A stretch of 33,347 bases of DNA, taken from positions 1 through 33,347 of IMG/VR virus record IMGVR_UViG_3300020056_001226; one strand, 5' to 3'. The position numbers and the translations under genes are program-made. The DNA is from a virus. Shown one piece after another: positions 1-33,347 of the stretch; position 1 is the first letter of the stretch; every line of letters begins with the position of its first letter. Under the pieces are notes generated by a model. That model saw only the letters and a program-made list of their open reading frames with translations. It did not search any database and was not told the origin of the DNA.

Positions 1-154
1 GGTCAAACATGCCAAGGTCATTCGGATCAAGGCCTTCCTGACCCTTTTTACCACCAAAACGACAGTGGTTCATTGAAGTACCAGTCATGTGAAACTGGTA
101 TTCTTTGTCATTGAGTTTTTCCCAATGATACTCATCACCATATCTATTTTTCAT
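1..154 (-). CDS. Conserved phage hypothetical protein, partial (C-terminus beyond window)
   Basis: Reading the minus strand from the ATG at 154 gives 51 residues that run off the left edge of the window without a stop, so the gene is incomplete at its 3' end. The peptide begins MKNRYGDEYHWEKLNDKEYQ and contains a CRFGGKKGQEG segment followed by LDPNDLGMFD. The start is well supported: AAGGA lies about 8 bases upstream and the ATG overlaps the end of the preceding gene (TAG at 146-144). It looks like a short conserved protein of marine T4-like phages, but I cannot assign a function. It is the last gene of the co-oriented small-gene cluster that starts at 1161. Confidence 0.7.
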   Translation of the reverse strand, partial: MKNRYGDEYHWEKLNDKEYQFHMTGTSMNHCRFGGKKGQEGLDPNDLGMFD

Positions 155-422
155 AACCCAGTTCCTTCGCACGTTTCTCAGCATACTTAACAGCACTTTT
201 TAAAGATTTAATAAGGTTTTTTGTATCATCGGCGTGATACTCATCGATTTTAAGAGTTCTGGGACTGATAAAAGATTCCAGTTCCTTGTCGATTAAATCT
301 TTTAGTGTCACGGATTTGGTATAAGCCGCTTCACAAGCCGTCCCAAAGTACACTTCGGTTGCGATATTGCCCTCGGCAGTCAACCAAGGGTCTGCGTCAA
401 TTTCAACAAAGTTTTTACTCAT
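144..422 (-). CDS. Hypothetical protein, 92 aa
   Basis: The protein is acidic in its first half and Lys-rich at its C-terminus, with a predicted helix around residues 65-90 (KNLIKSLKSAVKYAEKRAKE). There is no signal peptide, membrane segment or motif that I recognise. The ATG at 422 is preceded by GGGTGA, which matches the GGTGA part of an extended Shine-Dalgarno sequence, and that element is duplicated (see the tandem repeat at 421-442). The gene lies 14 bases downstream of its neighbour and overlaps the next one by 11 bases, so it is part of a coupled run of small genes. Function unknown. Confidence 0.7.
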   Translation of the reverse strand: MSKNFVEIDADPWLTAEGNIATEVYFGTACEAAYTKSVTLKDLIDKELESFISPRTLKIDEYHADDTKNLIKSLKSAVKYAEKRAKELGYEK

Positions 423-442
423 GTTTCACCCATGTTTCACCC
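421..442 (-). repeat. Tandem 11-bp duplication of a ribosome-binding site and ATG
   Basis: On the minus strand GGGTGAAACAT occurs twice back to back. Each copy carries GGGTGA followed by an ATG (433 and 422). The first ATG opens a four-codon mini-ORF (M-G-E-T) whose TGA overlaps the real start at 422 as ATGA. The duplication therefore makes a minimal upstream ORF coupled to the 92-aa gene. Confidence 0.6.
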
Positions 443-700
443 ATCGTCTAGACCAGCTTCCCATCGTTCTGATTCCCACTGCTGAATGAAGTTTGAGAAT
501 CCTACTTGAAGTACACTGTACTCGCTCAGATTCTCTTCACGCCACTCTTCAATCTCTTTCACTTGGTCTGGAGTGATTTCAGTAATCTCTCCAACACCAA
601 AATGCTCAGTGATCTGTTCCCATACTTGGTCACAGATTTGGCTTTCATAATACTCTTCGGACTTGTGAGGGCGATGCCACACATACTTTTCTTCACTCAT
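437..700 (-). CDS. Hypothetical acidic protein, 87 aa
   Basis: The protein is strongly acidic and rich in Trp and Glu (EEWREENLSEY; QQWESERWEAG), with no membrane segment or recognisable catalytic motif. I use ATG 700 because GAGG lies about 8 bases upstream and the ATG follows the TGA of the preceding gene by two bases. A TTG two codons further upstream would be an inferior start. Small acidic early-type phage proteins of this sort are often host-takeover factors, but nothing in the sequence shows that here. Function unknown. Confidence 0.7.
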   Translation of the reverse strand: MSEEKYVWHRPHKSEEYYESQICDQVWEQITEHFGVGEITEITPDQVKEIEEWREENLSEYSVLQVGFSNFIQQWESERWEAGLDDG

Positions 701-702
701 GA

Positions 703-1161
703 TCAAAACCTCGTTTGATATCGGTTGTCGGGGTCAACCTCATCGGCAGTCAAGGGCAAACCCATAAACACCTCTGTATATTCGTGATCCCAATTGTTGT
801 CAAAGAACCAACTGGTTCCATTTTCGCACAGTTCTTCATCTAACCATTCATCAGACAGAGGAGAATTCTCGGTCAGTATGGGATAGTAGAAACAGGCACA
901 CTCATCGAAATAGTCTACCATTTCAAACTCGGAGAATTCGCACTCTGGTTCACATTGACCACTAGCACTCTCATCAAGATAAGACTCGAGCAGTTCTTTC
1001 TCTTCTTCGTTGGTGATCTTTACGATATATGCACCAGATCGAAAGTTAGACTCAACTCGGCAACGGTCACCGCTCTCGTTATCTTTCCATACTTCCCACT
1101 GGTCAAAACTCTTTTTGTACATCGGGTGAATGGTGTACTCTTTTCCTACTTCAATTTTCAT
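703..1161 (-). CDS. Hypothetical acidic protein, 152 aa
   Basis: A very acidic soluble protein with a short N-terminal beta-like segment (MKIEVGKEYTIHPMYKKSFD) and four Cys: CRV, CEPEC and CACFYYP. No known metal-binding spacing can be assigned with certainty, although C-E-P-E-C followed by C-A-C could be a site. The ATG at 1161 has AAGGAA about 7 bases upstream. A sigma70-like promoter lies 34 bases further upstream (1195-1223), so this gene heads the transcription unit 1161-1. Function unknown. Confidence 0.75.
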   Translation of the reverse strand: MKIEVGKEYTIHPMYKKSFDQWEVWKDNESGDRCRVESNFRSGAYIVKITNEEEKELLESYLDESASGQCEPECEFSEFEMVDYFDECACFYYPILTENSPLSDEWLDEELCENGTSWFFDNNWDHEYTEVFMGLPLTADEVDPDNRYQTRF

Positions 1162-1185
1162 GATAAATTCCTTACTTGAACAATC

Positions 1186-1200
1186 TAAGATTAAATCTTA
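1186..1200. promoter_or_regulatory. 15-bp perfect inverted repeat overlapping a -10 box
   Basis: TAAGATTAAATCTTA on the plus strand has 7-bp arms and a 1-bp centre. One arm contains the complement of the TAAGAT -10 hexamer of the adjacent promoter. Its position is what one would expect of an operator, but no cognate regulator is identified. Confidence 0.45.
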
Positions 1201-1223
1201 TCATCTTTTGTATCGGAAGTCAA
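1195..1223 (-). promoter_or_regulatory. Sigma70-like promoter for the 1161-1 gene run
   Basis: The minus strand shows TTGACT (1223-1218), a 17-base spacer and TAAGAT (1200-1195). The -35 matches consensus at 5/6 and the -10 at 4/6, with ideal spacing. It lies in one of the few intergenic gaps (1162-1230), just after a gene end and before a gene with a good RBS, as expected for a host-RNA-polymerase promoter. Confidence 0.6.
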
Positions 1224-1230
1224 TACAAAA

Positions 1231-1518
1231 TTAATCTAACCACTGTATGATTTCTACTGTACCACCACATCCAGCAGCACGAATAGTGTTGGCTGTTTCC
1301 TCTGCTTCTTCTCTTGTTTCGAACAATTCTACCACCAAATCAGCACAGGAACCCGTGTCTTCAGTGATATAATAAAAAGAGTCATTGGTCGATACTTTGA
1401 TGGCGTACTTCATTCTGCCTACCATACCAGATTTCTTACTAAAAATCCGATCCCAATTACTAGCAAACGTTTCATTGTCTACCGAATAGGGTCTCGGTCT
1501 ACTTCCCTTGCCACTCAT
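1231..1518 (-). CDS. Conserved small phage protein (MSGKGSxPRP type), 95 aa
   Basis: The N-terminus MSGKGSRPRPYSVDNETFASN, followed by a WDRIF motif, is a pattern I recognise from small conserved proteins of many tailed phages. The rest (MKYAIKVSTNDSFYYITEDT) resembles a compact alpha/beta fold. No function is known to me. I start at ATG 1518 rather than an upstream codon because AGAGG is well placed and the family N-terminus begins there. The gene overlaps the end of the upstream glycosyltransferase-like gene by 20 bases and is followed by the promoter gap at 1162-1230. Confidence 0.75.
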   Translation of the reverse strand: MSGKGSRPRPYSVDNETFASNWDRIFSKKSGMVGRMKYAIKVSTNDSFYYITEDTGSCADLVVELFETREEAEETANTIRAAGCGGTVEIIQWLD

Positions 1519-2491
1519 ATACTTTTCCTCTAGGCCAATCAATCATTCCTCTAGCATCACGCTTTTGTAATTCAAAAAAATCCTTGGTTTCAAATATTGG
1601 TAACTCTGGAACCTCAGCATTCTGAATTAATGTTAAACATCTCTTTCGATTATGCATTCTCTCCGTATCTGTTATCTCTACCAAATCGGACAGTTTAATA
1701 TTTAGCAATTTTTTAAACTGTTCATAAAATCCTTCAAGTCTTTCTTCATTATCTTCTATACTGTCAAAAGAATAGTCAATAACGTTATCGTGCATCTTGA
1801 ACCCCAACCACTTCAAATTGCGATAATAGTTCTGTGCCGAAAATCCGAATGCAATCTTTTCATGTAGCAGAGGTTTCCATGTTTTTTCGGTAAACCTCAA
1901 CGTATTTACCTCTGGTTCAACATAAACATCTATCAATACTCTATCATAAAATTCAGCAGGATTGAAAGCAATTTTCGTTACCATGTCTGGTTGTTTCAAA
2001 CTATCGGCAATATTGAATTCTATATCAGCGAACACCCCGTTCCGTAAAAAAGAACAATACTGATTGATCAGTCCATCTTTCTCCACCTTGTCCCATAATT
2101 TCTGTCTAAAGGGTCTAGATTTGCCGTTAAGAAAACAAAACGGAATAGTGATCTCTTGATTTACATGTGTCTTGCCATGAGATATTGTTAGATACAAAAA
2201 ATAGTAAGGGTTTTTGCCGTGATACATATTTCTAGGCAGAGTATGATTCATATCACGAAAAGAATTGTCTTCGATGCAAAAAGATATATCAGAATTCTCT
2301 TCCACGAAAGAAATGTCAACAAATCGCACTATCTCTTCCCACAAATTGAACAAAGTATATTTTTTGTCCTTGCCGTGTTCGGATACTATCTCTTTGAGAG
2401 CATCATTATCTACAGTTCGGTGGCCATCAGCATCCCTTGCTAATAGGCATGATATGTAAACATTTTTATCATCAGAAGAAACTACGTTCAC
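1499..2491 (-). CDS. GT10/fucosyltransferase-like protein, copy 1, 330 aa
   Basis: The C-terminal half carries FTEKTWKPLL (about 200-209), then a GF segment and NVIDYSFDSIED. This resembles the GT10 (alpha-1,3-fucosyltransferase) signature in which an acidic strand precedes a TEK motif that binds the nucleotide sugar. The first 170 residues are poorly conserved. It is a clear paralogue of the protein at 22667-23599, sharing TEKTWKP, the YDxxLID segment before it and DYS-F/Y-D after it. A glycan-transfer role is inferred; donor and acceptor are unknown. The start is GTG at 2491, overlapping the TGA of the preceding gene as GTGA, with a weak RBS, so translation is probably coupled. Confidence 0.65.
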   Translation of the reverse strand: MNVVSSDDKNVYISCLLARDADGHRTVDNDALKEIVSEHGKDKKYTLFNLWEEIVRFVDISFVEENSDISFCIEDNSFRDMNHTLPRNMYHGKNPYYFLYLTISHGKTHVNQEITIPFCFLNGKSRPFRQKLWDKVEKDGLINQYCSFLRNGVFADIEFNIADSLKQPDMVTKIAFNPAEFYDRVLIDVYVEPEVNTLRFTEKTWKPLLHEKIAFGFSAQNYYRNLKWLGFKMHDNVIDYSFDSIEDNEERLEGFYEQFKKLLNIKLSDLVEITDTERMHNRKRCLTLIQNAEVPELPIFETKDFFELQKRDARGMIDWPRGKVYEWQGK

Positions 2492-2676
2492 CTAATTTGT
2501 TCTCTCTTTTTGTCACCAAACTTACGGCGATACACGGTTTCGCCCTTATCTGGACTTTCGTATATCCACGGTCTTTTTGCGTACCACTCTTCATAAGTGA
2601 TCAGAGGTTTATTAGCACCTTCCATCACGGCAAGATCAGCATGGTACATGGCACGCAAAACTTTGTCAGTATCCAT
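2488..2676 (-). CDS. Conserved small phage protein (YEEWYxxRPW type), 62 aa
   Basis: A short soluble protein with ITYEEWYAKRPWIYESPDKG followed by VYRRKFG, a pattern I associate with small conserved marine-phage proteins. Function unknown. Starts further upstream (2742 and 2691) are open, but ATG 2676 overlaps the receptor gene's TGA by only 11 bases and has GGG about 7 bases upstream, while the longer versions lie mostly inside the receptor C-terminus. Its stop overlaps the GTG of the glycosyltransferase-like gene. Confidence 0.6.
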   Translation of the reverse strand: MDTDKVLRAMYHADLAVMEGANKPLITYEEWYAKRPWIYESPDKGETVYRRKFGDKKREQIR

Positions 2677-4165
2677 GCTGATACCCAACATGAAACTCGA
2701 CACCCCCAACAGGATACCCGTACTGGATTTCATAGACTTCATCAGTGAGATTGCTCACCGTAGCAAAAAATCCACTGTTCTCATAGGTAAAGTCAATTGT
2801 GGTTGCCCACTGATTGCTATTGATCTGAGTCGTGAAGTCTTTCCACTCAGCGGTCACAGAACCTTTCCACTCCGATACAAATGGCTGATCACTGTCAGTG
2901 TACCCAGCGAATACCGAAAAGTTCACATCACCAAAAGTGTAATTGTCTTGGAATCGCACACCACTGGTAGAGTAGTCGCCCGTATTCTGAAACTGATTGT
3001 TTTCAAAATTGTAGGTAATACCCTCATCAAAATTATATGCGAATGCCGTTACTGGGCCCAGTGAGATATCAATACCGGCAGATTCTTCTGGATTTAGATT
3101 GTTGTTCGACATAACGTAAGCGTCTCCGTTCTCTTCATATAGTGTTGGTTCCCGATAAGATGATCCTATGGCGACATTAATACCAGTGAGCAGGGGAACC
3201 GAAAACCCAACTCTGGCAACTACATTGTCACCGTCAGTTCTAACAGAAAAACCACCGTACTCAGCATACGCCTCGACCCGTTCTCTGGTTTGTCCTGCGA
3301 ATCTTTCTGCGTTGATTGTCGCACCGATCAACACATCATAAAACATCTGTCTAGCATCAGTGTAGAATCGTTGCGACTTACTTTCATAACCACTGCCCTC
3401 ATTGGGGAAGTCAGCATTGTTCCAACTGTAGCCAACTGTTATATTCTCATCATTGTACGATACTGTGCCACGGTTGCCTTCCTGTTTACACTCATCAGAA
3501 AATAGTGTCATGACAAAATTCTCATCAAAGGTAGGCTGGTAGCACCTATCGTAGTCATAGGAATAGTCAGTATAAACTAAATTGAAATTGCCGTACTCTC
3601 CACGCACCGTATAATTTTTGTACATGTCGTCTTCGTCATTGTCAGACCTGACCGAATCATTGTTAGCACCAAATGCCGTGAAAGAAAAACCCAAGTCACT
3701 TGATATGTGTGTCATGGCACTCTTTGATCCGGCACGAATCATAAAACGATTATCAAACGTATCGTTGATAAAAACAGTTCCAGCGAGTGAACCAGAACCA
3801 TAGATTGTAGAGTTAGAACCCTGCACCAGCGTGATTCTCTCGCCGCCTGTGGGTATATCATGAGCAAAGTCATACCAACCAGTACCAGAATCGTTGACAG
3901 GGATTCCGTTGCGATATATCTGCGAGTGAATAGTCTGTTGCCCTCGTTCACGATATCCAGCGAAACCACCATACCCACCTTGAGTGAATGATTGACTAGG
4001 ATCAAGAATCTCAGCGACAGTGAAATCTAAGTTTGGTTTGGGTTCAAATGTCTGGCGAGGTGCCGCCTCCACGACAATCTCATAAAGTTCTTCGGCATAC
4101 GCTGCACCAGCAAACCATGCCATGAACAGAAATACCACAAAAACATACCATCTAATTTTAATCAC
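2666..4165 (-). CDS. TonB-dependent outer-membrane receptor, BtuB-like, 499 aa
   Basis: From GTG 4165 the protein has a signal peptide (MIKIRWYVFVVFLFMAWFAG, cleavage near AYA-EE at 24), a TonB-box-like YEIVVEA (28-34) and a plug domain to about 137. The plug includes RGQQTIHSQIYRNGIPVND and STIYGSGSLAGTVFI. A long Tyr/Asn/Gly-rich beta-barrel region follows and ends in an aromatic residue. The C-terminal NLTDEVYEIQYGYPVGGVEF resembles the end of the vitamin B12 receptor BtuB (N-L-x-D-x-x-Y-E-x-x-Y-G-Y). At 499 residues it is shorter than E. coli BtuB (about 614), so barrel strands or loops are reduced. Two Cys about 23 residues apart may form a loop disulfide. The GTG overlaps the TGA of the 38-aa microprotein as GTGA; GGGAT is upstream. 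Substrate (corrinoid, siderophore or other) is inferred only. Phage genes flank it on both sides. Confidence 0.85.
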   Translation of the reverse strand: MIKIRWYVFVVFLFMAWFAGAAYAEELYEIVVEAAPRQTFEPKPNLDFTVAEILDPSQSFTQGGYGGFAGYRERGQQTIHSQIYRNGIPVNDSGTGWYDFAHDIPTGGERITLVQGSNSTIYGSGSLAGTVFINDTFDNRFMIRAGSKSAMTHISSDLGFSFTAFGANNDSVRSDNDEDDMYKNYTVRGEYGNFNLVYTDYSYDYDRCYQPTFDENFVMTLFSDECKQEGNRGTVSYNDENITVGYSWNNADFPNEGSGYESKSQRFYTDARQMFYDVLIGATINAERFAGQTRERVEAYAEYGGFSVRTDGDNVVARVGFSVPLLTGINVAIGSSYREPTLYEENGDAYVMSNNNLNPEESAGIDISLGPVTAFAYNFDEGITYNFENNQFQNTGDYSTSGVRFQDNYTFGDVNFSVFAGYTDSDQPFVSEWKGSVTAEWKDFTTQINSNQWATTIDFTYENSGFFATVSNLTDEVYEIQYGYPVGGVEFHVGYQHGY

Positions 4166-4278
4166 ATGAACATCCCATATGCTAGACACCACAATTCTAA
4201 CCCAAGTTTATAAAATACCCAAGCACCCATAACGCACAATGCGCCCATACACATTTGACCAGTGACAGTCTTATTCAT
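4162..4278 (-). CDS. Membrane microprotein, 38 aa, coupled to the TonB-dependent receptor
   Basis: The ORF encodes 38 residues beginning MNKTVTGQMCMGALCVMGAW, followed by VFYKLGLELWCLAYGMFM. One or two hydrophobic stretches suggest an inner-membrane microprotein; three Cys and six Met are unusual for its size. AGGAGA sits at ideal distance from ATG 4278, the strongest RBS in this region. The ATG overlaps the stop of the upstream SGNH gene by 8 bases, and the TGA overlaps the receptor GTG (ATGTGA). This architecture strongly suggests a translated gene co-expressed with the receptor. Function unknown; a receptor- or TonB-associated role is speculation. Confidence 0.65.
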   Translation of the reverse strand: MNKTVTGQMCMGALCVMGAWVFYKLGLELWCLAYGMFM

Positions 4279-5269
4279 TATTATCTCCTATCATGCCACG
4301 TTTAATCAGTTCCTTTTTAACCAATTTCATCCATGCATTTTGGACATCAGTAGGCGGGTGATACATCAGATTTTCTGCAAAATCACCACACTCCCAATAT
4401 CTAAATTCTTGTAGTCCACCTTGAACAACGCTGTCGTTCTCATAAAAAAACCAAGTGTCCCAATCAATCATATCCATCCAATGTTTACAGTCTGGATACA
4501 TCTTTTCAATTCTTTTGTTTTTGAATTCTGCCTTCATATTTTCTGGCAACGGCGTTGTAGTTTTTTCTGTGTTGTCCCACAGTCTTCTAGCCAACCAACC
4601 CATAGTTGCTTGTCCAGAGATTAAGTTTCTATCGCCGTTGCCATGAATTTCATCTGTTGGTCTAACGTGTACATCGTGAAATATATTCTGCCAACACATG
4701 TTCATCAAAGGTACGCCATAGGATTTGCACAAAGACTGTAGAGTAATTATGGCACGACATGTGTCAACATAACATTGTGCTTTGCTAAAATTGTTATCGA
4801 AATAAGACCTAATGCGTCTATCTAATGACGGTATACCAAAATCCCATATACCATAACCACCCCCAATGATCAACCAATTCGACATCGGGTGTTTTATTTT
4901 CTCATTATTTTCGGTGAGGAAATAATTGGTAAAAGTAGTCTGCTGTTCTTTCCTTAACCCATTGTAGATATCTCTCCAGTCTGGGTCTTCGTGAGTGAAC
5001 AAGAATTCTTTTCTAAATGGCGATGACCACATCACTACCACACCAGCAGCATTTTTTCTTCTCTCTGGTTTTGATAGTTCATAACATAAACGATCACAGA
5101 TGATCTGATTTCCAGAACCCATCTGTGCAGCATGGATAACAGAATCTCTTCCTAATTCAGATTCTAGTTGTCTGGCCCATGATAAAGTTTTTTTGTCTGT
5201 GTGTGCCGTAAAAGAACATCCACCAGTAATAATATAATTATCTTTTTCCGCCGAAGTATCTGACTGCAT
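4271..5269 (-). CDS. SGNH/GDSL-like hydrolase, copy 1 (332 aa)
   Basis: An SGNH-type nucleophile block GGCSFT lies at residues 16-21, with Ser19 the putative nucleophile. A block II-like MGSGNQ, a VVVMWSSPFRKEF strand, and a C-terminal MYHPPTD that could supply the catalytic His follow. The family contains esterases, acetyl-hydrolases and O-acyltransferase-linked domains acting on lipids or glycans; the substrate here is unknown. It is one of four SGNH-like proteins in the window. I start at ATG 5269 because this leaves a typical short N-terminus and a purine-rich GGAAAAGGG upstream; ATG 5293 is possible. It overlaps the nuclease gene upstream and the 38-aa microprotein downstream. Confidence 0.6.
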   Translation of the reverse strand: MQSDTSAEKDNYIITGGCSFTAHTDKKTLSWARQLESELGRDSVIHAAQMGSGNQIICDRLCYELSKPERRKNAAGVVVMWSSPFRKEFLFTHEDPDWRDIYNGLRKEQQTTFTNYFLTENNEKIKHPMSNWLIIGGGYGIWDFGIPSLDRRIRSYFDNNFSKAQCYVDTCRAIITLQSLCKSYGVPLMNMCWQNIFHDVHVRPTDEIHGNGDRNLISGQATMGWLARRLWDNTEKTTTPLPENMKAEFKNKRIEKMYPDCKHWMDMIDWDTWFFYENDSVVQGGLQEFRYWECGDFAENLMYHPPTDVQNAWMKLVKKELIKRGMIGDNNE

Positions 5270-5603
5270 GTCCCTTTTCCACCAAGTATTCATTCAATGA
5301 CTGATCAGCGTATTCTTTGTCTGACCAAATCTCACCAAGGATACGACCATACTTGCCCTTGGCATCATATGTTTTTGTTTTAAGAACGGCAGTCTCGCCT
5401 TCTGGGCAAAAGTTCACACAGTAATCTTTTGCAGCAAGACCCAATTTCTTTTCTTCCAAATCTCTGGTACGACTTTCTGGCGTGTTAATACCATAAAGTC
5501 TGACTCTTTGATCATTGAGCCAGACTCCAAAACCTAGATCGATATGCACATCAACGGTATCACCATCAACCCATCTGTCAATGATTACTTTGTACTCATA
5601 CAT
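5238..5603 (-). CDS. Staphylococcal nuclease homologue (thermonuclease), 121 aa
   Basis: A complete SNase-fold domain (PF00565 type). VDGDTVDVHIDLGFGVWL gives the OB-fold strands, RVRLYGINTPES carries Arg35 and Glu43, and KYGRILGEIW carries Arg87, so the Arg-Glu-Arg catalytic triad of staphylococcal nuclease is intact. The classical Asp of the DTPE motif is Asn here (NTPE), as I believe is common in phage and bacterial homologues. No signal peptide is present, so it should act in the cytoplasm, plausibly in host-DNA scavenging for the dNTP genes of this phage. GGGGA lies about 6 bases before ATG 5603. The start overlaps the 26-aa microprotein upstream and the stop overlaps the SGNH gene downstream. 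Confidence 0.9.
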   Translation of the reverse strand: MYEYKVIIDRWVDGDTVDVHIDLGFGVWLNDQRVRLYGINTPESRTRDLEEKKLGLAAKDYCVNFCPEGETAVLKTKTYDAKGKYGRILGEIWSDKEYADQSLNEYLVEKGHAVRYFGGKR

Positions 5604-5676
5604 CTTCTTCCCCTTTTATGTGCCACCAAAGGACAAAAACAATCCCACCAGCAACATATAATAAAAACTCAATCAT
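5596..5676 (-). CDS. Single-TM microprotein, 26 aa (candidate)
   Basis: Between the 77-aa membrane protein and the nuclease gene, an ORF encodes 26 residues beginning MIEFLLYVAGGIVFVLWWHI and ending KGEEDV. That is one transmembrane helix with a short charged tail, with no room for another domain. Its ATG overlaps the preceding stop region (ATGATTGA) and its TGA overlaps the nuclease start by 8 bases. The Shine-Dalgarno match is poor (GGAAG directly next to the ATG), so it may depend on coupling. It fills what would otherwise be a 66-base gap. Confidence 0.45.
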   Translation of the reverse strand: MIEFLLYVAGGIVFVLWWHIKGEEDV

Positions 5677-5902
5677 CTTCCGACAATTCTCTTTCCAAAA
5701 ACCTTGTAAAGATTTTATTATCCTTTCCAAATGTAGTTGCAAACCATTCCTTGCCCATTTTACGAGAAAGAAATTCTTCCACTACAGCCATATAGACCGC
5801 ACCATGAATCATACCGCCCTGTTTAAATCCAGCCTTGTAGCTAGTATAGGAGCAACCTCCCATACAAACTAGTATGATAATAACCTGTTCAAGTGTGATC
5901 AT
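5669..5902 (-). CDS. Small membrane-anchored hypothetical protein, 77 aa
   Basis: An N-terminal hydrophobic helix (VIIILVCMGGCSYTSYKAG, residues 7-25) is followed by a soluble C-terminal part with VVEEFLSRKMGKEWFATTFG. The two Cys in MGGCS do not make a convincing lipobox. It is probably a type II-like inner-membrane protein with a cytoplasmic or periplasmic tail; topology is uncertain. AGGA lies about 7 bases before the ATG. It follows the HAD hydrolase gene by three bases. Function unknown. Confidence 0.65.
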   Translation of the reverse strand: MITLEQVIIILVCMGGCSYTSYKAGFKQGGMIHGAVYMAVVEEFLSRKMGKEWFATTFGKDNKIFTRFLERELSEDD

Positions 5903-5905
5903 TTG

Positions 5906-6490
5906 TTATCCTTTCAGAATGTCATATAGTTGCTCCCAACTTTTGACAATCGTTGCCGGCCCCTGATAATCCATATTATGGCCGTGTTCCATTAGGAATG
6001 AATTGAATCCAAACTCAGCACCAACATCTGCGTTTACTGGTTTGTCTTCAATCCACGGTGCTCCATAATATTTATGCGACAATCGTTCAAGGATTTCATC
6101 TTTATCAGCACCACAGTCTAGATAATGAAACCCAACAAAGGCATCACCAAATAATTTTCGTAGGTTTTGAGTTCGCAATTCCTGTGCATACGGATCACTA
6201 TGAAGACTAGTCACGGCAACAAATAGGTATCCATGTTGTTCAAACAATTTGCGAATGAACCATTGGGCATCACGCAAAGGTGGCAGAAAACCAATAGCGG
6301 CACTGCTGTTGAATTGGTTGGTAAGTCTCTTCCCCTCTTCTGGGGTAATGTTAAACCTTTCGTTGATTTTGTACATCAACTGGTATCCCTCCACGGGAAC
6401 CATTCCATTGTGCCTACACCATCCCATGAATGCGGTCTCCCAATCAAGGCAAACCCCATCACAGTCGGTTAAAATAAATTTGTTTTTCAA
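5906..6490 (-). CDS. HAD-superfamily hydrolase, TTG start, 194 aa
   Basis: HAD motif I is TDCDGVCLDW (residues 8-17), with Asp9 as nucleophile and Asp11 as acid/base. A cap-like helical segment follows, then motif II VTSL (Thr/Ser), and a C-terminal WIEDKPVNAD segment that fits motif IV, which provides metal-binding acids. The size fits small phage phosphatases such as 5'(3')-deoxyribonucleotidases, which would suit a nucleotide-scavenging genome, but the substrate is not shown. The start is TTG at 6490 with a full AGGAGG four bases upstream, and it overlaps the TGA of the preceding gene as TTGA. No in-frame ATG lies close enough to preserve motif I. Confidence 0.75.
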   Translation of the reverse strand: MKNKFILTDCDGVCLDWETAFMGWCRHNGMVPVEGYQLMYKINERFNITPEEGKRLTNQFNSSAAIGFLPPLRDAQWFIRKLFEQHGYLFVAVTSLHSDPYAQELRTQNLRKLFGDAFVGFHYLDCGADKDEILERLSHKYYGAPWIEDKPVNADVGAEFGFNSFLMEHGHNMDYQGPATIVKSWEQLYDILKG

Positions 6491-6915
6491 GCGGCCTCCT
6501 CAAATTTTTCTAGGGCCACATCATATCGGCCGTTTTCATCCTGCGACCATGTGCGCTCACCAACGATATTGCGAGCCATAGTATAGTCCTTTACATCCTC
6601 ACGGCAAGACAACTTGCCATCAACGAGTTCAGCGTAGATAGCGGTATCCCACTCTTCTACAACTGTAGCGGGGTCAAAGTCGATATCATCGACTAGGTTT
6701 TCGCCAACAATATACTCTTCAGCATAATCATTGCGATACTCGATGCACTTAGCCACATCAGTGAAAAACTGGCCAGACATGGCCTGCTCCAACGAAGCCT
6801 CTACAACAAAGCAAGAGCCGCCCTTAGACTTCCAGTACTGCGGGCACTCACCCTTACCGTCCCAATCGTGGGCGCCATAGTTTTCCATAAACTGAGTGTA
6901 GATAACAACTTTCAT
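6487..6915 (-). CDS. Conserved hypothetical protein (MKVVIYTQFMENYGAHDW type), 142 aa
   Basis: A soluble acidic protein with a conserved-looking N-terminus (IYTQFMENYGAHDWDGKGE) and a CPQYWKSKGGSC segment. The C-terminal third is Glu/Asp-rich (WSQDENGRYDVALEKFEE). I recognise the N-terminal pattern from marine phage and occasional bacterial hypothetical proteins but know no function. AGGGG lies about 8 bases before ATG 6915. Its TGA overlaps the TTG of the HAD gene, so the two are probably coupled. Confidence 0.7.
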   Translation of the reverse strand: MKVVIYTQFMENYGAHDWDGKGECPQYWKSKGGSCFVVEASLEQAMSGQFFTDVAKCIEYRNDYAEEYIVGENLVDDIDFDPATVVEEWDTAIYAELVDGKLSCREDVKDYTMARNIVGERTWSQDENGRYDVALEKFEEAA

Positions 6916-6918
6916 AAA

Positions 6919-7155
6919 TTAAACCCCTGACAATTTGATTGCGTTGCGGAACATGATCATGGCATCATCATCATTTTCAAAACCCTCTTCACTGGCAAAG
7001 TCCATTGAAGACGATCCTGATACCTGAGAAGCGAGACCATTTTTTGCGATGATCTCTGCACATTCTTCGACAGTAGAACCATAACCAATAGGATCAGCAG
7101 CATCGCCAAAGAAGACCAGACCACCATCCTGAGCACCAACAAAATCAATAACCAT
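6919..7155 (-). CDS. Hypothetical protein, 78 aa
   Basis: The protein begins MVIDFVGAQDGGLVFFGDAA and continues with a helix-like TVEECAEIIAKNG segment and an acidic C-terminal half. No motif is recognised. ATG 7155 is preferred over the upstream ATGs at 7176 and 7173 because GAG lies about 8 bases upstream and the family-like hydrophobic strand starts there; the upstream ATGs lie only a few bases after the predicted transcription start. It is the first gene downstream of the strongest promoter in the window (7188-7216) and probably heads the 7155-1231 transcription unit. Confidence 0.65.
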   Translation of the reverse strand: MVIDFVGAQDGGLVFFGDAADPIGYGSTVEECAEIIAKNGLASQVSGSSSMDFASEEGFENDDDAMIMFRNAIKLSGV

Positions 7156-7187
7156 ATTCACTCTCTCTTTCATCATCTTATGTGGCC

Positions 7188-7216
7188 ATTATAAGCCATC
7201 TGGAAGCAGAAGTCAA
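7188..7216 (-). promoter_or_regulatory. Strong sigma70-like promoter
   Basis: The minus strand has TTGACT (7216-7211), a 17-base spacer and a perfect TATAAT (7193-7188). It is 33 bases upstream of ATG 7155, in a 143-base gap. A direct repeat, TAAGCCAT on the plus strand, occurs at 7192-7199 next to the -10 and again at 7233-7240 upstream of the -35, and could be a regulator site. The remaining sequence up to 7259 shows nothing else. Confidence 0.8.
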
Positions 7217-7259
7217 GAAAAAGCTGCCTCTGTAAGCCATTGATTCAAAAGGATAAAGC

Positions 7260-7285
7260 AAAAAAGTTGAAATTATTTTCTTCAA
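7260..7285 (-). terminator. Possible weak intrinsic terminator
   Basis: On the minus strand TTGAA and TTCAA (7285-7281 and 7271-7267) can pair around a 9-base loop, and CTTTTTT follows at once. It lies 14 bases after the stop of the homing-endonuclease remnant and before the promoter at 7188-7216, the expected place for an operon boundary. The stem is short and AT-rich, so efficiency would be low. Confidence 0.35.
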
Positions 7286-7298
7286 TAAAATCAAGGGC

Positions 7299-7820
7299 TT
7301 ACGATACTGGGCGGTATTTGTCGTAAAATCGGCCCCATTGCCAGTCTTCTGGGATGTCGGAATCCGCCCTGACAAGATGCATTTTTCCCGTGGGTTCGAC
7401 ACACCAGCGCATCTTGGGTCTCTCATACGCCTTCTGGCGAATCTTGGCGAGTGTTTCTAGTGAGTGTTTACGCCCATACATGGGATTAAACTCTCCCTGC
7501 CGTGTGCCCTTCATTGTCTCGGATATTTTCTTTTTGTGGTCTTCACTCAAACCATTTTTGTGGGGGTGTTTGTCACCTAGTTTTGCTTGGCGAATCCGTT
7601 CTCTGCCCTCTGGTGTGTGCCATGCAGTTCTGTCTCTGCATTTATCAACTATGGGCCAATCCTTTTTGTTGTAAGTAATAACATACTCTCGCACACCCTC
7701 CACCGTTGATTGTTTAATAATCAATTCTCTGGGTTTGGGTACAAGTTGCAGAGAGTTTTCGTCTACAATCCAAAATTCATTTCTGGTTTGAAACAAAAAG
7801 AATCTTGATGCTCTAGACAT
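7299..7820 (-). CDS. NUMOD3-type DNA-binding remnant of a homing endonuclease, 173 aa
   Basis: Residues 66-130 contain the repeated NUMOD3-like pattern: TPEGRERIRQAKLGDKHP, SEDHKKKISETMKGTRQGEF, then NPMYGRKHSLETLAKIRQKA. The C-terminal part (WCVEPTGKMHLV, then DIPEDWQWGRF) matches the tail of many phage GIY-YIG and HNH homing enzymes, where a short beta segment is followed by IPxxWxxGR. No GIY-YIG or HNH catalytic motif is visible in the N-terminal 65 residues. The likely reading is a free-standing DNA-binding remnant or a domesticated regulator. Its ATG overlaps the preceding gene's TAA (TAATG). A possible terminator follows it. Confidence 0.7.
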   Translation of the reverse strand: MSRASRFFLFQTRNEFWIVDENSLQLVPKPRELIIKQSTVEGVREYVITYNKKDWPIVDKCRDRTAWHTPEGRERIRQAKLGDKHPHKNGLSEDHKKKISETMKGTRQGEFNPMYGRKHSLETLAKIRQKAYERPKMRWCVEPTGKMHLVRADSDIPEDWQWGRFYDKYRPVS

Positions 7821-8014
7821 TAGAGTTTTTCTAACATTTCTAGTTTGTCTTGATACTCTGCTGCCCTACCAAGTTCTTCTTCAATGGTCTGCATGACATC
7901 TGGGTGTTCAGCAACACCAACAGATTTTTCTGTCAGAATTCTAGCATTAGTCATATGACGATCACGCATAGCAACAAAGAAAGAGCTCAATGTTGTTTTA
8001 ATCTGTTCTTTCAT
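7820..8014 (-). CDS. Conserved small phage protein, 64 aa
   Basis: A short helical protein with MKEQIKTTLSSFFVAMRDRH and a C-terminal EELGRAAEYQDKLEMLEKL helix. The composition suggests a small coiled-coil or adaptor. I recognise it as a conserved marine-phage hypothetical, with no known function. GAGG lies somewhat far upstream (about 11 bases). It is two bases downstream of the PsiE-like gene and overlaps the NUMOD3 gene by one base. Confidence 0.65.
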   Translation of the reverse strand: MKEQIKTTLSSFFVAMRDRHMTNARILTEKSVGVAEHPDVMQTIEEELGRAAEYQDKLEMLEKL

Positions 8015-8016
8015 TT

Positions 8017-8430
8017 TTAGGATTTCCTCAAATTTACTTTTTCTAGTGATAGTTTGTCTTTATAACTGAGTATGAATGCAGATATTGCCAACACAAAAAT
8101 GCCGAGACTTTCGTAAATTATGTTCACTGGTTCGGTTCCCTTCGTGGTCAATACAATCATACGAGTCAATGCGGTAATTGCGATAATGATAGGAAGCGTG
8201 ACTGGTATTCTGTGGTCATTATAGAATGCACCCACCATGCCAAGTATCTCAGCATAAATGAACAACAAGAAAAGATCAGCGAGAGCCATTTTGCCTTGTT
8301 GACCAAACATGCCAACAATATCATACCCAGCAGCCCACACCGTACCAGCAACAATGAATAGTAGTAAAGCCTTCTCAATGTGGAGAATGCCCCTCGACAC
8401 TCTCTTCTTTACATAATTAGAATCTATCAT
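8017..8430 (-). CDS. psiE: PsiE-family phosphate-starvation-inducible membrane protein, 137 aa
   Basis: Four predicted transmembrane helices (about 18-40, 50-70, 77-97 and 105-124) surround the conserved PsiE-type segment ADLFLLFIYAEILGMVGAFY, followed by HRIPVTLPIIIAITALTR. This matches the PF06146 (PsiE) pattern in length and sequence. In E. coli psiE is a phosphate- and cAMP-regulated gene of unknown biochemical role. In a phage it would count as an auxiliary gene linked to phosphate stress, but the effect on the host is unknown. The ATG overlaps the upstream TGA (ATGA); the RBS is only A/G-rich, so coupling is likely. Confidence 0.8.
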   Translation of the reverse strand: MIDSNYVKKRVSRGILHIEKALLLFIVAGTVWAAGYDIVGMFGQQGKMALADLFLLFIYAEILGMVGAFYNDHRIPVTLPIIIAITALTRMIVLTTKGTEPVNIIYESLGIFVLAISAFILSYKDKLSLEKVNLRKS

Positions 8431-8921
8431 GACTTTTTCTTGCGGGGAGCTCTCTTCTTCTTGGCCGGTGTTGGTTTGTTATATTCTGTAATACCAAGCG
8501 GTTCCATTAATTTTTCTAGATCGGGATACAACTCTAGCAGTTTTCCATCTTTCACTGCTGTAAGTATCTTTGCTTCTTTGTGGTGTACACCCTCAAGAAT
8601 CTGCAACCACTGGGTCTCACGTTTCCAATCTCTCAGTTTATTCATGTTACTGCCTTCAGTGAAAAACTGCGACACTCTGCGCCACTCCAACTGAATGGTT
8701 GTTTCACCCATACCATCTGGAATATCTTCTTTGATTTTAAGTGTCTCTGGTTGTCCTTCTGGTAGATTCCACTCTACTTTCTGAGCACCAACCCCAATGC
8801 GTACAAGTGGCACAAGGGTTTGATTGGTTTTAGCCCAAGACTTCAGTCTGGCAACTTGATCCTCGACAGATTCGCCCTTGAATACCCACTCAAAACCTTC
8901 GTTTGTTTGTCTAAACTTCAT
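8427..8921 (-). CDS. Conserved phage hypothetical with basic tail, 164 aa
   Basis: The C-terminal half contains WLQILEGVHHKEAKILTAVK and LYPDLEKL. This resembles the 'ILEGIHPKEAELL..KDKKL' pattern of conserved T4-like phage proteins (tentatively DUF6433-like). The last 15 residues are almost all Lys, Arg, Ala and Pro (PAKKKRAPRKKKS), a likely nucleic-acid-binding tail. There are no membrane segments. AAGGA lies about 8 bases before ATG 8921. The gene follows the RNase H gene by one base. The family's function is not known to me. Confidence 0.7.
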   Translation of the reverse strand: MKFRQTNEGFEWVFKGESVEDQVARLKSWAKTNQTLVPLVRIGVGAQKVEWNLPEGQPETLKIKEDIPDGMGETTIQLEWRRVSQFFTEGSNMNKLRDWKRETQWLQILEGVHHKEAKILTAVKDGKLLELYPDLEKLMEPLGITEYNKPTPAKKKRAPRKKKS

Positions 8922-8922
8922 T

Positions 8923-9801
8923 TTAAAAATCCTTTACGTTTTCAATTAAACGATGCAAATTAAATTTACTAAAATACTTATACACATCATCACGCCCCTT
9001 GTTCTTTTGGAGTTCATATTGTGAGATGATGTCATCTTTTATTTCTTGTGGCGTCTGTGACAGATCAACCATCGTCTTGTTACGAATGTATCCTTCTACC
9101 ATGTCACCAGTAACCCACTCTTCTGGTTTCATTGTCTTCCATTCAGCAATAAGAGTTTTGCGGATCGGTCTTTGTCGTTTGTTATTGGTAAAAACATCGT
9201 CATCACTGAGAATGTTTGGCACACCATCACCCTTGTCGCCAGTGATAATGTGTTCCATGAGTATTTCACTGGCAGGTTTATCAATCTTCACAAACTTCTT
9301 GCGGATAGGACTCCACTGTGATACGTTCTCCCACTTTTGTAATTGTTGGAAGTCGTGGTCAGCAGACACAATCAAGAATGGTTCAGCAGACTCAAACAAA
9401 CCAGACTTGTCAGATGTCTGACTATACTCAGCGAGTGTGCCGATCACATCGTCTGCCTCTGCACCATTGACATCAATGACTGGATAGGGCATATACTCTG
9501 CCAGTTCTTGTTTGACTTGGCCGAGACACTCAAAGATAGTAGACCAATCATATCCACTATCTTCTCTCACTTTTTTGCGGCTTGCTTTGTAGTTTGGAAA
9601 TACTTTTCTGCGCCAGTATCGGCGGTTATCACATGCGATAACAACTTCACCATACTCTTTGCCCCAACGTGTTCTATAACTGCGAATCGTATTGAGGATC
9701 ATGTGACGCACCAAATCAAAATCAATCTCTTCGGTTTGTCGTTTGTTCAACTCAGCCATCAGATTACTGATACTGATTTGATTATAATCAACTAATATCA
9801 T
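8923..9801 (-). CDS. rnh: T4-type RNase H / 5'-3' exonuclease, 292 aa
   Basis: A FEN1/PIN-like 5'-3' nuclease of the T4 RNase H family. Acidic metal-binding clusters are in place: Asp5 (LVDYNQ), Asp58 (ACDNRRYWRR), GAEADD (113-118) and SADHD (146-150), followed by the helix-hairpin-helix-like TGDKGDGVPN (187-196). Length is close to T4 RNase H (about 305). It should remove RNA primers from lagging-strand fragments and act with the phage primase encoded at 21598-22635. GGGGA precedes ATG 9801, which overlaps the upstream gene by 14 bases. Confidence 0.93.
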   Translation of the reverse strand: MILVDYNQISISNLMAELNKRQTEEIDFDLVRHMILNTIRSYRTRWGKEYGEVVIACDNRRYWRRKVFPNYKASRKKVREDSGYDWSTIFECLGQVKQELAEYMPYPVIDVNGAEADDVIGTLAEYSQTSDKSGLFESAEPFLIVSADHDFQQLQKWENVSQWSPIRKKFVKIDKPASEILMEHIITGDKGDGVPNILSDDDVFTNNKRQRPIRKTLIAEWKTMKPEEWVTGDMVEGYIRNKTMVDLSQTPQEIKDDIISQYELQKNKGRDDVYKYFSKFNLHRLIENVKDF

Positions 9802-10276
9802 CTTCCATTCCCCACACTATTCCAAGATCGGGATAGTAAGTTCCTCTGTCCCGTTTTGGATTACCATCTTTGTCGTATGCCATTGCTACACAAGTGCGAA
9901 CCATTCTTTTTTCCATGTTCTCACCATAGTAGTCAGCGATCCAATCACCGTTCTTTAGGTATGCCTCCATGTATGCAATGTAAGACTTAATCACGCATTC
10001 CTCAGATATGGAACCCTTGACACCTTGTCTTACCTGTTGTCGTAGGGCAGGCAACTTCTCTTTGTTAGCCTTTATCCACGACTTCACTTTGGCAAATGAT
10101 AACGGATCGTCATCTGGTTTGGCCAGTACGTCTGGGTGTACATTTTTGTACGTTGGTGGGTTGGTTTTGGCACGTTTCTCTCGTGCCATTTTGAGACGTT
10201 CCGCAGCAGCGGCACGTTGTTCTTCTGACATAGGTTTGCGCCTACGTCTGGTTTTTGGTTTAGTTTGGGTGGCCAT
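9788..10276 (-). CDS. Conserved basic marine-phage protein, 162 aa
   Basis: The protein starts with a highly basic segment (MATQTKPKTRRRRKPMSEEQ, then a Lys/Arg helix). NVHPDVLAKPDDDPLSFAKV and VRQGVKGSISEECVIKSYI follow, then a region ending in TYYPDLGIVWGMEDDIS. I recognise this arrangement from T4-like marine phages, but no function is established. The basic N-terminus suggests nucleic-acid contact. ATG 10276 is chosen over 10312 because AGGAG lies 7 bases upstream and the upstream codons run through the promoter region. It is the first gene after the promoter at 10303-10332. Confidence 0.75.
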   Translation of the reverse strand: MATQTKPKTRRRRKPMSEEQRAAAAERLKMAREKRAKTNPPTYKNVHPDVLAKPDDDPLSFAKVKSWIKANKEKLPALRQQVRQGVKGSISEECVIKSYIAYMEAYLKNGDWIADYYGENMEKRMVRTCVAMAYDKDGNPKRDRGTYYPDLGIVWGMEDDIS

Positions 10277-10293
10277 AATGGACTCCTTTGTAT

Positions 10294-10308
10294 TACTATT
10301 ATATAGTA
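10294..10308. promoter_or_regulatory. 15-bp inverted repeat overlapping a -10 box
   Basis: TACTATTATATAGTA has perfect 6-bp arms around a 3-bp centre. One arm is the -10 hexamer of the promoter at 10303-10332. The arrangement parallels the palindrome at 1186-1200, though the two sequences differ. Confidence 0.4.
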
Positions 10309-10332
10309 CCACAGAGGAGCCGCATATGTCAA
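10303..10332 (-). promoter_or_regulatory. Sigma70-like promoter upstream of the 10276 gene
   Basis: A perfect TTGACA (10332-10327), an 18-base spacer and TACTAT (10308-10303, 4/6) lie in the gap 10277-10338, upstream of a gene with a strong RBS. An alternative TATAAT at 10303-10298 would need a 23-base spacer, which is too long. The -35 context CCTATTGACAT is identical to that of the promoter at 22642-22670. Confidence 0.55.
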
Positions 10333-10338
10333 TAGGTT

Positions 10339-10566
10339 TTACTTAACAAAATGAATAATATTGTCAATGATTAGTGATCGCCACTGGGACTTTTCCACAT
10401 CGAATACGGTAACGTGGGTATCTTTTTGAGTGCTAGTGCCACTAGTAGCAGGAACAACCGACTCCTGTAGAGTGGCCTTCACAACACGTTCCGTACCATC
10501 CTTCTTTTTGTAGAGAATATTAGCAGTACCGTTGACCAGCACATCAATCACCTCTTGTTTATTCAT
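10339..10566 (-). CDS. WYL_2/DUF2693-type Sm-like beta-barrel protein, 75 aa
   Basis: The pattern MNKQEVIDVLVNGTANILYK, then KDGTERVVKATL, and a C-terminal VFDVEKSQWRSLIIDNI matches the small WYL_2 (DUF2693) family found in T4-like phages. In that family a short helix precedes an SH3/Sm-like barrel that ends in a WRSF-like strand. These proteins are thought to be small binding or modifier proteins; the ligand here is unknown. ATG 10566 is favoured over 10578 because GGAG is about 7 bases upstream and the ATG overlaps the upstream TGA (ATGA). Confidence 0.75.
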   Translation of the reverse strand: MNKQEVIDVLVNGTANILYKKKDGTERVVKATLQESVVPATSGTSTQKDTHVTVFDVEKSQWRSLIIDNIIHFVK

Positions 10567-11645
10567 CGCAAACTCCATAGTTTTTTCTCCATGATTTCAT
10601 CATATAGTTTAGTAGCTATTGCCTCGTGGCACTTTTCATCTGGGTGGCCACCAGGCATTTTTCCAACAAACGATGGATGAGTTTTGTTGAGGAACATATC
10701 ACCAAAGTCTGTTTGAGACATCTCCGGCATAGACTTGACCGAATTAATCTTATTGTATATTTTATCATATAATTTAGTTTCACGCAAGAACAAATAGTAT
10801 TTTTCTTGGATTTTTTTATCCATGCCCCAAAACTCTTCTCCATCACAAAATAGATCGATGATCTGCATATACCTGTTGCCTTCTCTTATATGCCTAGAGA
10901 GTGCCCCACATGTTTCTGATTCTTCTACTACTTTCAATCCATCCAAAACCACGTTCATTAGACGCAAGTTACCTAAAGCATCCCACATGTAACAAGGAAT
11001 TCTTTTAGCACGGAAAAAATAAACGAGCGATTCAACATATCTCAAAGTATCTAAAACTTGATGTATTGGAGAATTGAATTTGTGATTGCCAATCACTTCT
11101 GTTTTCATATTCACAAAATGTCTTTGTTCTATGTTTTCTGAAAACAAACTTTGTATGCTATGTTGATTCCAGTGTGAATACTCCTCTATGACTGGATCAA
11201 GGTCATCATCGTCTGGACTGTAGACACCACCCTTTGCCCACTCATTGAAATCCCCATCGGTGTGGTGACCCCTGACCCCATCACATTCTTCACATGGGTA
11301 TGTTGGTTCCCACAAATTTAAAAATCTTTCATTGATAGGAATTTGAAATCTCTCTGGGCCAGTCAATTGAATAACTGCTATCCCATCGTATTCAATGTTT
11401 TGTGGTTTGTTGAAAAAATCAAGAGTCGTTCTCCAAGTTCTTGGATTTGATCCTGCTCCCCTTGAAATATTTACTACACCAGTGTTTAATTTTTGAGACA
11501 AAAGAGTTGACCATCTCTTCTCTCTTCTATACTTCGTGTCTACCCACTGATACGGTTCCTTTTTTTCCGTGTCATAATATCGTGTCTCTTCTCCCAACTC
11601 TGCTCCCAGACTAATGGAACATCCATTGACAAATAATTTACTCAT
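10563..11645 (-). CDS. SGNH/GDSL-like hydrolase, copy 2 (360 aa)
   Basis: The N-terminus MSKLFVNGCSISLGAELGEE places the SGNH block I (GCS, Ser10) directly after a beta strand. NISRGAGSNPRTW fits block II, AVIQLTGPERFQ the strand before block III, and the C-terminal GGHPDEKCHEAIATKL supplies a candidate catalytic His with an Asp two residues later. A CEECDGVRGHHTDG insertion near 117-130 contains Cys and His residues that could bind metal. The substrate is unknown. It overlaps the upstream membrane-protein gene by 8 bases and the WYL_2-type gene by ATGA. Confidence 0.6.
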   Translation of the reverse strand: MSKLFVNGCSISLGAELGEETRYYDTEKKEPYQWVDTKYRREKRWSTLLSQKLNTGVVNISRGAGSNPRTWRTTLDFFNKPQNIEYDGIAVIQLTGPERFQIPINERFLNLWEPTYPCEECDGVRGHHTDGDFNEWAKGGVYSPDDDDLDPVIEEYSHWNQHSIQSLFSENIEQRHFVNMKTEVIGNHKFNSPIHQVLDTLRYVESLVYFFRAKRIPCYMWDALGNLRLMNVVLDGLKVVEESETCGALSRHIREGNRYMQIIDLFCDGEEFWGMDKKIQEKYYLFLRETKLYDKIYNKINSVKSMPEMSQTDFGDMFLNKTHPSFVGKMPGGHPDEKCHEAIATKLYDEIMEKKLWSLR

Positions 11646-12573
11646 CAGTTTTAGCCTTATCGATTAACCAACCGAGTTTTTTCCTTAGTCCTTTATCTAG
11701 TCTTCTAAATTGATCTACTTCGGAGTTGGTCAGTTCTACTTCCTCTTTATCAGACATTTCCATGCCGTAGTCTGGTATATCTTTGATCAAATCTTCCTCT
11801 TTCATAAAAGTTATACTCTCACCCCTCCTTTGCATGAATGTCATGTTTGCTGAAACAACCAGAAGAATAGCGAGAGGATCGAATACCAAAACAATAAGGA
11901 TAATAATCCAGCGGACAGCTGCATCAAAATGATCTTGTGCTTCGTCTCCATAAATTAACTCCGCAATGTATTTTAGAGGCCCAACTTCCGCCTCAAGTGA
12001 TAACTGTTCTTTCTGAAGTGGTAAGAGGGCAGTTTGTGATTCTTCAATAGCAGAGTACGCAGCAGTGATCTGCTGGTTGAGACTGTCCCTTTCCTCTTTT
12101 TGCGAATTCCGTGTCGCAATCGCACCCGTATCACCTCTAATTCTGTCATATTCAATGAGCGTTGCAACTGTGGAGTCAAGTTGTTCCAGTACTGTTTCTG
12201 CGTCTTTGATAATCGTTTGCTGATACGCAATGCGGCGTTCCAAGGTCTCGATCTGTAATTCATTATTTCCTCCCGCATTCACGGTCTGTTCAATGTGAGC
12301 CTTTGATAAGAATCCAAAGATTCCTATACTAGTTACAATGGATAGTACTACCACCGCAACAGTAAAGTAACTTTTGAGTAAAACTCCGGCGGTACTCCAG
12401 TTTCTATACAACCAAGATGCAGTGACCAGTTTTGCTACCTCTAGTACTGCACCCATAGTCACAATCTCCGCAAAAACTGCGGGGAATATAGCCGTTAATC
12501 CAATTATTGAGAAGTAACCAGCAACTGCGGAAACGGATAACGCAGAAAAAACTAATAGTAGTAGAAATGCCAT
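11638..12573 (-). CDS. Polytopic membrane protein with central coiled coil, 311 aa
   Basis: Hydrophobic segments at about 1-30, 31-50, 68-90 and 221-243 flank a long Glu/Gln/Arg-rich coiled coil (about 104-195), which begins after FLSKAHIEQT and ends at LEAEVGPLKYIAELIYG. The segments LEVAKLVTASWLYRNW and VFDPLAILLVVSANM are, from memory, conserved in a large marine-phage membrane-protein family of unknown function. The cytoplasmic C-terminal tail is acidic then basic. The ATG overlaps the upstream TAA (TAATG). Its presence next to glycan-type genes gives no clear functional clue. Confidence 0.75.
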   Translation of the reverse strand: MAFLLLLVFSALSVSAVAGYFSIIGLTAIFPAVFAEIVTMGAVLEVAKLVTASWLYRNWSTAGVLLKSYFTVAVVVLSIVTSIGIFGFLSKAHIEQTVNAGGNNELQIETLERRIAYQQTIIKDAETVLEQLDSTVATLIEYDRIRGDTGAIATRNSQKEERDSLNQQITAAYSAIEESQTALLPLQKEQLSLEAEVGPLKYIAELIYGDEAQDHFDAAVRWIIILIVLVFDPLAILLVVSANMTFMQRRGESITFMKEEDLIKDIPDYGMEMSDKEEVELTNSEVDQFRRLDKGLRKKLGWLIDKAKTDE

Positions 12574-13304
12574 TAAAAGAATTTCGCCTCTAATTCTAAA
12601 AGATTATCAAACTTACTCAAGTCATGTATGTAGTCATTCACTTCAGATGATAGTTTTGGTTTTGGCGTTGGTATCAAAGGACTGTCATTGGGCATTGATA
12701 CGACATCAGAGTAATCCAAAACTGTAAATTCGGATAAGTCTTTATGCAACCCATAAAAATTATAAACGGTTGTCATTCTATTGAGAAAAAGTTCTCTCAC
12801 ACTTTCTTTGTTTGTGTCTGCCATAGAGATTTCCGAGTCTGGCATCTTGTCACCTTCTTCCCATTGCCACTTCTTTGTGATATGACAAATAGCATAGGAC
12901 TTCCATTGATCAACAAGGGGTCTCTTTATATAAACTTTTTCGTGATCATAGATGTCAGAAAGTCCATATGTATGTTCATACCCTTTACATATTGCTTTCC
13001 TGCCGTGTCTTTCGATGATATCAATATTGTGCATAAAGTTTTCTGGAGACTGCAAAAAACAATTTTCAAAGAATACTCCAGGCAAAGTCACTTCTTCAAA
13101 CTGGAGTAGAGGAAATATATCATCTTTTTGTTGTCTAAAACTGGTTCCACTGTAAACCGTGTCACCAAATTTTCTTGTATTACTTCCCGACCAATCTAAG
13201 TTCTCCGTTCCACCATATAGCAATGGATCAGATTTGCACCTAGAATAATGATAGTGCCAAGAACCGTTTCTTGGGCCACCGAATATAAAAACATGATTTG
13301 TCAC
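12573..13304 (-). CDS. Sulfotransferase-like P-loop protein, 243 aa
   Basis: The N-terminal strand and loop FIFGGPRNGSWHYHY resembles the 5'-phosphosulfate-binding loop of PAPS-dependent sulfotransferases (GxPRxGS). VYIKRPLVDQWKSYAI (about 124-139) resembles the 3'-phosphate-binding Arg...Ser motif. The rest is divergent, so the assignment is moderate. A role in sulfating a glycan or small molecule is an inference. There is no usable ATG. GTG 13304 is chosen because it overlaps the preceding TGA as GTGA; GTG 13316 has no RBS. Confidence 0.5.
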   Translation of the reverse strand: MTNHVFIFGGPRNGSWHYHYSRCKSDPLLYGGTENLDWSGSNTRKFGDTVYSGTSFRQQKDDIFPLLQFEEVTLPGVFFENCFLQSPENFMHNIDIIERHGRKAICKGYEHTYGLSDIYDHEKVYIKRPLVDQWKSYAICHITKKWQWEEGDKMPDSEISMADTNKESVRELFLNRMTTVYNFYGLHKDLSEFTVLDYSDVVSMPNDSPLIPTPKPKLSSEVNDYIHDLSKFDNLLELEAKFF

Positions 13305-13648
13305 TTTGGTTTCCACTCCACTGGTGTAAATGATGTTAAGTGACTTCGCCTCAATCTAATGTTCAACATGTCGTTTAGACATTTATCGTCTTCACGTTGT
13401 TGCCACTGTAACAGGAATTCCTGCATCTTTGCGTGGGACTTCTGATCAAACTCGGCGATAGTCTCTTTCGTCAACTCACCTTCATACTCTTTTACTATTG
13501 TAGAACTGCCATAATATTTTTCATACAAGTTTTGTGGTTTGCATGAGTACCCGATATAATATCTGCCATCGGGAAAGTATGTGCAGTAAACTCTATGTGT
13601 CTTCTTTAAGGAAGGCTTTCTCTTTCTCTTCTTCGTAGTCATAACCAT
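13301..13648 (-). CDS. GIY-YIG-like domain protein, 115 aa
   Basis: After a basic N-terminus (KKRKRKPSLKK), VYCTYFPDGRYYIGYS and then YEKYYGSS match the first half of a GIY-YIG nuclease domain. The second half (about 60-100: KMQEFLLQWQQREDDKCLND) has a Glu and Arg that could complete the site, but I cannot assign the catalytic Arg and Glu with certainty. Similar short proteins in T4-like phages are free-standing homing-type nucleases or relatives. It overlaps the preceding small gene by 56 bases. ATGs at 13648 and 13642 are both possible. Confidence 0.6.
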   Translation of the reverse strand: MVMTTKKRKRKPSLKKTHRVYCTYFPDGRYYIGYSCKPQNLYEKYYGSSTIVKEYEGELTKETIAEFDQKSHAKMQEFLLQWQQREDDKCLNDMLNIRLRRSHLTSFTPVEWKPK

Positions 13649-13775
13649 CTGGTAACTCTTGCACTGTTGAGTTACTATTTATGGTCTTGCCATCACCCCA
13701 TAATCTTTCAAAGGCCTCTTCTCTTGGCACTTCTTTGATCTTAGGTTTCTTTGTATAGTTTTTTAGTTTTGACAT
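13593..13775 (-). CDS. Small charged hypothetical protein, 60 aa
   Basis: A short Lys/Glu-rich protein (MSKLKNYTKKPKIKEVPREE, then AFERLWGDGKTINSNSTVQE) with no membrane segment and no known domain. ATG 13775 is used because GGAT lies about 7 bases upstream and it overlaps the methyltransferase stop by 13 bases; ATG 13796 is a weaker alternative. Its C-terminus is overlapped by the start of the GIY-YIG-like gene, so translation is likely coupled. Function unknown. Confidence 0.55.
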   Translation of the reverse strand: MSKLKNYTKKPKIKEVPREEAFERLWGDGKTINSNSTVQELPDGYDYEEEKEKAFLKEDT

Positions 13776-14428
13776 TTTACTATCCACAAATACCAAAGAT
13801 GTCGGCTACCCTTTTTGGAAAGTGGTTCATACTGTTTTGCCAACTCTAGATTGTCGTTAAGTTCTGGAGAGAATGGTACTAACTTCTCGTATACCACTTC
13901 CCAAGAATTAGGATACATCGCATCACAAACTCTTTCTATTGTATCTTGGTCACTGAAAGTACAGTATGTGAAATAAAATTCTCCGCCAGGTTTCAAAAAA
14001 TACTTAGATCGTCTTATTGCTTCAACAATATACTGACTGGAATGACTGGGAACACCATCTGGAAACCAATTGGTTACGTCAACAATTGGTTGGTCTATGC
14101 CACTAACATCACTAGCAATAACATCGTATGAAGAGTCCAACGGCACCTCTTCAAACATATCACTCTTGATTACTGTCATATTCTCGACATCATTCCTTGC
14201 AATGTTTTCTTCTGACAACCTAATATGTTCTTCGCTGATGTCAATGCCCACAACAGAGTTAGCACCACGTTTGGAAAACTCGATACCGATAGCACCAATC
14301 CCACATCCAACATCCAAGACATCCTTTCCTTCAACTGGAACAAACTTAGCAAACTCTTTGCTAGTAGTTGTTGGACGAAATGCATTTTCATTCCACTCCA
14401 ATTCATTATCAAAAAAATCTATAATCAT
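13763..14428 (-). CDS. Class I SAM-dependent methyltransferase, 221 aa
   Basis: Motif I is VLDVGCGIGAIGIEFSKRGA (37-56), followed by VVGIDIS (motif II acid) and SDMFEEVPLDSSYDVIASDV (motifs III-IV). The segment SGIDQPIVDV sits where N6-adenine or glutamine methyltransferases carry NPPY/F; here it is SDVSG, so a base- or Gln-methylating role is not supported. The substrate is unknown and could be a small molecule or glycan intermediate. AAGGG precedes ATG 14428. It follows another methyltransferase by 10 bases. Confidence 0.75.
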   Translation of the reverse strand: MIIDFFDNELEWNENAFRPTTTSKEFAKFVPVEGKDVLDVGCGIGAIGIEFSKRGANSVVGIDISEEHIRLSEENIARNDVENMTVIKSDMFEEVPLDSSYDVIASDVSGIDQPIVDVTNWFPDGVPSHSSQYIVEAIRRSKYFLKPGGEFYFTYCTFSDQDTIERVCDAMYPNSWEVVYEKLVPFSPELNDNLELAKQYEPLSKKGSRHLWYLWIVKCQN

Positions 14429-14438
14429 TGTCTTTCCC

Positions 14439-15038
14439 TTAAAGTGTTATAGAAACTATTTTTGAATCTTGGTAAGATGTTATTTCGTAATTATTTTGTT
14501 CACAAAACTCATCAACCGCCCTTTTTAAATCATGCCACTGACCACAGTTGTAATCATCGATAGCAATTACACCACCAGATCGCATACACTTAGACCAATA
14601 ATCAAGAACATCTTTTGTTTCTTCATACGAATGAGAACCATCATAGAAAACTATGTTGGGTGATCTATCCGGCGGGGTGTCCCATTTACTCCACCTATGT
14701 ACCATAAATGTAATATCCCTATTCAGAATATTCTTGTGTATTTCTTCAAACTGTTCTTGTGGAGTGCTTCTGTTTCTAATAACCTCTTCTTTAAAATTAT
14801 CATCTAGACCCAGTTCTTCAATCATCTCTTCCGTTGGGCCTTGCCAACCTTCACACACATCTACTGTTACGATGTGATGTTCCACTCCCTTCAGTGCATC
14901 ATCAAAGGTTACTGCACTCTTTCCGTACAATGTCCCAATCTCGTAGACAAAAACATATTCACTGTCTTTAAATTTAGAACATATATTATATATAGCGGCA
15001 GAATCAGCCGGTAACATAAAACCACGGATATCATTCAT
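14439..15038 (-). CDS. Methyltransferase_24-like protein, 199 aa
   Basis: The pattern FVYEIGTLYGKSAVTFDDAL (motif I-like, EIG at 33-35), VTVDVCEGW, and NIVFYDGSHSYEETKDVLDY is followed by SGGVIAIDDY. It is typical of the Methyltransf_24 (PF13578) family, where Asp in YDGSH and the DD of IAIDDY bind the cofactor or metal. In glycan clusters this family methylates sugars. The protein has no signal peptide. Its ATG overlaps the upstream TGA (ATGA), coupling it to the oxygenase-like gene. Confidence 0.75.
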   Translation of the reverse strand: MNDIRGFMLPADSAAIYNICSKFKDSEYVFVYEIGTLYGKSAVTFDDALKGVEHHIVTVDVCEGWQGPTEEMIEELGLDDNFKEEVIRNRSTPQEQFEEIHKNILNRDITFMVHRWSKWDTPPDRSPNIVFYDGSHSYEETKDVLDYWSKCMRSGGVIAIDDYNCGQWHDLKRAVDEFCEQNNYEITSYQDSKIVSITL

Positions 15039-15547
15039 AGGATCAATTGTCTCTTGTTTAAATGATGTATCGTGTCAGACCATGACATCGTTGTAGATAT
15101 TTGTAAAACGTAAGAATCTTTATCCCCATGATATGATGCCTTGTGCGGCACAGAAGCATTTATTAAACAAGGATAATGGTATGTTATGTGTTCATATGTT
15201 TCTTCATCTACCTGATGCCAAATATCTCTGGCATCCAAAAAAAGAGGAAAAGTAAAGTTCACATGTCTTAACTTATTATCGACATGCAAATCTGTTTTAC
15301 TGTTTGGGGGAGACTTTATCATGGCAACATGAGACGGTTTGAATCCATACCTAGAAGCAATCTGTACAGAAGTTCTATGGTGTCTAGGTAAAACCAAGAG
15401 ATTATAATTTTTTCCTTCTTTTCCACCTTTGCGTACAACACCGTTTTCGTCTATCTCGTGATCGTACCACTCAGAGGATAATGCTATATTTCGATAAGTT
15501 TCTAATTCTTCTTCGGTTACTAAGTTTTTGATTCTATACAAGAACAT
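15035..15547 (-). CDS. 2OG-Fe(II) oxygenase-like protein, 170 aa
   Basis: A double-stranded beta-helix signature is visible: LHVDNKLRHVNFTFPLF (HxD at His88/Asp90), then HYPCLINASVPHKASYHGD with the distal His135. The pattern resembles phage and bacterial aspartyl/prolyl-hydroxylase-like enzymes. The Arg that usually binds 2-oxoglutarate about ten residues after the distal His is not obvious (the sequence reads DSYVLQIS), so activity is uncertain. The substrate is unknown. The start overlaps the dCMP deaminase stop by 28 bases with a weak RBS. Confidence 0.6.
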   Translation of the reverse strand: MFLYRIKNLVTEEELETYRNIALSSEWYDHEIDENGVVRKGGKEGKNYNLLVLPRHHRTSVQIASRYGFKPSHVAMIKSPPNSKTDLHVDNKLRHVNFTFPLFLDARDIWHQVDEETYEHITYHYPCLINASVPHKASYHGDKDSYVLQISTTMSWSDTIHHLNKRQLIL

Positions 15548-15933
15548 TCTATATTACACTTTCTCAAAAAATCTAGACCAGCAGAACCTTTCGGATAAGG
15601 ATGTCTCCAAAATACATTTGATACACCAGACTGATAGATCAACTTGGCGCAGTCAATGCATGGTTCGTGCGTAGTATATAAAGAAGCACCAACACAACTT
15701 TCATTTGATCTAGCAACCTTTGCGATTGCATTTGTTTCTGCATGAAGTACTTCTGGTTTGGTTACGTTATCAATTTCACATATGTTGTCCCACCCGCTGG
15801 GCATACCATTGTATCCGATACTAATAATGCGATTGTCTTTTACAATGATACACCCAACTTGCAGTCTTTCAGCGGAAGACAGTTTAGCGTATACTTCTGC
15901 TGCTTCCATGTGTGCATAATCAAATTTATTCAT
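15520..15933 (-). CDS. cd: dCMP/cytidine deaminase-family protein, 137 aa
   Basis: The zinc-site motifs are intact: LHAETNAIAK (His64, catalytic Glu66) and TTHEPCIDCAKLIYQSGV (Cys92, Cys95). The spacing and the GYNGMPSGWDNICE segment match dCMP deaminases that make dUMP, here the substrate for the phage ThyX. At 137 residues it is shorter than T4 dCMP deaminase (193), apparently lacking the T4 insertions. ATG 15933 overlaps the upstream stop (TGATG). Adjacent nrdA, nrdB, glutaredoxin and thyX support a dNTP role. Confidence 0.9.
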   Translation of the reverse strand: MNKFDYAHMEAAEVYAKLSSAERLQVGCIIVKDNRIISIGYNGMPSGWDNICEIDNVTKPEVLHAETNAIAKVARSNESCVGASLYTTHEPCIDCAKLIYQSGVSNVFWRHPYPKGSAGLDFLRKCNIECSCIESKT

Positions 15934-16115
15934 CACCAGTCTATATAATCCTCTTCATCTTCAAATTCAAGTTCACGTTGATTGGGATCATAATAGTCGT
16001 CCAATCCATCGCCACAAAAAGTACAATAAGTTACTTGGTAGTGATCTTCTGACATATCATGTTTTACATGGTATGTTGCTTCGCATCTGTCGCACTCAAT
16101 GTATATCGGTCTCAT
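15933..16115 (-). CDS. Small zinc-ribbon-like protein, 60 aa
   Basis: Two Cys pairs, CDRC and CTFC, lie about 26 residues apart in a 60-residue protein that begins MRPIYIECDRCEATYHVKHD. This fits a single zinc ribbon, with a very acidic C-terminal tail (ELEFEDEEDYIDW). The start ATG 16115 overlaps the nrdB stop (ATGA), and the stop overlaps the deaminase start. Its place between nrdB and the deaminase suggests a role in the nucleotide unit, but a regulatory or adaptor function is only a guess. Confidence 0.7.
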   Translation of the reverse strand: MRPIYIECDRCEATYHVKHDMSEDHYQVTYCTFCGDGLDDYYDPNQRELEFEDEEDYIDW

Positions 16116-17092
16116 GCTGCTGACCCCCATACATCTCCCCAGTCACCAGACAATGCACCACGGGCATAGTCTGTTGCTCTGTTCTCAAAGAAGTTTGTGT
16201 GAGTAGGAGCATTAATCATTTCCTCGACCCAAAGCAGAGGATTCTTCTTCACCTTGAAGATACCCTTCATACCAAGAGAGATCAATCTGCGGTCTGCAAT
16301 GTAACGAATATATTTTTTAACATCTTCGTTTGATAGTCCCTCCATTGGGCCCATGGCAAATGCGAGATCAATAAACTTGTCTTCCAGTGCAACCATCTTT
16401 TCTGCAATGGTGTAAATAGATGACTTCAATTTGTCGTTCCACAGTTCAAGATTCTCTTCTACATATGTGCGGAACAGTTTGATCATAGACTCGGCGTGCA
16501 TTGTTTCGTCTACAATAGACCAAGTAACAATCTGGCCCATGCCCTTCATCTTACCGTGTCGTGGAAAGTTCAACAACATAATGAAAGAGGAGAACAACTG
16601 CATACCCTCAGTAAACGCAGAGAATGCGGCAATGTTTGTTGCTACTGATTCCTTGGTGCCATTCTGATTTGATAGGTCTGTAAAGTAATCATGCTTATCA
16701 CGCATTGCTTCATACTCAAGGAATTCATTGTATGTTGACTCTGGCATTCCGAGTGTTTCAATGAGGTGAGAATAAGCCGCAACATGTAATGCCTCTCTTG
16801 CAGCAAATCCTGCGAGCATCATGCGTACTTCTGGTTGTGGAAAATATGGCAGATAGTTTGTTACATAACCACCGGCAACATCAATGTCACCCTGCGTAAA
16901 GAAACGAAAGATGTTAGTAAGAAACGCCTGTTCTTCTTTTGATAATTTGTTTTTCCAGTCTTTTACATCTTCTGCCATGGGAACTTCAGTGTGCAACCAA
17001 TGAGACTGTTCATGTTTCAACCACGCCTCGTATGCCCAAGGATAGTTGAATGGTTTGAAGTAAGTTCTTTCTTGTGTTAAATCGGTTTTCAC
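16112..17092 (-). CDS. nrdB: Class Ia ribonucleotide reductase, beta subunit, 326 aa
   Basis: Diiron ligands line up with E. coli NrdB by spacing: Asp69 (TQGDID), Glu100 and His103 (AAREALH), Glu162 (FTEGMQ), Glu196 and His199 (VDETMH). The radical Tyr is present at 107, seven residues after Glu100 (EALHVAAYSH), so this is a Tyr-radical class Ia enzyme. It supplies the radical to NrdA, encoded upstream. The protein is shorter than E. coli NrdB (376). Translation starts at GTG 17092 with AGGAG seven bases upstream. Confidence 0.95.
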   Translation of the reverse strand: MKTDLTQERTYFKPFNYPWAYEAWLKHEQSHWLHTEVPMAEDVKDWKNKLSKEEQAFLTNIFRFFTQGDIDVAGGYVTNYLPYFPQPEVRMMLAGFAAREALHVAAYSHLIETLGMPESTYNEFLEYEAMRDKHDYFTDLSNQNGTKESVATNIAAFSAFTEGMQLFSSFIMLLNFPRHGKMKGMGQIVTWSIVDETMHAESMIKLFRTYVEENLELWNDKLKSSIYTIAEKMVALEDKFIDLAFAMGPMEGLSNEDVKKYIRYIADRRLISLGMKGIFKVKKNPLLWVEEMINAPTHTNFFENRATDYARGALSGDWGDVWGSAA

Positions 17093-17101
17093 ACTCTCTC
17101 C

Positions 17102-17308
17102 TTAGAAGTATCTGTCCCACTCTGGGGACATAGAAAATTTAATTAATTCTTCGTAACCACCAACATGATAGTCATCGATATATATTTGCGGCACACGGCC
17201 CTCGGGTTGATGCTCTTCGACAAAATCCACTTCCATCCCCATTAAAAATCCTTTAGCATCAGAACAAAATTTACAGTCGTCTCTTGATAAAATTCTTACT
17301 TTACTCAT
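17102..17308 (-). CDS. Glutaredoxin, 68 aa
   Basis: A minimal glutaredoxin with active site CKFC at Cys12/Cys15 (most glutaredoxins have CPYC), the cis-Pro motif RVPQIYIDD and the GGYEEL glutathione-binding segment. It most likely re-reduces the NrdA C-terminal Cys pair, like T4 NrdC. It sits directly upstream of nrdB and overlaps the QueC-like gene stop by 8 bases. Confidence 0.9.
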   Translation of the reverse strand: MSKVRILSRDDCKFCSDAKGFLMGMEVDFVEEHQPEGRVPQIYIDDYHVGGYEELIKFSMSPEWDRYF

Positions 17309-17942
17309 TGCCGGTATCTACCTCTCCTATTTCTTTAAAACCCCATTCCCTCTCTTTACACCACCAACAACTATTACATCTACCTCTGTCACGTTCCGTA
17401 CAACTATGTGTTATGGGCATTATAATATCAGCAATTCCTAAATCAAATCCCAACTTAATAGTTCTATCCTTTGTCCACGTTGCAAAAGGATGTGCTACAT
17501 ATTTTTTCTCTTCTTCTGTTGGTTCAAATCTATCGTTTGGTAATGGGTATCCGTCTGGCAACATATCTCTTTGATTCGGAGGATATGCGTTTTTAGCGTT
17601 TAAAATAAAATCGGCGTGGCCGCCCTCTATTATTTCATAAGCTCCACTTGTCACATAATCAGAAGGGTTTTCACTATCGATACTACCAACTATGGTAGTT
17701 TCCATAACAGGAGTATTTAGGAATTTACAAGTTGCATCAAGTACCTTGTTGGCATAATAAACTGCGCCATCTAACTTTGGTACGGTAAAAGGAATGCACT
17801 CCTGTCCCCGTGTATTACATGTAGCTTTTGCGATAGTCCATAGACAAGCACTATCCCACCCCCCAGAAACAAGTACAGCAATTCTTTTGTCTCTTGGGAT
17901 AAGATTACTTATACCAAACACGCCTTTCAGTGATGACATCAT
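17301..17942 (-). CDS. queC: QueC-like PP-loop ATPase, 213 aa
   Basis: The PP-loop SGGWDSACL (about 26-34) is followed by a QueC-like C-terminal region: HPFATWTKDRTIKLGFDLGI, then a zinc-binding HSCTERDRGRCNSCWWCKER with Cys at about 181, 189, 192 and 195. QueC converts 7-carboxy-7-deazaguanine to preQ0. The middle of this protein (RDMLPDGYPLPNDRF) departs from the usual QueC sequence, and no QueD, QueE, FolE or base-transfer enzyme is in the window, so the exact product is open. It lies inside the nrd unit; its ATG 17942 overlaps the nrdA TGA (TGATG). Confidence 0.7.
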   Translation of the reverse strand: MMSSLKGVFGISNLIPRDKRIAVLVSGGWDSACLWTIAKATCNTRGQECIPFTVPKLDGAVYYANKVLDATCKFLNTPVMETTIVGSIDSENPSDYVTSGAYEIIEGGHADFILNAKNAYPPNQRDMLPDGYPLPNDRFEPTEEEKKYVAHPFATWTKDRTIKLGFDLGIADIIMPITHSCTERDRGRCNSCWWCKEREWGFKEIGEVDTGNE

Positions 17943-19741
17943 CAACCCTCACATGCTAAACATGAGTTTTCATCAATCAGAGATTGCATATCAATCTCCT
18001 TGATTACTTCTCGTTCAATCCTCTTTGATACTCTGTCTGCCTTACCTAGTTTTTCTGATCGGCAGTAGTAAAGTGTTTTCAAACCGTGTTTCCATGCCAA
18101 GAAATGTACAGCATGTAGATACTTGATGTTTACATCTGGACGGAAAAATAAATTAAGTGACTGTGCTTGGTCAATAAATGACTGTCTATCTGCCGCATGT
18201 TCGATTACCCATCTCTGGTCAATCTCCATCGATGTTTTGTAAACATCTTTCTCCCAATCACTTAGAAAGTTTAGATGTTGTACAGACCCATCGTTTGCAA
18301 TTATTGACGACCAAGTTTCGTCATAATCGATTTTTGGATTTTCTTCAATTTTATTTTTAATGAGATTGTCCAAATGCTTATTTTTGTTGAGATACGCACC
18401 GCTAAGTGTGTCCTGACGGTAGGCGTTAGCCCTATAAGGTTCAATAGACGGTGAAGTGTTACCCATGATAATACTACTACTAGCATTGGGAGCGATAGCC
18501 ATAACGTGGCTAAATCTTCGTCCTGTGCCTGTTGCATCAGGCGCTTCACCTCGGTCTTTACCGAGTTCCAAATTTGCGTCATCTAACTTACTCCTAATCA
18601 GTCTGAATATTCTTAGGTTTGTCCCCTTTGCAGTGGGACTTTCCCAAGGGATATTCTTTTTCTGCAAATATGCATGGAATCCCAACGCCCCAACACCAAT
18701 ACTTCTTTCACGCATTGCAGAAAATTTTGCTCTACCAACTTCTTTGGGTGCATTATCAATAAAGTATTGTAACACATTGTCCAACATCTCTGCAATATCT
18801 TTTAGAAAATTGTTATCCTTAGACCATGCATCATAGTACTCCAGATTGACTGAAGATAGACAACAAACCGCAGTTCTTTCTTTATTGGTGGGAAGAATAA
18901 TTTCTGAACAGAGATTAGACTGGTGAATCTTTAGACCCAATGCCTTTTGAAACTCTGGCAAATTCCTATTACTGGTATCAACAAAGTGTAGATATGGTTC
19001 ACCTGTCTCCATGCGTAGTTCAAGAATCTTTTGCCACAGTGCCTTCGCTGAAACCGTGTCACGCACTTCACCCGAGTGAGGGTCAATCAAGTTCCACCCG
19101 TCATCCGCCTCTGGGTCTGTCATGCAACGTTCAATCAGTTCCATAAATCGGTCACTGATATTAATACCGTGATGCAGATTTAGGCACCGCCAGTTCTGAT
19201 CACCAGTGGGTTTACGCATCTCCAAAAATACAACTACATCGGGATGAGAGATGTCGAGATATGTAGCATAAGAACCACGGCGGGTACGACCTTGCCTGTA
19301 AGCCAAACAAGAGGCGTCATAGGTTTTAAGATGAGGCATGACACCAACAGACTTGTCATCACTAGCACGGATACCGAATCCAATACCAACCCCACCACCG
19401 AGCATAGACAACCAATTAGTCTCACTTAAATTCTCCACCAGTCCTTCTGCTGTATCATTAATATAATTGAGAAAACAAGAGATAGGCATACCCTTCTTCG
19501 ATCTACCGAAAGACAGAATGGGGGTAGAGTATGACAGCCAGTGTTTACTAGAATACTCATACAGTCTTTGTGCATGTTCTAGATTAGAACCAAACGTCTT
19601 ACTGACAAAAGCAAATCTCTCTTGGGGAGATACTTCGTCATCTCGCATGTAACTTTCTTTGAGTCTTTGTATTCCAAGTTTGTCAAAAAGTTCATCCCGA
19701 GATAAATCTATCTGAATACCCATGCAGTCTTGTTTTGCCAT
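17942..19741 (-). CDS. nrdA: Class Ia ribonucleotide reductase, alpha subunit without ATP-cone, 599 aa
   Basis: Catalytic residues are present: Cys89 (PISCFLN), the radical Cys278 in SNLCSEI with Asn276 and Glu280, Cys293/294 (AVCCLSS), the Tyr pair 558-559 (LKTLYYCRS) of the radical-transfer path, and a C-terminal CLACEG redox pair. The N-terminus lacks the roughly 90-residue ATP-cone of E. coli NrdA, so overall activity regulation by dATP is probably absent. AAGGGA lies about 7 bases before ATG 19741, which directly follows the SGNH stop. It works with NrdB and the glutaredoxin downstream. Confidence 0.95.
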   Translation of the reverse strand: MAKQDCMGIQIDLSRDELFDKLGIQRLKESYMRDDEVSPQERFAFVSKTFGSNLEHAQRLYEYSSKHWLSYSTPILSFGRSKKGMPISCFLNYINDTAEGLVENLSETNWLSMLGGGVGIGFGIRASDDKSVGVMPHLKTYDASCLAYRQGRTRRGSYATYLDISHPDVVVFLEMRKPTGDQNWRCLNLHHGINISDRFMELIERCMTDPEADDGWNLIDPHSGEVRDTVSAKALWQKILELRMETGEPYLHFVDTSNRNLPEFQKALGLKIHQSNLCSEIILPTNKERTAVCCLSSVNLEYYDAWSKDNNFLKDIAEMLDNVLQYFIDNAPKEVGRAKFSAMRERSIGVGALGFHAYLQKKNIPWESPTAKGTNLRIFRLIRSKLDDANLELGKDRGEAPDATGTGRRFSHVMAIAPNASSSIIMGNTSPSIEPYRANAYRQDTLSGAYLNKNKHLDNLIKNKIEENPKIDYDETWSSIIANDGSVQHLNFLSDWEKDVYKTSMEIDQRWVIEHAADRQSFIDQAQSLNLFFRPDVNIKYLHAVHFLAWKHGLKTLYYCRSEKLGKADRVSKRIEREVIKEIDMQSLIDENSCLACEG

Positions 19742-20560
19742 TTAAATTTCCCTTAACCATCTCGTTGTTAGGTCTTGCTGAAAGTGCAAGCCTGGATGCA
19801 TCAAATCTCTTGATGCCGCAAATTTTTCATTCTCGTTGTTTTTCCAAGCATTCATACCAATATGATGCCTTTCAACAGCAGATATGGTTCTCAATTCTAT
19901 GTTGTGTTGGTGACACAGTTCACTGATTGCCATTAGGTTCTTCTGTCTTGATATATATCTCTCTACTTTATCGGCAGCTAAATCTTGTTTCCAAGATTCT
20001 GGTGACCAAAATCCAATGGGTTCAGCATTTTCATTGGTGAACACTTCCCTTCCTAATTGGCTGTTCTCCAAAAGTAAAACCATTTTGGGTTTTATAATCG
20101 GGAGCCAAGAATATAGAGCTCTAAAAGTGACATCCATTGGTGCAGTTGGCAGTCCCAAATTCCACACTTTTGTTTTAGTTTCCCACTCCAACATGGAAGG
20201 CCATATTTGAGTTTCGTGTAAACCAGTGCCAAACGTAAAACACTCTCCAGTTGCTACAATACTGTTTGGAGATTCATAAAACTCTTCATCACGAAATCCG
20301 TAACTATTCAGATCATAATTAATGGTTGTTCCCAACCACCCATATTTTTCTAGTTCGTTTTTTCGTTTTTCAAAGTTTTTATTGTACTCTTCCTCACTGT
20401 CAGTAGAAACCCAGTTCAATGTAATCGGACTTTTTCGATTATATGATTGGGGGTTGTGATATTTTATTTTATCTTCTACTCGACTAATGGTATCCTGATT
20501 ATCCTCAGTAGATTTAAAAATTCTTTCAAAAGCTTTGTACCGAAAAAATTTTCTACTCAT
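19742..20560 (-). CDS. SGNH-like protein, copy 3, with Ser-to-Cys at block I (272 aa)
   Basis: The protein shares its layout with the 29978-30934 copy: an N-terminal W-x-STD segment, NYDLNSYGFRDEEF (82-95), a block I region GECFTFGTGL (105-114) and DLMHPG near the C-terminus (His255). In the paralogue block I reads GCSHTFGVGL, so the nucleophile Ser is Cys107 here (codon TGT). It may be a thiol-based enzyme, altered in specificity, or inactive. Its location between thyX and nrdA is odd for a glycan enzyme. GAGG precedes ATG 20560, which overlaps thyX by 8 bases. Confidence 0.6.
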   Translation of the reverse strand: MSRKFFRYKAFERIFKSTEDNQDTISRVEDKIKYHNPQSYNRKSPITLNWVSTDSEEEYNKNFEKRKNELEKYGWLGTTINYDLNSYGFRDEEFYESPNSIVATGECFTFGTGLHETQIWPSMLEWETKTKVWNLGLPTAPMDVTFRALYSWLPIIKPKMVLLLENSQLGREVFTNENAEPIGFWSPESWKQDLAADKVERYISRQKNLMAISELCHQHNIELRTISAVERHHIGMNAWKNNENEKFAASRDLMHPGLHFQQDLTTRWLREI

Positions 20561-21239
20561 TTAGTGCCTCAACCACTTCTGGAAAATGAAGACCAATAAT
20601 ATCCCAACACTTATCAGCAACATCCATGTGTTCTTTCTGTGTTCCGTTTGCACGGCGGAGTTCACAGTAATGAATCCAAGATCGCAGTGAACCCGCCATA
20701 TAGAGTGTTGTTTCAGTAAGACCCTCGGGCAAAACTGCCCTAGCCTGTTCCTTTGCAATACCCTGATTCAGAGCCCACTGATAAACTTCTTTGATCTTGT
20801 TCACCAATTCATGTTGTTTCATATTCCAAGCTTCTGCCATTCGTTGTTCTGGGGTTGATTCCCCGTGTTTGGTCAGAGTCTTTTCAATCGGAATACTATT
20901 CTGCCTGTTCTTGGGGTCTTGCAATCTTGCTGGACGAGTTATAAAACTCTCGCTCACGGCATACCTTTGACTAAATTCTTGAAAACTAAAACTTCTATGT
21001 CTCAAGATTTGTCGTGCAATATCACGGGTAGTTTTGATTTCCATAGTAATGTGTACCATTTCAAATGGAGACCAGTGATTGTTTTTTGCAAGGTATCTCA
21101 ACAATCTAGGAGCAGTTTCCTGATTGTTTTGATTTTCTGGATTACTTACTCGTGCAACATAGGAAACCAATTGTCCTGCTGTTTCACATCCAGTAATTGC
21201 AGAAGGTTTAGAGAGACTGACTAGACTCACATGCGACAT
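20553..21239 (-). CDS. thyX: Flavin-dependent thymidylate synthase ThyX, 228 aa
   Basis: The ThyX signature RHRSFS is at residues 80-85, in ILRHRSFSFQEFSQRYA. A second conserved region, ARAVLPEGLTETTLYMAGSL followed by HYCELR (about 165-195), binds FAD and dUMP. The enzyme methylates dUMP using methylenetetrahydrofolate and FAD, and takes the place of the ThyA-type Td of T4. Together with dCMP deaminase and NrdAB it completes dTTP supply. AAGGA lies upstream of ATG 21239. Confidence 0.95.
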   Translation of the reverse strand: MSHVSLVSLSKPSAITGCETAGQLVSYVARVSNPENQNNQETAPRLLRYLAKNNHWSPFEMVHITMEIKTTRDIARQILRHRSFSFQEFSQRYAVSESFITRPARLQDPKNRQNSIPIEKTLTKHGESTPEQRMAEAWNMKQHELVNKIKEVYQWALNQGIAKEQARAVLPEGLTETTLYMAGSLRSWIHYCELRRANGTQKEHMDVADKCWDIIGLHFPEVVEALNE

Positions 21240-21256
21240 AATATACTATCCTTGAC

Positions 21257-21589
21257 TTAGTTTTTAGACTTGGGTGCAGCCTTCTTTTTGGGTGCGGTCT
21301 TTTTCTTGGCGCCTGGTTTGCGACCACGGCGAGGTTTACCTTTAGCAGCGTCAACCACATCACCCGCCTGATCTACAACAGCAGCTGCGGCATCTTTAAC
21401 GTCTGCGAGTTCTTCCTTGACTCGATCAACACGATTTGCAACTTCTGCTTTTACTTCAGCAACAGTTTCCTTGGCTTCTGCAACGACATCATCAACCTTG
21501 TTTTTGACATCCGTTCCATCAACCTTCCCATCTTGGTTGTAGTCGAAACCCATCCACCAAGCTTTTACTTTATTCCAAAACTCTTTCAT
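21257..21589 (-). CDS. EF-hand-like protein with coiled coil and basic tail, 110 aa
   Basis: From ATG 21589 the protein begins MKEFWNKVKAWWMGFDYNQD. The loop DYNQDGKVDGTD (16-27) fits an EF-hand calcium loop (D-x-N-x-D-G-x-V-D-x-x-D, with Asp instead of Glu at position 12). A long Ala/Val/Glu/Lys coiled coil follows (about 30-85), then a Lys/Pro/Ala tail (KKKTAPKKKAAPK) typical of nucleic-acid binding. AGGAGA is perfectly placed before ATG 21589, while ATG 21613 lies inside the primase end. Function unknown; a virion or nucleoid-type role is a guess. Confidence 0.7.
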   Translation of the reverse strand: MKEFWNKVKAWWMGFDYNQDGKVDGTDVKNKVDDVVAEAKETVAEVKAEVANRVDRVKEELADVKDAAAAVVDQAGDVVDAAKGKPRRGRKPGAKKKTAPKKKAAPKSKN

Positions 21590-21597
21590 GTTATCTC

Positions 21598-22635
21598 CTA
21601 ACACTTTTTCCATTGATTGAATTTAAATTTGGCAGACAGTCCACGGTGAGTATTGTTGTTCACTATTTCCTGTACGTCCAAACCATCTCTTGCCATATCA
21701 TTTATATCTTTTTGAGATATACTTTCTGGCCAAATTACAATATTGTAATTTTGATCTACATATTTTTCGATCAATTTACAAACTTCCTTGTTTTTCGGTT
21801 GGTTATCAAACACAATCCGAATCTTTTCGGGATCAAATCCAAAATCCCCAATCTTGCCAAATGAAGTACCAGCACAAGCAATACAGTTATCTAAAAATAG
21901 AGAATCCAACGGGCCTTCAACAACCGTGATCATTTTATCCTCACAAACTTGTTCTAAACCGAATACAGTTGGAGCTTCTTCTCTTACTTTGACTAGGATA
22001 TATCTTAACGTTTCGCCACGCATGGCACGCAAAGACACAGCAGTGAGTCTGCCGTGTCTGTCAAAGAACGGTATTGCTAATCTTGGTTCCTCCGTGACGA
22101 TACTCGCCGCATATTTGTCATTAAGTTGTACGATATTTTTTATGTTGTCAATGAAGTAAAGTCTGTCCCATGCAGTTTTTGGAATTGACCTACTTTCAAC
22201 ATACTCGACAACCTCATGATCATATGGAAGAGTACTCACCCTGTCCATTATATTATCTATAAGATTTACAACCTTTGGCTCTGGTGGTTCGGCAGCAGTA
22301 TCAAAGAGTTTGTGTCCGTTTGGTGTCCAGTTTGATCCAGATGGTTGCCACTGTTTTTTCTCGCCTTCCGTATATTTTTCAAGACAGTATTCTTTGTAGG
22401 ACACTGGATCAAGTTGTTTCAACACGTTACCAAAGGATGCGCCATATCCACACTTGTGGCACTTATAGATCATGTTGTTTTCTTTACGAAAGAAGTATCC
22501 ACGCATCTTATTTAGTTTGCGCTTGGAATCCCCACAAAAAGGACACCTCACATTAAAGAGATAATCATTCTTGCGCTTGAATTTCTCAAAACGATGAGAG
22601 ATATAGTTTAAGTATTTGACATCAACGTATAACAT
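21598..22635 (-). CDS. 61: T4 gp61-type DNA primase, 345 aa
   Basis: The N-terminal zinc-binding domain has CPFCGDS (Cys31, Cys34) and CHKCGYG (Cys59, Cys62). The TOPRIM core has VVEGPLDSLFLDN with Glu240 and IVFDNQPKNKE with Asp277. Length is close to T4 gp61 (342). It makes RNA primers for lagging-strand synthesis; the matching RNase H is at 8923-9801. No Shine-Dalgarno precedes ATG 22635. A sigma70-like promoter ends six bases upstream, so the mRNA may be leaderless. Confidence 0.93.
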   Translation of the reverse strand: MLYVDVKYLNYISHRFEKFKRKNDYLFNVRCPFCGDSKRKLNKMRGYFFRKENNMIYKCHKCGYGASFGNVLKQLDPVSYKEYCLEKYTEGEKKQWQPSGSNWTPNGHKLFDTAAEPPEPKVVNLIDNIMDRVSTLPYDHEVVEYVESRSIPKTAWDRLYFIDNIKNIVQLNDKYAASIVTEEPRLAIPFFDRHGRLTAVSLRAMRGETLRYILVKVREEAPTVFGLEQVCEDKMITVVEGPLDSLFLDNCIACAGTSFGKIGDFGFDPEKIRIVFDNQPKNKEVCKLIEKYVDQNYNIVIWPESISQKDINDMARDGLDVQEIVNNNTHRGLSAKFKFNQWKKC

Positions 22636-22650
22636 AGGAGTATACTACTA
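22635..22650. promoter_or_regulatory. 16-bp near-palindrome across -10 and primase start
   Basis: TAGGAGTATACTACTA on the plus strand matches its own reverse complement except for one base pair per arm (7 of 8 pairs). It covers the -10 hexamer and reaches the first base of the primase ATG, the third such -10 palindrome in the window. Confidence 0.35.
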
Positions 22651-22670
22651 CAGATAGAGTCAAATGTCAA
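22642..22670 (-). promoter_or_regulatory. Sigma70-like promoter for primase; -35 contains upstream stop codon
   Basis: A perfect TTGACA (22670-22665), 17-base spacer and TAGTAT (22647-22642, 4/6). The TGA stop of the glycosyltransferase-like gene is part of the -35. The -10 ends six bases before the primase ATG, so the predicted +1 is at the ATG. Confidence 0.5.
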
Positions 22671-23599
22671 TAGGATAAGAAACGTTTTCCTAATTTTTTA
22701 GATATTTCTAAATGCTCTAGATATGCTGGAAATTCTGGCACTTCAGAAGGAAGTTCGATGGTGTCTAATAATTTAAAACAAAGTCTTTGATTTTGTTTTC
22801 TAATAGTAAGGGTTTCTTTGTGTATTTTCTCCATACCAACTTCTTCCCTGAGTCTTTTTAGTTCCATCACCAAAGCACGAGCTCTTAGATATGGATTTGG
22901 TTCGTTGTCATAGGAATAATCAACGATATTGAGTGGAAAACGAAATCCCCATTCCATAAGGGGTTTCATCATAAAGCAATTTCCAAAGATCATTGGGAGG
23001 CGCATTCCAAGAAAAGGTTTCCAAGTCTTCTCCGTGTAGAATGTGTGGTCTTCGTGCGTCTCTACCACCAAGTCAATTAGACAAAGATCATACCAAGGCG
23101 GAAACCTGTGAGTTTTTTGTTGATTTGAACCAGACCAAACAACTCTTCCTACGTCTTGCCGAATAGGTTCAACGACATCTCTGTAAATACCCTTTCCAGC
23201 AAAGGTCAAGTATTGACTTACACATTTGTTCCACAACAAAAGATCGAAAATCATTTCTCGGTGGGGTCTTAGTTGACCCAACATGCATGTGTAGAATTGA
23301 GCGGGGGGTCTTGTGGTTTGCCAGTATCTTTTGGGGTCGGTTGCGTCATTGTCCCACACCATGCGAATAGTATCGACTAGCCAAAACCAAGGATAAATTA
23401 TTTTTTGGTGATTTGGTTTTAAATTTTGCGGTGGATCAAGACATCCAGTAACTTCTATATAGGATTTTGCTTGTAATTTAGAATAGTCGTAGTCTGGTCT
23501 TATTTCTGCTTCATTTGCGTTATAATAAAGAATATCTTCTTCTGCGTAATTTCCGTCCAGAAGCTTTTGTATTTTTTCGTTACTATCAAGTAGAATCAT
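22667..23599 (-). CDS. GT10/fucosyltransferase-like protein, copy 2, 310 aa
   Basis: The motif TEKTWKP at 189-195, preceded by PWYDLCLIDLVVETHEDHTF and followed by NIVDYSYDNEPN, matches copy 1 at 1499-2491 and the GT10-type nucleotide-sugar pocket (acidic strand, then TEK). RPHREMIFDLLLW (111-123) corresponds to RPFRQKLWDK in copy 1. Both should be glycosyltransferases or derived non-catalytic relatives; donor and acceptor are unknown. The ATG has no Shine-Dalgarno. A strong sigma70-like promoter ends six bases upstream, so a leaderless transcript is possible. Confidence 0.65.
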   Translation of the reverse strand: MILLDSNEKIQKLLDGNYAEEDILYYNANEAEIRPDYDYSKLQAKSYIEVTGCLDPPQNLKPNHQKIIYPWFWLVDTIRMVWDNDATDPKRYWQTTRPPAQFYTCMLGQLRPHREMIFDLLLWNKCVSQYLTFAGKGIYRDVVEPIRQDVGRVVWSGSNQQKTHRFPPWYDLCLIDLVVETHEDHTFYTEKTWKPFLGMRLPMIFGNCFMMKPLMEWGFRFPLNIVDYSYDNEPNPYLRARALVMELKRLREEVGMEKIHKETLTIRKQNQRLCFKLLDTIELPSEVPEFPAYLEHLEISKKLGKRFLSY

Positions 23600-23605
23600 T
23601 ACAAA

Positions 23606-23635
23606 ATAATATCACTAGGGGAGGGGATTTGTCAA
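23606..23635 (-). promoter_or_regulatory. Strong sigma70-like promoter; -35 contains upstream stop codon
   Basis: A perfect TTGACA (23635-23630), an 18-base spacer and TATTAT (23611-23606, 5/6). The TGA of the coiled-coil membrane gene (23634-23632) lies inside the -35. Only six bases separate the -10 from ATG 23599. Confidence 0.7.
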
Positions 23636-24093
23636 GATAAAAATCCAGATAAAAATTGGGAATTCCCAATTATAAATCCAAGAGTGGCAGCTGCGCCCAT
23701 AATTAACCATTGGCGTCTCTCAATGTGCCTAATGCGATCCTCTTCTTTCGCCTGATGTCTGTTCATATCAGAACGCAAATCATTGATTGCGGTCATAATA
23801 CTTTTCGTCTCATCCTTCATTTCATCCGCTAGTTCTCTCTGAACAGTAGAAATGCGAGAATGCAGTTGTTCATATCTTTGATCAAACATGGAAAACTGTT
23901 GCTCCAATTCTACTTCTGTGGCGTTTAGTCTTGTTTCATGGGAGGACAAAACTTCACGGATGGACACGTTTAGTTCGGTGATTTTCTCAATAGATAAATC
24001 TAGTCTACTAAAGAATCCGTCCAGTTTGTGCATTTCGGATTCCAGTACAGCTATTCTTGAATCATTTGTTTTTGCTGGTTGTCTAGTTGACAT
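23632..24093 (-). CDS. Coiled-coil protein with C-terminal membrane anchor, 153 aa
   Basis: Residues 15-120 form a long heptad-like coiled coil rich in Glu, Leu and Arg (VLESEMHKLDGFFSRLDLSI, later VQRELADEMKDE). After a basic RHIERRQW segment comes one hydrophobic helix, LIMGAAATLGFIIGNSQFL. The layout recalls XhlA-like or spanin-like phage membrane proteins, but no lysis gene is adjacent and I have no family match. It overlaps the preceding gene by 11 bases. Confidence 0.65.
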   Translation of the reverse strand: MSTRQPAKTNDSRIAVLESEMHKLDGFFSRLDLSIEKITELNVSIREVLSSHETRLNATEVELEQQFSMFDQRYEQLHSRISTVQRELADEMKDETKSIMTAINDLRSDMNRHQAKEEDRIRHIERRQWLIMGAAATLGFIIGNSQFLSGFLS

Positions 24094-24628
24094 TGAGATG
24101 CCTCTTCTTCTTTTTTCTACGTTGAAGAGGCATTAGAGATGGATTGCGGCCTGGTTCGCCCTGAGCGTCTGTTCCTAATCCGGCGATGTTTCCACCTACC
24201 ATAGGCCCAGCAGCGTTGGCTATTTCCTCTCCCATTGCAAAATATCTAAATGGGAGTTTTCCCGATTCTAATATTTTTGCCTCGCTGATAATGTTTTCAT
24301 CTTGAGAATACATATCAATTAAAATATCAAAGTCTTCTTCTGACATTTCATCTACATCACTCTGTTCTCTCAAAATAGCGATGGCAGCAGCAAATGTCAA
24401 CAGTCTCTTTGCATTTCTATCTGGAGATTTCATCAATGATCTTTTAATTTTGAAGGCTAATCTATCGAGCATTGTATAAGAATCTAGTTCGGATGAAGTA
24501 CTAGGTTCTTTGATCTTGTTACCGTCTTTATCAACAATACCTTGAATATATGCTGGGTGCTGAGTAATAGGTTGAGAAAACATTCTCAATATTCTGTAAG
24601 CAATTAGCGTGTCTACTACTCTTGACAT
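24083..24628 (-). CDS. Conserved T4-like marine-phage protein (MSRVVDTLIAYRIL type), 181 aa
   Basis: The N-terminus MSRVVDTLIAYRILRMFSQP and the following STSSELDSYTMLDRLAFKIK are, from memory, characteristic of a conserved protein in the neck/tail region of marine T4-like phages. The C-terminus is Gly-rich and then basic (QRRKKKKRHLNVN). No catalytic motif is visible; I consider it a probable virion-assembly protein. The ATG overlaps the previous TAA (TAATG), so expression is coupled to the 125-aa gene. Confidence 0.7.
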   Translation of the reverse strand: MSRVVDTLIAYRILRMFSQPITQHPAYIQGIVDKDGNKIKEPSTSSELDSYTMLDRLAFKIKRSLMKSPDRNAKRLLTFAAAIAILREQSDVDEMSEEDFDILIDMYSQDENIISEAKILESGKLPFRYFAMGEEIANAAGPMVGGNIAGLGTDAQGEPGRNPSLMPLQRRKKKKRHLNVN

Positions 24629-25005
24629 TAAATATTCCTAAGTATGTTTATAACATGAAAGTCGAGTGGTATCTCATCACCCCTTACTCCACCACTAACT
24701 ATTGATTCTATAGGCATTCTATTAATGAATACTAAAAAAGTTTTTAAAATTGGCCAATGTTTTTTATCAATCTTAAAAAACAATAGTGGTGTCGCAGCAC
24801 CGTCAAGGACATTATACAACACAATTAAGTGATTCAAAATTAATCTATCGTTCAGTACTCCAGTTCTTTCATACCTTGTGAACAATCTCTTCAAATATTT
24901 AAATCTTTTTATGTCTTCTTCAAAATCTTCCATGCCAGAACATTCTGGACTATTGTAGTGTTTTAAAGCATAAACAAGATAATTATCTTCACTCAATTCT
25001 ACCAT
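24628..25005 (-). CDS. Conserved T4-like phage hypothetical (tentatively DUF7207-like), 125 aa
   Basis: A helical soluble protein with YLVYALKHYNSPECSGMEDF, RFKYLKRLFTRYERTG and LILNHLIVLYNVLDGAATPL. I recognise this order from a small family conserved in marine T4-like phages next to neck and head-completion genes. No function is established. The RBS is poor (an A-rich AAGAATAAT stretch before ATG 25005), so it may be translated weakly or by read-through from upstream. Confidence 0.7.
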   Translation of the reverse strand: MVELSEDNYLVYALKHYNSPECSGMEDFEEDIKRFKYLKRLFTRYERTGVLNDRLILNHLIVLYNVLDGAATPLLFFKIDKKHWPILKTFLVFINRMPIESIVSGGVRGDEIPLDFHVINILRNI

Positions 25006-25020
25006 ATTATTATTCTTATC

Positions 25021-25464
25021 TTATGTTACTACAGCCGTTCCCCCAATCATCCACCATTTTGACCCTGCAAAAATTAGAGTAGCAGTATCACCAACATTAG
25101 AGAAGGTGATGGTGTCATGACCAAGATCACTGTCATCCAATATCATATTAATCTGACTAGAATTGGATGTCATTATAATTATTTTCATTTGTCCTTCTAC
25201 ACCAGCGGACATTGTGAGTGTTCCGCTTGCGCCTGGACTATTGATAAGATGTACGTTGACAAGGTTAGACAACGCACCTGCACCAGTAATTGTTTCATGA
25301 TCGCCAATAGAAACTTTATCGGCAAAAACAGTAGGTGTCGGAACCTGACCAAAAACATTGGCAACAGTTACCTTTTTGCTATCCGAACTCTGAACCACAT
25401 AAAGTGTGTCATCAGCGGCTACAGAAGTAGCCGCATTTAGTTCTGAAAGTTTTGCATCAGCCAT
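25021..25464 (-). CDS. Short fibre/head-decoration-like structural protein, 147 aa
   Basis: The N-terminus MADAKLSELNAATSVAADDT followed by LYVVQSSDSKKVTVANVF matches the N-terminal module of many marine phage tail- or head-fibre proteins. The remainder is Gly/Ser/Thr/Asn-rich beta structure ending IFAGSKWWMIGG. It is probably a virion surface protein. An excellent RBS (AGGAG) precedes ATG 25464, and an AATAAATA late-promoter-like element lies 22 bases further upstream. Confidence 0.75.
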   Translation of the reverse strand: MADAKLSELNAATSVAADDTLYVVQSSDSKKVTVANVFGQVPTPTVFADKVSIGDHETITGAGALSNLVNVHLINSPGASGTLTMSAGVEGQMKIIIMTSNSSQINMILDDSDLGHDTITFSNVGDTATLIFAGSKWWMIGGTAVVT

Positions 25465-25485
25465 GAAATACTCCTAATCTAAAAG

Positions 25486-25493
25486 TATTTATT
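25486..25493 (-). promoter_or_regulatory. T4-like late promoter (AATAAATA), overlaps stop codon
   Basis: AATAAATA differs from the T4 late consensus TATAAATA at one position and lies 22 bases upstream of ATG 25464, which has a strong RBS. Two bases of the TAA stop of the 25492-25893 gene fall inside the element. Confidence 0.5.
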
Positions 25494-25893
25494 AGGAGTC
25501 TGGGAACTCGTCATCGTCATCATCGGCAGTTGCAACAGCAGTACCAGTTCCTACGCCAGCACCAGTAGCGGTGAAGACTGTGCCTGGGTTAGAGTCTGTG
25601 GCGCCAACCAATGTGAAGTCGGTGTCACCTGTAGTAAGAATTTTGTACTCTGTACCATTAACAAGTGCTGTAGCAACAACACCAACTGCGGCTTCGTATT
25701 CAGCATCAGTAGCGGCATCTGCCATTGCAACAAGAGTTTCATAGACAACTCTAGAACCCTGTACTTTACGGCGAACCCAACCAGGCTGTGCGATGCCTGG
25801 GGTTGCGGCAACTTCTGCTTCGTCAACCATGAAGATTTCTGAAGCAGGAATACCCGTAACTACGGGTTTTGTGGACTTAGACCAAGCGGACAT
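25492..25893 (-). CDS. Adhesin-like structural protein with acidic tail, 133 aa
   Basis: The N-terminal part (IPASEIFMVDEAEVAATPGI, then GWVRRKVQGSRVVYETLVAM) resembles a small conserved marine-phage structural protein. The second half (EYKILTTGDTDFTLVGATDS, then GTVFTATGAGVGTGTAV) is a beta-rich module widely seen in phage fibres. It ends in an acidic DDDDDEFPDS. A late promoter (25925-25932) and AAGGAG before ATG 25893 fit high late expression. It is probably a virion surface or decoration protein. Confidence 0.75.
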   Translation of the reverse strand: MSAWSKSTKPVVTGIPASEIFMVDEAEVAATPGIAQPGWVRRKVQGSRVVYETLVAMADAATDAEYEAAVGVVATALVNGTEYKILTTGDTDFTLVGATDSNPGTVFTATGAGVGTGTAVATADDDDDEFPDS

Positions 25894-25924
25894 TGTTATT
25901 CTCCTTTAGAGGTTTTTGTTTTGA

Positions 25925-25932
25925 TATTTATA
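25925..25932 (-). promoter_or_regulatory. T4-like late promoter (TATAAATA), overlaps stop codon
   Basis: An exact TATAAATA lies 32 bases upstream of ATG 25893 and contains the TAA stop of the 706-aa gene. This is the sequence recognised in T4 by the gp55/gp33/gp45-modified RNA polymerase; none of those factors is encoded in the window. Confidence 0.75.
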
Positions 25933-28048
25933 CATGCTTCATAAAGTGATCGTGACTCTTATGGGCAGACGTTTGCATCTTATGTTTGTCAGCAGGTTTA
26001 CTGTTCATATACTTGTTCAAAAATTTGGCAGCATGGCCCTTGCTGATCTTGTGCGTCTTCCCATCTTGAAACTGAACCTCTTTACCAACAGTAATTGCTT
26101 TTCGCATCTGAGGTACAATGTGTTCGATTTCTTTTGCATTAGATGCGTCACTGACTTTTGCGGGTTTAGAGTCTTTCTTGGTAGGAGCAAGACCTTTCTT
26201 GTCATCCGCATCGTAATCTCTTTTTGCCTGAGCAAAAGCCCTGTTAGCAGCGCTCTCTTCAATCTCTTCGTTGGCAATGGCACCTTTGATCTCTTTGCTA
26301 GTTGCACCAGCCTTCCAAGCAGAGTTTGCAAGTTTAGTGTCTTTTGGATTTTTTCTAAGTTTGTCGAGAAGTTCTTTGCGAGTACCACCCTGTGAAGGTG
26401 CGTTGATACCAGCGATTGCAACTTCACTGATACCCTTCTTCGCCTTGAGTCTATCCTTTGCAGCAGCGGCATCTTTGTTAGAAATACGGAAACCACCCGT
26501 GTCATGTGATTCCTTATCCTTTGACATCTTGCCAGACTTAGCGTAAGAGTTCTTCATGGTGTAGTTTTCGTTCTTCGCCTTGTGTGCGTCATCTACACTG
26601 TTGAAAAACTTCTTCTTCTCTTCGTCAGACATTGATGCAAGAGACTTGCCAGTTTTCTTCAACATGGCCTGAAACTTTTCTTTGTAGGACATTTCTGCGA
26701 TTTCATCAACAGAATCTTCTTGAGACTCTTCGTTCTGTTTCTGCAATTCTTTCCTAACACGAGGATGATCAGAGAGACCTTTCTTGACCTTTTCCATCGC
26801 CTTAGATGCACCTGTCATGTTTCCACCAGCATATCTCTTATCACGAGCAATACCCACGCCCATCTTAATATCTTTTGCAGTCATACCCTCTTCAATTTCG
26901 ACTTCTTCCTTGATGCCTGGGTCTGTTTCCTTCTCGGTCTTTGCAACTTTACGAGAAAGTCTCTCAGCAGCCTTCTTGGCACGTTGGCGAGAATCTTCTG
27001 CATCGGCGGCAGGGTTCTTAGTTCTATACTCGTCTAATTTTGCCTTCTTAGCTGCAGCAAAGGGGTTGTTCGTGTTCACAGTAGTTTCCTCTTCGGTCTC
27101 TTCTTTGGAGAGTTTAGCGGCAATTGCCATCTCTCTTCTTTTTTCTTTTGACTTACCTTTAAACTGAGGGGCATCAGACTTTTGGAAGTCTTTGATAACT
27201 TCACCCATGTCCATGTCTTCGATCTTTTCGTCAAGTTCTGTTTCTTCGTTTGTGGGTTTTACTCTTTTGAATTTGCGTTCCCACACACTATGGTCTTTTC
27301 CAGTTTGTTCACCCGCCTGTTTAAGAGTCCACCCTATGCCTGGGGGTCTTTTGCCAACTGGATGTTTAATGCGTTCTGTTTCTAACTTTTCGTCAAGTTC
27401 GACTTCTTCTTTCTTTAGTTTTTTCATCCTTTCACGATGCTTGTCGAAAACAGCTTGTTTTTCCTTTTCACTGGACTGCGGTTTCTTTCTTGCATCATAC
27501 TGTCCAGTGTCAACTTCTTCACTGACAGTCTTCCAACTACCACCGGCCTTTTTATACATCTTGGCGGCCCAACCATTGGCGTAAGCAGAAGGGTAGACAT
27601 CAAACTTTGATTTTGCCTGCGACTTATACTTAGACCACAATTTTGGGTTTGTTGGGACATTCTTCTCTTCAAGAGTTTCAATGTCCAACAAAAATGTTTC
27701 CCATTCATTCAGTTCTACATCATCACTTTCATCGGCCGAGTTGATCTCACTCTCTTCGGTCTGATAGCGATTCTTTTGGGTGTGTTGTCTTGCCCGTTGA
27801 AATACCGTATCGTCACCAAGAACGATATACATCATAGAATTCAACAGAGTGTTTACTGCATCTCTTTCCTGTGGCGTTCCAACTTTTCCCATTTGTAGTT
27901 TTTCTAAACCACGTTTTAGGATGGGAAGTTTGCCTGTTGACATCAAACCCTGTCTGACCAACATATCAAGTCTTCTTGACATATCTGCTTCCAATAGGTC
28001 TGTCTGTCCAGAAGCAAGAATATCCCTGATATTTCTTTCAACTGGCAT
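25928..28048 (-). CDS. Large modular Lys/Glu-rich virion or internal-head protein, 706 aa
   Basis: The protein is a chain of short conserved modules joined by acidic linkers. Modules seen: an N-terminal domain (1-95); VYPSAYANGWAAKMYKKAGG (151-170); KHPVGKRPPGIGWTLKQAGE (228-247); QFKGKSKEKRREMAIAAKLS (295-314); GGNMTGASKAMEKVKKGLSD (408-427); YKEKFQAMLKKTGKSLASMS (455-474); GGFRISNKDAAAAKDRLKAK (518-537); and a C-terminal domain (638-706) with DGKTHKISKGHAAKF. The linkers repeat an L/I-x-E pattern (VELNE 111, VELDE 216, TELDE 270, VEIEE 383, EEIEE 594), which is the T4 gp21 prohead-protease recognition type. Abundance as a packaged or scaffold protein is inferred. GGAGA precedes ATG 28048; a TATAAATA late promoter lies upstream. 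Confidence 0.75.
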   Translation of the reverse strand: MPVERNIRDILASGQTDLLEADMSRRLDMLVRQGLMSTGKLPILKRGLEKLQMGKVGTPQERDAVNTLLNSMMYIVLGDDTVFQRARQHTQKNRYQTEESEINSADESDDVELNEWETFLLDIETLEEKNVPTNPKLWSKYKSQAKSKFDVYPSAYANGWAAKMYKKAGGSWKTVSEEVDTGQYDARKKPQSSEKEKQAVFDKHRERMKKLKKEEVELDEKLETERIKHPVGKRPPGIGWTLKQAGEQTGKDHSVWERKFKRVKPTNEETELDEKIEDMDMGEVIKDFQKSDAPQFKGKSKEKRREMAIAAKLSKEETEEETTVNTNNPFAAAKKAKLDEYRTKNPAADAEDSRQRAKKAAERLSRKVAKTEKETDPGIKEEVEIEEGMTAKDIKMGVGIARDKRYAGGNMTGASKAMEKVKKGLSDHPRVRKELQKQNEESQEDSVDEIAEMSYKEKFQAMLKKTGKSLASMSDEEKKKFFNSVDDAHKAKNENYTMKNSYAKSGKMSKDKESHDTGGFRISNKDAAAAKDRLKAKKGISEVAIAGINAPSQGGTRKELLDKLRKNPKDTKLANSAWKAGATSKEIKGAIANEEIEESAANRAFAQAKRDYDADDKKGLAPTKKDSKPAKVSDASNAKEIEHIVPQMRKAITVGKEVQFQDGKTHKISKGHAAKFLNKYMNSKPADKHKMQTSAHKSHDHFMKHV

Positions 28049-28083
28049 GTAAATTCTCCAAAATAATATTTAATGTTTCAATA

Positions 28084-28091
28084 TATTTATA
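28084..28091 (-). promoter_or_regulatory. T4-like late promoter (TATAAATA), overlaps stop codon
   Basis: An exact TATAAATA 36 bases upstream of ATG 28048, containing the TAA stop of the radical SAM gene. The remaining gap (28049-28083) is AT-rich leader with GGAGA. Confidence 0.75.
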
Positions 28092-29697
28092 AAGATAACT
28101 TCTTCTGTTTGTACTCTTCTATAGAATCTTTGACCATTTCTCTGGGTGGATTCATCATACTAGGCAGTTCTCTAAATGTTTTGGTCAACATATCATTCTT
28201 TGTAAATCCAACTCCCTGCCAATTTGACTGATTAAAGATAGGTACACCACGATCCCAGTATCTTTCGTGTCCAAATATTTCTTCCTGCACGCCAATGAAT
28301 GCTTCAATATAGTCAAAGTGTTCGTTTTTCCAGAGGTAACTACCCATTTGAAACTGTGGTGAGTTTACATCTGGAACCATTTTCTTAATTCTCCACTTAA
28401 AATAGTCAGCAATATTTGGGTTGTTGTAAATATGATCCAGTCTATCCCCAACTGGTTTAATTTCTATTGGTTGCAAGGTTGTATATCCATATTTATCCAT
28501 ATTGTTGGACATATCATTGGGTCTCGAAAACCCGCTATCCCTAATGATGTGTAGAGGAAACATTGATACTGCCTCACCATACCAATTTTCGTCAATCCAT
28601 TTGAATGTTTTGTCCAGTGTTTCTCTGGTTTCGTGAGGTAGTCCCCAAATAAAACTCATTTCGCCACGATAAAAATCATTGTGTTTGAGGAAATATTTCT
28701 TTGCTTCTAATATACCAGGCAGGATTTTTTCTGGGTCTCCCCCTTTACCAATTGCTTTAGCAGATGCATGATTCGTAGATTCGATGCCATACAAGTGACT
28801 GTTAAATCTCATCCTTGCCAGTTCTTCCAGATCACCTTCCCTCATGGTCATTAGATCAGCACGAACATATCCAGTGAAATTTGGTTTGAAGTCCAATGAT
28901 TGAACAACATCACCGTACTTTCTTATTTTTTCAACATAATCATTGAATGTGTCATCTGTAATAATGTATTCTGTAAGACCCCACTTGTCGTAATTTTCTT
29001 TGATGTTTGTTTCAAAGTCTTCTTTGCTACGAGTGTAGTCTTCTTTAACCCCTAGAATCGGGAAGTTGCAATAAGAACACTTGAAACGGCAACCACGAGA
29101 TGTCTCCATAGAAACAACTTCATAAGGTTTGATAAAATCTCTTTCCTCGTATTTGATGGAGAGTATTGGCCATGGCCATGCGTTGTATTCTTTTGTTCTC
29201 CAACAATCAACATGTTTCACAACTGGCATATGTGGAAACATCTGAAGATCGACACACTTGGGGTTTCCTTCTAATACTGCTTTGATACCAAGTTCTCCGT
29301 ATCCAGAGACGTAGTAATCTATGTTTGGTATCTGTACAATAGACCACACATCTTGACTACCAGCGCATGTGGTGACATGTGGATAAGTTTCTTTGATGTG
29401 TTTGAACAATTCAAGAACTACTGGGGCGCTAAGAAAAAAGATTCCGCCAATACCAACAAGTCTGGTATCTGGCCCAATCCTACTTTTACAAAGTTCTTTT
29501 AGTTCTTCAATTGTCCAAGAAAAGATAAAATCTACCACCTCAACATCAAGATCAAACTCATCTCTTATGTAGGTAGCAATTCTATATGTTCCAGAAGTTC
29601 TACTTCTGGTTTCATACACTGGTTCATCACCAAACTCTTTTACTGTATTTGCATATCCCGCCATTCCAGTAAAAAGTAACACATCAACTTTTGACAT
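28087..29697 (-). CDS. Radical SAM protein, probably B12-binding-domain type, 536 aa
   Basis: The radical SAM cluster motif is SRGCRFKCSYCNFP, with Cys203, Cys207 and Cys210, after about 195 residues resembling a cobalamin-binding Rossmann domain (LVGIGGIFFLSAPVVLELFK, then YYVSGYGELGIKAVLEG). The classic DxHxxG cobalamin-ligand motif is not visible, so B12 may bind base-on or not at all. Later segments include TEYIITDDTFND and FYRGEMSFIWGLPHETRETL, typical of the (beta-alpha)6 barrel and an elp3/MiaB-like C-terminus. The reaction is unknown. GGAT precedes ATG 29697. It lies among structural genes, as an insertion of auxiliary character. Confidence 0.8.
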   Translation of the reverse strand: MSKVDVLLFTGMAGYANTVKEFGDEPVYETRSRTSGTYRIATYIRDEFDLDVEVVDFIFSWTIEELKELCKSRIGPDTRLVGIGGIFFLSAPVVLELFKHIKETYPHVTTCAGSQDVWSIVQIPNIDYYVSGYGELGIKAVLEGNPKCVDLQMFPHMPVVKHVDCWRTKEYNAWPWPILSIKYEERDFIKPYEVVSMETSRGCRFKCSYCNFPILGVKEDYTRSKEDFETNIKENYDKWGLTEYIITDDTFNDYVEKIRKYGDVVQSLDFKPNFTGYVRADLMTMREGDLEELARMRFNSHLYGIESTNHASAKAIGKGGDPEKILPGILEAKKYFLKHNDFYRGEMSFIWGLPHETRETLDKTFKWIDENWYGEAVSMFPLHIIRDSGFSRPNDMSNNMDKYGYTTLQPIEIKPVGDRLDHIYNNPNIADYFKWRIKKMVPDVNSPQFQMGSYLWKNEHFDYIEAFIGVQEEIFGHERYWDRGVPIFNQSNWQGVGFTKNDMLTKTFRELPSMMNPPREMVKDSIEEYKQKKLSL

Positions 29698-29719
29698 TTT
29701 TTATCCATTCATAAAGATA

Positions 29720-29968
29720 TTAATAAATTTTTTTCAAATCGTACCCAACATCACCCACCATTTTTATTTCGTGTCTCTTTCCTTCCATATCAACAAAAAT
29801 AATATGTTTGGTAGTAAGTTTTACTATTTTTTTACAATGATATGTCTTTGGGGCCCCAGACTCAATTCGTGAACCATCCGGCATAACTTGCGCTGGGCCT
29901 GGGAAGAATACAGTAAGTTCATATTCTTCTGTGAACCATAGTTTGATTTTTTCTATTAACCATTTCAT
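29720..29968 (-). CDS. Conserved small phage protein (TVFFPGPAQVMPDGS type), 82 aa
   Basis: After a short amphipathic Lys/Trp-rich N-terminus (MKWLIEKIKLWFTEEYELTV), FFPGPAQVMPDGSRIESGAP and a C-terminal MEGKRHEIKMVGDVGYDLKK form a small all-beta protein. I recognise the pattern as a conserved marine-phage hypothetical without a known role. GAGG lies about 8 bases before ATG 29968. It sits between an SGNH gene and the radical SAM gene. Confidence 0.7.
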   Translation of the reverse strand: MKWLIEKIKLWFTEEYELTVFFPGPAQVMPDGSRIESGAPKTYHCKKIVKLTTKHIIFVDMEGKRHEIKMVGDVGYDLKKIY

Positions 29969-29977
29969 TTGATTTCC

Positions 29978-30934
29978 TCAAGCAAAGTTAAGGGTATTCA
30001 TAGACGGGCCTATCAAACCAATAATATCATCCGCCCAGATTTTATGAGTTTCAGCGCCTGGGTGTATCAAATCTCTTGCCATACTTATACCATCAAAAGA
30101 ATCATTTCCTCTAGCCAGTTGCCATTCATAGTGGCCCCATGCTCTATACTCTTTACGAAATTCATGTGCAGAATCAACAATAAAAACTGGAATTTTCATT
30201 TCTTTTGCTATTGTTTGAAGCATAACAATGTTTTTTGATGTTTGGACAAGGTTGTTCATATCGTTTAAGATAGAACAATATTCCATACTGTACATTTCTT
30301 CTTTCGTTGGGTTTTTCTTTATTGTATTTGCAGAACAAGACCTTATATTAAAACCAGAAAAAAAATTCCATCGTCTAGGAGGGGGATTCAACACAACAAT
30401 TGCTTTTGGATTTTTTACATCGGTTCTTAACATAAACATAGCATGTAAAACTGCTAAATCCAATCCAGTGCCAGGAACACCAAAGTTGAAATCCGCACAA
30501 TCAAAGTATTTAGATACTATGTGTGAGAAAGTTTTTTCTTTTGGCAATCCGACACCAAAAGTGTGACTGCATCCATAAAACACAATCCCCTCTTTATCAT
30601 AACTATCATCAATTCTAAACCCATCCGAGTTTAAATTATAATTGATTGCTACTGGAACACCTTTCTCGGTTATCCACCCAAAGTGTTCCAAACACTTTAA
30701 CCTTACTTTATCTTTTTTGTTTTTTTTAAATGCGTCTAAATTATCAGTTGACATCCAGTGAACAAGATGATCTCTGTTTTCTTGATATTCTGTTTCAGCA
30801 AACTGTAAATTGACACCACCAATAGACCTTCTTAGGTTCACCAGTTCTTCTTGCGGTAGACATATACTATGTTCCCACCCGAGGCCTCGTCCCAAATAAG
30901 TTCTTACATATTCTAAAACTTTATCAACTTTCAT
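29978..30934 (-). CDS. SGNH/GDSL-like hydrolase, copy 4 (318 aa)
   Basis: An N-terminal domain (about 1-95) precedes AINYNLNSDGFRIDDSYDKE and the SGNH block I YGCSHTFGVGL with Ser123. GVPGTGLDLAV fits block II, AIVVLNPPPRRWNF the region before block III, and RDLIHPGAETH supplies the catalytic-type Asp288/His291. It is the closest relative of the Ser-to-Cys copy at 19742-20560 and has the intact triad. It is probably an esterase or acyl-hydrolase; substrate unknown. The RBS is weak (AAGG about 14 bases away). Confidence 0.65.
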   Translation of the reverse strand: MKVDKVLEYVRTYLGRGLGWEHSICLPQEELVNLRRSIGGVNLQFAETEYQENRDHLVHWMSTDNLDAFKKNKKDKVRLKCLEHFGWITEKGVPVAINYNLNSDGFRIDDSYDKEGIVFYGCSHTFGVGLPKEKTFSHIVSKYFDCADFNFGVPGTGLDLAVLHAMFMLRTDVKNPKAIVVLNPPPRRWNFFSGFNIRSCSANTIKKNPTKEEMYSMEYCSILNDMNNLVQTSKNIVMLQTIAKEMKIPVFIVDSAHEFRKEYRAWGHYEWQLARGNDSFDGISMARDLIHPGAETHKIWADDIIGLIGPSMNTLNFA

Positions 30935-30950
30935 AATAAATTAAATAACC

Positions 30951-31469
30951 TTATGTCAACCTAACACGAACAGTTCCACCGTTATCGTAGTATGCTTGGC
31001 CGATTGCAATGCCAGCAGAAGCAGCAGATGATTCATTTGTATATGGGCCAGGCAGATTCCAACCAGAACCATCTTGCAGTTCTGTAATTGTGGTAGCGGT
31101 GGCCAACTCTGTATCCAAGTTTGCGGTCTGTAAAAATGCAGATAAGTCAACTGTATTACCATTACTTATAGTTAAATCAGTACCAGCAATACTAAGTGTC
31201 TGCGAATCAGTATTCTGTCCTGACAAAGAACTTAGATCAGCACTATTGCCACCAGAAATGGATAGAGTATTTGTCCCAGAATCCCAAGAAATTGTTTGTG
31301 AGGAACCACCCCCACCAGTGTTTATAATAACACCGCCTGGAGTAGAACCATCAGAAATTCTGAGAGTAGTGGTGGTGGGATCATAGAAAATTTCTCCAGC
31401 AGAACCCACAAAGGTGGTTGCGTCAGACCCACCCAATTGTTCTACGAAATTTCTAAATACAGTAGTCAC
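30951..31469 (-). CDS. Tail-fibre/adhesin-like structural protein, 172 aa
   Basis: The N-terminal module VGSAGEIFYDPTTTTLRISD followed by GSTPGGVIINTGGGG is the 'virion-attachment' type seen at the start of many marine phage fibre proteins. SGGNSADLSSL, then SLSIAGTDLTISNGNTVDLS-like repeats and a C-terminal GGTVRVRLT form a beta-rich shaft. The start GTG 31469 shares its G with the preceding TAG (TAGTG) and GGTGG lies upstream; GTG 31481 is possible. Confidence 0.75.
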   Translation of the reverse strand: MTTVFRNFVEQLGGSDATTFVGSAGEIFYDPTTTTLRISDGSTPGGVIINTGGGGSSQTISWDSGTNTLSISGGNSADLSSLSGQNTDSQTLSIAGTDLTISNGNTVDLSAFLQTANLDTELATATTITELQDGSGWNLPGPYTNESSAASAGIAIGQAYYDNGGTVRVRLT

Positions 31470-31753
31470 TAGCAGTTCCACCTTCTTCTTGCGGCCTTAC
31501 CTCTTTCGCCTGTCCAACTACGAGATCGAGCGCAGAATGATTTGCGTCTCTTTGCGTCTTTGCTACCAGGCTTTAGTTTACTGGGCGGAGTAGTAACTGC
31601 GGTTTGCAATTTAGAGCCTGGGTTTTGGCGGCGATACTTTTCGACACCTTTTTTGGTTAAGCCAGCACCTTTGCTAACAGGAAGTTTATGACCACCCTTG
31701 ACGGTCATACCCTTCATACCTTCTTCGCCCAAAAATTCTAGGAAAGTTTTCAT
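31469..31753 (-). CDS. Small basic Cys-containing phage protein (tentatively DUF6321-like), 94 aa
   Basis: The pattern GAGLTKKGVEKYRRQNPGSK, a Pro/Lys linker, RRKSFCARSRSWTGERG and a terminal RRRWNC is a recurring module of marine phages, tentatively the DUF6321 family. It has two Cys and very high Arg/Lys content. A short acidic leader, FLEFLGEEG, resembles the L-x-E prohead-protease site, so the mature protein may begin near residue 12 and be packaged with DNA. AAGGTGA precedes ATG 31753, which overlaps the upstream TGA (ATGA). Confidence 0.7.
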   Translation of the reverse strand: MKTFLEFLGEEGMKGMTVKGGHKLPVSKGAGLTKKGVEKYRRQNPGSKLQTAVTTPPSKLKPGSKDAKRRKSFCARSRSWTGERGKAARRRWNC

Positions 31754-33347
31754 TTCTTTTTCACCTTAAATTTCTTAGCCTTTTGTGCCGAAGCAGAAGA
31801 CTTTGCGGATGAAGCTTTATACTTCTTCGCCTTCTGTGGTTTTTTGTTGGTAGATGTAAGTCGTTTCAATTCATTCTTTCTAATGATTGGAACCATTCTC
31901 TGTGCAAGTCTAGAGATCAGTCCTGTAAATCGTTTTGACATAGCCTCAATTCTAGCCTTTTCGGCAGGAGGCATGGAAGACATGTCTCTCCCTCTAGCAA
32001 GTCTGGACTTAATCATGTTTCTTGCACCACGAGTTGCCCTTCTCTTAACCCTAGCAGGATCGGCGGCTCTCCTAGATGCTCTCATTCTAGCAACTTTGAG
32101 TTTCTGTCTGTTTCTTCTAGCGTTAAAACGCCTCTTCATTCTACCTTGAATAGACAGGGCTTCAAGAATGTCCACGTTGTCGTGAATATCTGATTCTTCA
32201 TCGTCATCTTCTTCTGCTGAATCAAAGTCTTCTAATTCTTCTGAATCGTACATACCCAGACCTATCATCTCATCAAAATCCATATTGTCAATTTGAACTT
32301 CCATGTCGGCAATATCTTCCGATGTGAAGATAGAATCAACATCCATTTCCAAAACTTCCATCTCTTCTTCACATCCACAGTGTTCTTTTATTTTTAGTTT
32401 ATCAAGAACCATCTGTCTAGCTTTTTGGCCAAGGTCTTTGAAGTGATATAGGTTTTCACTATCCTTTGTGTGTTTCTTACCAGTCATAACTTGTCCATCG
32501 TGGGCGTGTTGATCACCCTTCCATTCAGTACCATCTTTCTTATAGTGACCATCGGTTTTCCACGAATGATTCTCACCTTCTTCGATCTTTGTTTTGTAGT
32601 GATATTTGTTGGTGGTTTGATTTTTCTTGGTAGTAGAGCCTGGTTCGCCTGGAGTCAAGGCCTTGAAGTATTGTGTACCTTCTGGTCTTCCCCACTCGTA
32701 TCGACTAATCTGTTTGTCTTCCTTCTGATACATTTTTGCCAGAGTTCTAGCATCAACCTTGTCGGAAATCGTTCTTGCTACTTGTGCAGCATAGTATTCA
32801 ATACCGTGTTTGAGTTTGCCGCCACCTTCTCTCTTCTTTCTATCGATAATAGGTTTCAGAGTTTTGAGTGCGGTGTTATAGTGAACTCTATGAACAGTTT
32901 TGGCAAGTGGGTCTTTCATCCACTGAAATGTTTCTTTTTGAGTTTTTGAGGAATCAACTGCTTTTGCAGAAGTATCCTTCATTTTCTTGATCATATCCGT
33001 ATAAAACTTTTGACGGGCTTCCAAATCTATACCGTGGTGAGTTTTGAGTCGTCTATTGAGACGTTCTGCTGCAGAAAGTTTTGCTGCCTCTTTGACATCC
33101 GTCTTGACCATGATGGGTTTACCACCCTTGCCCTTTCTATCGGCAACGGGGTCTTTTCTTCTCTTGCGTCTGGCAGAAGTTGCCCTATCGTCCTTGTCCA
33201 TACTGTGTGCTTTCTGTCTTGGCATACACTTGGGTTTGCCTTCGCCTGGTTCTCTTGCACATTGACCTTTGATTTCTCCATCCGTACCTACACGAACCCA
33301 ATCACCTTTGGGATGATCTTTACTAAACCAGTTACGGAGGTCTTCAT
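31750..33347 (-). CDS. Large basic/acidic virion-type protein, partial at its N-terminus (531 aa visible)
   Basis: The reading frame stays open through ATG 33225 to the window edge: 40 further residues (EDLRNWFSKDHPKGDWVRVG to GEGKPKC) precede that Met, and no RBS lies before it, so the true start is outside. The N-terminal Cys module with GQCAREPGEGKPKCMPRQKA followed by Lys/Arg-rich KDPVADRKGKGG resembles the DUF5872-like module of marine phages. A GHYKKDGTEWKGDQHAHDG module follows, then a very acidic stretch, VDILEALSIQGRMKRRFNAR, and an extremely Arg-rich C-terminus (MRASRRAADPARVKRRATRG). ILE-A fits a prohead-protease site separating the acidic and basic parts. It is a likely internal or portal-proximal virion protein. 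Confidence 0.75.
   Translation of the reverse strand, partial: EDLRNWFSKDHPKGDWVRVGTDGEIKGQCAREPGEGKPKCMPRQKAHSMDKDDRATSARRKRRKDPVADRKGKGGKPIMVKTDVKEAAKLSAAERLNRRLKTHHGIDLEARQKFYTDMIKKMKDTSAKAVDSSKTQKETFQWMKDPLAKTVHRVHYNTALKTLKPIIDRKKREGGGKLKHGIEYYAAQVARTISDKVDARTLAKMYQKEDKQISRYEWGRPEGTQYFKALTPGEPGSTTKKNQTTNKYHYKTKIEEGENHSWKTDGHYKKDGTEWKGDQHAHDGQVMTGKKHTKDSENLYHFKDLGQKARQMVLDKLKIKEHCGCEEEMEVLEMDVDSIFTSEDIADMEVQIDNMDFDEMIGLGMYDSEELEDFDSAEEDDDEESDIHDNVDILEALSIQGRMKRRFNARRNRQKLKVARMRASRRAADPARVKRRATRGARNMIKSRLARGRDMSSMPPAEKARIEAMSKRFTGLISRLAQRMVPIIRKNELKRLTSTNKKPQKAKKYKASSAKSSASAQKAKKFKVKKK

Follow-up and report, generated by a model that had tools for sequence, protein, structure and literature searches.

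Why would a phage carry a gene for an outer-membrane receptor that resembles BtuB, the vitamin B12 receptor of Escherichia coli? The question is raised by a gene in the window, the whole 33,347-nucleotide stretch of viral DNA analysed here (IMG/VR record IMGVR_UViG_3300020056_001226). An earlier note, made from the sequence alone, had read this gene as a phage-encoded, BtuB-like, TonB-dependent receptor that might raise nutrient uptake during infection or block superinfection. We asked whether the gene belongs to a phage, what its product is, how the product relates to bacterial BtuB, and which ligand or other role is the most probable.

Results

The receptor gene and its export signals

The receptor open frame occupies positions 2666–4192 on the minus strand and encodes 508 residues when read from its first GTG (4192, an alternative start). 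The GTG at 4165, chosen in the earlier note, is the better start because it overlaps, as GTGA, the stop of a 38-amino-acid mini-ORF (4162–4278, minus strand) and because translation from it begins with a normal signal peptide and goes straight on to a TonB box; the gene is thus 2666–4165 and its product 499 amino acids. The mini-ORF in turn overlaps the end of an upstream phage gene of 340 amino acids (4271–5293, minus strand), which had no Pfam or PHROG match above the cut-off, and on the other side the ATG (2676) of a 62-amino-acid ORF (2488–2676, minus strand) overlaps the receptor stop. The overlaps by which the gene had been tied to its phage neighbours are therefore real and suggest coupled translation, which is likely for the mini-ORF and the receptor. 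The upstream gene shares a GCS-F/T-type motif, recalling SGNH hydrolases, with three other genes of the window (10563–11645, 19742–20560 and 29978–30934), and these genes are possibly a phage paralogue family. In many related loci, a terminator hairpin and a Shine-Dalgarno sequence precede the receptor gene, and in one branch, at locus L022, a perfect sigma-70 consensus promoter lies just 5' of it, indicating that the receptor gene can form its own transcription unit.

The predicted signal peptide, MIKIRWYVFVVFLFMAWFAGAAYA (residues 1–24; 4094–4165, minus strand), was called by its sequence pattern: a K/R n-region, a hydrophobic core and an AxA motif, with the predicted cut after AYA, an architecture common to the relatives. 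A TonB box, ELYEIVVEAA (4061–4090, minus strand; family consensus EEIVVVGA), also recognized by pattern, follows directly; its EIVVEA corresponds to DTLVVTA in BtuB. Both elements had been proposed from the sequence, and none of the 31 aligned relatives (alignment A2) lacks the box; E29 and V32 are each present in 30 of the 31.

Sequence profiles place the protein closest to BtuB

The window receptor matched the Pfam Plug model PF07715 (E = 2.6e-8; 34.8 bits against a cut-off of 23.9; model positions 27–107), and the TonB plug was the only domain that Pfam detected in it. Every one of the 17 proteins in the first alignment matched the Plug model, and one of the 17 matched the barrel model PF00593. 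A phmmer search of PDB with the single window protein returned no match, and a profile was needed: a profile of 17 relatives found E. coli BtuB at 4.4e-19, with the next receptor at 1.6e-5, and covered both the BtuB plug (23–158) and the C-terminal barrel (382–592). A second profile gave 2.2e-21 for BtuB and 2.6e-5 for the next receptor. Chance is excluded as an explanation of the observation, and the protein is a member of the TonB-dependent receptor superfamily, as the earlier note had held.

The resemblance to BtuB has a limit. All 17 members matched the NCBIfam vitamin B12 receptor model TIGR01779, but far below its equivalog cut-off (27.8 vs 599.7 bits). In addition, 15 of the 17 matched PHROG 5687 (best 1.4e-10), a family that carries no functional annotation; the window's own protein fell short of the threshold for this match.

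The predicted structure is a plugged 22-strand barrel

AlphaFold predicted a plugged barrel for both the window receptor (pLDDT 76, pTM 0.78) and its relative at L020 (pLDDT 81.7, pTM 0.83). By our count, the strands following the plug numbered 22 in the L020 model, where the count is clearest, and 22 in the window model if 306–310 and 315–322 are counted as two. The barrel corresponds to 2669–3751 (minus strand), and the plug, defined by the Pfam match, by conservation and by alignment to the BtuB plug, corresponds to 3752–4060 (minus strand) and is shortened at its N terminus. In Foldseek searches, BtuB headed the list for the window model (2gsk, TM 0.71) and took most of the top ranks for the L020 model (TM up to 0.78); FepA-type receptors had close scores. 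Across both models, BtuB was the best or second-best fold match.

These computations show a secreted TonB-dependent receptor with a TonB box, a plug and a 22-strand barrel, closest to BtuB; a predicted structure lacking plug or barrel, the outcome that would have contradicted the earlier reading, did not arise. It shares with E. coli BtuB the signal peptide, TonB box, plug, strand number, conserved plug loops and acidic loops L2 and L3, and over its whole length BtuB is the best profile match and close to the best fold match. However, the two proteins are only 17–22% identical, and the mature phage receptor has approximately 475 residues against 594. The phage protein is thus shorter, as the earlier note had observed; the shortness reflects a plug without some 15–20 N-terminal residues and trimmed barrel and surface loops, not missing strands. 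A conserved cysteine pair in L3 is a further difference from BtuB.

A gene of T4-like phages

The window corresponds, at 99.9% identity, to bases 1–32957 of a 165,637-base contig (G001) whose PHROG matches include a T4-type terminase, tail sheath, portal, major capsid, clamp and DNA polymerase. The identical receptor gene occurs on three contigs, of which this 165-kb one is the longest. Other genes of the phage include a fatty acid desaturase (PF00487, 6e-13; L107 11385–12095, or 151.4–152.1 kb of G001), and a phage tmRNA with the tag ANDDVYALAA lies at L106 7528–7882 (marked by an asterisk in ARAGORN and read as permuted). L102 carries genes for a TauD-type dioxygenase and a redoxin.

When IMG/VR was searched, the single protein retrieved 29 loci and the alignment at least 167, the relatives ranging from 100% to approximately 32% identity to the window protein. 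Among the 62 loci with enough flanking sequence, 58 carry the receptor gene between phrog_1250 and a DEAD/UvsW-type helicase gene, in the replication block and just behind UvsY and a RecA/UvsX-like gene; one branch has an extra gene between phrog_1250 and the receptor, and the window's own branch (the window, L004 and L006) has the receptor placed elsewhere. In L202 and L241, close relatives among the helicase loci, the slot is empty and the gap measures 108–109 bases, and at L209 (470–2227) a receptor copy lies on the other side of phrog_1250, indicating that the slot is mobile. Filled, empty and shifted slots together point to an accessory gene that has a defined slot and that many relatives have retained. 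In one branch, a holo-ACP synthase gene (4'-phosphopantetheinyl transferase, PF01648) lies beside the receptor (L084 6297–6677 and seven other loci).

Pairwise dN/dS values of 0.09–0.28, in pairs with dS > 0.2, indicate that the receptor protein is maintained by purifying selection. The gene thus belongs to a T4-like phage lineage: the contig, the shared slot, the empty sites in relatives and the selection on the protein bear out the claim that it is phage-encoded. An assembly chimera of host and phage DNA, the outcome that would have spoken against this claim, was rejected on synteny and independent contigs.

A virus-only family outside the sampled cellular receptors

When 85,462 species of bacteria and archaea were scanned by pattern, no family member was found; such scans rely on short conserved peptides, which a divergent cellular relative could escape. 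A second scan, with BtuB added, returned only BtuBs and other receptors, 21–24% identical over the full length. Recent capture of a cellular gene was rejected, since these pattern scans found no close cellular homologue and the best BtuBs reach only 21–24%. In the tree, the 31 phage sequences grouped in a single clade with 100/100 support. Its stem measures 1.6 changes per column, and at midpoint rooting the clade lay outside every sampled cellular receptor. The phylogeny with BtuB that the earlier note had proposed therefore did not nest the phage family among bacterial BtuBs. A tree in which phage and BtuB sequences were held together was not rejected (AU p = 0.244), and an origin near BtuB is possible from these sequences. 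Of the label BtuB-like, the nearest resemblance stands; because the family scores below the TIGR01779 cut-off and forms a separate clade on a long stem, the receptor is BtuB-like and not BtuB.

TonB-dependent receptors have been annotated in phages before. The marine megaphage Mar_Mega_1 carries one of the SusC type, annotated as an auxiliary metabolic gene (PMC9723777), and a SusC of an uncultured marine phage (A0A8D9FQQ5) was the only convincing match to our receptor in a library of predicted viral structures; this protein of approximately 800 residues is 10% identical over the fold alignment and belongs to a different branch of the superfamily. The pelagiphage Polarivirus skadi has a TonB-dependent receptor gene among its tail and capsid genes, for which a reading linked to adsorption was given (PMC10504331); compared by description, it shares with the present family the annotation and the marine phage source, but skadi is another type of phage. 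A tblastn search of 50,697 named phage records with five queries found no family member and only weak BtuB matches, which came from bacterial contigs present among these records, and our search of the open-access literature found no paper describing the present receptor family. What is new is therefore a BtuB-like family found only in viruses.

The most conserved residues lie in the plug loops and in L2 and L3

Two plug loops, GGYGGF..RERG and ND.G.GWYDFAHD, are hyperconserved, with consensus identities of 0.71–0.83, and the extracellular loops L2 (3623–3664, minus strand) and L3 (3482–3559, minus strand) reach 0.70 and 0.82, against 0.42–0.6 for most barrel strands; most invariant residues fall in these four loops. 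D175, E178 and D180 in L2 are invariant in 31 of 31 sequences, as are D204, D206, C208 and C226 in L3, where the acidic position 225 is nearly so. In BtuB, cobalamin rests on the plug apices with loops L2–L5 around it, and two calcium ions are held in a cage of five aspartates (L2, 177–197; L3, 227–241) (PMC7360065). A global alignment sets the phage L2 opposite TDND (D193, D195) and L3 opposite NYD (Y229, D230) of BtuB, which makes them the putative counterparts of the BtuB calcium loops at low local confidence; the register of the six conserved acidic positions against the five-aspartate cage is uncertain. Because the plug loops and acidic L2 and L3 are the most conserved parts, a corrinoid or a similarly held ligand is favoured.

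Gene associations bearing on vitamin B12

Genes found downstream of the receptor encode MetK (22 of 42 loci with enough sequence), an adenine phosphoribosyltransferase (24 of 42) and an MTA/SAH-type nucleosidase (17 of 42), the 42 scored loci sharing descent. L012, L020, L008 and others carry the three in the order MetK, adenine phosphoribosyltransferase and nucleosidase, a near-complete set for methyl-cycle salvage. Such a cassette would accord with B12-dependent methionine synthesis; the 165-kb phage of the window itself has no MetK cassette.

This phage encodes a radical-SAM protein outside the receptor locus (28087–29697, minus strand; Pfam Radical_SAM, 3.6e-17); its best matches in NCBIfam, all below the cut-off, are for the most part to radical-SAM families that bind cobalamin. 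A second such protein of the phage (L106 2559–4064) is 38% identical to it, and its best families are again mostly cobalamin-binding. B12-binding domains scored above the cut-off in two other receptor-bearing records, but they were about equally frequent in related phages free of the receptor (2/16 vs 3/16); given this lack of enrichment, the radical-SAM proteins are a possible B12 client, not evidence. Tandem radical-SAM/SPASM-type genes also occur in this phage (L106 16906–20000 and L107 1–8080, approximately 136.9–148.1 kb of G001), near a carbamoyltransferase gene (L106 10727–12157).

A B12-dependent ribonucleotide reductase as the motive for uptake was rejected, since the phage enzyme belongs to class I and has NrdB beside it. 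A search of seven sources (the window and six loci) for a cobalamin riboswitch returned none, an upstream riboswitch being a common but not universal trait of BtuB. The 165,637-base contig encodes a CobS-like ATPase, and L006 has a CobS neighbour; the latter was weakened as evidence for cobalamin, since marine T4-like phages commonly encode such ATPases and since its partner is a phrog_459 peptidase and not CobT.

Discussion

On balance, we consider it probable that the phage makes its own TonB-driven importer for the outer membrane, with a corrinoid or a similarly bound compound as the most likely ligand. The receptor would be exported during infection and inserted into the host outer membrane; in the branch with the sigma-70 consensus promoter, early expression by the host RNA polymerase is plausible. 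A host TonB-ExbB-ExbD complex, assumed to be present, would then pull on the TonB box, the plug would rearrange, and a scarce, bulky nutrient would pass into the periplasm. This nutrient would most probably be a corrinoid, or else a compound held in a similar, calcium-ordered way, and imported cobalamin could supply the host methionine synthase or phage radical-SAM enzymes of the cobalamin-binding type. Retention of the TonB box in every aligned relative argues for energised transport, since a passive decoy would not need the box. The narrower proposal is a virus-only lineage of transporters that import vitamin B12 or another corrinoid into infected bacteria and that phages have retained for a time sufficient for a separate family to arise; it is plausible, with somewhat less than even chances.

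Built on a BtuB-like scaffold, the same TonB-driven machine could instead serve for the uptake of another ligand, for example heme, a metal, a siderophore or PQQ. We regard this reading as rather unlikely, yet as the strongest of the alternatives. Weaker family matches to TonB-hemlactrns (2.3e-9; 13 members) and ZnuD (one member), the close fold scores of FepA, PfeA and Cir, and the position of the family outside BtuB all agree with it, as does the iron requirement of the radical-SAM enzymes and of the class I ribonucleotide reductase that the phage encodes. However, BtuB is ahead of every other solved receptor by approximately 14 orders of magnitude in the profile search, and the residues kept throughout the phage family fall on the BtuB loops that bind cobalamin and calcium, as far as the low-confidence loop alignment can place them.

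TonB-dependent receptors often serve as receptors for phages and colicins. Superinfection exclusion or receptor masking, by flooding the outer membrane and sequestering TonB or displacing the receptors of competing phages or toxins, is therefore a rival still to be reckoned with, albeit an improbable one. The TonB box could titrate TonB, and the early expression suggested by the L022 promoter would suit exclusion, but a decoy needs no conservation of plug loops and extracellular L2 and L3 across 31 of 31 sequences. Moreover, surface variability would be expected of it, yet L2 and L3 are among the slowest parts of the protein, and the receptor shows no sequence closeness to any single host receptor.

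We consider it very improbable that the protein is a structural, entry or lysis factor, that is, a pore or virion component and not a transporter: the pelagiphage receptor does lie between tail tube and capsid genes (PMC10504331), and in L006 the present gene comes after an endolysin, but the signal peptide, plug and TonB box are all kept and the gene usually sits in the replication block, not in a tail or lysis block. Although every contig is metagenomic, three contigs with the identical gene, a slot common to 58 of 62 divergent loci and a pattern scan of 85,462 species without a member leave an assembly chimera or host contamination only a negligible chance.

The auxiliary genes of phages are known mostly as intracellular enzymes. 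A conserved outer-membrane receptor found only in viruses would show that phages alter what the infected cell takes up, possibly vitamin B12, which limits many marine bacteria. The family gives an identity to the unannotated PHROG 5687, and the finding bears on whether uptake or exclusion is the role of phage-encoded TonB-dependent receptors.
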